Below are positions 1 through 64,000 of a stretch of 64,000 nt of DNA, in pieces. The position numbers and the translations under genes were made by a program. The stretch is from contig CASEVI010000005.1 in assembly GCA_949291375.1 (NCBI GenBank), forward strand, positions 1 to 64,000, written 5' to 3'. Position 1 is the first letter of the stretch. Each line of letters begins with the position of its first letter. The DNA is from an uncultured bacterium. Lineage in GTDB: Bacteria; Bacillota_I; Bacilli_A; RFN20; CAG-826. The notes beneath the pieces were generated by a model that was not told where the DNA came from, did not search any database, and saw only the letters and a list, made by a program, of their open reading frames with translations.

Positions 1-1
1 G

Positions 2-415
2 GAACAATTTCTGCGTGGCAAAAGTGAACCTGTAAATAAACAACTATTTGATATTTTTAGAGCGTGTAATTTTGCTGAAGAAAGTGGTCATGGTGTCCCT
101 TCTGTTGTTAAAGTTTATGGTGAGGATGCATATATCTTTTCTGAATATTTCATTGATGTAGTAATCCCGTTTAATAGAGAAGGTTTTGATAAAACAACCA
201 GAAAAATAACCACAATACAACCAGAAAACATAGAAGAGGAAATAATTCAATTAATTAAAAATAATGAAAAGATCTCAAGAAAAGATATAGCTATTGTTTT
301 GCATAAAACAGAGGGAAGCATTAGACACCATTTAAAAAAATTACAAGAAAAAAAGATTATCAAGCATTCAGGACCAGACAAAGGTGGATACTGGGAAATA
401 ATCAAATCAAAATAA
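2..415 (+). CDS. AlbA/RecG-like ATP-binding regulator, C-terminal part (partial)
   Basis: An open frame enters from the left edge and ends in TAA at 413-415 (about 137 residues visible). The first part (residues about 5-65) reads like the end of the GHKL-type ATP-binding module found in 'ATP-dependent DNA helicase RecG-related' or AlbA_2 proteins; the phrase FDIFRACNFAEESGHGVP is typical of that module. The last 65 residues look like a winged-helix DNA-binding domain (KISRKDIAIVLHKTEGSIRHH, then a wing-like KGGYWEI). These proteins are predicted transcription regulators or mobile-element accessory genes and are not real helicases. The N-terminal AlbA_2 domain would lie upstream of the window. 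Family identity is from motif recall; the specific role is unknown. Confidence 0.72.
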   Translation, partial: EQFLRGKSEPVNKQLFDIFRACNFAEESGHGVPSVVKVYGEDAYIFSEYFIDVVIPFNREGFDKTTRKITTIQPENIEEEIIQLIKNNEKISRKDIAIVLHKTEGSIRHHLKKLQEKKIIKHSGPDKGGYWEIIKSK

Positions 416-504
416 GAACAGAAGGTTTTTGCCGAAACATTAAAGGCGTTCGCTTATCGATTTCGAGGGCATTTAAAGCTTTTTCCAAGCACATTTCTGA
501 TAAT

Positions 505-538
505 TACCTATAATGTTTAAGCATTATAGGGTATTTTT
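505..538 (+). terminator. Rho-independent terminator after the partial regulator
   Basis: Arm TACCTATAATG (505-515), loop of 6 (516-521), arm CATTATAGGGTA (522-533) with one bulged G, followed by five T. It lies about 90 nt after the upstream stop codon. Confidence 0.65.
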
Positions 539-1008
539 ATCGAACTTTACCGATTTGTGCTCACTATGTTGTATCCTAAAATTTTGGGGAGTGGGATTAC
601 TATCGAAAATAGTCGAAAATACTCCTAAAAATTCGAACCGCCATAATACCCACATTGCAATAACACAATGTGTACGAATAATCGCAATTTATAAATATAG
701 AATACAAGAGATATTAAGTTGACAATTTGAAACTCATAATTTTCGTTTTTCTTTTTTAAATAAAAAATCAGCTAAAACCTTGACTGAATCTTGCTTATAT
801 GTATATAAAAGCCTTAAATCATCGACATTGTAGAAACTTACAATATAAAATAAATGCTATTTTCTGGTTGTAGTTAAACTTGCTAGGGTCAAAAATATAT
901 TAAATAATGGAGATATCAGATGCCTAAAATGTCTTAAGTTATTTGCTAATTAACGAGTTTTAAATTCTAAAAATGATTCTTAATTATCAAATAACTTGAT
1001 TTTTAGTT

Positions 1009-1014
1009 TATAAT
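1009..1014 (+). promoter_or_regulatory. -10 box next to the start of the sugar kinase (leaderless candidate)
   Basis: Perfect TATAAT with only 9 nt to the ATG at 1024. There is no Shine-Dalgarno sequence and no room for one. A clear -35 is not visible. Confidence 0.5.
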
Positions 1015-1023
1015 TATAAAAAT

Positions 1024-2100
1024 ATGAAAAAAATTATTTCTTATGGCGAAATTATCATTGATGAAGTGATTAAAAATAACAAACTTGAAAGTAAACATGT
1101 AGGTGGTGCACCTTTAAATGTTGCTGCTCAAATATCCAAATTTAAAAATGTTGATTCATATCTATTTTCTATACTACCTTTTAAGAATAATAAAAATAGA
1201 TATGATTTAGAAAAAATAGAAGAAAGTATAAAAAGTGAAAATATTTTAAAAGAATATTTAATTTATAAAGATGATGGTCTTTCTCTTGCGTATTCATTGG
1301 CTAAAATAGATAAAAACGGAGAACGAGAATTTGAATTTAATTTAGATAAGGCTTCATTTTTATCTTTTAAAAAAGACGATTATAAATACTTATTAAATAA
1401 TTTGCCTGATTTATTTTATTTAGGAACGATCTCTTCTTTAAATTTCGATAATTTTGAAAACATTATTTCGATTTTAAAAATTTTAAAAGAAAAAAATGTA
1501 ATTATTGCTTTTGATCCAAATTATCGCCAGAATTTGTTTTATATTGATGATTGGAAAATGATTACAAAGGAGATTTTAAAATTCGTTGATATCTTAAAAA
1601 TTAGTAAAGAAGAATTATTTCTTTTATTTAATACAAATGATGAGGTTTTAGCTTTAAAGATGCTAAATACGATTTATAAAAACTTTAAAATCGTTTTAAT
1701 GAGTGATGGAGATAAGGGATCACTTATTGATATTGCATATAAGAAAAAAGTATATTTTTTAAAAGGCAACAAAGTTAAAAAAGATAAAATTAAAGATGCT
1801 ATTGGATGCGGGGATGCGTTTTTTGGCGGATTTATTGGTAGTTTATTTTCCTATAATCAAGATTTAATAACTAATGATGATTCTCTTTTTCTTTTAAGTG
1901 ATGAAACTTTAATAAATAGTTTAAAAATCGCTAACTCATGTGGTAGTCTAGCTATTAAAAGAGAAGGTGCTTTGCCAATGGCAACATTAAAAGAAATTGA
2001 AAACGAAATGAAAGTTAACAACCTTGAAAATAATTTAAATTGTCATGACTTTATTTCTTTAGAATATATTGAAAATGGAGAAGAAGATGGAAAATGTTAG
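1024..2100 (+). CDS. PfkB-family carbohydrate kinase (fructokinase-like)
   Basis: A 358-residue cytoplasmic ribokinase/PfkB kinase that would transfer phosphate from ATP to a sugar or sugar-like substrate. The N-terminal substrate motif GGAPLNVAAQ is at about residues 27-36. The C-terminal PfkB signature DAIGCGDAF is at 258-266, with the presumed catalytic base Asp264 in an anion-hole GCGD. Length is slightly above the usual 310-340, owing to Lys-rich loops and a C-terminal tail. The substrate cannot be read from the sequence; GGAP plus the family's commonest members makes fructose a reasonable guess. The gene stands alone between intergenic regions and has a -10 box directly before the ATG instead of an SD. 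Confidence 0.82.
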   Translation: MKKIISYGEIIIDEVIKNNKLESKHVGGAPLNVAAQISKFKNVDSYLFSILPFKNNKNRYDLEKIEESIKSENILKEYLIYKDDGLSLAYSLAKIDKNGEREFEFNLDKASFLSFKKDDYKYLLNNLPDLFYLGTISSLNFDNFENIISILKILKEKNVIIAFDPNYRQNLFYIDDWKMITKEILKFVDILKISKEELFLLFNTNDEVLALKMLNTIYKNFKIVLMSDGDKGSLIDIAYKKKVYFLKGNKVKKDKIKDAIGCGDAFFGGFIGSLFSYNQDLITNDDSLFLLSDETLINSLKIANSCGSLAIKREGALPMATLKEIENEMKVNNLENNLNCHDFISLEYIENGEEDGKC

Positions 2101-2333
2101 AAAAAACTTATTTTAAAAAGAACTATCGGAAAAAATATTCTTGACAATGAAAATTTATGAAAAGATTAGTAATTCTTGACTTTTAATGCTTAAAATTAAA
2201 ATAATATGAGAAGAAAAACTTATAACTGAATATTCATTTTTACGAAAATTATTAACATAAAAAGTCAATTAATATTTGTACTATATTTTTAAAGAAAAAT
2301 TTATTATCTAATTTTAGGAATAAAGATAAATCT

Positions 2334-2654
2334 ATGGATAAAAAAGAAAAAACTTCAAAACCTTATTATATAAGTGGAATTATTTTAATTACTATTTCCT
2401 TAATTATTTTCTTATTCTTAATTACTTTTTCTTTTTTATATCCTATTGAAGACATTTCTAAATCTTATTATTTATTTATTATCCTTGGTTTAGGTATAAT
2501 TATATTTGTTGTTGCATATATTCTTTTAAAAAAAGGTAATAAACTTAGATTAAATGAAGAAACAGAAAAAACTAAAGAAATGGTAAAGATGTTAAATGAA
2601 AAAGAGTTTATGGTTAAAAAGAATAAAGAAAATAACAACGATAAAAATAAATAA
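2334..2654 (+). CDS. Small two-helix membrane protein
   Basis: 106 residues: a short charged N-terminus, two hydrophobic helices (about residues 12-34 and 42-64, joined by a short PIEDISKSY loop), and a Lys/Glu-rich C-terminal tail of about 40 residues predicted to be cytoplasmic. No family recognised. It ends 25 nt before tRNA-Leu and could share a transcript with it. The SD is weak (AGGAATAAAG about 15 nt before ATG). It is AT-rich like its neighbours, so probably native. Confidence 0.5.
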   Translation: MDKKEKTSKPYYISGIILITISLIIFLFLITFSFLYPIEDISKSYYLFIILGLGIIIFVVAYILLKKGNKLRLNEETEKTKEMVKMLNEKEFMVKKNKENNNDKNK

Positions 2655-2679
2655 CTGCTTATTTATTTTTATAAAATAA

Positions 2680-2766
2680 GGCCTAATGGCGGAATTGGTA
2701 GACGCGCTGGACTCAAAATCCAGTGATAGCGATATCGTTTCGGTTCAAGTCCGAATTGGGCCACCA
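2680..2766 (+). tRNA. tRNA-Leu (anticodon CAA), CCA encoded
   Basis: Seven-base acceptor GGCCTAA pairs with TTGGGCC. The D-arm has the class II form GGCGGAATTGGTAGACGC. Anticodon stem CTGGA/TCCAG closes a loop with CAA at 2714-2716, reading UUG. A long variable arm (GATAGCGATATC) is as expected for tRNA-Leu, and the T-arm is GGTTCAAGTCC. Discriminator A is followed by an encoded CCA. Confidence 0.97.
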
Positions 2767-2780
2767 AAATGATTAATAAG

Positions 2781-2802
2781 CACGATAAATATCGTGTTTT
2801 TT
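2781..2802 (+). terminator. Terminator after tRNA-Leu
   Basis: Stem CACGAT/ATCGTG with loop AAAT followed by six T, 15 nt after the tRNA. Confidence 0.8.
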
Positions 2803-2929
2803 AATTGGATTTTTAAAATTATTAAATATTAAGAAAAGTAAACTATTTATTTTAATATAGAATTTTTTAAAAAATATCTTAAAATTTAAAACTAATAAGA
2901 TTTTTGTTAATTAATATAGGTGTTAATTT

Positions 2930-4699
2930 ATGGATTTGTTAAAACGATTTATTAAATATTATAAGCCTCATAAAAAGATTTTTATTTTGGATATGAGTGC
3001 TGCTTTTTTAGTTGCAATTATTGGAATGGGCTATCCAATAATTACTCGTTATATGTTAAATGATTTTATTCCAAATAAAAAACTTGAATTAGTTATTATA
3101 TGTGGAATTTCTCTTTTAATTATCTATATTGTAAGAATGTTTTTAAGATATTTTATTCAATATTATGGTCATATTATGGGGGTAAGAATGCAAGCTCAAA
3201 TGCGTTCAGATATGTTTAATAAACTCGAAAGACTTCCTTATACATATTATGATGAACATGAAACAGGTAATTTAATGTCGAGAATGACTAATGATCTTTT
3301 TGATATTAGTGAAATTGCTCATCATGGACCTGAAAATATTTTTATTGCTGGTTTTACTCTTTTAGCAAGTTTTATATATTTATGTTTAATAAATTGGATA
3401 TTAGCTTTAATTATTTTTGCGTGTGTCCCTTTACTTATAATCGTAACTGCTCATTTTAGACATCAAATGAGAGTAGCAATGAAAGAATCTAAAATTGCAA
3501 TGGCTGAAATTAATTCCTCTTTAGAATCTTCGATTTCCGGAATTAGAGTTACTAAAGCTTTTACAAATACTAAAAAAGAGCAAGAAAAATTTGAAGTAAG
3601 TAATGAAAATTTTGTTAAAGCAAGAAGTTCAGCTTTTAACGCAATGGGTAAATTTTTTGCTTCTTCTCAATTTATTACAGACGTATTTAATATTATTGTT
3701 TTATTAGCTGGTGGAATTTTTTTATATAACAATTATATTGATATTGCAGATTATTCAACATTTATTATTTCAGTTAATATGTTTATTACTCCAATTAACC
3801 AACTTATTAATTTTGTTGAGCAATTTCAAAATGGCACAACTGGATTTAGAAGATTCCTTGAAATTATGGACGAAGAAGAAGAAAACGTTCATGAAGGCGA
3901 TAAAATTTGTCCTAAATTAGAAGGTGATATTACTTTTTCACATGTTAATTTTCATTATAAATCATCTAAAGGAATTTTAAATGACATGTCTTTTAAAATT
4001 CCTCATGGTAAAAAGATAGCTTTAGTTGGACCTAGTGGTGGAGGAAAAACAACTATTTGCCATCTTATCCCTAGATTTTATGATATTGATAGTGGGGAAA
4101 TTGATATTGATGGAGAAAATATTAAAGATTTTACTTTAGAATCTTTAAGAAAACAAATAGGTATTGTTCAACAAGATGTATTTCTTTTTGGTGGTACGAT
4201 TAAAGATAATATTTTATATGGAAATTTAGAAGCTAGTGAAGAAGAATTAATTTCTGCTGCAAAAAAAGCTAACATTTATGATTATATTATGTCTTTACCA
4301 AATGGATTTGATACTGATATTGGTGAGAGAGGTGTAAAACTTTCTGGAGGACAAAAACAAAGATTATCAATTGCGAGAATTTTTTTAAAAAATCCTTCAA
4401 TATTAATTTTAGATGAAGCAACAAGTGCTTTAGATAATACTACCGAATTATTAATTCAAAAAGCTTTAGATGAATTATGTAAAGGAAGAACAGCGATTGT
4501 TGTTGCTCATAGATTATCAACGATTAGAAATGCTGATGAAATAATTGTTATTTCTGATGGAAAAATAAAAGAAGAAGGCACTCATGAAGAATTAATAGTT
4601 AAAAATGGATCGTATAAGCTTCTTTATGATCTTCAATTTAGAGAAAGTGATGAAAAAGAAGAAACTAAATTACAAGATGAATTAAAAATAACTGGTTAA
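2930..4699 (+). CDS. ABC exporter, fused membrane and ATPase domains (MdlB/MsbA type)
   Basis: A 589-residue half-transporter that would export lipids, drugs or peptides as a homodimer or heterodimer in the cytoplasmic membrane. Residues 1-310 are the six-helix type-1 exporter domain. The ATPase domain follows, with Walker A GPSGGGKTT at 367-375, a Q-loop in GIVQQDVFLF, signature LSGGQ at 471-475, Walker B ending Asp495-Glu496, and switch His527. Length is normal. It is monocistronic in appearance, with no partner gene beside it, so a homodimer is the simplest reading. The substrate is unknown. The start has only a weak SD-like AGGTG. Confidence 0.88.
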   Translation: MDLLKRFIKYYKPHKKIFILDMSAAFLVAIIGMGYPIITRYMLNDFIPNKKLELVIICGISLLIIYIVRMFLRYFIQYYGHIMGVRMQAQMRSDMFNKLERLPYTYYDEHETGNLMSRMTNDLFDISEIAHHGPENIFIAGFTLLASFIYLCLINWILALIIFACVPLLIIVTAHFRHQMRVAMKESKIAMAEINSSLESSISGIRVTKAFTNTKKEQEKFEVSNENFVKARSSAFNAMGKFFASSQFITDVFNIIVLLAGGIFLYNNYIDIADYSTFIISVNMFITPINQLINFVEQFQNGTTGFRRFLEIMDEEEENVHEGDKICPKLEGDITFSHVNFHYKSSKGILNDMSFKIPHGKKIALVGPSGGGKTTICHLIPRFYDIDSGEIDIDGENIKDFTLESLRKQIGIVQQDVFLFGGTIKDNILYGNLEASEEELISAAKKANIYDYIMSLPNGFDTDIGERGVKLSGGQKQRLSIARIFLKNPSILILDEATSALDNTTELLIQKALDELCKGRTAIVVAHRLSTIRNADEIIVISDGKIKEEGTHEELIVKNGSYKLLYDLQFRESDEKEETKLQDELKITG

Positions 4700-4731
4700 T
4701 TTTTTTGATGTTTTATTTTTATTTTTTCATT

Positions 4732-4737
4732 TAAAAT
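4732..4737 (+). promoter_or_regulatory. -10-like box next to the start of the esterase operon
   Basis: TAAAAT with 9 nt to the ATG at 4747 and no SD; a leaderless-start candidate for the five-gene operon. The surroundings are so AT-rich that a chance match is possible. Confidence 0.35.
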
Positions 4738-4746
4738 TATAAAAGT

Positions 4747-6114
4747 ATGGAAAAAGAGTTAATAAAAAGTCCAATCATAGAAACTGAATATGGAAAAGTA
4801 GAAGGAAAAGAAGAAGATGGGTGCTATAAATATTTTGGTATTCCTTTTGCTAAACCTCCAATAAACGAATTAACTTTTAAACATCCTATAAAATGTGATC
4901 CTTGGGAAGATGTTTATAAAGCTTATTATGGAAAGAAAAATCCTATTCAAGGAAGTGGAATATTAAATTGTGAAAATATTTCTCTAGATTGTTTATATTT
5001 AAATATTTATAGACCTATAAATAATAAAAATGATAAAAAATTACCAGTTTTATTTCGGATTTTTGGAGGTTCTTTTAAAAGTGGGGGGAGTGGAGAAATT
5101 AATGAAAATACTCACGAAATGAAGTATGATGCCTCCCTTTTAGCAAAAGAAACTAATTCAATAGTTGTAACTATAAATTATCGACTTAGTTTATATGGAT
5201 TTTTGAATTTACATTTTTTAGATAAAAATTTTGATTATAATAATGGCCTTTATGATCAAATTGAAGCTTTAAAATTTGTTTATAATAATATTGAAAACTT
5301 TAATGGTGATAAAAATAATATTACTTTAATTGGGCAATCTGCTGGAGGAGCATCAATAATCGCACTTTTATCAATTAAAAAAATTGAACATTTATTCTCT
5401 AGAGCAATAATAATGTCTCCAGTTATAAATCATTTTTTTAATGAAAAAGAATCTCATAAAATAACATTAAAATATTTAAAGTATTTAAAAATAAAGAAAA
5501 ACGAACTTAACAAATTATATTCTTTAGATCCTGAAATAGTTAAAAAAGCTAATTCGAAATTAAAAATGTATTTATTAAAAAAAGGTGATAATCGCTGTGC
5601 TTTTTCTCCTATTATTGATCATGAATTACTTTTAGATTATCCTTCTAATTTACTAGCTAAGAATAAAAAAACTATTTTAATTGGTAATTTAATTAATGAA
5701 TCTAATCTTTTTATATTTTCTTTACCTAAATTTTTACTTTTGCCTTTATCTTTATATATGAAGTTTGATTATAAAAGAAAATATAAAAATATAGTTTATG
5801 ATTCATATGAAGCTTTAACTTCTACTATATATAAAAATCCTATTTATAAGCTTTTATCTTCTTATGAAGGAAAAGCTTATAAATATGAATTTAGATTTGT
5901 TTCCCCATATTTAAAAGAAAGAAATATTAATAGTTTTCATGCTTATGATGTACCTTTACTTTTTCATTTTAATACTCCTTATTTATCAGTTGATGATGAA
6001 GAATCTATTAAAATAGGTATAAAAATGAGAGAAATAATTAAAAAATTTATATATGATGATTTTAATGAATTTGAAGAATATAAAATAAGTAAGAAAGAAA
6101 TAATAATAGAATAA
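4747..6114 (+). CDS. Type-B carboxylesterase
   Basis: 455 residues, a carboxylesterase/PNB-esterase family alpha/beta hydrolase, shorter than the usual 490-550. The nucleophile elbow is GQSAGG with Ser198. The likely acid is Glu318 (in NLINESNLF) and the base His398 (in SFHAYD). The oxyanion loop is FRIFGGSFKSGG, slightly unlike the canonical HGGGF. The N-terminal YGKVEGKEEDGCYKYFGIPFA is typical of the family. There is no signal peptide, so it acts inside the cell on esters of carbohydrates or xenobiotics. First gene of a tight operon with two more hydrolases, a GNAT and a GH31; the shared context suggests removal of acyl groups from imported glycans (inference). Confidence 0.85.
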   Translation: MEKELIKSPIIETEYGKVEGKEEDGCYKYFGIPFAKPPINELTFKHPIKCDPWEDVYKAYYGKKNPIQGSGILNCENISLDCLYLNIYRPINNKNDKKLPVLFRIFGGSFKSGGSGEINENTHEMKYDASLLAKETNSIVVTINYRLSLYGFLNLHFLDKNFDYNNGLYDQIEALKFVYNNIENFNGDKNNITLIGQSAGGASIIALLSIKKIEHLFSRAIIMSPVINHFFNEKESHKITLKYLKYLKIKKNELNKLYSLDPEIVKKANSKLKMYLLKKGDNRCAFSPIIDHELLLDYPSNLLAKNKKTILIGNLINESNLFIFSLPKFLLLPLSLYMKFDYKRKYKNIVYDSYEALTSTIYKNPIYKLLSSYEGKAYKYEFRFVSPYLKERNINSFHAYDVPLLFHFNTPYLSVDDEESIKIGIKMREIIKKFIYDDFNEFEEYKISKKEIIIE

Positions 6115-6130
6115 TAAAAAAAGTAAATTT

Positions 6131-6556
6131 ATGCTAACTTTTAAGATTTTTTATAATGAATTAATAGATGATGAAAAATATATTCGTGAGAATGTTTTTA
6201 TAAAAGAACAAGGTTTTAATGAAGAATTTGACAATATAGATTATATTTCAACTCACGTTTTAGTCTATTTCAACGATATTCCTGTTGGTTGTGGAAGATT
6301 TTATTTTGATAAAACAAAAAATAAATATTTTATTGGTCGAGTGGCTATTTTAAAAAAATATCGTAAAAAAGGAATCGGACGAAAAATAATTATTTTATTA
6401 GAAGATGAACTTAAAAAAATAAATGTTAAAAAAGTATATTTAGCCTCTCAAAAAAGAGCGATTGATTTTTATATTAAATGTGGATATAAAAAAGAGGGTG
6501 ATTTCTTTTTAGAAGAAAATTATCCTCATATTTTGATGTATAAAAACTTAGAATAA
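6131..6556 (+). CDS. GNAT-family N-acetyltransferase (YjcF/ElaA-like)
   Basis: 141 residues with the GNAT fold order: beta-strand VGCGRFYF, then the acetyl-CoA loop RVAILKKYRKKGIGRK (pyrophosphate motif RKKGIG), then a helix and the C-terminal strand around YIKCGYKK. It would transfer an acetyl group from acetyl-CoA to an unidentified amine. It begins 16 nt after the esterase and ends 2 nt before the next gene, so it is co-transcribed with them. The pairing of an acetyltransferase with two esterases is suggestive but its substrate cannot be inferred. No SD is visible. Confidence 0.8.
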   Translation: MLTFKIFYNELIDDEKYIRENVFIKEQGFNEEFDNIDYISTHVLVYFNDIPVGCGRFYFDKTKNKYFIGRVAILKKYRKKGIGRKIIILLEDELKKINVKKVYLASQKRAIDFYIKCGYKKEGDFFLEENYPHILMYKNLE

Positions 6557-6558
6557 AT

Positions 6559-7479
6559 ATGAAAAAGAAAAAATACAACATTGATAAAAGTTTTAAACTT
6601 TTTAGATATTTTAAAACTCCAGATTCAAATTTTATTGCTTATTTAGCAAAACTTTTAATTCCTCTTTTTGATTTATTTATTAGATCTGATAAAAATGTAA
6701 AAGTAATTAAAATCAAAAATAAAAATATTGATAATCATAAAGTTATTTCTTATTTCATTATTCCTAAAAAACTTATTAATAAGAAAAACTTACCTTTATT
6801 AATTTATATTCATGGCGGAGGATTTATGTTTAGTGCGGTTCCTCATCAATATAAAAATGCTAAAAACTATGCAATAAATGGAAATTGTATTGTTTATTTC
6901 ATGAAGTATAAATTAATTAAACCTTATCCAGCCTCAATAAATGATGTTTTATTTTCATTTGATTTTTTAATTAAAAACAAAGAAAAATATAATTTTGATA
7001 TAAGTAATATTGGAATTGCTGGAGATAGTGCTGGAGGATTTTTAGCGCTTGATTTAATAAAAAGAACGAAAACTGATTTAATTAAATTTATGATGTTATT
7101 TTATCCATTTGTTGATAAAAGATTAGATTCTAAATCAATGAAAGAATTTATTGATACTCCAATGTGGAATTCTAAAGCGACTATAAAAGTTACTAAAAGA
7201 TATTTTATAAATGAAGAATGTCCATCTTTTAATGAAATGGATGATTTATCTATTTTTCCAAAAGCATATATTGAATCTTGTGAATTTGATTGCTTAAGAG
7301 ATCAAGACGTTGATTTTGCATATAAATTAAGGAAATTTAATAAAGAAGTTATATTAAATGAGACAAAAAAGACAATGCATGGATTTGATATTGTTTCTTC
7401 AAGCCCAATAACAAAAGAAGTTTTAAATAAAAGAATAGAAGTTTTAAATTATTTTTTTAATAAAAGAATGGAAAATTAA
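6559..7479 (+). CDS. Alpha/beta hydrolase of the hormone-sensitive-lipase (Aes) family
   Basis: 306 residues. The oxyanion motif HGGGF starts at His85, the nucleophile elbow GDSAGG carries Ser157, the acid is probably Asp244 (in FDCLRD) and the base His274 (in MHGFD). This is the HSL-type esterase pattern, acting on short acyl esters. The N-terminus has a hydrophobic stretch (YLAKLLIPLFDLFI) but no signal-peptide cleavage site, so a cytoplasmic or membrane-associated enzyme is likely. Its sequence family differs from the carboxylesterase two genes upstream, so the operon holds two unrelated esterases. Confidence 0.85.
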   Translation: MKKKKYNIDKSFKLFRYFKTPDSNFIAYLAKLLIPLFDLFIRSDKNVKVIKIKNKNIDNHKVISYFIIPKKLINKKNLPLLIYIHGGGFMFSAVPHQYKNAKNYAINGNCIVYFMKYKLIKPYPASINDVLFSFDFLIKNKEKYNFDISNIGIAGDSAGGFLALDLIKRTKTDLIKFMMLFYPFVDKRLDSKSMKEFIDTPMWNSKATIKVTKRYFINEECPSFNEMDDLSIFPKAYIESCEFDCLRDQDVDFAYKLRKFNKEVILNETKKTMHGFDIVSSSPITKEVLNKRIEVLNYFFNKRMEN

Positions 7480-7480
7480 C

Positions 7481-7900
7481 ATGGAATATTATTTAAGCTA
7501 TGGCTCAAATTTAAATATAAAAGAAATGAAAAGTAGGTGTAAAAACGCTAAATTAGTTACTTCCTTTTATTTGGAAGGTTATGAACTTTATTTTAATAAA
7601 TATTTAACAATCATTCCTTCTAAAAACGGAATCGTACCAATAGGTGTTTGGGAAATAAATAGAGAAGATGAAAAGAAACTCGATATTTATGAAGGATATC
7701 CATCGCTTTATCGAAAAGAATATATTGATTTTTCTTTAAATGGGAAAAAAGAAAAAGCTTTAATTTATATTATGAATGATATTAGTAAAAGCATTTTTCC
7801 AACGGAAGAATATTTAAATATTTGTTTTATAGGATATAAAAGTTTTAATTTTGATAAAAAATATATTGAAAACGCTTTAAAAAAGATGAAAAAGGAGTAA
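7481..7900 (+). CDS. Gamma-glutamylcyclotransferase/AIG2-like protein
   Basis: 139 residues. The N-terminal YYLSYGSNLN (Tyr7-Gly8-Ser9-Asn10) is the substrate-binding loop of the GGCT/AIG2 family, and Glu71 in DIYEGYPSLYRK matches the catalytic glutamate position. Family members release 5-oxoproline from gamma-glutamyl amines or act on similar amide bonds. The start lies 1 nt after the preceding stop, so translation is probably coupled. The role in this hydrolase operon is unknown. Confidence 0.8.
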   Translation: MEYYLSYGSNLNIKEMKSRCKNAKLVTSFYLEGYELYFNKYLTIIPSKNGIVPIGVWEINREDEKKLDIYEGYPSLYRKEYIDFSLNGKKEKALIYIMNDISKSIFPTEEYLNICFIGYKSFNFDKKYIENALKKMKKE

Positions 7901-7903
7901 AAA

Positions 7904-10324
7904 ATGAACTATAGTGGAAAAAGTAATGACAAAAACATTATTTATTTTAATGATTATAGAATTACATTATTTAATGAATATTGTTTTCGTATCGAAAAAG
8001 ATTGTAATAAAAAATTTAATGATTCTAAAACCCAACTTATATTAAATCGTTTTTTTGATGATGTCGTTTTTAAAAGTAAAATTGATAAAAATCTTTTTGA
8101 AATTAAGTTTTATTCATATGATTTAATTTATGATTTTTCTATAGACAAATTTATACTTATTTATAAAGACAAAAAATATGAAATAAAAGATTATAAAGAC
8201 TCAATTGGCGGAACATATGTAACTGTAGATAGAATGGATGGTGAAAAACTTATTTATGGTGAAAAAAATGAATATGTTAATGGGCTTATTAGTGAATGCG
8301 GTATTTATTGTTTGCACGATGAAGATTCTTCTTTATTAGATGAACAAAATGACATTTTAGATATTAAAAATAATGATGAATATGATATTTATGTATTTTT
8401 ATCTTTAAATAATAGAAGTGATGTTATAAAAACTTTTTATAAATTGAGCGGTTTTCCACCATTATTACCATCTTTTGTTTTTGGAAATTGGTGGAGCAGA
8501 TTTTATCCTTATTCTCAAGATGAATATTTATATTTGATGAAGAAATTTAAAAAAGAAGAAATACCTTTTAGTGTTGCTATAATTGATATGGATCGGCATT
8601 ATTCTTGGACTAATGGAAGAAATATTTATAAAGATGCAAATATTAATGAGGACGAATTTTTTAAGACTGTAAATGGCAAAAAGTTGTATATTCCTAAACC
8701 TTATCGCTATGAGGGAGAAAATTGGAGATATGGATGGACTGGATATACTTTTAATAAAATTCTTTTTAATGATCCAAAAAAATTTATGGACGAATTACAC
8801 TCTTTAAATTTAAAGGTTGGCTTAAATATACATCCAGCCGATGGTATAGCTTTTTTTGAAGATGCTTATAAAAAAATGGCTTTAATAAATAATATTGATA
8901 TCTCTTCTAAAGAAAGTGTGCCATTTGATTTTACTAATAAAACTTTTAGAGATTCATATTTTAAATATACATTAAAGCCTTTAAAGGATATCGGAAATGA
9001 TTTTTGGTGGATAGATTGGCAGCAGGGAGAGGAAAGTAATTTCTCCGGAGTAACTCCATTATGGCTTTGCAATCACTATTTTTATAAAAAGGAAAAAGAA
9101 ACTAATGATGAGGCTATAATTCTTTCTCGTTTTGCATCTAAAGGCGGCCAAAGATATCCATTAGGCTTTTCTGGAGATGCTTACCAAACATTTGACTCTT
9201 TATCATATTTGATTAAAATGACAATCGGTTCTTCTGATTGTGGATTTACTTATCGGAGTCATGACATTGGTGGCCATATGGAAGGAATAAAAAGTGGTGA
9301 TTTATATTTAAAGTTTCTCGAATTTGGTGTTTTTTCTCCTATAAATAGACTTCACTGTACATGTTCTGATATTTTAAATAAAGATCCCAATTTGTATATT
9401 AATGGTTATAGCGATTTAATTAAAAATTATTTACGATTAAGACATAGAATGATTCCTTATTTATATAGTTATAATTTTATTACTCACAAAGAAGGCGAAC
9501 CATTGATTAGACCAATTTATTATGATGATTTTTCTATAAAAGCAAAAAAATTTAAAGATAGTGAATATATTTTCGCTGAAAATCTTTTGGTTTCCCCATT
9601 TAATAAATCTGAAGGAAATAATGGAATTACTTCAAAGAAAATTTATTTTACAAATTCAAATTATTATGATTTGAAATATGGTTATAAATATAAGAAGAAT
9701 AAAAATATTAAAATTTATAGAGAAAGGGGTGATATGCCTTTATTTATAAAAGAAGGCGGATATTTTATTCTTGCTTCTTCTTTAAACTATGAAATGAATA
9801 ATGTTAATGAATACGATGTTTTCACCACTTTAGGAAATGGAAAGTTTGTTTTTAATACTAAAGAAAATGATGGGAAATTATACAAAACTACTTTTAAAAA
9901 TAAAGTTGATAAATCAAATTTGACTATGAGAATTTCTATTGATACAAAATTATTTGATAAAACATATAATTTTAAAGTTTTAAATATATTTAAAATTAAA
10001 GATATCAAAAATGAAAATTGTGAGATTAACGAAATACACCTAGAAGGTTATAACTTAGAATTTCAAGTTAAAAATATTTCAAAAGATAAAGAATGTATTA
10101 TCCATATTTCTTATGTACCATTTAATTCAAACTTTGAAGAAACGCAATTTTATCTTTTTAGAAGATTAAATTATGTTGATGATTTAAATTCCTCAAGAAT
10201 AAGTTTATATGAGAATATTAAAAAATCAAAAAATTTTAACGAAATAATTTTTTATATAAAAAACTCTCATTTGAAAAGCATTAATAAATTTATGCTTTTG
10301 GAAATTATTAGAGGTTTAAAATAA
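7904..10324 (+). CDS. Glycoside hydrolase family 31 (alpha-glycosidase)
   Basis: 806 residues. After an N-terminal beta-sandwich (1-170) comes the catalytic barrel: substrate strand VAIIDMDRHYSW, nucleophile region FWWIDWQQGE with Asp371, and acid/base region GFSGDAYQTF with Asp425, then DIGGHMEG and a C-terminal beta region. GH31 retaining enzymes cleave alpha-glucosides, alpha-xylosides or alpha-GalNAc; the WIDWQQG variant is common in uncharacterised members, so specificity is left open. No signal peptide, so the substrate must be imported oligosaccharide. Starts 3 nt after the previous stop and closes the operon; SD is AAAGGAG inside the end of the upstream gene. Confidence 0.88.
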   Translation: MNYSGKSNDKNIIYFNDYRITLFNEYCFRIEKDCNKKFNDSKTQLILNRFFDDVVFKSKIDKNLFEIKFYSYDLIYDFSIDKFILIYKDKKYEIKDYKDSIGGTYVTVDRMDGEKLIYGEKNEYVNGLISECGIYCLHDEDSSLLDEQNDILDIKNNDEYDIYVFLSLNNRSDVIKTFYKLSGFPPLLPSFVFGNWWSRFYPYSQDEYLYLMKKFKKEEIPFSVAIIDMDRHYSWTNGRNIYKDANINEDEFFKTVNGKKLYIPKPYRYEGENWRYGWTGYTFNKILFNDPKKFMDELHSLNLKVGLNIHPADGIAFFEDAYKKMALINNIDISSKESVPFDFTNKTFRDSYFKYTLKPLKDIGNDFWWIDWQQGEESNFSGVTPLWLCNHYFYKKEKETNDEAIILSRFASKGGQRYPLGFSGDAYQTFDSLSYLIKMTIGSSDCGFTYRSHDIGGHMEGIKSGDLYLKFLEFGVFSPINRLHCTCSDILNKDPNLYINGYSDLIKNYLRLRHRMIPYLYSYNFITHKEGEPLIRPIYYDDFSIKAKKFKDSEYIFAENLLVSPFNKSEGNNGITSKKIYFTNSNYYDLKYGYKYKKNKNIKIYRERGDMPLFIKEGGYFILASSLNYEMNNVNEYDVFTTLGNGKFVFNTKENDGKLYKTTFKNKVDKSNLTMRISIDTKLFDKTYNFKVLNIFKIKDIKNENCEINEIHLEGYNLEFQVKNISKDKECIIHISYVPFNSNFEETQFYLFRRLNYVDDLNSSRISLYENIKKSKNFNEIIFYIKNSHLKSINKFMLLEIIRGLK

Positions 10325-10452
10325 AGTTTAAAGAAAAATATCAAAATAAATATTAAATAAATAAAATTTCATATTTTCTTAATTCATACCTTTAAAGAAC
10401 GTCGATTAACTGATGATTAATTTTTTTAAATGTGTTATATTTTTTTCTTGCT

Positions 10453-11049
10453 ATGACAATTGAAATTATTTTTCAAGTTTTATTACTAGGCGTTGCTTTA
10501 TCAATGGATGCATTTTGTGTTTCAATTTGCGATGGGTTGGTTTATCAAAATTTAAATCGAAGAAGGTCTTTATTTATAGCAGCTAATTTTGGTGTTATGC
10601 AAGGATTAATGCCTTTAATCGGATTTTTTATAGCCGATTTATTTTATGAATATATAAAAGATATTGTTCCTTGGATTGCTTTTGTTCTTTTGCTTTTTAT
10701 CGGAGGAAAGATGATTTATGATGGAATAAAATCAGTCGTTAAAAAAGATGAAGAGCAAGTCGATAAAAATTTTACTTACGGAGCAGTTTTAATTGCAGGA
10801 GTTGCTACTAGCATCGATGCTTTAGCAACTGGTGTTAGTATGTTAGCTATTTCAACTTCAACAACTATTTTCTTACATTGTTCAATGATTTGTGTAATTA
10901 CTTTTTTATTTTGTATTGTTGGTATATTTTTAGGGAAAAATATTAATAAGTTATTAAAAGGCAAATATGAAATTGCAAATATAATTGGTGGAATTATTCT
11001 TGTTTTACTTGGTTCATGGATTTTGATTTCGCATTATTTAGGTTTATAA
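10453..11049 (+). CDS. mntP: Manganese efflux pump MntP
   Basis: 198 residues from the chosen ATG. Six predicted helices in two inverted repeats, each with the conserved acidic signature: ALSMDAFCVS near the N-terminus and ATSIDALATGVS in the second half. MntP (YebN) proteins export Mn2+ across the cytoplasmic membrane. An in-frame ATG lies 7 codons upstream (10432), but the length and the distance to the first SMDAF motif fit family members better from 10453, and a TATATT box lies just before it. No yybP-ykoY-type manganese riboswitch is visible upstream. The next gene follows after 3 nt. Confidence 0.88.
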   Translation: MTIEIIFQVLLLGVALSMDAFCVSICDGLVYQNLNRRRSLFIAANFGVMQGLMPLIGFFIADLFYEYIKDIVPWIAFVLLLFIGGKMIYDGIKSVVKKDEEQVDKNFTYGAVLIAGVATSIDALATGVSMLAISTSTTIFLHCSMICVITFLFCIVGIFLGKNINKLLKGKYEIANIIGGIILVLLGSWILISHYLGL

Positions 11050-11052
11050 AAT

Positions 11053-11670
11053 ATGATTGAATTATATTTAATTAGGCACGGCGAAACGGAACGGAATAAA
11101 GAAAGTATTTGTCAAGGAAGAACTGACTTTTCTTTAAATTTAAAAGGAGAAGAAGAAGCAAGTGAAGTAGCTAAAGAATTAAAAGCAAAAAATTATAAAT
11201 TTGACTTATATATTTCTTCTCCATTAAAAAGAGCATTTGAAACAACCGAGATCATTAAAAACGAACTTACTAATAATAAGAATGATATTTTAATAGATAA
11301 TTCTTTTATTGAAAGGAATTTTGGCTATTTTGAAGGCAAAAAGAATAAGCTTTTTACTGATGCCTATAAGAATAAAAAGCTAGATGAATATTATAAAAGC
11401 GGTTTAGAATCTGAAAATGTTTTAATTTCACGAGTTGTAAAAGGAATTAATAAATTAATTAAAACATCTGACAATAAAAAAATATTAATCGTCACTCATT
11501 CGAACATAATTCGTGCTTTATTAGTTTTTATAAATGCAAAAGAATATAATTTCTTAACTAAAATACCAAATCTTTCAATATCTTATTTCACAGTTTATAA
11601 AGAAAATGATTTTAAATTGAATAAGTTATATCTTTTTAATAATAAATACGAAGATAAAACCATTTCTTAA
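11053..11670 (+). CDS. Histidine phosphatase family protein (phosphoglycerate-mutase-like)
   Basis: 205 residues. The catalytic RHGET is at residues 8-12 (phospho-accepting His9), followed by the CQGRTDFSLNLKG strand typical of cobalamin/PGM-type phosphatases; the second histidine is His149 in VTHSN. ERNFGYFEGK holds the conserved acid. It would hydrolyse a small phosphomonoester or act as a cofactor-dependent mutase; the substrate is not determined. It sits 3 nt after mntP and is co-transcribed with it. Confidence 0.85.
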   Translation: MIELYLIRHGETERNKESICQGRTDFSLNLKGEEEASEVAKELKAKNYKFDLYISSPLKRAFETTEIIKNELTNNKNDILIDNSFIERNFGYFEGKKNKLFTDAYKNKKLDEYYKSGLESENVLISRVVKGINKLIKTSDNKKILIVTHSNIIRALLVFINAKEYNFLTKIPNLSISYFTVYKENDFKLNKLYLFNNKYEDKTIS

Positions 11671-11703
11671 CTTTTTTATTTCTTTTTTCATTCTTTTTGG
11701 TGC

Positions 11704-11709
11704 TAAAAT
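11704..11709 (+). promoter_or_regulatory. Extended -10 directly before corA
   Basis: TGCTAAAAT (extended -10, hexamer at 11704-11709) with only 7 nt to the ATG at 11717; no SD. Strong leaderless-start candidate. Confidence 0.5.
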
Positions 11710-11716
11710 AGTATCG

Positions 11717-12679
11717 ATGATTACAATATATAAAGAGGTAAATAAAACTTTAGATAAAAAAGTTTACGAAAATATAGACGAAATAAAACTTGAAGTTGGA
11801 AGTTGGATTCATGTTAAAGAACCAACTCAAGATGTTTTAGAAAAATTATCTATTTTAACCGACATTCCTTCGGACTTACTTTTGTGTGCTTTAGATGAAG
11901 AAGAAAGCGCTCGTATTGATGTTGATGATGGAAATACTTTAATTGTTTTAGATACCCCTTATTTAAGTGATAAAGAAAAAGGTTTATACTCTTCAGCCCC
12001 TTTTATTATTGCATATAATTATGAATATTATGTGACTATCGAAAGACATAATTTTGAATTGATGGACGAATTATTTAAAAGGGTTAAATTAATTGAACCA
12101 CATAAGCATGTTCGTTTAACTTTAAATATTGTTTATCGTCTTGCAACTTTATTTATTACTTATTTAAAAAGAATAAATAATTATACGGATGAACTTGAAA
12201 AAAAGATTAGAAATTCTACGAAAAATAAAGAAGTTTTGGATTTAATGGATATTAATAAATCTTTAATTTATTTTTCAACTGCATTAAATGGAGATAAAGG
12301 GGTTTTGGCAAAACTTTTAAAGTCTCAAACTTATAGTCGATTTGAGTCTGATTATGATTTAATGGAGGACACTCAAGTTGAAATTAACCAAGCTGTTGAA
12401 ATGTGCAATATTTTACGTGATGTTTTAACCGGAATGATGGATGCTTTTGCTTCAATTATCAATAATAATATGAACGTCATTATGAAATCTTTAACAGTTA
12501 TAACAATTGTTATTTCAATACCTAATATTATTGCCTCACTTTTTGGAATGAATTTAGATGATTTACCTTTAGCTCATAGTGATCACGGTTTTTATATTAT
12601 TTTAATCGTATCAATTATTCTATCAATAGTTGGTGCAATAGCTTTAATTTTACTTTCTAATCGTAATAAAACTAAATAA
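11717..12679 (+). CDS. corA: CorA-family Mg2+/Co2+ transporter
   Basis: 320 residues. A long, mostly helical cytoplasmic funnel is followed by two C-terminal membrane helices, the first ending in the pore signature Gly277-Met278-Asn279 (ASLFGMN), the second FYIILIVSIILSIVGAIALI. The protein forms a pentameric magnesium channel in the cytoplasmic membrane. The loop after GMN (LDDLPLAHSDHGF) is acidic, as expected for ion attraction. Monocistronic, or read together with the following GNAT gene 13 nt downstream. Confidence 0.9.
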   Translation: MITIYKEVNKTLDKKVYENIDEIKLEVGSWIHVKEPTQDVLEKLSILTDIPSDLLLCALDEEESARIDVDDGNTLIVLDTPYLSDKEKGLYSSAPFIIAYNYEYYVTIERHNFELMDELFKRVKLIEPHKHVRLTLNIVYRLATLFITYLKRINNYTDELEKKIRNSTKNKEVLDLMDINKSLIYFSTALNGDKGVLAKLLKSQTYSRFESDYDLMEDTQVEINQAVEMCNILRDVLTGMMDAFASIINNNMNVIMKSLTVITIVISIPNIIASLFGMNLDDLPLAHSDHGFYIILIVSIILSIVGAIALILLSNRNKTK

Positions 12680-12692
12680 AAATTTTATTTTT

Positions 12693-13187
12693 ATGGAATA
12701 TTTAAAGGCTGTTGAAAAAGATATAAATGAATGTATTTTACTCAAACAAAATGTTTTTAAAAGGTTGAAAGAAAAAAATCTTCCTTTTTGGAGTGAAGAA
12801 TATCCTAGTGATGAATTAATAAAAGAAGACGTTTTAAGTGGTGGAGAAAGAATTGTTAAAGAAAATAATGAAATAATTGCTTCAACTGTTTTAAGTAAAG
12901 TTAAAGATGAATGGGGAGAAAGCGATTATCCTTTTAAAACTCCAAATCTATTTTGTTTTAGTAGATTAATGGTAAAAACAGGTTATGAAAATAAACATGT
13001 AGGATATTTTTTAGTTTCAAATGTTATTGAAGAAATTAAAAATATGGGTGAAATTGGTATTGGTATAATGGTTGATCCGCGAAACATAAATGCTCTACAC
13101 TTATATTCAAAGTTCGGTTTTAAATTAATCGAAACAAAAGAATACGAATATGGGGTATTTTCCACATATGAACTATTATTTAAATAG
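12693..13187 (+). CDS. GNAT-family acetyltransferase
   Basis: 164 residues with a recognisable though loose GNAT pattern: LFCFSRLMVKTGYENKHVGY for the acetyl-CoA-binding strand and loop, then GIGIMVDPRNINALHLYSKFGF, the classic motif B end (N-x-x-A-x-x-L-Y-x-K-x-G-F). Substrate unknown. Starts 13 nt after corA without a visible SD, so probably co-transcribed with it. Confidence 0.75.
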   Translation: MEYLKAVEKDINECILLKQNVFKRLKEKNLPFWSEEYPSDELIKEDVLSGGERIVKENNEIIASTVLSKVKDEWGESDYPFKTPNLFCFSRLMVKTGYENKHVGYFLVSNVIEEIKNMGEIGIGIMVDPRNINALHLYSKFGFKLIETKEYEYGVFSTYELLFK

Positions 13188-13205
13188 TAATTATTAAGTA
13201 TTTAT

Positions 13206-13243
13206 CTAGTAAATAACTAGTAAATTAATCAAACTGGTAATAA
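13206..13243 (+). repeat. Three imperfect tandem repeats upstream of the DUF1836 gene
   Basis: CTAGTAAATAA (13206-13216) and CTAGTAAATTAA (13217-13228) are directly adjacent; a third copy, CTGGTAATAA, begins at 13234. They lie 40-80 nt before the promoter of the next gene and may be an operator. Confidence 0.45.
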
Positions 13244-13284
13244 AAACTACTCTTTATTGTTTAGAATACTTATTTAAATTGTGC

Positions 13285-13290
13285 TAAAAT
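13285..13290 (+). promoter_or_regulatory. Extended -10 directly before the DUF1836 gene
   Basis: TGCTAAAAT again (hexamer TAAAAT at 13285-13290), 9 nt before ATG 13300; no SD. The same nine-base string precedes corA. Confidence 0.5.
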
Positions 13291-13299
13291 AGTTTTCAT

Positions 13300-13956
13300 A
13301 TGGAAGATAATTTTGCAAATTTAAAAGATTATATAAAAATATTAGAATCATATAAACTCCCAGATTATAAGGAATTATCGACGATTCCTTTATATATGGA
13401 ACAAGTTGTTAGTTATATTCAAGGTGTTTTGGAGCCTATTGAAAATGATAAAACTATCATTACACCTTTTATGATTAATAACTATGTTAAAGCAAAAATT
13501 TTAAATGCACCAGAAAATAAAAAATATGATAAAGATCATATCGCTTATTTAATCGCGATATCTTTACTTAAACAATCTGCTTCAATGAGAGAAATTGCAA
13601 CACTTATTGAAATGGATAAAATTTTAACTAACGATAAACAAAAACTTTATAATTTATTTAAAGAAATGCATGATGAAGTTTTAAAAAATCAAACTCATCG
13701 TACAAAATTAAGATTAGATGCATTAGAAAAAAGTCGTAAGAAAAAAGATAAAAATAGTGAAAATTTAGATTTATCTTATATTGCCCTTAGGCTATATATA
13801 GAAAGTGAAACATCAAAATTAATTGCTGATTCAATTATGAATAAAATTAGCCGTGATGTTTTACCTCTCGAAGCTTATCAAAATGATAAAAAGGTTGATA
13901 AAATCGAGAATAAAAAAGAACATAAAGAAGCTAAAAAACTTTCTCAAAGAAAGTAA
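13300..13956 (+). CDS. DUF1836-family protein, predicted regulator
   Basis: 218 residues. The block LPDYKELSTIPLYMEQV, then ITPFMINNYVKAKIL and HIAYLIAISLLKQSASMREI, matches the DUF1836 family (B. subtilis YkrK-like). These are predicted MerR-type helix-turn-helix proteins of unknown target. Residues about 60-120 form the conserved helical core; the last 40 residues are Lys-rich. The gene ends 14 nt before galE, so the two may be co-transcribed. The CTAGTAAAT repeats upstream could be an autoregulatory site (inference). Confidence 0.75.
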   Translation: MEDNFANLKDYIKILESYKLPDYKELSTIPLYMEQVVSYIQGVLEPIENDKTIITPFMINNYVKAKILNAPENKKYDKDHIAYLIAISLLKQSASMREIATLIEMDKILTNDKQKLYNLFKEMHDEVLKNQTHRTKLRLDALEKSRKKKDKNSENLDLSYIALRLYIESETSKLIADSIMNKISRDVLPLEAYQNDKKVDKIENKKEHKEAKKLSQRK

Positions 13957-13970
13957 TTTAAGGAGGAATT

Positions 13971-14993
13971 ATGAAAGTTTTAGTTACTGGTGGTTTAGGA
14001 TTTATTGGTTCACATACCGTTGTTGCTTTACTTGAGCACGGATATGATGTTGTAGTTATCGATAATCTTTACAACTCTAAAGAAGTTGTAAAAGATCGTA
14101 TTAAAGAAATTACCCATAAAGATTTTAAAACTGTTATTGCAGACGTTCAAAATGAAGTTGAATTAGAAAAAATCTTTAAAGAAGATAAAATTGATGCAAT
14201 TATCCATTTTGCTGGATATAAAGCAGTTGGAGAAAGTGTTTCTAAACCTGTTGAATATTATGAAAATAACTTAGATTCAACATTTGCGCTTTTAAAAATG
14301 ATGAAAAAATATGGAACGAAGAATTTTGTTTTCTCTTCTAGTGCTACAGTTTATGGAGAACCAAAAAGAGTTCCTATGTATGAAATAGATCCAGTAACAG
14401 AAGCAACATCTCCTTATGGCGAAACCAAGGTTATGATTGAAAGAATTTTAAAAGACGTTGCTAAAGTAAATCCTGATTATAATATTGCTTTACTTAGATA
14501 TTTTAATCCAATTGGTGCACATAAGAGTGGATTATTAGGAGAAGATCCAAATGGTATTCCAAATAATTTACTTCCATATATTGCTAAAGTTGCAACAGGC
14601 CAATTAAAAGAAGTTTCCGTTTTTGGAAACGATTATGATACACCTGATGGAACTGGCGTAAGAGATTATATTCACGTTGTTGATTTAGCAAAAGGCCATG
14701 TTTTAGCTTTAAAAAAATTAGAAACAAAACCTGGACTTTGTATTTATAATCTTGGAACAGGCAAAGGAACATCTGTTTTAGAAATGATTCATTATTATGA
14801 AGAAGCATGTGGACATAAGATTCCATATGTTATTAAAGAAAGAAGAGCTGGAGATATCGCAACTTCCTATGCTAACTGTGATAAAGCAAAAGAAGAACTC
14901 GGTTTTACATGTGATTATTCAGTTTTAGATGCATGTAAAGATGGTTATCATTTCCAAGTAGAAGAAGAAAAAAGAAAAGCTGAAGGAAAATAA
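13971..14993 (+). CDS. galE: UDP-glucose 4-epimerase
   Basis: 340 residues. Short-chain dehydrogenase fold with NAD motif GGLGFIGSHT at the N-terminus, SSSATVYGEP, and the catalytic Tyr149-x-x-x-Lys153 (SPYGETK). LLRYFNPIGAH and the C-terminal GVRDYIHVVDLAKGH match GalE closely. It interconverts UDP-glucose and UDP-galactose in the cytoplasm, for galactose use or for glycolipid and capsule precursors. A strong SD (AAGGAGG) is 6 nt before ATG. A terminator follows at once. Confidence 0.95.
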   Translation: MKVLVTGGLGFIGSHTVVALLEHGYDVVVIDNLYNSKEVVKDRIKEITHKDFKTVIADVQNEVELEKIFKEDKIDAIIHFAGYKAVGESVSKPVEYYENNLDSTFALLKMMKKYGTKNFVFSSSATVYGEPKRVPMYEIDPVTEATSPYGETKVMIERILKDVAKVNPDYNIALLRYFNPIGAHKSGLLGEDPNGIPNNLLPYIAKVATGQLKEVSVFGNDYDTPDGTGVRDYIHVVDLAKGHVLALKKLETKPGLCIYNLGTGKGTSVLEMIHYYEEACGHKIPYVIKERRAGDIATSYANCDKAKEELGFTCDYSVLDACKDGYHFQVEEEKRKAEGK

Positions 14994-15007
14994 TTTTTGA
15001 AAATAAT

Positions 15008-15041
15008 AAATCTCCTACTTTTAAAAAAGTAGGAGATTTTA
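15008..15041 (+). terminator. Terminator after galE
   Basis: Nearly perfect stem: AAATCTCCTACTTTT pairs with AAAAGTAGGAGATTT around a short A-rich loop, followed by a T/A run. It ends 8 nt before tRNA-Gln. Confidence 0.9.
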
Positions 15042-15048
15042 TAAATAT

Positions 15049-15124
15049 TGCCAAGTAGACAAGCGGTAAAGTCATAGGTCTCTGAAACCTACATACATTG
15101 GTTCGAATCCAATCTTGGCAGCCA
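15049..15124 (+). tRNA. tRNA-Gln (anticodon CTG), CCA encoded
   Basis: Acceptor TGCCAAG pairs with CTTGGCA, giving the U1-A72 pair characteristic of tRNA-Gln. The anticodon stem TAGGT/ACCTA closes loop CTCTGAA with anticodon CTG (reads CAG). The T-arm is TTGGTTCGAATCCAA; discriminator G is followed by CCA. Confidence 0.96.
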
Positions 15125-15611
15125 TTTCTTTAAAAAAATAAAATAAAAATACCAATTTTAGGAAAATAAATATTTAATATTGGATTTTTTTTAATATTAA
15201 ATGCAATCATAACAAACTATACAATTGATAAACCTTTTTAATATCGATATTGATAAAAATAGTGCGAATGTCCTTTTGTAATAAAAATTAATAATTGAAA
15301 ACAACTTATTTTTGTTTTCATTAATATTTAAAGTATTTACATTAAAAAAACATTATTTTTTATTATGTTTTTAATAAATTATTAAGATGCGTTAATTTTT
15401 TTATTTACTTTTCTTAGATATCATAAAAATACATTTCCATTCGATAGCGTCGACTATTTTCATTAACAACATTACCTATATTATTAGTATATAAGTAGAC
15501 TTGAAAGCGCTTACATTAAAAATAAAGTTTTTTACATTAATTTAATTAAAAAAGGAAATAGTTGACAAAATGGAAAAATAAGTTGGTTTTTTATTGTATC
15601 TAATTTAATTA
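15125..15611. other. Gene-poor AT-rich spacer carrying an orphan cre site
   Basis: About 490 nt with no credible open frame. It holds a perfect cre site (15501-15515). Further right is an SD-like AAAAAGGAAA ahead of a three-codon frame (ATG GAA AAA TAA at 15570-15581), and the 3' end of the convergent phospholipase gene. It may be the remains of a lost catabolite-controlled gene or host an unrecognised small RNA. Confidence 0.55.
15501..15515. promoter_or_regulatory. Orphan cre (CcpA) site
   Basis: TTGAAAGCGCTTACA agrees at every defined position with the cre consensus WTGNAANCGNWNNCW. No gene starts downstream on the plus strand within 1 kb, and to the left the nearest element is tRNA-Gln. 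Confidence 0.7.
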
Positions 15612-16421
15612 CTATTCTATTTTTATTCCTAAATAATTTTTAGATAATTCTTCCATATTTAAGGAAGAATTATCTTTTATATAATGATAATAATTAATTA
15701 TTAAATCTTTTCCTTCATCAACTGACTCATAAATCTTTTTAGTAATTATTTCATCACTTTCTTTACATTTTAAATTATCTGAAAAAGGAACAAGAATATT
15801 ATTAAATGATTCAGCTTTTAACATCTTTAATAAAGAATTTACTATTTTTCTTTCAAATTTATGTGGTAAAACAATAATTTTACCAATTAGTTTCATTTCT
15901 TTTATACTCTTTTTTGCATCCTTAAAAGAAATATTAAAATATTTAGCTAATATTTTAGCCGTTTGTTCTTTATAAATAAAATGTTTAGTTAAATTTTCTT
16001 TTAAAGGATTTTTATTATTTAATTTTAAAATATGTCTATCCAAAGAAGATTCAATTTCATAGTGGCTTGCTTTTTCTATGTCAATATATTTTTCGACTAA
16101 TGGATGACAATTCATATCTAATACATAATGACATAAAAACCCAAAAAGATAAGCAAGTTCAGCATCATTATGCTTAGAATTTAAATATGTTTCTTTTGCA
16201 TTAATAAAAAAATCTAATGCTTTTTTATCATGCAAATCATTTCCATAAGTATTAATTGGATTCTTTTTAAATGGATTACAATAAAATAAAACATCTGGAC
16301 CATGTAATCCTATTTCAAATTCGTTTATATTATTATAAATAAGAGGATAAATTTCTTTATTATCTTTTAATTTTTCTTTAATTAATTCCCCATAAAAATA
16401 ATGAGCATAATTTGCAGGCAT
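15612..16421 (-). CDS. Zinc-dependent phospholipase C-family protein
   Basis: 269 residues. The opening MPANYAHYFYGELI and following LHGPDVLFY, LCHYVLDMNCHP and SHYEIESSLDRHI place conserved His7, His40, Asp43, His98, Asp102, His106, His120 and Asp128 as in the PF00882 Zn-dependent PLC-like family. There is no signal peptide, unlike secreted clostridial phospholipases, so the real substrate is uncertain. The SD on the minus strand (AAGGAG) is 7 nt from ATG. Divergent from the MscS gene across a palindrome-rich spacer. Confidence 0.85.
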   Translation of the reverse strand: MPANYAHYFYGELIKEKLKDNKEIYPLIYNNINEFEIGLHGPDVLFYCNPFKKNPINTYGNDLHDKKALDFFINAKETYLNSKHNDAELAYLFGFLCHYVLDMNCHPLVEKYIDIEKASHYEIESSLDRHILKLNNKNPLKENLTKHFIYKEQTAKILAKYFNISFKDAKKSIKEMKLIGKIIVLPHKFERKIVNSLLKMLKAESFNNILVPFSDNLKCKESDEIITKKIYESVDEGKDLIINYYHYIKDNSSLNMEELSKNYLGIKIE

Positions 16422-16472
16422 ATTTTTTCTCCTTTTTATAAATACATTATATCTTATTTATACATATATATA

Positions 16473-16495
16473 ATATAAGAACGGGGTTCTTATAT
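16473..16495. promoter_or_regulatory. 10-bp inverted repeat between divergent genes
   Basis: ATATAAGAAC (16473-16482), GGG, GTTCTTATAT (16486-16495): a perfect 10-bp dyad around GGG. It lies in the divergent spacer between the phospholipase and MscS genes, so an operator is more likely than a terminator. Confidence 0.5.
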
Positions 16496-16505
16496 AAAAG
16501 GTTCA

Positions 16506-16525
16506 CCCACCCTTGTGTAAACAAG
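16506..16525. promoter_or_regulatory. CCCACCC plus CTTGT/ACAAG dyad
   Basis: A C-rich CCCACCC (16506-16512) runs into a small dyad CTTGT-GTAA-ACAAG (16512-16525), unusual composition for this genome. A similar CCCACCC followed by ACAAGAA occurs at 52441-52470. Confidence 0.35.
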
Positions 16526-16599
16526 AAGGCTTTGAAGGAAATAAAATATTCAAAAAAGTGGTAAAATTAATAAAGTTTTAACATTGGAGTGTGTGTATT

Positions 16600-17556
16600 A
16601 TGACTTGGAATGAATTTTGGCAATTGTGTAAAGATTGGTTAAACCAAAACGCTATTGCAATTATTATTGCTATAATAACTTTGGTTTTAGGAATTTTTAT
16701 AATAAAAATTTTAATGTATATAATTAAAAAAGCCTTTAATAAAAACAAAAAGATGGAGAAAATAACAATAACTTTTTTCTGCTCAGTAATTAAGATTGTT
16801 CTTTATATTTTACTTTTGTTAATAGTTTCTCAAATGATAGGAATTCCGATTGCTGGATTTGTTTCGCTTTTATCCATTGTTGGTTTAGCAATTTCTTTAG
16901 CAATTCAAGATACATTATCAAATCTTTTTAATGGATTAATTTTAGTATCGACTAAACCATTTAAAACTGGAGAATATGTTCAAATTGGAGATGAAGAAGG
17001 AACAGTTTTATCAATAAATACTATGACAACGACTTTGTTAACTGTAGATAATAAAGAAATAATTATTCCAAATTCAACTGTCGCTAAAGAAGAAATTATT
17101 AATTATGATCGAACTGGAACTAGAAGATTAGATTTAAGATTTGATGTTGCTTATTCTTCTGATATAAAGAAAGTAAAAGAAATAATTTTAAATGTCGCAA
17201 AATCTGATGGAAGAGTTTATTTAGATAAATCTCTTTCTGTAAATATTGATAAATTTAACGATTCAGCGATAACTTTTGTTTTAAAATGCCGGTGTGATAG
17301 TGAAGATTACTATGATTTAAAATATTTATTTCAAGAAGAAATTTTTAATGAATTTAAGAAGAATAATATTTCAATCCCATTTAGTCAACTTGAAGTTAGG
17401 TTATTAAATGATGAAATAAAAATGCCTATTGATAATACACCTTTACCTCAAAGAGTTGAAAAAATAAGAAAAAATGAAAATGAAAATGATTTCATTAAAA
17501 AAATTGAATTTAAAAATGAAAAAAATAAGAAAAAAGATAAAAATAAAAATCGCTAA
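16600..17556 (+). CDS. MscS-family mechanosensitive channel
   Basis: 318 residues from ATG 16600. An in-frame GTG three codons earlier is only 1 nt from the GGAG and is therefore rejected. Three N-terminal membrane helices (about 12-37, 55-80, 84-105); the third contains the pore-lining LSIVGLAISLAIQDTLSN. The beta domain follows with KPFKTGEYVQIGDEEGTV and IIIPNSTVAKEEIINY, both diagnostic of MscS. Residues 160-260 form the C-terminal vestibule; the last 50 residues are a highly charged tail. It releases solutes on osmotic downshock. The stop codon lies inside the loop of a bidirectional terminator. Confidence 0.92.
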   Translation: MTWNEFWQLCKDWLNQNAIAIIIAIITLVLGIFIIKILMYIIKKAFNKNKKMEKITITFFCSVIKIVLYILLLLIVSQMIGIPIAGFVSLLSIVGLAISLAIQDTLSNLFNGLILVSTKPFKTGEYVQIGDEEGTVLSINTMTTTLLTVDNKEIIIPNSTVAKEEIINYDRTGTRRLDLRFDVAYSSDIKKVKEIILNVAKSDGRVYLDKSLSVNIDKFNDSAITFVLKCRCDSEDYYDLKYLFQEEIFNEFKKNNISIPFSQLEVRLLNDEIKMPIDNTPLPQRVEKIRKNENENDFIKKIEFKNEKNKKKDKNKNR

Positions 17557-17573
17557 TCGCGATTTTTATTTTT
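17545..17573. terminator. Bidirectional terminator between convergent genes
   Basis: AAAAATCGC (17545-17553), loop TAATC, GCGATTTTT (17559-17567), flanked by A-runs on the left and T-runs on the right, so it can serve the MscS gene and the converging MFS gene. The loop contains the MscS stop codon. Confidence 0.85.
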
Positions 17574-17574
17574 T

Positions 17575-19017
17575 TTATTCGGCTTTTATGACCTCTTTAT
17601 CATTTTCATTATTTACTTTATTTAGCAGTTTTTCTTCATTTATTTTCATTGCTTTTATAAATATAATTCCACCAATAATAACTAAAATTGATAAAGGTAT
17701 AATTCCGAAATTAGATGAATATTTTGCAATAAATTCATTAGAAGAAGTAGCACAAAGAGCATTTATAACACCATAAAGAAGTGTTCCTAAAAAAGAAGCT
17801 CCTTTTCCAAATGCATCATAAAGAGAAAAAAATTCACCACTATCTTGTTTGTCGATAATTTTAGTTAAATAACTTCTAGACATCGATTGAATTCCTCCTT
17901 GAAATAATCCAACAAATATTGCAAGGACATAAAACATCCAAGTTTGAGAAATAAAAACACCAAAAATTGTGATGAATAAGTATCCACCAATACAGGCTAA
18001 AATTAAATGATCTGTTCTATATTTTTGTGATAATTTTGCTATTACAATACATGCAGGAAAAGCAATAAATTGAACCATAACTAATGCAATTAATGCTTGA
18101 ACTTGATCAACTCCCAAAGAGGTAGAGATTTTCATTGCTAAATCGATGATTGAATAAACGCCATCTATATAGAAAAAGAATGAAAGTAAAAATAGGAAAA
18201 TTCCTTTGTGTGTTTTTACTTTTTTAAATGTTCTACCAAGTCTTTTATAAGATTCTAAAATACTACGGCCAACATTATGTCTACTTTCTAAACCATATTT
18301 TTGTTCATAAGATTTATAAAGAGGAAGGGTAAAAGCAAGCCACCATAATCCATTTATTGCAAAACATATTAAATATCCCCAAGGAACTGTTAAAGAATGA
18401 GCCATTCCAGCTTCTTCTCCTGGAGCCAGATTAAAATTTGTAAAACAAAAAGCTACAATAGCAACACCAACTAAAAATGGAATACAGCTTCCAATATATC
18501 CTAATGCATAACCATATGATGATACTTCATCAACCCTATCTTCACTTGTAACATCAACTAGCATTGAATCGTATATCATAAGAGCGCCATTATAAACAAT
18601 TTTGCTAACAATAAGTAAAACGAGCCATATAATATGGTTCATTTCTAAACCTAAAGCAATACAAGTAACAACCCCTAATAATGAAAAAACCAAAAATAAA
18701 TTCTTTCTATAACCTTTAAAATCAGAAATTGTACCAAATAGTGGTTCTAAAATTACTCCTAAGATTGTGATTAATGAGGTAACAAGAGCATAAACGCTAT
18801 TCCCATAATCTGTTGCTGCATCGCTTGCTCCGCCAAAATCAGCATTAACTAAATTTTGAAAGAAAATAGCAAAAAGTGAGCAAGCAACCATAGTAAAAGC
18901 ACTGTTGCCAACATCATATAATACCCATCGAATAGCTACTTTATTCTCTTTTTTGTTCTTAAAAAAAGAAAATAAACCACCCTTTGATTTCGTAGATGTT
19001 TTATTTTGATCTTCCAT
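17575..19017 (-). CDS. MFS transporter, UMF1/Atg22-like
   Basis: 480 residues and about 12 hydrophobic helices. The N-terminal RWVLYDVGNSAFTMVACSLF is the hallmark of the UMF1 (Atg22-like) subfamily, which includes proposed amino-acid or nucleoside effluxers. The phrases FGTISDFKGYRKN and FVGLFQGGIQSMSRSYLTK (loop 10-11) match MFS loop motifs. A short charged N-terminal tail precedes helix 1. The SD (AAGGGG) on the minus strand is 6 nt before ATG. Substrate unknown. Confidence 0.82.
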   Translation of the reverse strand: MEDQNKTSTKSKGGLFSFFKNKKENKVAIRWVLYDVGNSAFTMVACSLFAIFFQNLVNADFGGASDAATDYGNSVYALVTSLITILGVILEPLFGTISDFKGYRKNLFLVFSLLGVVTCIALGLEMNHIIWLVLLIVSKIVYNGALMIYDSMLVDVTSEDRVDEVSSYGYALGYIGSCIPFLVGVAIVAFCFTNFNLAPGEEAGMAHSLTVPWGYLICFAINGLWWLAFTLPLYKSYEQKYGLESRHNVGRSILESYKRLGRTFKKVKTHKGIFLFLLSFFFYIDGVYSIIDLAMKISTSLGVDQVQALIALVMVQFIAFPACIVIAKLSQKYRTDHLILACIGGYLFITIFGVFISQTWMFYVLAIFVGLFQGGIQSMSRSYLTKIIDKQDSGEFFSLYDAFGKGASFLGTLLYGVINALCATSSNEFIAKYSSNFGIIPLSILVIIGGIIFIKAMKINEEKLLNKVNNENDKEVIKAE

Positions 19018-19127
19018 AACAAACCCCTTATTTAAAAAAATAAATTTTTATATATTATAAAGTTATCATTTATAAAAAGAAGTAAAGAAATTTTAAGAAA
19101 ATGTAAAATTAACAAAAAATTAATTAT

Positions 19128-19154
19128 TTAGCACTTTATACTTGCGACTGCTAA
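19128..19154. promoter_or_regulatory. CIRCE operator (HrcA site), slightly degenerate
   Basis: Left arm TTAGCACTT, 9-nt spacer, right arm GACTGCTAA. Each arm has a single mismatch from the CIRCE consensus (TTAGCACTC-N9-GAGTGCTAA), and spacing is exact. It overlaps the -35 of groESL, so HrcA binding would block transcription. Confidence 0.85.
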
Positions 19155-19169
19155 AAACTTGATTATAAT
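19142..19169 (+). promoter_or_regulatory. groESL promoter
   Basis: TTGCGA (19142-19147), 16-nt spacer, perfect TATAAT (19164-19169). The -35 lies inside the CIRCE element. Confidence 0.75.
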
Positions 19170-19206
19170 ATTGTTAGTAAATAAAAAGTTGGAGGAAATT
19201 TTGTTT

Positions 19207-19470
19207 ATGATTAAACCTTTACATGACTATGTTTTATTAAAAAAAGAAGATTCTCAAGAAAAGAAATTCGGGGATATTATCTTAGCCTCAAAAAAAGATA
19301 GTGGTAATGTTGCTACTGTCTATGACAAAGGCGAAGATGTTAAAAATAAAGAAATTAACAATGGCAAAAAAGTAATTTATAAAGAATATTCAACTACATC
19401 TTATAAAGATGAAAACGAAAATGAATATCTTTTAGTAAAAGAAGAAGATATTTTAGCTATTGTTGAATAA
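19207..19470 (+). CDS. groES: Co-chaperonin GroES
   Basis: 87 residues from ATG 19207, preceded by GGAGG with an 11-nt gap; longer in-frame starts would add the non-homologous stretch IIILLVNKKLEEILF. IKPLHDYVLLKKE opens the family; the mobile loop (KKFGDIILASKKD) replaces the usual GGIVL with GDIIL. It forms the heptameric lid of GroEL. At 87 residues it is slightly shorter than the common 94. First gene of the heat-shock operon; groEL follows 23 nt later. Confidence 0.92.
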   Translation: MIKPLHDYVLLKKEDSQEKKFGDIILASKKDSGNVATVYDKGEDVKNKEINNGKKVIYKEYSTTSYKDENENEYLLVKEEDILAIVE

Positions 19471-19481
19471 TTTTGTTTTAG

Positions 19482-21110
<1,629 letters not shown>

Positions 21111-21169
21111 TTCTTAAATTATTGAAAGAAACGATAATATTTTATAAAGTTTTAATAAATATTAATAAA

Positions 21170-21198
21170 ATGGTGAGGCAAAAGCCCCATCATTTTTT
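21170..21198 (+). terminator. Terminator after groEL
   Basis: ATGGTGAGGC pairs with GCCCCATCAT (one mismatch, one G-T) around a loop of four A, followed by a T-run. Confidence 0.88.
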
Positions 21199-21256
21199 TC
21201 TAATGCACAGGAATTTTTCAAAAAACATTTTTTAAATAAAAGAATTATCGTATAAA

Positions 21257-21286
21257 TTGTTTTTAAATATTAATATATATTATAAT
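21257..21286 (+). promoter_or_regulatory. Promoter of the MATE gene
   Basis: TTGTTT (21257-21262), 18-nt spacer, TATAAT (21281-21286); leader of about 60 nt with an SD. Confidence 0.6.
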
Positions 21287-21351
21287 TTCAAAGTTGCATT
21301 AGAGATTTATATCTTAATAAAGTAGAGCGTATTTGAAAGGATTTTATTTAT

Positions 21352-22713
21352 ATGTTAAAAACAACTTTTTTTGAAAAAGCTCCAATTAAAAAATTATTTT
21401 TTAAGATAGCAATTCCAGGTGCAATCGGAATGCTTTTTAGTGCTATTTATGTTGTTATTGATGGCTTTTTTGTTTCTCTTTATCTAGGTCAAACCGCTTT
21501 TAGTGCTGTTAATTTAGTATGGCCTTTTATTTATATTATGTTTTCGGTAGCTGATATGGTTGGAGTTGGTTCTAGTGTTTTAATGGCTATTAGATTAGGC
21601 GAAAAAAGAAATGAAGAAGCTAACAGAATATTTACATTTGCTACACTTTTTATACTAATTTTTGAATTTATTTTAGCTGTTTTAAGCTATTTTTTAGCTC
21701 CTTATATTTTAGATTTGATGGGTGCTACAGGAGAACTTAAAACATTAGGAGTCGAATATTTACAGACATACGTTATATTTTTGCCATTTTCTTCAATAAT
21801 TTTTGCGGTTGATAATTTTTTAAGAGTTTGTGGAAAAATTAAAACTAGCATGAGTATTAATATTTCGATGTCTTTATTAATTATTCTTTTAGAATTTTTA
21901 TTTTTAGGTGTTTTTAATTTCGAAATATTTGGAAGCGCACTTGCTTCTTGCTGTTCGTTTTTAATTTTTTCAATCGTTTCTTATTTACCTTTTTTATTAA
22001 AAAAGTTAGATATTCAATTTGTTTATCCAAGAGTTAGTAAAAGAGATATCTTTTTAATATTTAAAAACGGATTGCCAATATTTTTAAATAATATTGCTGG
22101 TAAATTACCAGGAATTGTTTTTAATATTTTGCTTTTAAAAATGGTTGGAGAGGCTGGGGTCAGTGCTTATGGAACATTAATGTATATTGAATGTTTTATT
22201 ATTCCTATACTTTATGGTATGTGTGATTCTTTACAACCTGCAATAGGATATAATTATGGGGCAAATAAAATGGATAGAGTTAAAAAAATCGAAGTTTTAT
22301 GCTTAATTTCTTCTTTTATCGTTTGTCTAGTTTCATTTATTTTAATGATTTCATTTCCAACAAATTTTGCTTTAGTTTTTACTGAATCGATTTTAGAAGA
22401 AACTGTTTCTTTAACAAGTTTTGCTATATTTATTTATGCTTTTACTTATTTAACAAGATGGATTTCTTTTTCACTCCAATCTTTTTTTGCTGCGATTTCT
22501 AGGCCAGTAGAAGCAACTTTAATTTCTCTTTCTATTTCATGTATTTTTCCATTTATTTTAATTTTATGTTTTTATTCGCTTTCTGATTTTGGTATATGGT
22601 TAAATTTTCCATTTTCTAGTTTATTAACTGCAATTGTTGCTTTGTTAATTGTATTTATAAAGTGGAAAAATAAAACATTATTTATTGAAAATAAAGATAA
22701 CAAAAATACTTAA
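21352..22713 (+). CDS. MATE-family efflux transporter
   Basis: 453 residues, 12 predicted helices in two similar halves. The start (APIKKLFFKIAIPGAIGMLF) and the loop SLQPAIGYNYGANKMDRVKK are typical of the MepA/DinF-like bacterial MATE branch. It would export cationic drugs or metabolites by Na+ or H+ antiport. Its own promoter and an SD (AAAGGA, 11 nt before ATG) indicate a separate transcript; tex follows 50 nt downstream with its own -10 box. Confidence 0.88.
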   Translation: MLKTTFFEKAPIKKLFFKIAIPGAIGMLFSAIYVVIDGFFVSLYLGQTAFSAVNLVWPFIYIMFSVADMVGVGSSVLMAIRLGEKRNEEANRIFTFATLFILIFEFILAVLSYFLAPYILDLMGATGELKTLGVEYLQTYVIFLPFSSIIFAVDNFLRVCGKIKTSMSINISMSLLIILLEFLFLGVFNFEIFGSALASCCSFLIFSIVSYLPFLLKKLDIQFVYPRVSKRDIFLIFKNGLPIFLNNIAGKLPGIVFNILLLKMVGEAGVSAYGTLMYIECFIIPILYGMCDSLQPAIGYNYGANKMDRVKKIEVLCLISSFIVCLVSFILMISFPTNFALVFTESILEETVSLTSFAIFIYAFTYLTRWISFSLQSFFAAISRPVEATLISLSISCIFPFILILCFYSLSDFGIWLNFPFSSLLTAIVALLIVFIKWKNKTLFIENKDNKNT

Positions 22714-22734
22714 TGATAAAAAGTTTAATTTTGA

Positions 22735-22740
22735 TATAAT
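22735..22740 (+). promoter_or_regulatory. -10 box of tex
   Basis: TATAAT 23 nt before the ATG at 22764, leaving a short leader that contains the SD AAAGGAA. Confidence 0.55.
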
Positions 22741-22763
22741 TTTTAAGCAAAGGAAATTAAAAT

Positions 22764-24911
22764 ATGTTAGATATAATTAATCAAATAAGTGAAGAATTAT
22801 CACTTAAAAATAAACAAGTTGAAGCAGCAATTTCACTTTTAGATGAAGGAAATACAGTTCCTTATATTGCTAGATATAAAAAAGACGTAACTGGAAATTT
22901 AACTGATAAAAACCTTCGCGATATTGAAGAAAGATTGTCTTATTTAAGAAATTTAAACGATAGAAAAGAAAGTGTCATAAAATTAATTGATGAAAAAAAT
23001 AAATTGACTCCCGAATTAAAGGAAGAAATTTTAAATGCAAAAACTTTAGCTGAAGTTGAAGATTTATATCGTCCATATAAAGAAAAAAGAAAAACAAGAG
23101 GAGTTATCGCAAAAGAAAAAGGTCTTGACCAAATTACGAATCTTATCTATTTGAATAAAAAAATTGATGATTTTGATAAATTTTTATCTTCTTTTATCGA
23201 CGAAAACAAAAAATTAAATACAATTGACGATGTAAAAAGTGGTGTCATTGATATTTTGAGTGAAGATATTGGAGATGAAGCCAAATATCGTAAATATATT
23301 AAAAATTTTATTTTTAATCACGGATTAATTGAATCTAAAGAGAAAAAGAAAGATGAAAAAGATACTTATGGAACATATGCTTCATTTAGTATTGAAATAA
23401 AAAGAGTTAAACCTTATCAATATCTAGCAATTGCTAGAGGAGAAAAAGAAGAATGTTTAAAAATGTCTTTTTCTTATGATAAAGACGCTATAAAAGAAAG
23501 AATAACAAAGGATTTTTTAGATTCAAATTATTTAGATATTTTTAAAGAAGCTATAAATGATAGTTTGAAAAGAATTATTCTACCAAGTGTTGAAAATGAA
23601 ATTAATGGTGAAATTAAAGAAAAATGTGAAGATAAATCAATAGAAGTTTTTAAGAAGAATCTTGAGGCTTTACTTTTATATCCACCATTAAAGAATAAAA
23701 AAATTCTTGGTTTTGATCCTGGATTTAAAAGCGGATGTAAATATGCTTATGTTGATGAATTATCTATCCCTCACGATATAGGAGTTGTTTATATAACGAG
23801 TGGAAGTAAAGAAAAAATAGAAGATGGCAAAGAGGAAATTGCTTCTTTAATTAAAAAATATAATATCGATTATATTGCTTTAGGTAATGGAACTGCGTCA
23901 AGAGAAAGCGAAGCAATTTTAAATGATATGATAAAAGAATATGATTTAAAAAATTGTAAGATTTTTATTGTTAATGAAAGTGGGGCTAGTGTTTATAGTG
24001 CTTCAAAATTAGCTGAAAAAGAATTCCCTGAATTAACGGTTGAAAAAAGAAGCGCAATTTCTTTAGCTAGAAGAGTTATTGATCCTCTTGCTGAACTTGT
24101 AAAAATTGAGCCAAAAGCAATCGGTGTTGGGCAATATCAACATGATATGAATCAAACAAAGTTAAATGAAGCTCTTAAAAAAGTAGTTGAAGATTGCGTA
24201 AATAAGGTCGGTGTAAAACTTAATACAGCAAGCGTTTCTTTACTTTCTTATGTTTCTGGAATTACTTCTTCAATTGCTAATAATATTTACGAATATCGTA
24301 AAAGTAATGGCAATTTTAAAAACAGAAATGAATTATTAAAAGTTAAAGGATTAAAAGAAAAAACATTTAAACAATGCGCTGGTTTTCTAAGAATAGAAGA
24401 TAGTGATGAAATATTAGATAACACTTCAATTCATCCAGAAAATTATTTACAAGCTAAAGAAATTTTAAATGAAACTAAAATTGATGTTTTAAAAGATTCT
24501 TTAGATGAAAAAGAGTTAAAATTAGCTAAATTTAATGAAAATAATTTTTTAAAGAATCATCCTGATATTGGTAAAGAAACTTTAAAAGATATTATTGATG
24601 AAATTAAAAATCCTGGAAGAGATATTCGTGAATCTTTAGAAATTATTGAACTTAATAATGAAGCTAAAACTATTGAAGATTTAAAAGTAGGTATGATTTT
24701 AAATGGTACAATTAGAAATATTATGGATTTTGGAATGTTTGTTGATATAAATGTTCATCAAGATGGACTTGTTCATATAAGCGAGATTTCTGATTCATTT
24801 ATCAAAGATATTTCTTCACTTTATAGTGTTAATCAATTAGTAAAAGTTAAAGTAATTAGTGTTGATGTTGCTAAAAAGAGAATAGGCCTATCGATAAAAC
24901 AAGCAAAATAA
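22764..24911 (+). CDS. tex: RNA-binding transcription accessory protein Tex
   Basis: 715 residues, close to the usual 710-780. Domain order: helical N-terminal Tex region with VPYIARYKKDVTGNL and EDLYRPYKEKRKTRG; a YqgF/RuvX-like RNase-H fold from about 313 (ILGFDPGFKSGCKYAYV); helix-hairpin-helix repeats around 500-560; and a C-terminal S1 RNA-binding domain at about 643-712 (GMFVDINVHQDGLVHIS). Tex binds nucleic acids and is implicated in transcription and RNA turnover. Monocistronic, with a terminator after it. Confidence 0.95.
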   Translation: MLDIINQISEELSLKNKQVEAAISLLDEGNTVPYIARYKKDVTGNLTDKNLRDIEERLSYLRNLNDRKESVIKLIDEKNKLTPELKEEILNAKTLAEVEDLYRPYKEKRKTRGVIAKEKGLDQITNLIYLNKKIDDFDKFLSSFIDENKKLNTIDDVKSGVIDILSEDIGDEAKYRKYIKNFIFNHGLIESKEKKKDEKDTYGTYASFSIEIKRVKPYQYLAIARGEKEECLKMSFSYDKDAIKERITKDFLDSNYLDIFKEAINDSLKRIILPSVENEINGEIKEKCEDKSIEVFKKNLEALLLYPPLKNKKILGFDPGFKSGCKYAYVDELSIPHDIGVVYITSGSKEKIEDGKEEIASLIKKYNIDYIALGNGTASRESEAILNDMIKEYDLKNCKIFIVNESGASVYSASKLAEKEFPELTVEKRSAISLARRVIDPLAELVKIEPKAIGVGQYQHDMNQTKLNEALKKVVEDCVNKVGVKLNTASVSLLSYVSGITSSIANNIYEYRKSNGNFKNRNELLKVKGLKEKTFKQCAGFLRIEDSDEILDNTSIHPENYLQAKEILNETKIDVLKDSLDEKELKLAKFNENNFLKNHPDIGKETLKDIIDEIKNPGRDIRESLEIIELNNEAKTIEDLKVGMILNGTIRNIMDFGMFVDINVHQDGLVHISEISDSFIKDISSLYSVNQLVKVKVISVDVAKKRIGLSIKQAK

Positions 24912-24928
24912 TAGTATAAATTTGATTT

Positions 24929-24969
24929 TTGGACAAATTTGGTTTTCAAGTCCAGGTTTGTCCAATTTT
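24929..24969 (+). terminator. Terminator after tex
   Basis: TTGGACAAA (24929-24937) pairs with TTTGTCCAA (24957-24965) across a 19-nt loop, followed by TTTTATTT. Confidence 0.8.
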
Positions 24970-25014
24970 ATTTATCTATATTTTATTTTCGTTTTTTTAT
25001 AAAATATTTCTATA

Positions 25015-25020
25015 TATAAT
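25015..25020 (+). promoter_or_regulatory. -10 box of the monoglyceride-lipase-like gene
   Basis: TATAAT directly followed by a very short leader (13 nt) containing GGGGG ahead of ATG 25034. Confidence 0.5.
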
Positions 25021-25033
25021 GTGGGGGATATTT

Positions 25034-25948
25034 ATGGTTCAAGAATTGTCTTTTAAAAATAAATATAATGATGTTTTATATGGTCATAAATGGATTATTG
25101 AAGATAATAATATAACTTTAAAAGGAAACATTTTAATTGTTACAGGAATGGCTGAACATTCATTAAGATATAATGATTTTGCCTCTTTTTTAAATTCATT
25201 AGGTTATAACGTTTACTCTTTAAATCATTATGGACAAGGTGAAAAAAATGGTGAATTAATGAATCCTTGTGATGATTATTTCTTTAAAATGATTGAGACA
25301 ATTAAAGATTTCAACAAGATGTTGAAATCTTTAAATAACGATAAACCTTTAATTAATATCGCTCATTCAATGGGTTCTTTTATAATGCAAGGGTATATTG
25401 AAAAATATAGTGAAACTATTGATAAATGTATATTGATAGGAAGTAATGGAAGAAATCCTTTAGTTAAAGTAGGTTATTTTCTTTCTAAAATTTTAATTAA
25501 TAAAAGAAATGAAAATAAAAAAGCAAAACTATTTCATAATTTATCAATTGGAGCATATGAAAAAAGCGTAAAAAATAAAAAAATAAGTTCTGTTAATGAA
25601 TGGCTTTCTTATAATTTAGAAAACGTTAAAAAATATGATGAAGATCCTTTAAGTGGGGTTAGACCTACCAATAAATTTTATAAAAATTTCTTAAAAGGAT
25701 TATCAACCATTCAAAAAGAAAAAAATATTGATAATATTTCCAAAACTCTTCCTATTCTAATTTTAGGAGGGAAAGAAGACCCTGTTGGAAATAATGGTAA
25801 AGGTTTAGTTTCGTTAACAAAAATTTATAAAAATCATAATTTAAATGTTACATTAAAATTATATGATCATATGCGTCATGAAATATTAAATGAAGATGAA
25901 CATATGCTTGTTTATAATGATATTAAAGATTTTATTTTAAAAAAATAA
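25034..25948 (+). CDS. Alpha/beta hydrolase, monoacylglycerol lipase-like (lysophospholipase)
   Basis: 304 residues from ATG 25034, chosen because the -10 box and G-run lie right before it; longer frames read through the terminator. Hydrolase_4 pattern: GMAEHSLRYNDFASFLNSLGY, then NHYGQGEKNG, nucleophile elbow AHSMGS with Ser112, acid Asp249 (GGKEDPVG), base His282 (DHMRHEILNE). This arrangement is typical of monoglyceride lipases and lysophospholipases. No signal peptide. Monocistronic, closed by a terminator. Confidence 0.87.
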   Translation: MVQELSFKNKYNDVLYGHKWIIEDNNITLKGNILIVTGMAEHSLRYNDFASFLNSLGYNVYSLNHYGQGEKNGELMNPCDDYFFKMIETIKDFNKMLKSLNNDKPLINIAHSMGSFIMQGYIEKYSETIDKCILIGSNGRNPLVKVGYFLSKILINKRNENKKAKLFHNLSIGAYEKSVKNKKISSVNEWLSYNLENVKKYDEDPLSGVRPTNKFYKNFLKGLSTIQKEKNIDNISKTLPILILGGKEDPVGNNGKGLVSLTKIYKNHNLNVTLKLYDHMRHEILNEDEHMLVYNDIKDFILKK

Positions 25949-25975
25949 AGAAGTTCGAATAAATTTTTAAAATTT

Positions 25976-26005
25976 AGCCTTCTTGTATATAAAGGAGGCT
26001 TTTTA
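25976..26005 (+). terminator. Terminator after the lipase-like gene
   Basis: AGCCTTCTT pairs with AAGGAGGCT (one G-T) around a 7-nt loop and runs into TTTTT. Confidence 0.85.
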
Positions 26006-26072
26006 AAAACTTAAAAATATGTTGTTTTCCTCTAGATAAGACAATAATATGAGATTATCTTGAGGAAATATA

Positions 26073-26716
26073 GTGATTTTAACAAATAAGGAGATGAAAG
26101 AAAAACTTTTCAATTTCTTGAATGCTAATTCAAAAATTTCAAGAATGATTAAAAATAAAGAACTTTTTTCTTTAAAAAAAGACTTTATGAAACTAATAAA
26201 AAAGTAACGGGGTATTTTTTAGTCAACTATATATATCCTCATTCATATTTATCTTTTAATTTTGCTCTTTTTTTATTATGATTTAATTCTCGAATTTATA
26301 TTTAATAAATATTAATCAGCAGCAAATAATTTAAATAAAAATAAAAGTTTTAAAAATGATTTTAGATATTTTACTTATCAATATTTACCATCGAGTGCTT
26401 TTAGAAATGGAATTTTAAAAGAAAAAGTTTTATTTGATAATTTTGAATATGTTTTATCGATTCCAAAGAAAAAGCGATAGTTGATAAATTATATTCTTTA
26501 CCAACTATATCTAGTCTTTCAGATTTAGAATATTTATTATTTAGCGATTTAAGAATTGATGAATTAGATTTTTATAACTTAAATAGAGATAATTTAATTA
26601 AATGTGCAAAAGATTTTCCCACATCAACTAATTTAAAATTATTTATTAAGTTTTTAAATAAAAAAAGAATAATTAATGAATTCAAAAATATTAAGAAGAT
26701 TTATAAAAATTACTGA
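26073..26716 (+). pseudogene. AbiEi-type antitoxin, frameshifted remnant
   Basis: GTG start with GAGGAAA 6 nt upstream. The first 44 codons (ILTNKEMKEKLFNFLNANSK) resemble the winged-helix N-terminus of AbiEi antitoxins. TAA follows at about 26205. The frame then resumes elsewhere with RYFTYQYLPSSAFRNGIL, shifts again near 26475 into PKEKAIVDKLYSLPT (the conserved AbiEi K-A-x-x-D-x-L-Y block), and ends with KIYKNY-TGA at 26714-26716. At least three lesions; not functional. It overlaps the start of the toxin remnant, as in intact abiE operons, where AbiEi represses and antagonises AbiEii. Confidence 0.72.
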
Positions 26717-27524
26717 TTTATCTAATTCATTAGTATTAGAAAATTATGCAAGAGAAGTTTTACAAGAAATAACACTTTTTCTTTATCTAAAACAGAATTT
26801 TTTAACTTTTCAGTTTTTTATGGTGGAACAGCATTAAGACTTTTTTATAATTTAGATAAGTTTAGTGAAGATTTAGATTTTTCACTTTTTAAGTATGATA
26901 ATAATTTTAGTTTAAAAAAATATTTTAATATTATTAAAGAAACAATGAAGGAATATGGAATTAATTGCACAATAAATTATAAGGAAAAAAGTCTTGATAA
27001 TTTTGTTGAATCAGCGATTTTAAAAATAAATACTCAATCTTTGTTATTAAAATTGTTTAATAAAAAATTCAATTTAAACCCAGATAAACTTACAAAAATA
27101 AAATTTGAAATTGATATGACGGATATTGTTAATGGAAATATTTTAACTATGGAATATTCGTATCAAGACAAATTCGAAATTTCTATTTATGACGAACCTT
27201 CTCTTTTTGCTTGCAAAATTGCGGCTTTATTAAATAGGAAATGGAAAAATAGGCCAAAAAGATAGAAATTTATATGATTGTGATTTTTATTTTAAAAATA
27301 ACGCAAAAGTTAATTATCTATATTTAGAAAAAGTCTTAATTAAAGAAAATCAATATTTAGATTCAAAAACTTTGAAATCACCCTTAGAGATAAACTTTAA
27401 AAATATTGATTTTTATCTTGCTAAAGAAGATGTGTTTAATTTTATTAGTGATGAAGAAAAATTGAATAATTTTAATTATGAATATTTTAAGAAAATTACT
27501 GAAAATTATAAATTTAATAACTAA
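26676..27524 (+). pseudogene. AbiEii-type nucleotidyltransferase toxin, frameshifted remnant
   Basis: Start ATG 26676. After about 30 codons the frame breaks in a T-rich stretch near 26775. The next segment carries the diagnostic nucleotidyltransferase motif GGTALRLFYNLDKFSEDLDF (from 26822). A second frameshift near 27255 separates ALLNRKWKNR from KDRNLYDCDFYFKNNA; the reading then continues to TAA at 27522-27524. AbiEii toxins are type IV TA nucleotidyltransferases in phage defence. Two indels make this a dead copy. The only long frame left (26945-27265) is its middle part, not a gene of its own. Confidence 0.82.
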
Positions 27525-27676
27525 TATTTAAAATTAATTATTAAGATATGAATATATTATTAATTTCATCTCTTTAATTTAATACTATTTTTATTATTCA
27601 ATTCTTAATTTTATTTTTATATAATGATGTTGCTTTGCTTCTAAAAGCTAAAAGAAGAGGGGGAAATTTATTTGTT

Positions 27677-28651
27677 ATGATAAAAGATATTATTGTCTTC
27701 TCATTATCTTCTAATATTGCACTCACTAATCAGGTCTGTGAACTTTTAAACATTAAACCTGGAATTAGTGAAGTTAAACATTTTGCTGATGGAGAATGTA
27801 TTGCTTTCCCTAAAAGCGATGTTAGAGGTAAAAAAGTATATATTATTCAATCAACTTGTAAACCTGTTAATGACCGTATTATGGAATCATTAATTTTTAT
27901 AGATGCAGTTAGAAGAGCTAATTGTCGAGAAGTTACACTTATAATGCCTTATTATGGATATGCTAGACAAGATAGAATCGCTGCTAAAAATGAACCAATT
28001 ACCGCTAGAATGGTCGCTGATCTTTTTACAAATAGCGGGATCAAAAGAGTAATTACTGTTGATTTACATACACCTCAAATTCAAGGTTTTTTTGGAATTC
28101 CAGTTGATAATACAACTCCTTCACTCCTTTTTGCTGATTATTTAAAAAATAGACTTAAAGATGATCCTTCTTTTACTGGAAAAAATATTGCAATTGTTGC
28201 TCCAGATCACGGAGCAATGCATCGAGCTAGAGATTTAGCGGCTTTTATTCCTAATACTAATATTGTTGTTATTGATAAAAGAAGACCAAAACCAAATGTA
28301 GCAGAAATTACTAATGTTGTTGGTGATATTAATGGTAAAGTTTGTATTATGATCGATGATATTATTGATACTGGTGGAACTATTTTAGCAGGAGCAAAAG
28401 TATTAAAAGAAAAAGGTGCTAGAGAAGTTTTCTTATGTTGTTCACATGCTTTATTTAATGGAGATGCTAAAGAAAAAATGGAAGCAGCTGATTATGTAAC
28501 TGAATGTATTTGTACAGATACAATTGAACATGAAGAATTTAAAGATTCTAAACGTATAAAAGTTATATCAATTGCTAAAATGATTGCTGATATTATTCGC
28601 TCTCATGAATCTCATGAAGATATAAGAATTGAATACGCTAAATTTAGATAA
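27677..28651 (+). CDS. prs: Ribose-phosphate pyrophosphokinase (PRPP synthetase)
   Basis: 324 residues from ATG 27677, preceded by GAGGGGGA about 12 nt upstream; the reading frame is open farther left but that part has no homology. Makes PRPP from ribose 5-phosphate and ATP for nucleotide synthesis. Conserved blocks: FADGECIAFPKSDVRGKKVY, IMPYYGYARQDR, VDLHTPQIQGFF, and the PRPP-binding loop DDIIDTGGT at 227-235. Length matches class I enzymes (about 315). Monocistronic with a terminator. Confidence 0.96.
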   Translation: MIKDIIVFSLSSNIALTNQVCELLNIKPGISEVKHFADGECIAFPKSDVRGKKVYIIQSTCKPVNDRIMESLIFIDAVRRANCREVTLIMPYYGYARQDRIAAKNEPITARMVADLFTNSGIKRVITVDLHTPQIQGFFGIPVDNTTPSLLFADYLKNRLKDDPSFTGKNIAIVAPDHGAMHRARDLAAFIPNTNIVVIDKRRPKPNVAEITNVVGDINGKVCIMIDDIIDTGGTILAGAKVLKEKGAREVFLCCSHALFNGDAKEKMEAADYVTECICTDTIEHEEFKDSKRIKVISIAKMIADIIRSHESHEDIRIEYAKFR

Positions 28652-28670
28652 TATTTATTAAATATTTAAG

Positions 28671-28707
28671 AAATGTATGATTTAAAAAGCATACATTTCT
28701 TTTTTTG
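28671..28707 (+). terminator. Terminator after prs
   Basis: AAATGTATG (28671-28679) and CATACATTT (28690-28698) around a 10-nt loop, followed by CTTTTTTT. Confidence 0.88.
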
Positions 28708-28785
28708 TATAATTTCTAAGTCTTAATAATATTAATATTCTTATTATTCTTATTGTTATTATTAATATCAAATAATTAAAAATAA

Positions 28786-28813
28786 TTTACAAAAATTAAC
28801 TATAGGTTAGAAT
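28786..28813 (+). promoter_or_regulatory. Promoter of the subtilisin gene
   Basis: TTTACA (28786-28791), 16-nt spacer, TAGAAT (28808-28813); leader about 30 nt with SD AGGAGA. Confidence 0.6.
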
Positions 28814-28850
28814 TAATCTTGTGTTATTTAATTTATTTTAGGAGAAACTT

Positions 28851-31800
28851 ATGAAATTTAAAAAAATTTCTTTTATACTTTCTTTTTCATTTTTAGCTTT
28901 ACTTACATCAACTTCAATATCGTCTAAATATTCTACTTTTAATGATTTAGCTATTAAAGATAAAGAAGTAATTGTTTTATTTAATGATGGATATTCTTTA
29001 AATGATTTTAAAAATGAAATAAATGATTATAGTGGTGAATATATAATAAAAGATAGTTATAGTGGTTTAGTTAATGGAGTTTTATTAAATATTAACTATT
29101 CTTTTTTAGATATTTTACCTTCTTTAAAAAGTGTAGATAGTATTCATGAAAATAAAGCTTATTTTATAAATAGTAGTAATAGTAAAGAAAATGAATATTA
29201 TGATCCTTTAAAAATATTTACTACTCCATTAGAAAATAACTCTTTAAATAGAATGAACGTTCCTTCAACTTCTAAAGAAGGTGAAGGAACATTAATAGCT
29301 ATTTTAGATTCATCTTTTAATTTAGAACATGAATCTTTTAAAGATTTATCTTCTTCTATAGATATTAAATTAAGTGAAGAAAAAGTTAATTCCTTAGTGT
29401 CAAGTCTAGATGCAACTAATCAAGAAGATTTTTATTATAATCGTAAAATTCCTTTTTATCATGATTATGGAGGAACAATTACTAATTTAGATAATGAAAC
29501 TAGTAATGAAGATGATGATGTTTTTTCATTTAATAGTGTTCATGGAATGCATGTTTCTTCAATAGCTAGTGCTAATGGGGAATTTAAAGGAGTAGCTCCT
29601 TCTTCTCAACTAGCTTTTATGAAAGTTTTTGGAGATAGCGGAAATACTCAATATTGTTTTGATTCAATGGTTTTAAAAGCATTGAATGATGCTTATAAAA
29701 TTGGGGCAGATGTTGTTAATCTTTCTTTAGGAGCTGATTTAAATGAATTTGAAGATGAAAGTGCATCATATAAAGCAATTCAAAAGTTAGCTGATGAAGG
29801 AGTAATTGTTTCTTTAGCAGCAGGAAATGAAGGAAAAGCTACTTGGCAAAATAGTGGAGCTTATATGTATGATACTTTAGATACAATTGAAGAAGGTACT
29901 TTAGGTTCTTATTTAGGAAATAATGGTGGAGTAGGAGTAGCTAGTGCAAATTTAATCGATGATGATGAAGTTACTCCAGAACTTAGTGTTGAAGGAAACA
30001 CAATTAGTGGTAGAGATCAACTTAATGCTCGAGGAGATATTGATAATGATGGAATAAGCGATGATCCTGCTGCAATTATTCCTTTCACAACTTTAATTGA
30101 AGAAAATGAAGAAAGTGCAGCTTATGAATATGTTTTAGTTCCTGGAGTGGGTTCAATTAATGATATAGATCAAGAAAGCGGAGAAAATTTAGGAGATGAT
30201 TATCAAAATATTGATGTAAAAGGTAAAATTGCTGTTATAAAAAGAGGAAGCAATACTTTTTCAGAAAAAATTAAACACGCAAAAGAAAAAGGTGCTATTG
30301 CAGTAATTATTGCTAATCAAGATAATTTAGGTTCTTTAGGTTATTTTGATTTAACTAATTCAACTAAAGATGAATTAATTCCAGCTTATTCAATAAGTAG
30401 TGAAGAATATGAGATTTTAGAAAATGCTAAAAATAAAGTTTTAACAATTAGTAGAAATCAAATTTCAAGTTTCTCAAGTAATGGTACATTAGCTGATTTA
30501 TCTATGGCTATTGAAATTAGTGCTCCTGGGCAAAATATTGCTGGAGCGGTTTCTTTAAATTCTAGAAACCAAAAAAGTAATAATACTTATCAATATTTAA
30601 GCGGAACATCAATGGCTGCTCCGAATTTTTCAGGAGCAAGTGCTTTAATTTTAGGTGAAAATGATTTTTCTAACGAAGAAGAAAGAAAAGAATATCAAAC
30701 AACTTTAAAAGCAAGAGAAATGTCAACTGCTCAAGTTTTAAAACAATCAAATGGAGCAATGGTTTCTCCAAGAAGACAAGGTGCTGGATTAATTGATGTT
30801 AATAACGCAATTTCTTCATCTATTTATTTAACTGGAAGTAGTGAAAAGAGTGCTAAAGTTGAACTTAAAAATAATGAAGATATTTCTTCAGGGTTAATTG
30901 ATTTTGATATAACTATTCATAATGAAGAAAAAATAAAAGGAAGTTATAAAGTTACTCTATTAGTTCAAGTTCCTGAAACTAAATATATTGATGGAGAAAT
31001 GTCTCCAGAATTTAAAGATAAAAAATTTCAAACAATAAATGATGTTTTGGTTGATGAATATACATTTGATGTTTCTTTAAGTGGTGAAGAAGAACAAGTT
31101 GTAAATGTTAACTATGAACTTGAAGATTCAATTAAAGATGAATTAAATGATACTTTTGAAAATGGAACTTATATAGAAGGATATGTTTTATTTGAAAGTG
31201 AAAGTAGTTCTTTAAATGATCTTTCAATCCCTTATTTAGGTTTCTTTGGAGATTATTCAAAAGGCGATGCTGTTGAAGATTTTACTTTTGAAAGAGATAA
31301 TGAAAAAATTTATCAATCAGATGTTTTAAATAATTTAGCTGATGTTACTGGAATTAATAAACCAAATGCAAACTTTAATTCTTTAATTGGAGTTAGTGGA
31401 ACTGATTTTGAAAATTTTGATGTAAGCGATGTTTTATATAATAATGCTGACCCAGCTAAAATTTATACTCCTATAATTAGTGAATTTAATGAAAATGATG
31501 GTAAATACCATCTTTATGCTGGGGCAAAAGGAAGCGCTTCAACTTTATACATTCAACAATTTGTTAATAGAAGTGTTGATTCTAATACTATTACTTTAAC
31601 AAATAGTGAAGGTGAAGTAGTTTTAACTGACCATATGTTTAGTGCTCTTCATTCAACGGGCGATACAAACGATACATATTTATATAAAACAAAAGCTACG
31701 ACAAGTTTATTTAGTGAAGGAATTATTGCAGATAGAGCTTATACAATTATTCCATTAAAAGATGAGGAAAACGGTTATTATGAAGATGGAATTTATACTT

Positions 31801-32606
31801 TAAAATTTGAATATCATCTTTCTAGCGGTTATACCCAAGTTAAAGAATATGTTTTAGAGATTAATGAGACAGTTGAATCATTAGCAATTGATAATGCAGT
31901 TTTATCTGATGAAAGTTTAATTCTTTATTTCGATGAAAAAATGAGCCAAGTAACATTTGCTTCTAGAATTGCTAGTGAAGAAATTTTAGATAATAGAACT
32001 TATAAATATACTATTGACTTAACTAATTTAAGTTATGAAGAATTATTAACTAATCCATTTGTTTACATTTCCTCATTAAGATATTCATTTATAATTGGTA
32101 ATTTTAATAGTGAATTAAATGCAATTTTATTCTCTACTTCATCAGGAATTGGCAAAACTTTAGAACTACTTGAAGAAAAATATCCTGAAAAAGCAAACAC
32201 TTTTGATATCCGTATTGTTTTAAGAAATTTGGGTGGTATGCCAAGTGGATATAGTGGAGATGGCTACTTAGTTATTAACTTAGGTAACGGATATGAAAAT
32301 TCTATTTCTAAAGCTTATAGTAGTGATGGAAATAGCGAACTTAATTTAACTAAAGAAGGAAGTAGTGTTTTTATTGAGAATGTTCCCTCACATTTCTTAT
32401 TAGAAAAAGGTGAAAAATCATTTGTAATGTCTCCAACAATAATTTCTTTAATTGCTGCAATAGTTATTGTTTTAATTTTAATTGCAGTAATTATTCCTTT
32501 ATATTTACATTCAAAAAAGAAAAAAGATAAAAATATTAAAAAATACGATAAAGATGGTGTTGAAATCATTGATTTAACAGATGATGATAAAAATAATAGT
32601 AAATAA
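28851..32606 (+). CDS. Cell-surface subtilisin-like serine protease (lactocepin/C5a-peptidase type)
   Basis: 1251 residues. A signal peptide (Lys-rich start, hydrophobic ILSFSFLALLTSTS) exports it. The S8 catalytic triad is Asp153 (AILDSSFNLEHESF), His231 (VHGMHVSSIA) and Ser587 (SGTSMAAP). A protease-associated domain is inserted before the serine block (about 400-510, KGKIAVIKRGSNTFSEKI). Fn3-like beta regions follow to about 1180, then a single C-terminal membrane helix (about 1196-1218) and a Lys-rich tail, so it is anchored without an LPXTG motif. The Asp motif is DSS rather than DTG or DSG. The gene precedes the Opp operon, suggesting it generates peptides for import. Confidence 0.93.
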   Translation: MKFKKISFILSFSFLALLTSTSISSKYSTFNDLAIKDKEVIVLFNDGYSLNDFKNEINDYSGEYIIKDSYSGLVNGVLLNINYSFLDILPSLKSVDSIHENKAYFINSSNSKENEYYDPLKIFTTPLENNSLNRMNVPSTSKEGEGTLIAILDSSFNLEHESFKDLSSSIDIKLSEEKVNSLVSSLDATNQEDFYYNRKIPFYHDYGGTITNLDNETSNEDDDVFSFNSVHGMHVSSIASANGEFKGVAPSSQLAFMKVFGDSGNTQYCFDSMVLKALNDAYKIGADVVNLSLGADLNEFEDESASYKAIQKLADEGVIVSLAAGNEGKATWQNSGAYMYDTLDTIEEGTLGSYLGNNGGVGVASANLIDDDEVTPELSVEGNTISGRDQLNARGDIDNDGISDDPAAIIPFTTLIEENEESAAYEYVLVPGVGSINDIDQESGENLGDDYQNIDVKGKIAVIKRGSNTFSEKIKHAKEKGAIAVIIANQDNLGSLGYFDLTNSTKDELIPAYSISSEEYEILENAKNKVLTISRNQISSFSSNGTLADLSMAIEISAPGQNIAGAVSLNSRNQKSNNTYQYLSGTSMAAPNFSGASALILGENDFSNEEERKEYQTTLKAREMSTAQVLKQSNGAMVSPRRQGAGLIDVNNAISSSIYLTGSSEKSAKVELKNNEDISSGLIDFDITIHNEEKIKGSYKVTLLVQVPETKYIDGEMSPEFKDKKFQTINDVLVDEYTFDVSLSGEEEQVVNVNYELEDSIKDELNDTFENGTYIEGYVLFESESSSLNDLSIPYLGFFGDYSKGDAVEDFTFERDNEKIYQSDVLNNLADVTGINKPNANFNSLIGVSGTDFENFDVSDVLYNNADPAKIYTPIISEFNENDGKYHLYAGAKGSASTLYIQQFVNRSVDSNTITLTNSEGEVVLTDHMFSALHSTGDTNDTYLYKTKATTSLFSEGIIADRAYTIIPLKDEENGYYEDGIYTLKFEYHLSSGYTQVKEYVLEINETVESLAIDNAVLSDESLILYFDEKMSQVTFASRIASEEILDNRTYKYTIDLTNLSYEELLTNPFVYISSLRYSFIIGNFNSELNAILFSTSSGIGKTLELLEEKYPEKANTFDIRIVLRNLGGMPSGYSGDGYLVINLGNGYENSISKAYSSDGNSELNLTKEGSSVFIENVPSHFLLEKGEKSFVMSPTIISLIAAIVIVLILIAVIIPLYLHSKKKKDKNIKKYDKDGVEIIDLTDDDKNNSK

Positions 32607-32619
32607 TTAAATAATTTTA

Positions 32620-32665
32620 AAAATGGATCTATGCACAAATAAATTGCTTTAGATCCATTTTCCTT
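32620..32665 (+). terminator. Terminator after the subtilisin gene
   Basis: AAAATGGATCT (32620-32630) pairs with AGATCCATTTT (32651-32661), loop of 20 nt, short T-tract. Confidence 0.75.
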
Positions 32666-32718
32666 ATTTAAAAGCTTAATATTTCTATAAAAAAAATAAA
32701 AACTATGCTATATTAATT

Positions 32719-32746
32719 AAACTTGATTAATTAATTCAAGTTTTTT
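32719..32746 (+). terminator. Promoter-proximal hairpin upstream of the DUF3899-like gene
   Basis: AAACTTGA and TCAAGTTT flank TTAATTAAT and run into TTTTTT. A TGCTATATT extended -10-like string ends only a few bases before the hairpin, so this may be an attenuator and not the end of a transcript. Confidence 0.5.
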
Positions 32747-32796
32747 GATTTTTTAATTGAGCTAAATATAGTTTTTCTATATATAAAAAAGAAAAT

Positions 32797-33237
32797 ATGA
32801 ATGGGCAAAATAAAAGAAAAATAACAATATATCACTTCTTTAATATTTCAAACTTAATAATATTTTTAATTTGCATTGTTGCTGGAGGACTATTTTTTGT
32901 TGTTTATTCTTTGTTAAACTTTGAAGGATTTTCTATTTATAACATGATGAATGGATCTTTTGTAAGTGGTGCTTGTTTAGTCGGTTTTTCTTTATTATAT
33001 ATAGCTGGAAATTTTGGGACATTTGATGTTATAAGTGTTGGATTTTCGAATCTTTTTAGTGTCATAAAGAAAAATGGCTCAAAAAAATATGATGGAATTT
33101 ATGGATATGAACAAGTTCATAAAGAAAGACGATTATCCAATCGCTTTAAATTTTTCCCAATATTACTTTCAGGCATTTGTTGGCTAATAGTCTCCTTATC
33201 TTTTTATTTTGTTTGGCAGAACACATTCATCAACTAA
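32797..33237 (+). CDS. Three-helix membrane protein, DUF3899-like
   Basis: 146 residues with three hydrophobic segments (about 19-42, 55-75, 119-142) and a basic loop (SKKYDGIYGYEQVHKERRLSNR) between helices 2 and 3. The FGTFDVISVGFSNLF block and topology resemble DUF3899 proteins of Bacillota, which have no known function. No SD is visible; AT-rich leader. Located between the surface protease and the opp operon, though a link to peptide uptake is only positional. Confidence 0.55.
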   Translation: MNGQNKRKITIYHFFNISNLIIFLICIVAGGLFFVVYSLLNFEGFSIYNMMNGSFVSGACLVGFSLLYIAGNFGTFDVISVGFSNLFSVIKKNGSKKYDGIYGYEQVHKERRLSNRFKFFPILLSGICWLIVSLSFYFVWQNTFIN

Positions 33238-33394
33238 AATTAAAAGATGAAGAAAATAACCTTAAATTCTCAAAATATTCTTTTTTTTAACGAAGATATT
33301 AAGATAATATTAAGATTAATTAATTTTAAATATTCTTTTTTTAAAAAAAACTATCATTTTAGCATTGATTGAAAAAAATCAAACGGAGGATATT

Positions 33395-36133
33395 ATGGCA
33401 AAGAAAAAAAGTATATTATTTTCTGCTATTGCTCTCTCAACATTAGTTTTAGGTGCTGGAGCTGGTCTCACGTCTTGTGGACCTACTGAAGAACCTTTAT
33501 CTTATAAATGGGAAGGTAGTGCAGATACTACAAGTTCAAAAGTTGAACTCGATTTAGATCCATCATTAGTCGTTAGTGCGAAAGATTCAAAATATTTTGC
33601 ACCATACGTTGTTGATGTAAATAGTGATGGTTCCTATAGATTTATTTCTAGTGGTGGCGATACCTTAATGGAAAGCGGTGAAAGCGCAAAATTACTCGCT
33701 TATTGGGTACCAGAAAATTTCACATTATTTGCAAGTGTTAGAAATGCTGATGATGGTTCACCAGTTAATGGTGTAGTTAGTGCTGATGGTACAGTCACCG
33801 CTCCATCAGTTAGTGAAAAAACTAACTTAATTATTACATTATCAGCTGTTAGTAACGAAGCAATCGTTAATCCAGTTGGCGGTGGGGAAGCAACAGTCAG
33901 ACATTTAAAAGAAGAAGTTAATTTAACAGTTGTTCCTTCAGGTTCTATCGCTAAAAACATGGACGCTGAATATAGAGTTTTAAGTGAAAAAGAAAGAAAT
34001 GAACTTACAGCTGAATTAGAAACATATGCTATGGAACATGGCTTAACTGGTATTAGATTCCAATCAAATGGTGGTCATGCTGTTTATAGAGAAAGATTTA
34101 CAACTCCATTATTAGAAGCTGATAATTACATTCCTTCATATGGTTGGGGTACTACTCAATATGGTCAAATTACTGAACCTTTAGCTGCTGAAACAAATGA
34201 AGCATATAAGATGTATTATCATAGTATTCTTTCACCAAATAGTGAACTTGGTACAATTAACTATCTTGATAGTGATCAAGCTGCTGTTAACGATTTATAC
34301 TCATATATGTCTTCTTCTTTCTGGGGTAAAGCTTTAAACGAAGAATATACTGCAACTGAAGATGTCGGTGTTTTATCTAGAGCTGAACCAGAAGCAGTTA
34401 ATCCAGATGAAGATGGAATTGCTACAAAATGGAAAGTTAAAGTTTGGGTCGGTGGCGATGCTGATGATGAAGAACATGGTGTCTTAGCAGGGCTCAATTT
34501 CAGAACAAGTTCTGAAAAATATTCGGAATTTGACAATAGACCAATTACTCTTGAAGACTATGTCACACCAATTAAATTATTAGCTACTGGTGCTATTGGT
34601 TGGTATAGAGGTGATGAATCTGCAACTTCTTCACAAGGTAAAACTAAACTTGTTGGTTTCTCAAAATATTATCAAGATACAGCTAAAGCAACAACAATCG
34701 GTACAACCGAAGACTTCTTATCAAAAGTTAATGTTGAATTAGATCATGAAGATAATTCACTTACATTTGAATTTGAACAAGGATTTGACCAAGACTTTGC
34801 TAAATATTATCTTGATCAATTATGGGCAAACCCAATGTGTGAAGACTTTGTGGCTGCTATTGGTGATGGTAATGTCATTGAAGGTGCTAAAGTTTATGGT
34901 ACTTCTCCAGAAGGTGAAACACCTGCTGACACATCATTATCAGTTGGACCATATATGCTTGAAAAATATAACCCTCAAGTTGAAATTGCATTCAAGAAAA
35001 ACGATACATGGCCAGCTAAATTATCAACTGATAACCATAATAGAACTTTATACCAAATCCCTGGTTTCTATATGAGAGTTGATACTGCAGTTTTAAATGA
35101 TAGAGAAGAAGCTATGAAACAATTTGAAGCAGGCTATACTGATTCAGTTTCAATTTCAACAGATACTCAATATGAAAAATATGCTACAGATCCAAGATTA
35201 AAGACAACATTACCAGACGGTACATTCGGTACAACATTTAATAGAATGGACAAAGCATTATGGGATTCATACTTTGGCCCAGGCGGAGTTTGGTATGAAG
35301 CAATGAACCCAGATGGATCATTAACTAAAGATAAAGAAGTTAATCCAATTTTATCAAATGATAATTACTTCAAAGCTCTTAACTTAGGATTTGATCGTGC
35401 AGCTTATGCTGAAGCAGAACATGATGGTATCTATTATGAATATTTCCAACCAGGACAAAAAGTCAATCCTGTTACAAATACATTCTATAATGATACTGAT
35501 GAACACAAGGCTGCTATGAAAGAAGTTTATGGTGATTCGTTCGATGATCCAGCAAATTCTCCACAATTCGCTGTTCAATATATGCAAGATGCAATTATTG
35601 AAGAATTAGATGCAGGTCATATTGATTTAGGAACTACTGATAAACCAACTGATTTCGGATTCTCATCATCAATTCTTGCTTCAGATAACTACTATAGAAT
35701 CATTAACTACTATAATGAATATATCGGTAACGTCTTTAATGAAGCAGTCAGTTCATATGTTGATGCTGATGGAAACAACCCATTATTAAGTGGTGGAAAA
35801 CAATTGGTTTCATTCACTATTACACCTGATGAATATTCAGCTGATGGTTCTGGTCAAAACGCACTCTTAAGCGATGTTTGGTCCGGTGTTTCGAATTCAC
35901 AATCAGTCTTCTCAATTAGTGGTAACTCACTTGACTCGGTTGACTACGTTGATATCTTATCTTGTAACAAGATTGCAGGTTTCGAATTATCATTCGCTGT
36001 TGATACTAACATTCCTTCAGAATATCTTGAATGGGATGGCAAGTATTGGTCATTTGAATCCCTCTGGTGGGCAGCATCAGGTGGCGGAGTTACTATTGAC
36101 GAAAATGGTAGAGGAAGTAGTTCAGCTGCTTAA
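33395..36133 (+). CDS. oppA: OppA-like peptide-binding lipoprotein (family 5 SBP)
   Basis: 912 residues from ATG 33395, which has GGAGG 7 nt upstream. A lipoprotein signal ends in LTSC with Cys28 as lipid anchor. The mature part begins with an extra beta-rich region (about 35-165), then shows family-5 peptide-binding features: TSVGPYMLEKYNPQVEIAFKKN-like strand (SVGPYMLEKY), LNLGFDRAAYAE and the C-terminal lobe. At 912 residues it is far longer than a typical OppA (about 540). It captures peptides outside the membrane for OppBCDF. First gene of the operon; a large stem-loop follows it. C-ending codons are more frequent, fitting high expression. Confidence 0.88.
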   Translation: MAKKKSILFSAIALSTLVLGAGAGLTSCGPTEEPLSYKWEGSADTTSSKVELDLDPSLVVSAKDSKYFAPYVVDVNSDGSYRFISSGGDTLMESGESAKLLAYWVPENFTLFASVRNADDGSPVNGVVSADGTVTAPSVSEKTNLIITLSAVSNEAIVNPVGGGEATVRHLKEEVNLTVVPSGSIAKNMDAEYRVLSEKERNELTAELETYAMEHGLTGIRFQSNGGHAVYRERFTTPLLEADNYIPSYGWGTTQYGQITEPLAAETNEAYKMYYHSILSPNSELGTINYLDSDQAAVNDLYSYMSSSFWGKALNEEYTATEDVGVLSRAEPEAVNPDEDGIATKWKVKVWVGGDADDEEHGVLAGLNFRTSSEKYSEFDNRPITLEDYVTPIKLLATGAIGWYRGDESATSSQGKTKLVGFSKYYQDTAKATTIGTTEDFLSKVNVELDHEDNSLTFEFEQGFDQDFAKYYLDQLWANPMCEDFVAAIGDGNVIEGAKVYGTSPEGETPADTSLSVGPYMLEKYNPQVEIAFKKNDTWPAKLSTDNHNRTLYQIPGFYMRVDTAVLNDREEAMKQFEAGYTDSVSISTDTQYEKYATDPRLKTTLPDGTFGTTFNRMDKALWDSYFGPGGVWYEAMNPDGSLTKDKEVNPILSNDNYFKALNLGFDRAAYAEAEHDGIYYEYFQPGQKVNPVTNTFYNDTDEHKAAMKEVYGDSFDDPANSPQFAVQYMQDAIIEELDAGHIDLGTTDKPTDFGFSSSILASDNYYRIINYYNEYIGNVFNEAVSSYVDADGNNPLLSGGKQLVSFTITPDEYSADGSGQNALLSDVWSGVSNSQSVFSISGNSLDSVDYVDILSCNKIAGFELSFAVDTNIPSEYLEWDGKYWSFESLWWAASGGGVTIDENGRGSSSAA

Positions 36134-36163
36134 AATGTGGTAAAATAAAAAAATAAACTTAAA

Positions 36164-36202
36164 AAACATAACCCTAGGAGTAACCCTCCTAGGTTTATGT
36201 TT
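36164..36202 (+). terminator. Large stem-loop between oppA and oppB
   Basis: A 17-bp stem with one mismatch: AAACATAACCCTAGGAG (36164-36180), loop TAACC, CTCCTAGGTTTATGTTT (36186-36202). Only three T end the stem and an SD follows 10 nt later, so read-through and oppA mRNA stabilisation are likelier than full termination. Confidence 0.8.
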
Positions 36203-36221
36203 GTAAGAGAAAGGAGTACAA

Positions 36222-37262
36222 ATGACAAAATATGTTATAAAAAGAATTTTGTTTGTTTGCCTTACTTGCTTTATCGTCTTATCTCTAACTTATATTTTGA
36301 TTAACTGTCTTGAGATGCCTACTCCAGTTTCAACAACTCCGGGACAAGTTATCGCATATTTTAGAAATCAAGTTGATAAAGGTTTCGTACTTGAATTTAC
36401 CTCTCCTCAAGACGGTCTTGGTAAACTTCTTAGACAAGTTACCGGCGGTGATGGTATTACTTACTATTATTATGCTAGACCAGTTATGGATAGATATTTT
36501 TCATGGCTTTCAAATGTTATTCTAAGATGGGATTGGGGAGTTTCAACAAACTTCCAAATTAATTCCCCATGTATGGATATTATTTTATCCAGATTACCAG
36601 TTACAATTAGCATTAATATTATTAGTGTTATCGTTTCCGTTCCTCTTGGAATCGGTTTTGGCGTTATTTGCGCTTTAAAGAAGAATTCGATTTTTGATAA
36701 CGTTGCTCAAGTTGTTATCATCGCTTTAATTGCTCTTCCAAGTTTCGTTTTGGTATCATATCTTATTTTAATTGCATATAACTCAAATGGTGCAATTCCA
36801 CCTTTCTGGCCACAATCGACATCTCCTACAATTGTAAAAGTTGCTGGATATGTTGTTCCGGTTACTGCTTTATCAGTCGGTTCAATTGCTGGTTATGCAA
36901 GATTTGTAAGAGCAGAATTATGCGAAGTTTTATCTAGTGAATATCTTTTACTTGCTAGAACTAAAGGTTTAACAAGAGGTCAAGCAATTTTAAGACATGC
37001 ATTTAGAAATTCAATGGTTCCAGTCTTGCCTAGTGTTGTTTCTGAATTTATCGCTATTTTAGGCGGTTCCATGATTTTAGAGAATTTATATCAAATTCCA
37101 GGTGTTGGAAGACTCTATATTGCGGCTTTCCAACAAAATGACTACAACTTATTAATGACAGATATGGCTTTTTATACTATTATCGGTTTATTAGCTTCAA
37201 TTGTTGTTGACTTAAGTTATGGATTTATCGATCCACGTATTAGAATGGGGGCAAAGAAGTAG
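36222..37262 (+). CDS. oppB: Oligopeptide ABC permease OppB
   Basis: 346 residues. Helix 1 (about 8-30) is followed by an extended extracytoplasmic loop (about 35-95, rich in Tyr and Phe), then the binding-protein-dependent permease core. The EAA loop that contacts the ATPases is EYLLLARTKGLTRGQAILRHAF. VDLSYGFIDPRIRMG is the classic OppB/DppB C-terminus. It forms the membrane pore with OppC. SD AAAGGAG is 6 nt before ATG. OppC begins right after its stop. Confidence 0.94.
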   Translation: MTKYVIKRILFVCLTCFIVLSLTYILINCLEMPTPVSTTPGQVIAYFRNQVDKGFVLEFTSPQDGLGKLLRQVTGGDGITYYYYARPVMDRYFSWLSNVILRWDWGVSTNFQINSPCMDIILSRLPVTISINIISVIVSVPLGIGFGVICALKKNSIFDNVAQVVIIALIALPSFVLVSYLILIAYNSNGAIPPFWPQSTSPTIVKVAGYVVPVTALSVGSIAGYARFVRAELCEVLSSEYLLLARTKGLTRGQAILRHAFRNSMVPVLPSVVSEFIAILGGSMILENLYQIPGVGRLYIAAFQQNDYNLLMTDMAFYTIIGLLASIVVDLSYGFIDPRIRMGAKK

Positions 37263-37263
37263 T

Positions 37264-39255
37264 ATGATTAAAGAAGAAAAGTTTTTGCTCAATAAAAATA
37301 CAGGCGAAGAGATTGATATTAAGCAATCCGATTTTGAGTTTGTTCAACAAGATTCTAAAATTCATGATACAAAATTCAAAAGCAAAGCTACAACTTTCTT
37401 TAAAGATTCTATTAAAAGATTTTTAAAGTCAAAATCTGCTACTGCTGGCGGAATTATTGTTGGAGTTTTAGTACTTTTAGCAATTGTTGTACCTTTCTGT
37501 ACTCCTAACGTTGGTGCTTTTGATGTTGATAGAAACAATGTTGGTGGTCAAACAATTGAAAAGAATATTCAACCAAAATTATTCCCTTCTGGAACAGGAT
37601 TCTGGGATGGAACAATTAGAAAAACTGGGGTTTTATTTGATGAATCTACTCAAAGACCTCAAGGATATAGAGAAGGTGTATTCTCTGAATTAGAAACATA
37701 TACAGGTGTTGTTAATGCTTCTAATGCTTTAGGTAAAGGTGGATATGTTTGTGTTTTCTGTCCAGATGGAACAGTTAATGGAAATATGTATTCTCCTTAT
37801 ATTGATTTTGATTTAGAAAATGTTGAATATACTATTACTTATTCCACTTTAGATGAAGTTTATCCAGGATATGTCACAAGTCCATATCGTTTATTACTTC
37901 AAGATTCAGAAGGTAATAAATACACTCTTTCTGAATATAGTAATGATTTAAAAGGCGAAGTTAATATTAATGAGGTTTTAGGGAATGTTACCTTAAATGA
38001 AGAAGGAAAATTTAATGCTAGATTTATGTTTGAAATTCAAGCTACTTCTTCAGGTAGAGGTTCAATCATTTTAGATGATGTTATTATTTCTTCTAATTCA
38101 ACTGATAGTGCTGAAAAAGAATTATTAGATTCAATTTCATTTACTGAAGGTAATGAATTATTACTTAGAACAGCTGAAAGCGGAAATGCTTGGACATCAA
38201 CTTCAGGTAGAAATGCTTATAAAGTTAATTATATTTATTGTAATTTCGTTTACGATCAATATGAAGATGTTTATGGAAATCAAGAAATGACAATTTCTTC
38301 AACATCAATTGTTGGTTATCAAGCTCAAGGCGAAATTCAAATTAATTTATCAAACGATCACTCTGCAGCAACATCAGATAAAGATGAACTCGCTCAAAGA
38401 TTTAAAATTTTAGATTTAGATAATGGATTAATTGTCGAAGTTATTGAACAAATCGGTGATGCAACTTATAATCCAAGTAGAAATAGATGGGATGGTTATA
38501 CCTTAAGATGTATTATTAGAGGCTATAGATATTATGGCTATGATTCAATGCCAATGTTTATTTTTGGTACTAATAGTAATAAGAGAGATTATTGTAAATT
38601 AATCTTCACATCTATGAGATTCTCTTTCCTTCTTGCCATTGGTGTTAGTGCCGTTAACATTATTTTTGGTCTTGTTTGGGGATCAATTTCTGGATATTTC
38701 GGTGGTTGGACCGATATTATTATGGAAAGAATTGTTGAAATTGTCGGTTCTTTACCAACAACGGTTGTTATTACTCTTTGTATTATGTATGGTAACCAAT
38801 TTGATTGGGGTTCGGCTAGTGATGTTATTGCATTGATGGTCGCATTATTCTTAACCGGTTGGATGGGCGTTGCTGCTAGAACAAGAACGCAATTCTATAG
38901 ATTTAAGGGCAGAGAATATGTTTTAGCTTCTAGAACTTTAGGTGCTAAAGATAGTCGATTAATCTTTAGACATATTCTTCCTAACTCCATGGGAACAATT
39001 ATTACTGGTTCAATTCTTATGATTCCAAGTGTTATTTATACTGAAGCATCTATTGCTTATTTAGGATTAGGTCTTTCAGGACAAAATATGTTTGGTGTTA
39101 TCTTAAGTGAAGCAAACTCCAATTATATGGGAGAAACAACATACATTTTAATAATTCCAACTGTTTTAATGGCTTTACTCCTTATTTCATTTAACCTCTT
39201 TGGTAATGGATTAAGAGATGCCTTTAACCCACAACTTAAAGGAGGAGAACAATAA
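37264..39255 (+). CDS. oppC: Oligopeptide ABC permease OppC with a giant extracytoplasmic insertion
   Basis: 663 residues from ATG 37264 (an earlier ATG at 37219 overlaps oppB and has no homology). Normal OppC is about 300 residues. Helix 1 is at about 60-80; residues 85-425 form a large Ser/Thr/Asn- and aromatic-rich beta-type domain; then the family motif FGTNSNKRD (usual FGTDxxGRD) at 434-442 and five membrane helices. The EAA loop is EYVLASRTLGAKDSRLIFRH. The insertion sits outside the membrane and could contact OppA or peptides. The core identity is certain; the function of the insertion is unknown. Confidence 0.9.
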   Translation: MIKEEKFLLNKNTGEEIDIKQSDFEFVQQDSKIHDTKFKSKATTFFKDSIKRFLKSKSATAGGIIVGVLVLLAIVVPFCTPNVGAFDVDRNNVGGQTIEKNIQPKLFPSGTGFWDGTIRKTGVLFDESTQRPQGYREGVFSELETYTGVVNASNALGKGGYVCVFCPDGTVNGNMYSPYIDFDLENVEYTITYSTLDEVYPGYVTSPYRLLLQDSEGNKYTLSEYSNDLKGEVNINEVLGNVTLNEEGKFNARFMFEIQATSSGRGSIILDDVIISSNSTDSAEKELLDSISFTEGNELLLRTAESGNAWTSTSGRNAYKVNYIYCNFVYDQYEDVYGNQEMTISSTSIVGYQAQGEIQINLSNDHSAATSDKDELAQRFKILDLDNGLIVEVIEQIGDATYNPSRNRWDGYTLRCIIRGYRYYGYDSMPMFIFGTNSNKRDYCKLIFTSMRFSFLLAIGVSAVNIIFGLVWGSISGYFGGWTDIIMERIVEIVGSLPTTVVITLCIMYGNQFDWGSASDVIALMVALFLTGWMGVAARTRTQFYRFKGREYVLASRTLGAKDSRLIFRHILPNSMGTIITGSILMIPSVIYTEASIAYLGLGLSGQNMFGVILSEANSNYMGETTYILIIPTVLMALLLISFNLFGNGLRDAFNPQLKGGEQ

Positions 39256-39257
39256 TT

Positions 39258-41285
39258 ATGGCAAATGAAAATAACACAATTATTCGTGATAAAGATCACC
39301 GTGTTCTTCAAGTCAAAGACCTTGTTGTCTCCTTTAAGACTGATAGAGGTATAGTTCATGCTGTTAGAGGTGTTAGTTTTGATCTTTATAAAGGTGAAAC
39401 ACTTTGTATAGTTGGAGAATCAGGTAGTGGAAAATCTGTTACTAATAAAGCGATTATTGGTATTTCTGCTGCAAACGCCATAATTGAACAAGGTTCAATT
39501 ATGTATGAAGGTGAAGACTTAGTTAGAGTTAGTGAAGAAGAATTCCATCGTATTAGAGGACATAAAATTGGAATGATCTTCCAAGACCCATTAAGTGCTT
39601 TAAACCCTGTTATGAAGGTTGGAAAACAAATTATTGAAGCAACCATGATTAACAAAAATATTTTAAAGAAACATTACAATGAATTAATTTCAAAAGAACA
39701 CATTAAATTTAACAATGAAATTACCAATTTTTTATATGATCAAGATAAAATAGAAAAAGAAGTTAATAAAATTGAAAATTTGTTAAAATCTTATAAAAAA
39801 GCTTCATTTGCATTAGAAAAAAATCAAAATGAAGAGAAAAAAGGTGATTTAGAAACTACTAAAGCAAAAGTTTTAGAAGATGTTAAAAGTTTAATCAACG
39901 ATACAAAAATATTTATTAATACTGAAGTTGAAAGATTAAACGAACGTGTTGGCCATTATGAAAGAAAATTGGCTAAAAAAGATGAATTTAGTGATCTTAA
40001 AAAGGAAATTGCTGAAGTTGAACTTGCTACAACAACCGCTTTAAGAGATTTATATTTAGCTCATCATAACGAAGCAGATAAAATTGATTCAGAAGATGTT
40101 AGTTTCTTAACATTTAGAATTAATTTCTTAAAAGAATATGAAAAAATGCTTAAAAATAACCATAAAAAACTTCATCCTCTTTTAAAGAAAGATTTAAATG
40201 TTAGAAAAAAAGAAGCCAAAGTTGAAAATAAAGCTTATGCTTTAGATTTAAAAAAAGAACATGAAGAAAAATTAACTTCTTTAAATGAAGAATTAAAAGG
40301 AGTAGAAGAAAAAATTTCTGCTTTTGAAGCTTCTTTAAATGAAGAAGATAGAAATCATGTCCATGAAATCTTATCATCAAATAAGAAAAAACTTATTAAA
40401 AAACAAAAATTAGAGCTTAAAAATAGAGAAGTTAACGTTTCAAAAACTCATAAAGATACATCGTTAGAAATAGAAAAACTTCCTTTTGATGAATTGCAAA
40501 AACTTTATGATGATATTAAAAATATTCAAACTCGTATAAGTGAAGAAAAACGTCGTTACATTAATCAAACTAAAATTACAAAAGCCGAAGCAAAAAGAAT
40601 GGCTCTTGAAGTCATGAAAGAAGTTGGTATTCCACTTCCAGAAAGAAGATTTAAACAATATCCATTTGAATTCTCAGGTGGTATGAGACAAAGAATCGTT
40701 ATTGCTATTGCTTTAACAGCTAATCCAGAAATTTTAATTTGTGATGAGCCAACAACCGCTCTTGACGTTACTATTCAAGCTCAAATTCTTGAACTTATTA
40801 ATAAGTTAAAAAGAGAAAGACATTTAAGTTGTATCTTTATTACTCACGACTTAGGTGTTGTTGCTAACATGGCTGATAGAGTCGCTGTTATGTATGCAGG
40901 TAAGATTGTCGAATACGGACTTTCAAATGAAGTATTCTTTGATCCACGTCATCCATATACATGGGCACTTCTTTCTTCAGTTCCTGATGTTGATAGTAAA
41001 GAAAAACTTGAAGCTATTCCAGGAACACCTCCAGATATGCTTTATCCACCTGAAGGTGATGCCTTTGCTTTAAGAAGTAAATACGCTATGGCTATTGATT
41101 TTAAATATCAACCACCTTATTTTAAGGTAACTGATACACATTATGCTGCTACTTGGTTACTTTATCCAGGTGCTCCAAAAGTTGAAATGCCTAAAATTGT
41201 TAAAACCCGTATCGAAAATTCTTTAAAAGAAGAAGAAGAAAGAATTAAAAAAGAAAAGAAAAAGGAGGAGTCAATTCATGAATAA
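39258..41285 (+). CDS. oppD: Oligopeptide ABC ATPase OppD with a coiled-coil insertion
   Basis: 675 residues, twice the usual 330-350. Walker A GESGSGKS at 53-60 and Q-loop FQDP at 108-111 are normal. Then about 310 extra residues (about 135-440), dominated by Lys/Glu-rich heptad-like helices, are inserted before the signature SGGMRQR (473 onward). Walker B ends at Asp496-Glu497 in ICDEPTTALD, and the C-terminal peptide-ATPase region HPYTWALLSSVPDVD follows. It powers transport with OppF. Start set by AAAGGAGG about 12 nt upstream; 2-nt gap after oppC and 8-nt overlap with oppF. Confidence 0.93.
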   Translation: MANENNTIIRDKDHRVLQVKDLVVSFKTDRGIVHAVRGVSFDLYKGETLCIVGESGSGKSVTNKAIIGISAANAIIEQGSIMYEGEDLVRVSEEEFHRIRGHKIGMIFQDPLSALNPVMKVGKQIIEATMINKNILKKHYNELISKEHIKFNNEITNFLYDQDKIEKEVNKIENLLKSYKKASFALEKNQNEEKKGDLETTKAKVLEDVKSLINDTKIFINTEVERLNERVGHYERKLAKKDEFSDLKKEIAEVELATTTALRDLYLAHHNEADKIDSEDVSFLTFRINFLKEYEKMLKNNHKKLHPLLKKDLNVRKKEAKVENKAYALDLKKEHEEKLTSLNEELKGVEEKISAFEASLNEEDRNHVHEILSSNKKKLIKKQKLELKNREVNVSKTHKDTSLEIEKLPFDELQKLYDDIKNIQTRISEEKRRYINQTKITKAEAKRMALEVMKEVGIPLPERRFKQYPFEFSGGMRQRIVIAIALTANPEILICDEPTTALDVTIQAQILELINKLKRERHLSCIFITHDLGVVANMADRVAVMYAGKIVEYGLSNEVFFDPRHPYTWALLSSVPDVDSKEKLEAIPGTPPDMLYPPEGDAFALRSKYAMAIDFKYQPPYFKVTDTHYAATWLLYPGAPKVEMPKIVKTRIENSLKEEEERIKKEKKKEESIHE

Positions 41286-42681
41286 CGAAAAAGAAATTCG
41301 CCAAGAAGAAGAATTAGAATCCTCTAAAAAGAAAATGCTTGCAAAAGATGAAACTCTTTATCAAGAAATGCAAGAAACTAATGTAAATATTAGTAAAAAT
41401 GATGCCGCTGATGATTTACATGAACATTATCCACCATCTGATGATGAACTTAAAAATGTTACGACAGAAGATAAAGTTATTAAAGATATTCGTTCAAAAT
41501 GTAAATTTAAACAAGAATATGTTGATAACAATATTATTCTTTCAGTTAATCATTTAAAACAATATTTCTTCTTTGGCAGTGGACCTGGAAGATATAAACT
41601 TAAAGCAGTTCATGATGTTTCTTTCCAAGTTAAGGAAGGTGAATGTTTTGGGCTCGTTGGTGAATCTGGTTGTGGTAAAACAACTACTGGACGTTCAATT
41701 ATTAGACTTTATAATATTACTTCTGGATCTATTTATTATAAAGGTCATAGAATCGGCGCAGGTTCTAGATGGAACGAAAAGGAAATTAAATATACCAAAA
41801 TTAGATTTAATGAAGAAAAGAAAAAACTTGCTGAAGCATTAAAAAATAATGAAATCAGCAAGGAAGAACATGATAAAAAGTTAAAGGAAGCTAAAGAATA
41901 TTGCGATAATGTTTGTAAAGTTCAAAAAGCTAAAATTAAGCAAATTAAACATGATAATAATCATGTAGATCCTAAATTAATGAGAGAAATTCAAATGATC
42001 TTCCAAGATCCTGTTGATTCTCTTGATCCAAGAATGACTGTTGAAACAATCATTTCTGAAGGTTTACAGATTCAAGGATTTAGAAATAAAGCTGATAACC
42101 ACCGTAGAGTTGTTGAAGCATTAGAAAGAGTCGGCTTAATTGAAGATTATGCAAACCGTTATCCACATGAATTCTCTGGTGGTCAAAGACAAAGAATTGG
42201 TATTGCTAGAGCTTTAGTTATGAATCCAAAATTCTTAATTTGTGATGAACCTATTTCTGCTCTTGACGTTTCTATTCGTGCTCAAATCATTAATCTTTTA
42301 AACGATTTAAAAGACGAATATAAATTATCGATGCTTTTTATTGCTCACGATTTGTCAGTTGTTAAATATTTCTGTGATCGTATTGCTGTTATGTATTTTG
42401 GTGAAATTGTTGAACTCGCAACAAGTGATGAACTTTTTAAACATCCACTTCATCCATATACAAAATCACTTTTATCAGCAATTCCTAAACCAAACCCATT
42501 AACTGAGAAAAATAGAATAAGAATTACCTATAATCCTCAAAAAGAACATGATTATAGTGTTGAAAAACCTAAATTTGTAGAAATTTTACCAGGCCACTTT
42601 ATTTTAGCTAACTCAGTTGAAGTTGAAAAATATAAGAAAGAAATTGTTGAACTTGATAAAAAAGCTGATAGTGAACAATAA
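41278..42681 (+). CDS. oppF: Oligopeptide ABC ATPase OppF with N-terminal extension and insertion
   Basis: 467 residues against about 320 normally. An acidic N-terminal extension (1-85) precedes the ATPase. Walker A GESGCGKTT is at 128-136, a helical charged insertion at about 162-232 precedes FQDPVDSLDPRM, the signature FSGGQRQR is at 299 onward, then ICDEPISALDVSIRAQ, AHDLSVVKYFCDR and HPYTKSLLSAIPKPNP, all diagnostic of OppF. Its start overlaps the end of oppD; AAAGGAGG precedes it by 9 nt. Last gene of the operon. Confidence 0.93.
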   Translation: MNNEKEIRQEEELESSKKKMLAKDETLYQEMQETNVNISKNDAADDLHEHYPPSDDELKNVTTEDKVIKDIRSKCKFKQEYVDNNIILSVNHLKQYFFFGSGPGRYKLKAVHDVSFQVKEGECFGLVGESGCGKTTTGRSIIRLYNITSGSIYYKGHRIGAGSRWNEKEIKYTKIRFNEEKKKLAEALKNNEISKEEHDKKLKEAKEYCDNVCKVQKAKIKQIKHDNNHVDPKLMREIQMIFQDPVDSLDPRMTVETIISEGLQIQGFRNKADNHRRVVEALERVGLIEDYANRYPHEFSGGQRQRIGIARALVMNPKFLICDEPISALDVSIRAQIINLLNDLKDEYKLSMLFIAHDLSVVKYFCDRIAVMYFGEIVELATSDELFKHPLHPYTKSLLSAIPKPNPLTEKNRIRITYNPQKEHDYSVEKPKFVEILPGHFILANSVEVEKYKKEIVELDKKADSEQ

Positions 42682-42694
42682 TATATGTAAAGTT

Positions 42695-42723
42695 AAAGAG
42701 GTATTAAAAATATACCTCTTTTT
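42695..42723 (+). terminator. Terminator of the opp operon
   Basis: AAAGAGGTAT (42695-42704) pairs with ATACCTCTTT (42712-42721) around TAAAAAT, ending in T-rich sequence. Confidence 0.88.
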
Positions 42724-42808
42724 CATTTAGTTATTCCCCGTGTTCTTATTGATTTATGATTCTTTTGAGTATATAGTTATAGGATGAAAAGGGGAAAATT
42801 AAAATATT

Positions 42809-43288
42809 ATGAAAACAAAATATTTAAGTATTTTAGCACTTCCTTTTGTTTTAGCTAGCTGTGGAAGTGAAAAAACTGTTATTGAAGGGATTACTCCTTC
42901 ATTTTGTAATAGTTTAAGTAAAACATTCGTTGATCAAATGATTGATGAGATTGAAAAACCAGCTCCAAGTGAAGAAGGAGAAGAAGTTGAAAACTTTGTT
43001 GTTTTAAGATTCTATTCTCCAGAAGTAGTTACTATTAATGATGTCGACTATAACTTCGTAGTATTTTCTTGTTATGATGATAGCAATGATGGTGCTGTTG
43101 AAACTATTGGTGGTATTAACTTTAATTATGCTAACTCTCATACAAATGGTTATTTATATGATGGAAGTAATTTTTCAACTTTAAGACTTCATTTTATGTT
43201 AGCAGATTTTACAAAGGAAGATGTTGAAACTGTTTCAAATGTTTATGAAACAGGTATCTATCATTTAAATTATAGATACAATTTCTAA
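42809..43288 (+). CDS. Small lipoprotein of unknown function
   Basis: 159 residues. Lipoprotein signal peptide MKTKYLSILALPFVLASC with Cys18 as the lipidated residue. The mature part is acidic, rich in Tyr, Phe and Asn, and predicted to be mostly beta. No family recognised. SD AAGGGG about 15 nt before ATG; own terminator downstream. Located after the opp terminator, so linkage to peptide uptake is only positional. Confidence 0.7.
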   Translation: MKTKYLSILALPFVLASCGSEKTVIEGITPSFCNSLSKTFVDQMIDEIEKPAPSEEGEEVENFVVLRFYSPEVVTINDVDYNFVVFSCYDDSNDGAVETIGGINFNYANSHTNGYLYDGSNFSTLRLHFMLADFTKEDVETVSNVYETGIYHLNYRYNF

Positions 43289-43318
43289 TTTAAGAAAAAA
43301 ATAATTAGCTAAACTTTT

Positions 43319-43357
43319 AAAAACGATTATTTTAAATTCAAAATAATCGTTTTTTTC
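43319..43357 (+). terminator. Terminator after the lipoprotein gene
   Basis: AAAAACGATTATTTT pairs with AAAATAATCGTTTTT around AAATTC; uninterrupted T-tract. Confidence 0.92.
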
Positions 43358-43432
43358 ATTATAATTTAAATGTAAAGTTTTTATTCATTTAGTTTAATTT
43401 ACTTATTAATAATAAAGGAGTTAAATAAAATT

Positions 43433-43825
43433 ATGAAAGTTGCATTAATCGCTCATGATAAAAAGAAAAATGATATGATTGAACTTGCTAAAAAATATAA
43501 AGATGTTTTATCACTTCATAAAGTATATGCTACTGGAACAACTGGAACACTTGTTAAAGGAGCTACTGGACTTGATATTATTTGTTTAAAAAGCGGACCA
43601 TTAGGAGGAGATCAACAAATCGGTAGTATGATTGCCGATTCTTCTTTAGATTTAGTTATTTTTTTAAGAGATCCTTTAACTGCTCAACCTCATGAACCAG
43701 ATATTAGTGCTCTTTTAAGACTTTGTGATGTTACTAATACTCCTTTAGCAACTAATATAGCTAGTGCAATTATTATGTTAGATGCATTAAATGAAAATAG
43801 AATACCTTGTAAAAAGATTGATTAA
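43433..43825 (+). CDS. mgsA: Methylglyoxal synthase
   Basis: 130 residues, full length. Converts dihydroxyacetone phosphate to methylglyoxal and phosphate, a bypass of lower glycolysis relieving sugar-phosphate stress. Key residues: His8-Asp9 (IAHDKKK), the phosphate loop ATGTTGTLV, Asp60 in [10 protein letters not shown] (catalytic base), Asp80 in [14 protein letters not shown] and His87. All are conserved, so active. SD AAAGGAG is 13 nt from ATG. Monocistronic. Confidence 0.95.
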
Positions 43826-43943
43826 TTTTTAAAAGATTAAAAATTAATCAATCTAATTCATTCATATTTAAATTCGCTACTTTATAGTAGTGTTTTTTAA
43901 GATTATATTTTAAAAATATGATAATTATCGTAATAATTTAATT

Positions 43944-45226
43944 ATGAAAAATTCTTATATTCCTAGATTATTTGATAAAACATTATCGTTCTTATTACCA
44001 TGTGTTGGAAGAGTTTTAGTTTCTATTCCTAAAGGATGTGGAAAATCAACAACGTGTTCTAGTTTTGCTAACGAAATTATTGATTTAACTGATGAAATTG
44101 TTTATGCAGATTTAATTAAACTTGTGACTTTATCGCCTTCTGAGTTTTTAAAAAATAGAAAAAACTTTATTAATTGATGAACGGTAAGTTATTTCTTTTA
44201 TTTGGAATAATATTAAACTTGAATGAGATAAATATGATAGTTTTTGGTATTTTTATCTTAACTGGTAGTATTAGCAATATAAATAGTAAAAATCAACCAT
44301 TATCAAGACATACTGAAACATTGAGAATTAAAAAAATTATGAGAATTATGTCTTTATTTGAAAGTAAAGATAGTAACGGCTTAGTTTCTTTATCAAATTT
44401 AAAAGAAAATATGTTTACTGTTGTAAGGTGTGATAAAACTTTAAGTGATTATGCTTATTTTATTTGTCAAGGTAAATGGCCATTATCTTTATCTTTTAAT
44501 GATGAAAAAACTTCTTTATATCAAGCTAAAGCTTTTTATTCTTCATTAGTAAGTGAAGATATGTTTACAATTAAAGATCTAAAAATATATAAAGATGAAC
44601 AAAAAGCAAGTAGTTTTTTAGATCTTATGCTCGAAATATCTCTTCTCAGTGTGCTGATAATGTGATTATTAATGATTTTTTAAAAAAACAAAATACATTT
44701 GCTAACGAAACATTTTTAAAATATATGGATGCAGCTAAAAGATTATATATTATTGATGAACTTGAAGCTTGGAATCCTAATTTAAGAAGTAAAGTTGTTA
44801 TTAGAAGCAAAAACACAAGACATTTTTTCTGATCCTTCAATTGGAGTCTCTGCTTTATGTTTAACACCACTTTTACTTTTTAAAGATATGAATACTTTTG
44901 GACCTCTTTTCGAAGATTTAGGTATAAGAGATTTAAGAGTTTATGCTGATGTTATTGATGCTAAAATTTATTATTATCGTGATAGATATGATAATGAAAT
45001 TGATGCAGTAATTGTTTTTGATGATGGTAATTATGGATAAGCTAAAATAAAACTCGGTACTGAAGAATAAATCAATAATTCGGCAAAAAAATTATTAAAA
45101 TTAAAAGAAAATATTTTTGATAACAATAAAGAAGCTTCTTTTTTATTAATTATTACTGCGACATCTTTAGCATATAAAAGAGAAGATGGAGTATATATAG
45201 CTCCTTTTGAAACATTAACTTATTAA
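43944..45226 (+). pseudogene. DUF4143-type AAA ATPase, decayed
   Basis: A continuous family match broken across frames. It starts KNSYIPRLFDKTLSFLLP with P-loop PKGCGKSTT, stops near 44177, resumes with LTGSISN and RHTETLRIKKIMRIM, shifts near 44640 into ADNVIINDFLKKQNTF, shifts again in a T-run at 44822 into SDPSIGVSALCLTP and FGPLFEDLGIRDLRVYADV, then reads through two in-frame TAA (after GNYG and after GTEE) to REDGVYIAPFETLTY and TAA at 45224-45226. Intact proteins of this family (AAA_14 plus DUF4143, about 420 residues) are predicted NTPases of unknown role, common in mobile gene pools. At least five lesions; not functional. Confidence 0.85.
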
Positions 45227-45332
45227 TATTAAATACTAGTTTTTTACTATTTTTAAAAGTATAAAAAATAGCAAGAAATTTTATACTAATTATTTTTTTA
45301 CTCTCTTAATTTAGTGTATACTTATTAAAGAT

Positions 45333-45370
45333 GTTTATTTTATTTATAGAAAATAAAATAAACTTTTTTT
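45333..45370 (+). terminator. Strong hairpin upstream of nrdA
   Basis: A 13-bp perfect stem, GTTTATTTTATTT with AAATAAAATAAAC, loop ATAGA, seven T. A TGTATACTT -10-like string lies just before it. It either ends transcripts from the left or acts as an attenuator for nrdAB. Confidence 0.75.
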
Positions 45371-45410
45371 ATCTTAAATCTTATAAAAAAGAGGGTCATA
45401 ATAAAAGAAT

Positions 45411-47966
45411 ATGGAAATTAAAAAAAGAAATGGAAGTAGTGAAAACTATAATTTAGATAAAATATTTATCGCTATAAAAAAATGTTTTTTATCATTTACT
45501 AAATATAAAGAAATGAATGAAAATGAATTATCTTCTTTAATTTATTCTTTAGCTAAAAAGGTAGAAGAAGAACTTAAAAAAGATAATTTAGAAAATAAAA
45601 ATGAATTAAATGTTGAATCAATTCAAGATAAAGTTGAACAAGTTTTAATGAAAGAAAATTATTATGAAGAAAGTAAAGCTTATATTCTTTATCGAGAAAA
45701 AAAGAGTAAAGAAAGAACTTATCGAAATGAAATAGTTTCTTTTTTTAATCTTTATAAAGATGAGGTAGATAAAACATTAAAAGAGATTCAAGAAGATTAT
45801 AAAGAAGAATCTTATTCTTTAATTAATTTAGTTAATAAATTTAATTCTTTTTTATATGAAAATATAGCTGAAGAAGATAAAATTAAAGCTTTAATTAGAG
45901 CAAGTGTTGAACTTACTTCAACTTCATCCCCTAAATGGGAATATATTGCTGGAAGAATTTATCTTCTTTCTTTTTATCATAATTTAAAAATTACTTTAAA
46001 AGAAAGAAACATCTTTTCTTTTAAAGATAAATTTTATTATTTAGTTAATAATGGATTATATTTAAAAGATTTAAAAGGAAAATATAATGAAGATGAAATA
46101 AATGAGTTATCGACATTTATTAATAAAAATAATGATAAATTATTAACTTATTCATCAGTTGAATTATTAGTAAAAAGATATTTAGTTAAAGATCATGATT
46201 TAACTGTTTTAGAAACACCTCAAGAAATGTTTTTAATGATTGCTACCCATTTAATGATGAATGAAAAAGAAAATCGTTTAAAAAAAATAAGAGATTTTTA
46301 TAATATTTTATCCAGCTTAAAAGTAACGATGGCTACTCCAACAATTTTAAATAGTAGAAGACCATATCATCAGCTTTCTTCTTGTTTTATTGATACTGTT
46401 CCTGATTCTTTAGATGGAATTTTTAGATCAATTGATAATTTTGCTAAAGTTTCTAAATTTGGTGGAGGAATGGGACTTTATTTAGGAAAAGTTAGAGCAA
46501 ATGGTGCTCCTATTCGTGGATTTAAAGGAGCAGCTGGAGGAATTATTCGTTGGGTTAGAATAATAAATGATGTTGCAGTTGCTGTTGATCAACTTGGAGT
46601 TAGAAATGGAGCTTGTGCTTGTTATTTAGATGCTTGGCATAAAGATTTACCTGAATTTTTACAAATAAGAACTAATAATGGCGATGAAAGAATGAAAGCT
46701 CATGATATTTTCCCGGCAATTTGTTATCCAGATTTATTTTGGAAAATGTGTCGAGAGAATTTAAATTCAACTTGGTATTTATTTGATCCATATGAAGTTC
46801 ATGCTATAAAAGGATATTATCTTGAAGATTATTATGGTAAAGAATGGGAAGATAAATATTTCGAATGTATTGCTGATAGTCGAATTTCTAGAAGAGAATT
46901 CGTTTTAAAAGATTTAGTTAGATTAATTATTAAAAGTGCCGTTGAAACTGGAACACCATTTGCATTTAATCGTGATATTGTAAATAAATATAATCCAAAT
47001 AAACATGCTGGAATTATTTATTGTTCAAATCTTTGTACTGAAATTGCTCAAAATATGAGTTCAATTGATTTAAAAAGAGAAGAAATTGTTACTAAAGATG
47101 GAAAAGTCTATGTTGAAACAGTAACTGAACCAGGAAATTTTGTTGTTTGTAATTTAGCTTCTTTAACTTTAGGAAATATTGATGTAAATAATTTAGATGA
47201 ACTTGAAGACATTATTAATATTACAGTTAGAGCTTTAGATAATGTTATTGATTTAAATTTATATCCTCTTCCATATGCACAAATTACTAACAAAAAATAT
47301 CGTGCTATTGGACTTGGAGCAAGTGGATATCATCATATGTTAACTAATAATCGAATTAAATGGGAAAGTGATGAACATTTACATTTTGTTGATAAAGTTT
47401 TTGAAAATATTAACTATTTTACGATTAAAGCTAGTAATGATCTTGCTAAAGAAAAAGGTAAATATTCACTTTTTGAAGGTAGTGATTGGGATAATGGAAA
47501 TTATTTCCTTTTAAGAAATTATAATAGTGAAAAATGGAATGAACTTAAAGAAAATGTCCATAAATATGGTCTTAGAAATGGTTATTTAATCGCTATTGCT
47601 CCAACTGCATCGACTTCAATTATTTCAGGAACTAGTGCTGGAGTTGATCCAATTATGAAAAAATTCTTCTATGAAGAAAAGAAGGGCGAAATTATTCCTC
47701 GAGTTGCTCCTTCATTAGATTCAACTAACTTCTTTATTTATAAAGATGCCCATTTAATTGATCAAGAATGGAGTGTTAAAGCTGGAGGAGTTAGAAGTAG
47801 ACACGTTGATCAAGCAACAAGTATGAATTTATATATAACTAATGATTTTAGTATGAAACAAGTTTTAAATCTTTATATTCATGCATGGGAAAATGAGATT
47901 AAATCAATTTATTATGTTAGAAGTAAAGCTTTAGAAGTTGAAGAATGTGAATCTTGCTCTGCTTAA
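45411..47966 (+). CDS. nrdA: Ribonucleoside-diphosphate reductase, large (alpha) subunit
   Basis: 851 residues. The N-terminal 100 residues are an ATP-cone (KKRNGSSENYNLDKI), the allosteric activity site. The catalytic barrel has Asn540, Cys542 and Glu544 in CSNLCTEI, the upstream redox cysteine in LSSCFIDT and the partner in VVCNLASL, and the C-terminal shuttle pair CESC. It reduces ribonucleotides using the radical from the beta subunit. Class I, with an ATP-cone as in NrdA. A GAGGG lies rather far (about 13 nt) before ATG. The beta-subunit gene follows 45 nt later. Confidence 0.95.
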   Translation: MEIKKRNGSSENYNLDKIFIAIKKCFLSFTKYKEMNENELSSLIYSLAKKVEEELKKDNLENKNELNVESIQDKVEQVLMKENYYEESKAYILYREKKSKERTYRNEIVSFFNLYKDEVDKTLKEIQEDYKEESYSLINLVNKFNSFLYENIAEEDKIKALIRASVELTSTSSPKWEYIAGRIYLLSFYHNLKITLKERNIFSFKDKFYYLVNNGLYLKDLKGKYNEDEINELSTFINKNNDKLLTYSSVELLVKRYLVKDHDLTVLETPQEMFLMIATHLMMNEKENRLKKIRDFYNILSSLKVTMATPTILNSRRPYHQLSSCFIDTVPDSLDGIFRSIDNFAKVSKFGGGMGLYLGKVRANGAPIRGFKGAAGGIIRWVRIINDVAVAVDQLGVRNGACACYLDAWHKDLPEFLQIRTNNGDERMKAHDIFPAICYPDLFWKMCRENLNSTWYLFDPYEVHAIKGYYLEDYYGKEWEDKYFECIADSRISRREFVLKDLVRLIIKSAVETGTPFAFNRDIVNKYNPNKHAGIIYCSNLCTEIAQNMSSIDLKREEIVTKDGKVYVETVTEPGNFVVCNLASLTLGNIDVNNLDELEDIINITVRALDNVIDLNLYPLPYAQITNKKYRAIGLGASGYHHMLTNNRIKWESDEHLHFVDKVFENINYFTIKASNDLAKEKGKYSLFEGSDWDNGNYFLLRNYNSEKWNELKENVHKYGLRNGYLIAIAPTASTSIISGTSAGVDPIMKKFFYEEKKGEIIPRVAPSLDSTNFFIYKDAHLIDQEWSVKAGGVRSRHVDQATSMNLYITNDFSMKQVLNLYIHAWENEIKSIYYVRSKALEVEECESCSA

Positions 47967-48011
47967 TTAATTAATACTAATTATTAATATATTCTTTAGG
48001 AGGAAAAAAAT

Positions 48012-49067
48012 ATGGAAGAAAATAAAAAATTAGTTAGAAAAGCTTTATTTAATCCAAATGGTGATATTGAAGTTGCTAAAAGAAGAATGATTGGTGGAAA
48101 TACAACTAATTTAAATGATTTTAACAATATGAAATATCCTTGGGTTAGTGATTGGTATCGTCAAGCAATGAATAACTTTTGGATTCCAGAAGAAGTTAAT
48201 CTTTCTCAAGATGTTAAAGATTATCGTTCTCTTTTAACACCTGCTGAAAAAAGAGCTTATGATAAAGTTTTATCTTTTTTAGTCTTTTTAGATTCTATTC
48301 AAACAGCTAATTTACCTAATGTAGGAGAATATATTACTGCAAACGAAGTAAATTTATGTCTTAATATTCAAAATTATCAAGAATCAATTCATTCTCAAGC
48401 ATATTCTTATATGCTTGATACTATTTGTTCTCCAACTGAAAGAGAAGATATTTTATATCAATGGAAAAATGATGAACATTTATTAAGAAGAAATACTTTT
48501 ATTGGAAATTGCTATAATGAACTTGTCGAGCATAAAGATTATCACACTCTTTTAAGAGTTATGTGTGCTAATTATATTTTAGAAGGTGTTTATTTTTATA
48601 GTGGATTTATGTTTTTCTATAATTTAGGAAGAAATGGAAAAATGCCTGGAAGTGTTCAAGAAATTCGTTATATTAATAGAGATGAAAATACTCATTTATG
48701 GTTATTTAGAAATATTATTCATGAACTTCAAAAAGAAGAATCTTGGTTATTTACTAATGAAACAATCGATGAATTAAGAATGATGATTAAAGAAGGATGT
48801 GAACAAGAAATGGCTTGGGGAAAATATATTATTGGTAATGATATTCCTGGATTAAATGAAACAATGGTTGATGATTATATTAAATATTTAGGAAATTTAA
48901 GATGTTCTAATTTAGGATTTGCCTCTATTTATGAAGGACACGATAAAGAACCTGAATCAATGAGTTGGGTTTCTACTTATAGTGATGCAAATATGATTAA
49001 AACTGATTTCTTTGAAGCAAGAAGTACAGCTTATGCAAAATCAAGTGCATTAAAAGATGATTTATAA
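48012..49067 (+). CDS. nrdB: Ribonucleoside-diphosphate reductase, small (beta) subunit
   Basis: 351 residues. Dimetal ligands: Asp94 (FLDSIQ), Glu124 and His127 (QESIHSQAY), Glu191 (ILEGVYFY), Glu225 and His228 (DENTHLW). Tyr131 sits four residues after His127, where the radical tyrosine of class Ia/Ib enzymes lies, so the standard tyrosyl radical is expected. No nrdI or nrdH is adjacent. SD AGGAGG 8 nt before ATG; co-transcribed with nrdA. Needs O2 or superoxide to form the cofactor, so the organism tolerates some oxygen exposure (inference). Confidence 0.95.
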   Translation: MEENKKLVRKALFNPNGDIEVAKRRMIGGNTTNLNDFNNMKYPWVSDWYRQAMNNFWIPEEVNLSQDVKDYRSLLTPAEKRAYDKVLSFLVFLDSIQTANLPNVGEYITANEVNLCLNIQNYQESIHSQAYSYMLDTICSPTEREDILYQWKNDEHLLRRNTFIGNCYNELVEHKDYHTLLRVMCANYILEGVYFYSGFMFFYNLGRNGKMPGSVQEIRYINRDENTHLWLFRNIIHELQKEESWLFTNETIDELRMMIKEGCEQEMAWGKYIIGNDIPGLNETMVDDYIKYLGNLRCSNLGFASIYEGHDKEPESMSWVSTYSDANMIKTDFFEARSTAYAKSSALKDDL

Positions 49068-49092
49068 TACCTTAAAAAGATTATTTTATTAT

Positions 49093-49128
49093 TAAAAGTT
49101 CCTTTAAGAATAGGAACTTTTAATTTTA
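49093..49128 (+). terminator. Terminator after nrdAB
   Basis: TAAAAGTTCCT (49093-49103) and AGGAACTTTTA (49112-49122) around an 8-nt loop, followed by T-rich sequence. Confidence 0.88.
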
Positions 49129-49200
49129 TAAAATAATTTAATAAGGTTATAATTTATCTAGTTTTATAAATAAATAAATTAATTAATTAAAGGAAAATAT

Positions 49201-50124
49201 ATGAAAAATAATTGTGCAGTTATTGGATTAGGAAATGTTGGAAAAACAATTTGTTATTCATTAATAAAAGAAAAGTTATTTAATACTATCTATTTACTTG
49301 ATATCAATGAAAATTTAACAATAGCTGAAAAAAATGATTTAAGTGATGGAGTTATTTTATCTTCATTTACTAATATAAAAAAAGGAAGTTATCAAGATTT
49401 ATCTTCTTGTGAATTTATTATTATAAGTGCAGGAATTTCTCAATCTTCAGTTAAATCAAGATTAGAACAAACTTCTTCAGCTTTAAAAATATTTGATTCA
49501 ATTTTAATTAATTTAAAAAAAGCAAATTATGATAAATTTATCATAATTTGTTCTAATCCTGTTGATATATTAACCTTTTATACTATTAAAAAATTAAATT
49601 ATGATTACCATAAAGTAATCGGAAGTGGTACTTTACTTGATACTAATCGTTATAAAAATATTTTATCTACTTATTTAAATATACCTTCAAAAAATATAAA
49701 CGGATATGTTTTAGGAGAACATGGAAGTGGTGCAGTTACTTTATTTTCTTCGACTTTAATAAATAATCTTCCTTTAAATGAATATTTAAAAGCAAATAAT
49801 TTATCTATTAATAAAGAAGAGATAGAAGAAAATATTAAAAAAAGAGGTTTCGAGATTGTTAAAGGAAAAGGTGCGACATTTTATGGAATAAGTGAATGTG
49901 TCGTTTATATAATTAAAAATATTTTATTTTCTACTAATAATCTTTTACCTTTATCAATTCTTTCTCCTTCAAAAGATTTTGCATATTCCTATTTAGTTAA
50001 TATTAATAAAAACGGAATAGAAATTAGTAAAGAAAATTACTTATTAAGTGATGAAAATGAAAAAAAGAAATTAGAAAATAGTAAAAATAATTTAATAAAT
50101 TTCATAAAAGAAAAGAAAATTTAG
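49201..50124 (+). CDS. L-lactate/2-hydroxyacid dehydrogenase family
   Basis: 307 residues of the LDH/MDH superfamily. NAD loop GLGNVGKT; catalytic His174 in LGEHGSG; substrate Arg in SRLEQT; CSNPVDILTFYTIKKL and GSGTLLDTNRYK. The residue at the specificity position before the active-site loop is Gln (GISQSS), pointing to lactate-type rather than malate-type substrates. GLGNVG and the SNPVDI block recall L-2-hydroxyisocaproate dehydrogenase, so branched 2-oxoacids are possible. It would recycle NADH in fermentation. SD AAAGGAAA is 4 nt before ATG; a TATAAT at 49148-49153 is the likely -10. Confidence 0.85.
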   Translation: MKNNCAVIGLGNVGKTICYSLIKEKLFNTIYLLDINENLTIAEKNDLSDGVILSSFTNIKKGSYQDLSSCEFIIISAGISQSSVKSRLEQTSSALKIFDSILINLKKANYDKFIIICSNPVDILTFYTIKKLNYDYHKVIGSGTLLDTNRYKNILSTYLNIPSKNINGYVLGEHGSGAVTLFSSTLINNLPLNEYLKANNLSINKEEIEENIKKRGFEIVKGKGATFYGISECVVYIIKNILFSTNNLLPLSILSPSKDFAYSYLVNINKNGIEISKENYLLSDENEKKKLENSKNNLINFIKEKKI

Positions 50125-50240
50125 CAATTATTTTAAAGTTTTAATAATTATTCGTTTTAAATAGATTAATAGTTTCGAATGAAACTTTTTAAGTTTTTTT
50201 ACTCTTGTTTATTTAAAAAAACTTTCACTTTTTGATATAC

Positions 50241-50256
50241 ATGAAAGCGCTTTCAT
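50241..50256. promoter_or_regulatory. Perfect palindromic cre site before the alcohol dehydrogenase
   Basis: ATGAAAGCGCTTTCAT, a 16-bp perfect palindrome matching the cre consensus. It lies between a TTGATA (50232-50237) and an extended -10 (TGTTAAAAT, hexamer 50259-50264), so CcpA-type binding would repress the promoter. Confidence 0.85.
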
Positions 50257-50293
50257 GTTAAAATAATTATTAATACATAACGGAGGAAAATTA

Positions 50294-51361
50294 ATGAAAG
50301 GTTATGCAATGTTAAAGATCGGCGAATCAGGCTGGATCGAAAAACCAGTCCCAGAATGTGGACCAATGGATGCAATTTGTAAACCACTTGCAGTTGCTAT
50401 CTGTACTTCAGATGTTCATACTCTTTGGGAAGGTGCTATTGGCGAAAGACATAACATGATTTTAGGTCATGAATGTTGCGCAGAAGTTGTTAAAGTTGGT
50501 TCTTTAGTTAAAGATTTTAAACCAGGAGATAAAGTTTTAGTTCCTGCAATTACTCCAGATTGGAATTCTCTTGAAGCTCAAGCTGGTTATTCAATGCATT
50601 CAGGTGGAATGCTTGCTGGATGGAAATTCTCAAACTTCAAAGATGGTGTTTTCTCAGAATTCTTCCATGTTAATGATGCTGATGGAAACTTAGCATTATT
50701 ACCTGAAAATATTGATCCTGTTGATGCATGCATGCTTTCAGATATGGTTCCTACAGGTTTCCATGGTGCTGAACTTGCTGATGTTCAATATGGTGATAGC
50801 GTTTTAGTTATTGGAATTGGTCCTGTTGGATTAATGAGTGTTGCTGGCGCTGCTTTAAGAGGTGCTAGTAGAATTATTGCTGTTGGAACACGTCCTGTTT
50901 GTGTTGAAGCAGCTAAAGGATATGGAGCAACTGATTTTGTTTCATATAAAGATGGCCCAATTGCTGAACAAGTTATGAAATTAACAAATGGTAAAGGCGT
51001 TGATAAAGTCATTATTGCTGGTGGAGAATGTGAAACATTTGAACAAGCAGTTGATTGCTTAAAACCAGGCGGAAAAATTGGTAACGTCAACTATTTAGGA
51101 AGTGGACAATATATCAATATCCCTCGTGTTGAATGGGGTGTTGGAATGGGTCATAAACAAATCAATGGTGGATTAATGCCAGGCGGAAGATTAAGAATGG
51201 AAAAACTTGGTTCATTAGTCGCTGCTGGTAAACTCGATGTCCATCCACTCGTTACACATGTTTTTGATGGTTGGGAACATTTAGAAGAAGCACTCTTCTT
51301 AATGAGAGATAAACCAAGAGATTTAATTAAACCAGTTGTTAGAATTCCTCAAGATAAATAG
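50294..51361 (+). CDS. NADP-dependent secondary alcohol dehydrogenase (Clostridium beijerinckii type)
   Basis: 355 residues, strikingly similar throughout to the C. beijerinckii/Thermoanaerobacter secondary ADH. Catalytic zinc ligands Cys37, His59, Glu60 and Asp150 are all present. The NADP-selecting segment reads VGTRPVCVEAAKGYGATD, keeping the Arg (VGSRP in CbADH) and the later Tyr that contact the 2'-phosphate. It reduces ketones or acetaldehyde with NADPH. No structural-zinc loop, as in CbADH. GGAGG is 8 nt before ATG. C/G-ending codons point to strong expression; the cre site indicates catabolite control. Confidence 0.93.
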   Translation: MKGYAMLKIGESGWIEKPVPECGPMDAICKPLAVAICTSDVHTLWEGAIGERHNMILGHECCAEVVKVGSLVKDFKPGDKVLVPAITPDWNSLEAQAGYSMHSGGMLAGWKFSNFKDGVFSEFFHVNDADGNLALLPENIDPVDACMLSDMVPTGFHGAELADVQYGDSVLVIGIGPVGLMSVAGAALRGASRIIAVGTRPVCVEAAKGYGATDFVSYKDGPIAEQVMKLTNGKGVDKVIIAGGECETFEQAVDCLKPGGKIGNVNYLGSGQYINIPRVEWGVGMGHKQINGGLMPGGRLRMEKLGSLVAAGKLDVHPLVTHVFDGWEHLEEALFLMRDKPRDLIKPVVRIPQDK

Positions 51362-51402
51362 TTTTCTAACACTATAAAAAATAAATAATTTCTATATAAA
51401 CT

Positions 51403-52350
51403 ATGGATATTTTAGTTATTTCTGGTTTTTTAGGAGCTGGTAAAACTACTTTTATTAAAGAAATAATTAAAAAGACTAAAAGAGATTATTGTATATTAGA
51501 AAATGAGTATGGAGCTATCAATATTGATAGCTCCACTTTAAAAGAAGAGACAAATAAATTAAATAATGAATTAAAAATATATGAATTTACTGAAGGATGT
51601 ATTTGTTGTTCTTCTAAAGGTGAATTTGCTTCAAGTGTATTAACTATTGCTAATTCACTTGATCCAGATTATTTAATTGTTGAACCTACTGGAGTAGGAT
51701 ATTTATCTTCAATCTTATCTAATTTAAAAAAAGTAACTTATGAAAGAATTCGTATTTTAAATGCGATAACAATTGTTGATGGATTATATTTTTATTCTTT
51801 ATTAAATAATAAAAATTTAAAATTAGATCCTTGTTTAAAAGATCAAATTGAATATGCTTCAATAATTATTGTTAGTAAAAATGAATCGTTAAATGAAGAA
51901 GAAAAAGCTTTAATTAATAAAAAAATAAAAGAATTAAATGAAAAAGCAATTATTATTAATGATAATCATTATTCTACTTATGATGAAACTTTCTTTAAAA
52001 ATCTTTTTTATAGCGAAGAAGATTTAAAAAAGAAAAATTTAAATACTAAAGTAGAAACTATTCCTTTAATTAATTTTGCATTAAAAAAAGAAATTAATCT
52101 TTCTTCGATTTTTGAGCTTATTTCTTTACTTGAAGATATTTCTCGTGGATTTTATGGATTTATAAATCGAGCTAAAGGATTTATTAATATTAAAAATCAT
52201 ACTTATCATTTTGAACTTGTTAATACCATTTATTCTATTGAAGAATATTTAAACGATGAAAAAATAGATAATGAAGCTGTATTTATTGGGTATTCAATTG
52301 ATAAAACTAATTTACGTAATCGTCTTATTCTTAATAAAAGCGATGAATGA
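51403..52350 (+). CDS. COG0523 (CobW/YciC-like) GTPase, metal chaperone
   Basis: 315 residues. P-loop GFLGAGKTT at 7-15, ENEYGAINID, and the metal-binding Cys66-x-Cys68-Cys69 (GCICCSS), followed by IVEPTGVGYL (Walker B). COG0523 GTPases deliver zinc, cobalt or other metals to client enzymes. It follows the zinc alcohol dehydrogenase after only 41 nt with no intervening terminator, so it may be co-transcribed and insert Zn in that enzyme (inference). No SD; a TATATA lies close to the ATG. The stop is TGA, so UGA is a stop codon in this organism. Confidence 0.88.
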   Translation: MDILVISGFLGAGKTTFIKEIIKKTKRDYCILENEYGAINIDSSTLKEETNKLNNELKIYEFTEGCICCSSKGEFASSVLTIANSLDPDYLIVEPTGVGYLSSILSNLKKVTYERIRILNAITIVDGLYFYSLLNNKNLKLDPCLKDQIEYASIIIVSKNESLNEEEKALINKKIKELNEKAIIINDNHYSTYDETFFKNLFYSEEDLKKKNLNTKVETIPLINFALKKEINLSSIFELISLLEDISRGFYGFINRAKGFINIKNHTYHFELVNTIYSIEEYLNDEKIDNEAVFIGYSIDKTNLRNRLILNKSDE

Positions 52351-52351
52351 T

Positions 52352-52395
52352 AAACACTTTTTAATCTCTTATAAGTATTAAAAAGTGTTTTTATT
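52352..52395 (+). terminator. Terminator after the COG0523 gene
   Basis: AAACACTTTTTAAT pairs with ATTAAAAAGTGTTT around an 11-nt loop, followed by TTATTTTG. Confidence 0.82.
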
Positions 52396-52415
52396 TTGAT
52401 TTGTCTCATATATAT

Positions 52416-52470
52416 GGGAATAAATTTAATTATATTCCCTCCCACCCAAAACGTCGACGTCTATAGACAA
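52416..52470. promoter_or_regulatory. Palindrome cluster: GGGAATA dyad, CCCACCC, ACGTCGACGT
   Basis: GGGAATA (52416-52422) and TATTCCC (52433-52439), then CCCACCC (52441-52447), the 10-bp palindrome ACGTCGACGT (near 52451-52460) and ACAAGAA (near 52466). Rare GC-rich motifs in an AT-rich spacer; function unknown. Confidence 0.4.
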
Positions 52471-52585
52471 GAATGGTTTTTGATTAAAAAAATATCACTT
52501 TATAAAGATTATTAATAAGAAATTAATTATTATGAAAAATTGTGAATTTCTATAAAAATATCAACTATTATCTTTAAATTTTAAG

Positions 52586-52591
52586 TATAAT
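52586..52591 (+). promoter_or_regulatory. -10 box of the 52630 membrane gene
   Basis: TATAAT 38 nt before the start, ahead of the strong SD AAAGGAGG (52613-52620). Confidence 0.5.
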
Positions 52592-52629
52592 ATAGATAAC
52601 ATTTTTTAATTGAAAGGAGGTTAATGATA

Positions 52630-53226
52630 ATGAAATTTTTAAAAGGTTTAAGCAGAGTTTTTTGGACCATTCTTATCGTAGTTTTATTACTTATTGGTGT
52701 TTTATGTATTTTAATTATTTCACCAACATTAGTTACAACAGCAACACTTGGAATTGGTGGAATTTTAGAAACTACGTCAATAGTTGAAACTTTTACGCCA
52801 CCATTTATTGGATTATTTGGTGGAACTAGTGATAGTTTTACAATGAGCGGAACTCTTAATGGACAAGATATTGGTGAAATTACTTTTGAAGGAACATTAA
52901 ACTTTGATTATGCAACATTTATTGGATTAATGGTAGGTTTGATTGGTACATTATTAGTTCTTATTTGCTGGAGAAAGAAGAATCTTTGTTTATTTGGTTC
53001 TCTTTTATCTTTAGTTGGAACAATTATGGTTGCATTACAAGGAGTTTTCTTTTTAAAACTTAATGATGCATTTGTTAATGAATCAATTAATCAAGGTGGA
53101 TTATTCTCTGCTTCAGTTTCAAATAGTGCTGTTCCTATTGGTGGAATTATTTGTGCTGTTTGTTTTGCTTTGATCTTTGTTGTTGGTTTATTCCATGGCA
53201 TTATTGAAAAAGGTGAAAAGAAATAA
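52630..53226 (+). CDS. Four-helix membrane protein, paralogue of the next gene
   Basis: 198 residues from ATG 52630, which is 9 nt from AAAGGAGG; the ATG at 52624 is too close (3 nt). Helix 1 (about 8-33) is followed by an extracytoplasmic loop of about 65 residues containing FTPPFIGLFGG and LNFDYATF, then three more helices (about 95-115, 118-140, 165-190). No family recognised. The next gene has the same topology and shares ISP-L, PP-I-L-GG and NFDY-T-IGL, so the two are diverged tandem duplicates. Own promoter and terminator. Confidence 0.65.
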   Translation: MKFLKGLSRVFWTILIVVLLLIGVLCILIISPTLVTTATLGIGGILETTSIVETFTPPFIGLFGGTSDSFTMSGTLNGQDIGEITFEGTLNFDYATFIGLMVGLIGTLLVLICWRKKNLCLFGSLLSLVGTIMVALQGVFFLKLNDAFVNESINQGGLFSASVSNSAVPIGGIICAVCFALIFVVGLFHGIIEKGEKK

Positions 53227-53253
53227 TTGTTATAATAATAAATGTTTATTTAC

Positions 53254-53286
53254 AAAAATTAGAGAATGTATTTCTCTAATTTTTTT
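53254..53286 (+). terminator. Terminator between the two paralogues
   Basis: AAATTAGAGAA pairs with TTCTCTAATTT around TGTAT and runs into a T-tract. Confidence 0.85.
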
Positions 53287-53310
53287 ATCTATTTATAATT
53301 ATAAATAGAT
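53287..53310. promoter_or_regulatory. 24-bp perfect palindrome enclosing a -10 box
   Basis: Half-sites ATCTATTTATAA and TTATAAATAGAT. The sequence holds TATAAT (53294-53299) and ends directly at the ATG at 53311. Likely combined promoter and operator of a leaderless gene. Confidence 0.6.
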
Positions 53311-53913
53311 ATGAAAAATATTAAATTTTTTAAAAGAAGATATATAGCTATAATAAGTTTAATTATTTTTATTGCTGGAATAGTTTTAATATTTACTATT
53401 TCACCTATTTTATTAATAAATGCTAATATTGATTTAAATATTTTTGATTTTAATATTGATTTAAAAATAAAAGTTCCTCCTTTAATTGCTCTTTTAGGAG
53501 GAAATATAGATTTAAAAAATATAAACGATGATCCTTTTTCTATTTATTTAGTTAAAACTTTTATTGAAGGTGAAACTATAAATTTTGATTATATTACTTT
53601 AATTGGATTAATTTTAACTTTTATCGGATTTATATTTATTTTTATTTTATGGAATAAAAAATATTATATTTTATTTGGAATTACTATTTTTTTAATAGGT
53701 GATATTTTAATTGGATTAGAAGGTTATAATTTTACAATTTTAAATAAAGAATTTTTAAGTGAAACAATTACTTATTTTGGAGTTAATCTTTTATTAAATG
53801 GAGAAATAATTGCTAATGGAACAATTATTTCTTCTATTATTCTTTCTTTTATTATTTTATTTGCACTAATAAATTTATTTATAAATATTATTTATAATAA
53901 AAAGAAAAAATAA
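53311..53913 (+). CDS. Four-helix membrane protein, tandem paralogue
   Basis: 200 residues. Helix 1 (about 11-33, IIFIAGIVLIFTISP), a loop with KVPPLIALLGGNIDL and ETINFDYITLIG, then helices at about 95-115, 122-140 and 172-195; a Lys-rich end. Same plan as the preceding gene but more AT-rich and hydrophobic. Function unknown. No SD: the ATG directly abuts a 24-bp palindrome with a -10 box. Confidence 0.62.
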   Translation: MKNIKFFKRRYIAIISLIIFIAGIVLIFTISPILLINANIDLNIFDFNIDLKIKVPPLIALLGGNIDLKNINDDPFSIYLVKTFIEGETINFDYITLIGLILTFIGFIFIFILWNKKYYILFGITIFLIGDILIGLEGYNFTILNKEFLSETITYFGVNLLLNGEIIANGTIISSIILSFIILFALINLFINIIYNKKKK

Positions 53914-53968
53914 TTAAAAATCTACTTAAAATAGATTTAATTTTTATTAAAAATAGTGATTCATTTGA

Positions 53969-53974
53969 TATAAT
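53969..53974 (+). promoter_or_regulatory. -10 box directly before the acyltransferase gene
   Basis: TATAAT, 8 nt before ATG 53983; no SD. Leaderless-start candidate for the two-gene operon. Confidence 0.5.
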
Positions 53975-53982
53975 TTTAAGGT

Positions 53983-54960
53983 ATGCAAAATGAAGTTAAT
54001 GAAGGAGTTATTATTTCTTCTTTACCTAAAGAAGAAATAGAAATTTCATCTAAAGAAAATAAAAAAAGAAAACGTGTTTGGGAAATAGATTTTGCTAGAG
54101 GTTTAGCGATTATTTTAATGGTTTTAGACCATTTAATGTGGAATATATATGATTTTACATATAAATTTTTTGATGTAAATGTTTCTTTTATAAATGGAAG
54201 TTTTACTCCCAATCTTCCTAATGAAAACGGAATAATTTTACCTAGTTATTTATATTCTTATATGGAAGTAGGAGGATGGTATTATAATTGGGATGTTAGA
54301 GTAGCTTTTAGACATGTTATTTTAATGCTGTTTTTTATAATTTGTGGAATTTCTTTTAATTTTTCTAAAAATAACATTAAAAGAGGTTTAATTTTACTAG
54401 GATGTGGAATAGGAGTGACTATTTTAACAGGAATTGCAGTAGCTTTAGATATTGTTTCTTTAAAATCTAGTTTTATTCCTTTTGGAGTTTTATCTTGTTA
54501 TGGCGTGATTATTTTACTTGTATATTTTATAAAATGGTTAACATTAAAATTATCTAAAAACAATATCAAAACATGGTATTTTGTATCATTTTTAATTTGT
54601 TTAATTTCTATTTTCTTAACTATTTTTTATCAAGTTGGTGATATTAATTATTTCTTTAATCCAGAAAATCCTAAACAAATGTTTATTGCAATTTTAGGAT
54701 CTATTTTTGGGTTTTCTGCTCGGGGAGGCGATTTTTTTCCGCTTTTCCCTTATATAACATATTTTTTAATTGGTGAATTTATTGGCGACACAGTTTATAA
54801 AAATAAAGAATCAATATTTAAAAGAGAATATAAAATAACAAAACCTATAACTTTTATTGGAAAATATACTATTTGGGTTTATATAATTCATATTCCTTTA
54901 ATTACTTTGATTCATTGTATTTTATATTGGTCAGCAGGCTTTAATTTATTTCTTTTTTAG
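53983..54960 (+). CDS. HGSNAT/DUF1624-type membrane acyltransferase
   Basis: 325 residues. A 30-residue charged N-terminus precedes RVWEIDFARGLAIILMVLDH (Asp36, Arg39, Asp49, His50), the signature of the heparan-alpha-glucosaminide N-acetyltransferase-like/DUF1624 family, which moves acyl groups across the membrane onto extracytoplasmic sugars or other acceptors. Seven or more helices follow, including LILLGCGIGVTILTGIA. FGFSARGGDFFPLFPYITYFLIG is also typical. Only 8 nt separate it from an acyl-CoA synthetase, which suggests the two cooperate in acyl transfer. Confidence 0.78.
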   Translation: MQNEVNEGVIISSLPKEEIEISSKENKKRKRVWEIDFARGLAIILMVLDHLMWNIYDFTYKFFDVNVSFINGSFTPNLPNENGIILPSYLYSYMEVGGWYYNWDVRVAFRHVILMLFFIICGISFNFSKNNIKRGLILLGCGIGVTILTGIAVALDIVSLKSSFIPFGVLSCYGVIILLVYFIKWLTLKLSKNNIKTWYFVSFLICLISIFLTIFYQVGDINYFFNPENPKQMFIAILGSIFGFSARGGDFFPLFPYITYFLIGEFIGDTVYKNKESIFKREYKITKPITFIGKYTIWVYIIHIPLITLIHCILYWSAGFNLFLF

Positions 54961-54968
54961 GAGATTTT

Positions 54969-56597
54969 ATGATTTCATATTTAAATTTAGATGAACAAAC
55001 ACTTTATGAAAGTGTTTTAAATACAAGCTTAACTTATCCAAAAAGAAAAGCTTTTTATTATAAAGGGAAATATTATAGTTATGAATATTTATTAAATAAA
55101 ATAAATATTTTTGCTGCCCATTTTAAAAAAATAGGTGTAAAAAAAGATGATGTAGTAACCATTTGTTTACCTAATATCCCTGAAGCTTTATATCTTTTTT
55201 ATGCTATCAATCAATTAGGGGCGATTGCAAATGTTATTCATCCTTTAATGAAAGAAGAACAACTTGAAGAAATTTTAAAAAGATGCAATTCGAAAATACT
55301 ATTTATTTTAGATACTAGGTATAACGAATTTAAAAAATTAAACGAAGAAGGAATTAAAGTTTATAGTGTTTGTCCAACTCATGAATGTAATTTCATCTTA
55401 AATTTTTTATATAATCAAATTTCAAAAAAAGATTTAACTTATAGAAAGAATAAAAAAAGTTATTATTCAATCGATGAATTTTATAAAGAAAAGGACAAAA
55501 ATAAAGAATTTGATAAAGATATTAAAAAAGATAGTGTTTATTTACATAGTGGTGGAACGACTGGTGATCCAAAAACTATCGCTTTATCTTCTTATGCAAT
55601 AAATTCATTATGTAAATCTTGCTATGGAGTTTTAGATTTTAAAGAAGGTGAAGTTACATATGTTCTTTCTGTTTTACCAATGTTTCATGGTTTTGGATTA
55701 ACGATTTGCGTTCATATTGAGCTTGCTTATGGTGGATGTGATATGTTAATGCCTAAATTTTCTTCAAAAGAAACGGTAAAATTTTTAAAAAGAAAAAAGT
55801 TAAATTTTATTGTTGGTGTTCCGATTTTATTTGAAGGTTTATTAAGAAATAAAGATTTTAAAGGAAAGAATATTTCTTCTTTAAGAAATTGTTTTGTTGG
55901 TGGCGATTTTGTTAGTGATTCACTTTATGATAGATTTAATAAAAGAATGGAAGAAGCTAATATTAAATGTAGATTAGGGGTTGGATATGGCTTAACTGAA
56001 ACTGTGACGGTATGTAGTGTTAATTCAATTAATGAAACAAAAAAAGGAACTGTTGGAAAACCATTAAAAGATATAAAAGTAGTTATTATTGATGAAAATA
56101 ATAATGTTTTAAATCCTTTAGAAAAAGGTGAAATTTGTATTGCTGGACCTACATTAATGAATGGTTATAGATTTTCAAAAAATAAAAGTAACGATAATAT
56201 TTTTATTTTCATTGATAATGAAAAATATATAAAAACTGGTGATTATGGTTTTTTAGATGAAGAAGGGTATATTCATTTTGAACAAAGAATTAAAAGATTA
56301 ATTAAGGTTAATGGTATTAATATTTTTCCAAGTGAAATTGAAAACATTGTAAATTCTTTACCTTATGTTTTTGAAAATGCAGCAATTGGAGTAGAAGATG
56401 ATCGATTTGGTTCACTTATAAAATTATATGTTGTTTTAGATAGAGATTATTCTAAAGATTTTGGAAAATATAGTGAGGAAATTAATAATTTAATCATAAA
56501 TAAAGCTTCAATTTATGCAAAACCTAAAGAAATAATTTTCGTAGATAAATTACCAAAAACATTAATTGGGAAGATTGATGTAAAACAATTACATTAA
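54969..56597 (+). CDS. AMP-binding acyl-CoA synthetase/ligase
   Basis: 542 residues. The ATP/AMP motif HSGGTTGDPK starts near 193 (Ser194 to Thr198), GYGLTETVTV is the A5 region, KTGDYGFLDEEGYI the A7 block, and GKID near Lys535 the catalytic lysine. Adenylates a carboxylic acid and joins it to CoA, probably a medium- or long-chain fatty acid. SD AGGAG lies at the end of the upstream gene. The partnership with the acyltransferase suggests it supplies activated acyl groups for lipid or sugar modification (inference). Confidence 0.9.
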   Translation: MISYLNLDEQTLYESVLNTSLTYPKRKAFYYKGKYYSYEYLLNKINIFAAHFKKIGVKKDDVVTICLPNIPEALYLFYAINQLGAIANVIHPLMKEEQLEEILKRCNSKILFILDTRYNEFKKLNEEGIKVYSVCPTHECNFILNFLYNQISKKDLTYRKNKKSYYSIDEFYKEKDKNKEFDKDIKKDSVYLHSGGTTGDPKTIALSSYAINSLCKSCYGVLDFKEGEVTYVLSVLPMFHGFGLTICVHIELAYGGCDMLMPKFSSKETVKFLKRKKLNFIVGVPILFEGLLRNKDFKGKNISSLRNCFVGGDFVSDSLYDRFNKRMEEANIKCRLGVGYGLTETVTVCSVNSINETKKGTVGKPLKDIKVVIIDENNNVLNPLEKGEICIAGPTLMNGYRFSKNKSNDNIFIFIDNEKYIKTGDYGFLDEEGYIHFEQRIKRLIKVNGINIFPSEIENIVNSLPYVFENAAIGVEDDRFGSLIKLYVVLDRDYSKDFGKYSEEINNLIINKASIYAKPKEIIFVDKLPKTLIGKIDVKQLH

Positions 56598-56645
56598 TAA
56601 ACTAATAAAGTTAAAAATAATATTTAATTTTTATTTGTATAAAGA

Positions 56646-56651
56646 TAAAAT
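56646..56651 (+). promoter_or_regulatory. -10-like box before the 56663 membrane gene
   Basis: TAAAAT in GATAAAATATG, 11 nt before ATG 56663; no SD. Possible leaderless start. Confidence 0.4.
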
Positions 56652-56662
56652 ATGTTTTTGAT

Positions 56663-57379
56663 ATGAAAAGAAAAATTTTGAATCTTAGTTTATCAAGTTT
56701 ATTTGGAATTTCTTATTCTTTAATGATTTTGACTTTTCCAATATGTTTTATACTTTTTAATCGTTGGTTTTTTTATTCACAAATTAATTATTTACATGTT
56801 TTAAGTTATTTAAATCATTATAATTTTGATTTTACTTATTTAGATGTTAAAAATGCTTATGATTCATTAATGGATTCACTATTATTTAATTTTCCTTTTA
56901 GCGAAGGAAAATTTAATTATAGTGAAAGTGGAATGAATCATTTTTTAGATTGTATACCTTTATTTTTCTTATGTATTATAGTTTTTATTATTTCTTTTAT
57001 ATTATTTTTTACTTTATTAATTTTAAAAAAGAAAAAGATTTTTACTAATTTAAAAATTAAAGGTTATTCTTCAATGAGTATTGTTCCTTTAATTTTAACT
57101 TTATTTTTTATTATTGTTGCTATTTTTGCAGCAATTGATTTTGAAGAAGCTTTTACTATTTTTCATTCAATATTTTTTCCTGGAAAAGAAAATTGGATAT
57201 TTTATGTAGAAGATGATCCAATTATATTAATATTTCCTGAAGCATTTTTTATTAATTGTGCTTTATTTATCGTGATTTTCTTTTTAATTTTTGCACTTAT
57301 CCCTTTTATTTATGAATCAATTAATATATATAAAGAAAAGAAAAAATCAAAAGATTTGCTAAATAATATAAACTCATAA
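56663..57379 (+). CDS. Four-helix membrane protein, unknown
   Basis: 238 residues. Predicted helices at about 10-35, 103-128, 138-160 and 195-222; an extracytoplasmic loop of about 65 residues between the first two is rich in aromatic residues and contains YLDVKNAYDSLMDSLLFNF. No family recognised. Its 3' end overlaps the convergent YhhN-family gene by 59 nt, so both cannot be fully transcribed at once without collision. Confidence 0.6.
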   Translation: MKRKILNLSLSSLFGISYSLMILTFPICFILFNRWFFYSQINYLHVLSYLNHYNFDFTYLDVKNAYDSLMDSLLFNFPFSEGKFNYSESGMNHFLDCIPLFFLCIIVFIISFILFFTLLILKKKKIFTNLKIKGYSSMSIVPLILTLFFIIVAIFAAIDFEEAFTIFHSIFFPGKENWIFYVEDDPIILIFPEAFFINCALFIVIFFLIFALIPFIYESINIYKEKKKSKDLLNNINS

Positions 57380-57962
57380 TTGCTAAATTTAAATATTTAC
57401 TGTTTTTAATAAACCTTTCTTTTACGACTAATGTATCTGAATAAAAATAAATAATTAATCCAAATGTTAATAAAATAAATTTATAAGAATTAATTTCGAA
57501 TAATGAATATATAAAAATAAATAAAAGAAGTGAAAGATAAAATGAACCTCCATAAACAAAACTTTTCATTTTTTCTTTCATTTTTAAATAAAAAACAATA
57601 ATAAAAACAACTATAAAGATTAAAATTATTAAAAAGTTTATTAAATTAAAAGTAAATATTTTTTTATAAAACAAATAAAAAACTAATAAAAGGTGTCCTA
57701 AAGTAAAAGAAATTGCTCCAAAAAAGAACAATTTCTTTTTAAAAGATAGCAAAAATAAATCTCCAAGAAAATATAAAAATGAAATTAAAGATAAAAAATA
57801 AAATTTTTCGATGTTTATAGTTAAAAATATAATTGAGATTAATAAAAGAGGAAAACATTTAAAAATTTTTCTTTCTTTTTCTTTTAATAAAGCTAAAAAT
57901 AGAAGTTCTAAAAAAATAAAGACAAATAATAATATTGTTAGAATTATTGAAATTATTTTCAT
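57321..57962 (-). CDS. YhhN/TMEM86-family membrane protein (lysoplasmalogenase-like)
   Basis: 213 residues, about 8 hydrophobic helices. FLGDLFLLSFKKKLFFFGAISFTLGH with Asp68 and IYFYSDTLVVKERF with Asp176 are the two conserved acidic blocks of the YhhN family, whose mammalian members hydrolyse the vinyl-ether bond of lysoplasmalogens. Whether this bacterium makes plasmalogens is unknown, but many anaerobes do. Located 43 nt downstream of phoR on the same strand, so possibly read through from it. No SD. Confidence 0.72.
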   Translation of the reverse strand: MKIISIILTILLFVFIFLELLFLALLKEKERKIFKCFPLLLISIIFLTINIEKFYFLSLISFLYFLGDLFLLSFKKKLFFFGAISFTLGHLLLVFYLFYKKIFTFNLINFLIILIFIVVFIIVFYLKMKEKMKSFVYGGSFYLSLLLFIFIYSLFEINSYKFILLTFGLIIYFYSDTLVVKERFIKNSKYLNLAIMSLYYLANLLIFSFLYIY

Positions 57963-58005
57963 ATTTTCATTTTCTTATATTTTTAAATTATTTTCTAGAA
58001 TATAT

Positions 58006-59712
58006 TTAAAAAGTAATTATGAATTCACTTCCTTTATTTAATTCAGATTTAACATTAATTTTATAGTTATATTTAATTAATATATGTTTTACTATTGCAA
58101 GTCCTAATCCACTTCCTTCACTATTAACTTTTATAGCTTCATCACTTCTTTTAAAACGTGTAAAAATGTTTGGAATATCTTCTTTTTTAATACCAATTCC
58201 ATTATCTTTTATTAAAAATTTATCTTTAAAGATTGATATTTCTATTTTTCCATTATCTTTAAAAACATAATTAATAGCATTGATAATTAAATTTCTAAAT
58301 AAAATATCCGCATCATTTTCTTCCATATTTAAAATTAAATCATCGTTTTTATTAACATTAATTGTTATATTTTTCTCTTTTATTTTAATTTCATTTTCAT
58401 TAATTATTTTATTTACTAACTCATAAACATTAATATTAATTTTTTGATGCGTAATAACATTATTTTCTAACGAAGAAAGATAAAGCATATTTTGAATTAA
58501 ATCTTTCATTCTTTTCGATGAATTATAAATATGAAGATTTGCTTCTTTAATTTCTTCATCTTCTTTTAATAATCCATCTTTAATCATTTCACTATAAGCA
58601 ATAATAGTAGTTAAAGGTGATTTTAATTCATGAGAAGAGTTTTGGAAGAATTCTTTTTTCATTTCAATAACTTCATTTAAATAAGTAATATCATTAATTA
58701 AAATTGTATAAATAAAGTTTTGATTATTTTCGTTATGTTCATTAAATTTATCATCAACAAAAATTTTAGAAAATATAAAATCATAATCTTTGGAGTTTAA
58801 TTTAAGAACTAAATCGATATGATTTTCTCCTTTTTCATCTAATTCTTTTATTTTTTCTTCAAAAGAAAGAGGGAAAAGCATAAATTTATAAGATTTGTTA
58901 ATAACATTTTCTTTTTTAGTTTCTAAAATTCTGAGAGAAAAATTATTTATTAAGATTACTTCTTTTTTATTGTTCAAAACGATTATTCCTTCTTCTAATA
59001 CGTTAATAATATTTTCGATTTTTTCTTTTTCTAAAGTTAAATCATCAATATTTTTAATGATTAATTTTCTTGTATCATCAATTAAAGAAGAAAGGGCTAA
59101 AAAACCATCTTCGCGATATAAAAATGGGTCAGTAGTTACTAGATCTGAAAGTTTATTAACTTCATTTTTAAGCAATTTAAAGTTTTTCTTATATAAAAAA
59201 TATAGATAAATATAATAAATAATATTGATAATTATTAATAAAATTCCTCCGATTATTAAAACATAGATTGAAGAATTAATTATTTGACTTCTAAGTTGAC
59301 CAACTCTAATTAAATAGCCATTTTTATTTTGAGTTACATAATAAAGAACATCACTATTTAAAGTTAAAGATGATTTTATATAGAATTTATCGATATTATT
59401 TAAAAATTCTTCTAATCTATTTTCTTCACTAGTAATGGAATTATCAATATTATTTATATCTAAAATTACAGTATTTGAATTATTTTTTAAAATTGTAATT
59501 CTTAAATTATTTACATAATCAAAACGAAGTAATAACTGATCATTATTTGATTCATCTTTATAGATAGAAGAAATAGTTAAAGCATATTCTTTTAAAGAGC
59601 TTTTAGCTTCATTTTCACTTATTAAATAGGTCGAAGTAAAACAAGTTAATAGAACAAGTAATGATATAAATAAAGAGATAAATGCTTGAAGAATGATTTG
59701 TTTTTTATTCAT
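58006..59712 (-). CDS. phoR: Phosphate sensor histidine kinase PhoR
   Basis: 568 residues. Helix 1 (about 7-31), an extracytoplasmic loop of about 110 residues, helix 2 (about 147-172), a PAS-like region (about 230-345), then the dimerisation helix with phosphorylatable His361 (NSSHELKSPLTTI) and the HATPase domain ending in the G1/G2 boxes DNGIGIKKEDI and GSGLGLAIVKHI. It phosphorylates PhoP, 134 nt upstream. Context (pst-phoU-phoP-phoR) supports phosphate starvation sensing. SD AAGGAA is 9 nt before ATG. A 17-bp stem-loop lies between phoP and phoR. Confidence 0.9.
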   Translation of the reverse strand: MNKKQIILQAFISLFISLLVLLTCFTSTYLISENEAKSSLKEYALTISSIYKDESNNDQLLLRFDYVNNLRITILKNNSNTVILDINNIDNSITSEENRLEEFLNNIDKFYIKSSLTLNSDVLYYVTQNKNGYLIRVGQLRSQIINSSIYVLIIGGILLIIINIIYYIYLYFLYKKNFKLLKNEVNKLSDLVTTDPFLYREDGFLALSSLIDDTRKLIIKNIDDLTLEKEKIENIINVLEEGIIVLNNKKEVILINNFSLRILETKKENVINKSYKFMLFPLSFEEKIKELDEKGENHIDLVLKLNSKDYDFIFSKIFVDDKFNEHNENNQNFIYTILINDITYLNEVIEMKKEFFQNSSHELKSPLTTIIAYSEMIKDGLLKEDEEIKEANLHIYNSSKRMKDLIQNMLYLSSLENNVITHQKININVYELVNKIINENEIKIKEKNITINVNKNDDLILNMEENDADILFRNLIINAINYVFKDNGKIEISIFKDKFLIKDNGIGIKKEDIPNIFTRFKRSDEAIKVNSEGSGLGLAIVKHILIKYNYKINVKSELNKGSEFIITF

Positions 59713-59799
59713 TTAATTAAATTCCTTGATTGCTTATTAATTTTATCAATTTATTCATTTAAAATTAATATAATGTGTAAAAATTAACAATCTTTAAAA

Positions 59800-59842
59800 T
59801 TAAATAGGAGGATTTTTTTGTTTTTAAAATCCTCCTATTTAA
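59800..59842 (-). terminator. Stem-loop between phoP and phoR
   Basis: A 17-bp perfect dyad (59800-59816 with 59826-59842) around a T-rich 9-nt loop, with TTTT next on the minus strand. Probably an attenuating terminator of phoP. Confidence 0.75.
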
Positions 59843-59846
59843 TAAA

Positions 59847-60530
59847 TTATTGATTCTCGTTTTTTAATTTATAGCCTTCACCATAAATTGTTAAGATATA
59901 ATGATCTTTATTATTTGGATCTAGTTTATCTCTTATTCCTTTTATATGAACATCAATAACTCTAGATTCAAAATTTGTCATATTCTCTCCCCAATAAGCT
60001 TTAAAAAGTTCATCTCGAGAGATAATTCTTTCTTTATTTTTAATTAAATAAGAAAGAATTTTAAATTCATTAGTTGTTAAATCAATTTTTTCATTATTGC
60101 GATAAACTTCATATTTAAGTGGATAAATAGATAAATCTTGATAAGTAACAACCTCTTCATTATGTCTTCTTTTTTTAGCATTTACTCTTGAGATAAGTTC
60201 TAAAACTTCAAAAGGTTTAGCAATATAATCATCAGCACCTAAATCAAGCATATCAACTTTAGTAACAATTGAATTTTTTGCACTTAAAACGATAATTTCA
60301 ATATCTTTATTAGCTTTATCTTCTCTAATCTTTTTTAAAACATCTTCCCCTTTCATATCAGGAAGCATTAAATCTAGTAAAACCATATTAGGTTTTAAAG
60401 AATTGAAAGCTTTAAAAAAAGAAGTAGCATCATAAAAAGAGATAACTTCGTTACCATTTTTTGAAAGAATTAAATTAATAACTCTTGAAATCTCCTTGTC
60501 ATCTTCTAATGAATAAATAATATAGCTCAT
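59847..60530 (-). CDS. phoP: Phosphate response regulator PhoP
   Basis: 227 residues, OmpR/PhoB type. The receiver domain has acidic pocket Glu9-Asp10-Asp11 (SLEDDKE), phosphoacceptor Asp53 (VLLDLMLPDMKG) and Lys105 (AKPFE). The C-terminal winged helix contains LTTNEFKILSYLIKNKERIISR and VDVHIKGIRDKLDP, with IYGEGYKL at the end. Binds Pho boxes after phosphorylation by PhoR. It follows phoU by 3 nt, so it belongs to the pst operon. Confidence 0.93.
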   Translation of the reverse strand: MSYIIYSLEDDKEISRVINLILSKNGNEVISFYDATSFFKAFNSLKPNMVLLDLMLPDMKGEDVLKKIREDKANKDIEIIVLSAKNSIVTKVDMLDLGADDYIAKPFEVLELISRVNAKKRRHNEEVVTYQDLSIYPLKYEVYRNNEKIDLTTNEFKILSYLIKNKERIISRDELFKAYWGENMTNFESRVIDVHIKGIRDKLDPNNKDHYILTIYGEGYKLKNENQ

Positions 60531-60533
60531 AGT

Positions 60534-61166
60534 TTAAATAATATATCTGTCCTTATAATATCCACTTTTAATATAAATTGCCCATTCAGCAACATTTGAA
60601 GCGTGATCAGCAATTCTTTCAACATATTTTACTAAAAGAGTAGTGAAAATTGTAAATTCATCATCAAATCGATTATCTTTTTTTAATGAAGGTAATAAAG
60701 AAAGAATTTCTAAATAAAGTTTATCAATTTCATCATCACTTTTAATAATCTTTTTTGCTTCATCTTCATCAAAATTTATTAATGAATCAATTGCTTTATT
60801 AACCATAATTAATGTTTTATTAATCATTTCATCAAGTTTAGGAAGTCTCATTGTGTCTTTATATTTTGCTAAATTGGCATTTACCCAGCAAACATCTTCA
60901 GCATGATCTCCAAGTCTTTCTAAATCTTCACATACTTTGAAATAACCAGTTAATTTCCTAAGTTCAGTTGCAAAAGGTCTTTCTTTTAAAATATTTAATA
61001 AACAAACACCTTCAATTTTTCTTTCATATTCATTAATAACTTCATCGTTAATGATATCTTTTTTAGTAGTATTTGGATCAAAATAGAATGAGAAAGCATA
61101 GTTTAATGATTCTTTGACTCTTTTTGACATTTCAACAACATCGATTTCTAAATTCGTTAAGTCCAT
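60534..61166 (-). CDS. phoU: Phosphate-uptake regulator PhoU
   Basis: 210 residues, all-helical, built from two PhoU repeats. The metal-binding motifs DLERLGDHAEDV and YVERIADHASNVAEW mark each repeat. PhoU couples the Pst transporter to PhoR and limits phosphate import. SD AAGAGG is 8 nt before ATG on the minus strand. Sits between pstB and phoP as in other Bacillota. Confidence 0.94.
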   Translation of the reverse strand: MDLTNLEIDVVEMSKRVKESLNYAFSFYFDPNTTKKDIINDEVINEYERKIEGVCLLNILKERPFATELRKLTGYFKVCEDLERLGDHAEDVCWVNANLAKYKDTMRLPKLDEMINKTLIMVNKAIDSLINFDEDEAKKIIKSDDEIDKLYLEILSLLPSLKKDNRFDDEFTIFTTLLVKYVERIADHASNVAEWAIYIKSGYYKDRYII

Positions 61167-61210
61167 AAAAATATCCTCTTAAATAATTATAATTTATAAA
61201 AATGTAAGTA

Positions 61211-62059
61211 TTAACTAAATTTTCCAGTAATATAATCTTCACTCTTTTTATTTTTAGGATGAGCAAAGAAATTTTCTGTTTTATTAAATTCAATTAATTC
61301 TCCAAGCATAAAAAATGCAGTATAATCGGAAATTCTTGCAGCTTGTTGCATGTTATGTGTAACAATTACAATTGTATATTTTTCTTTTAATTTTCTAATC
61401 AATTCTTCAATTTTTAATGTAGCAATTGGATCAAGTGCTGAGGTAGGTTCATCCATTAAAATAATATCTGGAGACATTGCAATACATCTTGCAATACATA
61501 ATCTTTGTTGTTGGCCACCTGAAAGAGAAGTACCAGAATGAGAAATTTGATCTTTAACTTCTTCATAAAGTCCGACATCATTTAATGATTCATAAACGAT
61601 TTTATCTAATTCTTTTTTATTTCTTAAGCCTTGACATTTTGGACCATAGGTAATGTTATTATAAATGCTCATTGGGAATGGGTTTGGTTGTTGAAAAACC
61701 ATTCCGACTTTACTTCTAAGTTGAATAGTATTTAATGTATCAATTGGACTACCTTTATAAAGAATTTCTCCTTCTTTTTTATTACCATCAATTAAATCAT
61801 TCATTCGATTAAAACATCTTAAGAGTGTAGATTTTCCACATCCAGAAGGACCAATAAAAGCCGTAACTTTCTTTTTAAATATTTCTAAATTAATATTTTT
61901 TAAAGCGTGTTTTGTTCCGTTATCATAAAAAAAATCAAAATTTTTAACACTAAATATTACTTCTTCATCAGGATATTCATTACTATGAGGAAGAGGTAAA
62001 TCATTATTAAATAACTCTTCGTTTACGATTTCTTTTTTAAATTTAAATGGATTTTTCAT
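61211..62059 (-). CDS. pstB: Phosphate ABC transporter ATPase PstB
   Basis: 282 residues with a 30-residue extension at the N-terminus. Walker [10 protein letters not shown] at 70-78, Q-loop [12 protein letters not shown] (the PstB-specific form), signature LSGGQ at 179-183, Asp203-Glu204 and His235. Drives high-affinity phosphate import with PstAC. 3-nt gap to pstA; SD GGGAG. Confidence 0.96.
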
Positions 62060-62062
62060 ATT

Positions 62063-63328
62063 TTATCTCTCCCTTTTTCTTTTAAATAAATAATTAATTA
62101 ATTTGGTCAAAAGTGAAAGTATTACAACAACACAGAAAATCATAATTGAGATAGCACATGCTTGTTCATATGCAGGATATTCTCCAGCAAGGATATACCA
62201 AATATGAACGGCTAAAGTAGTATTTCCAGATGTAAAACTTGGTGCTGCTGTAATAAAAGTTCCTAAAGCAAATACTAAAGCTGCAGATTCACCAATTGTT
62301 CTACCAATTCCTAATATTGCTGCGTTTAAAATTCCATCAATTGAATTTGGTAAAATAATTTTAAATATAGTTTCAGTATTTGAAGCGCCTAAAGCTAAAG
62401 AAGCTGAAATCATACTTTTAGGAATTGTTTTAATTGATTCTTCAACAGTTTTAACGATCGTTGGAAGTAAAATTAAAGTCATTGTTAATGCACCAGTAAA
62501 AATATTTCCACCAGTAGTTCCTGTCATACTTCCAACAAAAGGAATAAATATTGCGGCACCAACAAGACCGAAAATAATTGAAGGAATTCCACTAGACATA
62601 TCAATTAAAGATCTAATAATTCTTGTAACTTTATTATCTTTTGCATAATATCCTAAATATATTGCACCTCCAATTCCTAAAGGAAGTGAGAATATTAATG
62701 TAAAAAGTATTAACCAACAAGTTGTGATTAATGAGGTAGAAATTCCACCTCCTAAACTTAAAAAGTTGGAATCATAAATACTAACAGCACTATCTAATGT
62801 AGATATCATATTTTCAATTCCATCATCGCTATATGCAGTTTCATATGCACCAGATTCAGTTTGGACAGTAATATAAGATAAATACATATCATTAGGAATA
62901 GCAAAATTAGTACCATCATCTCTTCTAACTAATTCATTAAACGGTGAATTTTTGCTAACTTCGACAACATAAATTACATTATTTTGGTTATTATCTTTAC
63001 CATATTGAAGTCCAATTCCCCATTTTTCGCTATAAGAAACATCATCAAATCTTTCTAAATCGCTATAATCATATCCATTTTCATTAAAAACAAAGTCTTT
63101 ACTTGTTCTTAAGGCAACAGATGATTGAGAATAATTACTAGTGATAAATCCGGGAGTTAAATAACTAGCACCGGTAAAAAGAACATAACCTATAACTAAA
63201 CATAAAACAACAACGCAAAGTATAGAGAATAAAAATGTTGAACCGTTAGTAACTCCATCTTTATATTTTCTATTTTTTATGTTTCTTTCAATAAGTTTAG
63301 TGAAATTAATTGGATTCTTTTCTTTCAT
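62063..63328 (-). CDS. pstA: Phosphate ABC permease PstA with extracytoplasmic insertion
   Basis: 421 residues against about 290 usually. Helix 1 is at about 31-52; residues 60-190 form an insertion outside the membrane (many Asp, Ser and Tyr; MYLSYITVQTESGAYETAYS), then five helices with the EAA loop GASNTETIFKIILPNSIDGIL. The conserved FSLPLGIGGAIYLGYYA after helix 2 is typical PstA. The insertion may interact with the phosphate-binding lipoprotein. Overlaps the end of pstC by 23 nt. Confidence 0.93.
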   Translation of the reverse strand: MKEKNPINFTKLIERNIKNRKYKDGVTNGSTFLFSILCVVVLCLVIGYVLFTGASYLTPGFITSNYSQSSVALRTSKDFVFNENGYDYSDLERFDDVSYSEKWGIGLQYGKDNNQNNVIYVVEVSKNSPFNELVRRDDGTNFAIPNDMYLSYITVQTESGAYETAYSDDGIENMISTLDSAVSIYDSNFLSLGGGISTSLITTCWLILFTLIFSLPLGIGGAIYLGYYAKDNKVTRIIRSLIDMSSGIPSIIFGLVGAAIFIPFVGSMTGTTGGNIFTGALTMTLILLPTIVKTVEESIKTIPKSMISASLALGASNTETIFKIILPNSIDGILNAAILGIGRTIGESAALVFALGTFITAAPSFTSGNTTLAVHIWYILAGEYPAYEQACAISIMIFCVVVILSLLTKLINYLFKRKRER

Positions 63329-64000
63329 TGTTTAATAATCCTCCAATTTTTTTAATAAATTTTCTAACCGGTCCATCTTTATCACGGTTATAGTTTTTTA
63401 TAGCGTTTAAAAGTAAATTTGTAATAACTATAACGGCCATTAAAACAATACCAAGAGAGAAACGAACATCATAACCAAATCCACTTGCTTCATTAATTCC
63501 TGATAACATAGCCGAAGCAATAGTAGAACCTGGTTGGAAAATATTATAGAAGTTAAGGCCGTTAGTACTATTTCCAATTACCATTTGAATAGCGGTTGCT
63601 TCTCCTAAAGCTCTACCTATACCAAGAATAATTCCAGCAAAAATACCAGATTTTGCACTTCGAATTATAATTTTCATATTAGTTTGAGCATTTGAAGCAC
63701 CTAAAGCAAGTGAACCATTGATTAAAGAATGATCAACTGCATTAATTGCACTTATTGATAAAGTAGTCATTGTTGGAATGGACATAACTGCAATAATTAA
63801 AGCGCCACTTAAAATCGAAGATCCAGCAAACGTTTGAACACCTAAAGCCTCGGCAATTGAATATACAAAAGGATTGATAATTCCTTTACCAAAAAGACCA
63901 AAAATAACTGAAGGAATAGCTGCTAATAAATCAATTGCGGTTCTTATAATATCTTTAATTCCTCTAGGAGAAATTTTTGCAATAAATAAGGCTGTAAAAA
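63306..64000 (-). CDS. pstC: Phosphate ABC permease PstC (partial; N-terminus outside the window)
   Basis: About 231 residues visible. The reading frame enters from the right edge with FTALFIAKISPRGIKDIIRT and continues through AIDLLAAIPSVIFGLFG (a PstC hallmark) and the EAA loop LALGASNAQTNMKIIIRSA. The internal ATG at 63785 is not the true start, since conserved sequence continues upstream of it. The gene for the phosphate-binding protein, if present, should lie further right. Confidence 0.93.
   Translation of the reverse strand, partial: FTALFIAKISPRGIKDIIRTAIDLLAAIPSVIFGLFGKGIINPFVYSIAEALGVQTFAGSSILSGALIIAVMSIPTMTTLSISAINAVDHSLINGSLALGASNAQTNMKIIIRSAKSGIFAGIILGIGRALGEATAIQMVIGNSTNGLNFYNIFQPGSTIASAMLSGINEASGFGYDVRFSLGIVLMAVIVITNLLLNAIKNYNRDKDGPVRKFIKKIGGLLNNERKESN

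Follow-up and report, generated by a model that had tools for sequence, protein, structure and literature searches.

The opp Operon and Its Neighbors

The window, a stretch of 64,000 nucleotides of a gut bacterium on contig CASEVI010000005.1 (GCA_949291375.1), contains an operon with the gene order OppA, OppB, OppC, OppD, OppF (Table 1), which is kept in homologous loci with enough sequence. The oppC start codon (ATG) lies one base past the oppB stop codon. Searches of the genome (1.29 Mb, 97% complete) retrieved a single full-length OppC and a single family-5 binding protein, which is the operon's own OppA.

OppA is an unusually large lipoprotein that combines a diverged family-5 core with a long, lineage-dependent N-terminal extension. 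The OppAs of operons whose OppC carries the insert described below are mostly 850–1050 aa in length; because large OppAs (743–941 aa) are also encoded in operons with a short OppC, OppA size is not specific to the insert. The ATPase domain of OppD is expanded by about 280 charged, coiled-coil-like residues, and the best-scoring model for the protein is the Mollicutes OppD MMSYN1_0167. Five other loci (L049, L072, L077, L095, and L093) encode OppD-like ORFs of 1194–1365 aa with no separate OppF found, and these are possibly OppD-OppF fusions.

Upstream of oppA is a gene for a subtilisin-like S8 protease. In many relatives, a gene for a DUF3899 membrane protein (32797–33237; 1–127 in L214) is situated between the protease gene and oppA; such a gene also adjoins an opp operon in Enterococcus faecalis. 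Among the present locus and four others (L185, L188, L189, and L190), the S8 proteases are 83–95% identical, while the neighboring OppAs are only 27–29% identical, a pattern suggesting that the protease gene is exchanged at one fixed site.

Table 1. Features of the opp locus and of the OppC protein, with positions in the window
Feature	Positions	Strand	Description and basis
S8 subtilisin-like protease	28851..32606	+	Conserved genus neighbor; Pfam, synteny
oppA	33395..36133	+	Lipoprotein binding protein, about 912 aa; sole SBP_bac_5 protein in genome; lipobox LTSCG
oppB	36222..37262	+	346 aa; without comparable insert
oppC with extracytoplasmic insert	37264..39255	+	Uninterrupted frame, 663-aa translation; Pfam OppC_N + BPD_transp_1; sole full-length OppC in genome
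OppC transmembrane helix 1	37432..37500	+	Residues 57-79; AlphaFold2 secondary structure, hydropathy
Ingoing stem of insert	37567..37614	+	Residues 102-117, IQPKLFPSGTGFWDGT; conservation in 87 sequences, motif in short Gram-positive OppC
Jelly-roll beta-sandwich half of insert	37615..38103	+	Residues 118-280; model pLDDT about 97, partial Foldseek matches
Second half of insert, mixed alpha/beta	38104..38511	+	Residues 281-416; model pLDDT about 96, conserved residues
Outgoing stem of insert, to membrane	38512..38565	+	Residues 417-434; conserved Y421, G425, Y426, P430
FGTNSNKRD, counterpart of FGTDxxGRD before helix 2	38563..38589	+	Residues 434-442; translation, alignment
OppC transmembrane helices 2-6	38590..39240	+	BPD_transp_1 at 469-659; PDB OppC/DppC alignment, AlphaFold2
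oppD	39258..41285	+	ATPase, 675 aa; long charged insert within ABC_tran
oppF	41278..42681	+	ATPase, 467 aa

An Extra Domain between Helices 1 and 2 of OppC

The original prediction described OppC as helix 1, a long stretch free of membrane helices, the sequence FGTNSNKRD, and the remaining helices, a layout confirmed by translation, hydropathy, AlphaFold2, and alignment to Opp3C. Pfam recognizes OppC_N at residues 44–82 (E = 1.1e-8) and BPD_transp_1 at 469–659 (E = 4.9e-26). Both hydropathy and AlphaFold2 place no membrane helix between residues 80 and 442 and the remaining helices from 443, and OppC and DppC chains in the PDB align to the protein from residue 432 onward. FGTNSNKRD, immediately ahead of helix 2, is a degenerate form of FGTDxxGRD. 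Alignment to the NCBIfam Opp3C model (NF045475) covers model positions 3–59 and 104–328, with 44 model positions set against about 346 OppC residues in between, and the score of 225 bits is far under the equivalog cutoff of 450. A length near 300 residues and a short TM1–TM2 loop are thus absent from this OppC, whose 663 residues include a loop of about 346, and they are likewise absent from many OppCs of class Bacilli.

Because residues 102–117 form a stem that is also present in short OppCs, the extra part starts at residue 118, and about 317 residues (118–434) are without a counterpart in short Gram-positive OppCs. The insert is a real extra domain of about 320 residues; the figure of about 340 initially given for it was somewhat larger than the unmatched part. 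Its proposed outward orientation is supported by homology, because the TM1–TM2 region of DppC is periplasmic, on the outer face, in the solved DppABCDF complex (PMC12136057).

AlphaFold2 modeling of the insert alone, from an alignment of 87 sequences, yielded a pLDDT of 94.2 and a pTM of 0.82, and the domain is confidently predicted to fold independently, an outcome that the original prediction had named as support. When the model was compared with the PDB by Foldseek, the top match was Bacillus InhA2 (E = 1.6e-5, TMq 0.26), with further matches to xanthanase, a CBM-bearing xylanase, phloem lectin, MAM/RPTPmu, and Eph receptor ligand-binding domains, all with TMq of at most 0.27. Since the match table gives no aligned ranges, these beta-sandwich matches were assigned to the first half of the insert from strand pattern and lengths. 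The second half (281–416) displayed no clear solved counterpart in the same search. The jelly-roll or Ig-like fold originally suggested is partly supported for the jelly-roll half. Neither the MalF-P2 fold nor a tandem Ig-like ectodomain of the PepT1/PepT2 type was among the 50 best Foldseek matches in the PDB. A viral structure library returned weak beta-sandwich matches only, and querying the PDB with the insert sequence returned chance matches only. Across the 87 members, no Pfam family covers the insert, and five families match one member each with weak E-values.

Conservation is unevenly distributed over the domain. The mean frequency of the top residue in the 87 sequences is 0.88 in the ingoing stem, the most conserved part, 0.58 in the outgoing stem, 0.43 in the second half, and 0.39 in the jelly-roll half, the least conserved part. 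Conserved residues of the second half comprise W310, C326, D331, Y333, G338, and G356, and the few in the jelly-roll half (G159, G160, Y189, and Y208) look structural.

Distribution and Loop-Length Series

Orthologues in related genomes, named in the original prediction as a source of support, are plentiful. Of 25 other genomes from the genus, 24 encode an insert-bearing OppC; the one lacking it is 70% complete, and a contig end truncates one of the OppC copies. Candidatus Onthovivens merdipullorum is among these genomes, which places the window in or near the genus Candidatus Onthovivens. The architecture is uninterrupted in 30 relatives. When about 85,000 species genomes were scanned with two insert patterns, 135 loci were confirmed and 80 of them kept, part of these on the same contigs as in the genus set. 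All 80 encode OppC (624–788 aa where full length) and, according to the names in their records, belong to Bacilli, Acholeplasmatales, Anaeroplasma, and Erysipelotrichaceae, along with scattered Lachnospiraceae, Oscillospiraceae, and other Clostridia. In a phylum-wide sample, 40 of 392 genomes matched the insert, densely in the source bacterium's own family and at low density elsewhere; a Lachnospiraceae family sample, for instance, had two matches in 150 genomes, and one of these was the sample center. A frameshift, misassembly, or accidental fusion can be dismissed for practical purposes, because about a hundred genomes, each assembled separately, share the same open architecture. The literature that was searched contained no description of the OppC insert, which is apparently an undescribed and widespread domain within a well-known importer type rather than a new kind of system.

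Short Gram-positive OppCs already possess a loop at this site, consisting of LPPRhPxLExhGhFDGT, about 18 residues, and FGTDxxGRD. In Bacillus badius and Enterococcus faecalis, helix 1 is followed by a stem such as LPPKVPILEQVGWLGFDG or LPPRIPGLESVNGLNGK, 19–24 residues, FGTD or LGTD, and GRD, while the OppC studied here displays IQPKLFPSGTGFWDGT, about 317 residues, and FGTNSNKRD. The stem motif is also recognized in relatives from the class, where the distance from stem to FGTD is 17–18, 54–57, 187, about 300, 348, and up to about 585–590 residues. Open frames of the class that match the Opp3C profile are as long as 1,149 aa. By these sequence comparisons, the insert arose by growth inside a loop already present in ordinary Gram-positive OppC. 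The expectation that OppC has only a short loop here holds for the E. coli, mycobacterial, and lactococcal proteins but not for the class Bacilli as a whole.

The approximately 300-residue loops of 630–650-aa OppCs from the class are homologous to the insert (HHalign 99.4%, 317 columns, 18% identity), and the insert profile matches several of these proteins with HMMER E-values of about 1e-13. In two longer OppCs of 917 and 933 aa (L206 and L207), the profile matches in more than one stretch, suggesting that the domain is repeated or duplicated. With 497-aa and 632-aa class relatives as queries, named plasmid records yielded no match covering their inserts. In another search, a haloarchaeal plasmid hit with apparently greater query coverage proved to be only a 395-aa permease.

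In the same bacterial order, operons with a 315–335-aa OppC encode an OppB of either 395–410 aa or 518–648 aa, and in the larger form helices 1 and 2 are about 270–350 residues apart. Five loci (L115, L118, L119, L128, and L130) combine a short OppC with an OppB insert of 270–350 residues where the scoop loop is located. Homology between the OppB and OppC inserts was ruled out (HHalign probability 0.2%). Both operon kinds occur on one contig in genome G024.

Possible Roles and Comparison with Known Systems

Covariation of the insert was examined in 53 non-redundant operons, with OppB, the OppC membrane part, and OppD as controls. Distances of the insert and OppA were correlated (partial Mantel r = 0.37, p = 0.0005; with ranks, r = 0.26, p = 0.001), while insert versus OppD and OppA versus OppD gave null results, as did insert versus OppB once OppA was included. 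No other parts evolve as fast as OppA and the insert, the mean distance being 1.54 for the insert versus 0.51 for the OppC membrane part. The covariation is modest and, as a sign of functional contact, suggestive only, given that common selection in the extracellular setting could account for it.

The helix 1–2 loops lie on the outer side, where DppB and DppC of DppABCDF are capped by the binding protein and a DppB loop enters its cleft (PMC12136057). An extra importer-permease domain that contacts the binding protein is known from MalF-P2 (PMC3150292). Because the insert belongs to an outer-face loop and would lie beside the docked OppA, with which it is co-encoded and covaries, we favor a role in docking and orienting. 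The two-part domain in the OppC helix 1–2 loop of this OppABCDF peptide importer would stand beside the mouth of the translocation pathway and offer OppA a surface on which to dock and be oriented, comparable to the P2 domain of MalF. The conserved stem would serve as a fixed base, and the variable jelly-roll half would be the part fitting each lineage's OppA. The unrelated OppB insert in other operons of the order suggests that one raised platform per transporter, in OppC or OppB, suffices. We hold this account tentatively and put its chances at somewhat below even. Of the two functions first proposed relative to the binding protein, assistance is plausible and corresponds to the role favored here. 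Substitution for OppA finds no support, since the sole family-5 binding protein is encoded just upstream and OppA is present in every insert-bearing locus with enough upstream sequence.

The insert could instead be a passive spacer or shield for the permease mouth, or could raise docked OppA over surface polymers, in either case with no specific contacts. Loop lengths that range from 18 to about 590 residues across relatives, and from 230 to 491 in the genus/order set, would be compatible with such a function, as would the fast sequence change noted above. However, almost no variation is seen in the stems and at several core residues, and the domain is retained across Bacilli and Clostridia, and we consider a contact-free function unlikely.

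Tethering of a secreted or surface protease, for instance the neighboring subtilisin, would free peptides beside the importer. The inserted two-domain ectodomain of PepT1/PepT2 binds trypsin and has been proposed to play an analogous role (PMC4597091), and growth of S. aureus is fed via Opp3 by protease-released peptides (PMC6495380). An S8 gene lies directly upstream of the opp operon in eight of 11 checked relatives with enough flank, but some insert-bearing relatives have no adjacent S8 gene. Furthermore, in nine genomes with the upstream subtilisin, divergence of the insert is unrelated to that of the protease (r = −0.06, versus 0.96 for insert and OppA), since nearly identical proteases adjoin very different Opp systems; proteases that are 83–95% identical, for example, stand beside inserts that are 26–33% identical. 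These data speak against the earlier suggestion that the domain binds the subtilisin, despite the latter's being a conserved neighbor in the genus, and make a protease tether rather improbable.

We consider it equally improbable that the jelly-roll half is a lectin-like or carbohydrate-binding-like module fixing the importer to wall, capsule, mucin, or another surface ligand. While the best fold matches listed above are of the kind expected for such a module, their TM-scores are low, conservation is lowest in the jelly-roll half, whose few conserved residues look structural, and none of the 87 members matches a Pfam carbohydrate-binding family. Still more speculative, and in our view a slim prospect, is a Bacilli-wide port at the helix 1–2 loop for unrelated docking towers in OppC or OppB, with the tower in this lineage linking OppA to a surface protease, so that peptides pass directly from cleavage to import.

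Opp importers are textbook systems, and every solved one encountered in this analysis has a short OppC loop. Many gut Bacilli, and Clostridia in some cases, possess a confidently folded, uncurated domain at the importer entrance, which suggests that much of the class uses a different docking step in peptide import. The graded loop lengths and the swap of carrier between OppB and OppC provide a ready comparative system for platform function.

Among known structures, the InhA2, CBM, and MAM-type beta-sandwiches partly resemble the jelly-roll half in fold, but with no sequence match, low TM-scores, and the second half unmatched. MalF P2 is inserted between helices 3 and 4 of MalF, unlike the OppC insert, which is located between helices 1 and 2. 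In MalFGK2, P2 likewise adds an extracytoplasmic domain to one permease subunit of a type I importer working with a binding protein (PMC3150292), but it belongs to another transporter family, and no fold match to the insert was found. PepT1/PepT2 similarly display an ectodomain between transmembrane helices of a peptide transporter (PMC4597091), the difference being that they are MFS proteins with tandem Ig-like domains that bind trypsin; no sequence or fold relation to the insert was found. The uncharacterized 630–650-aa OppCs of class Bacilli have homologous loop domains but share only about 18% identity with the insert, and the GTGFWDGT variant of the stem is a feature of the OppC lineage studied here. 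Gram-positive Opp3C/OppC (NF045475; OppC_N + BPD_transp_1) possesses the same membrane part, the same place between OppB and OppD, and the same stem motif before the loop and FGT..(GR)D after it, but its stem-to-FGT loop comprises about 18 residues, compared with about 317 in the OppC described here.
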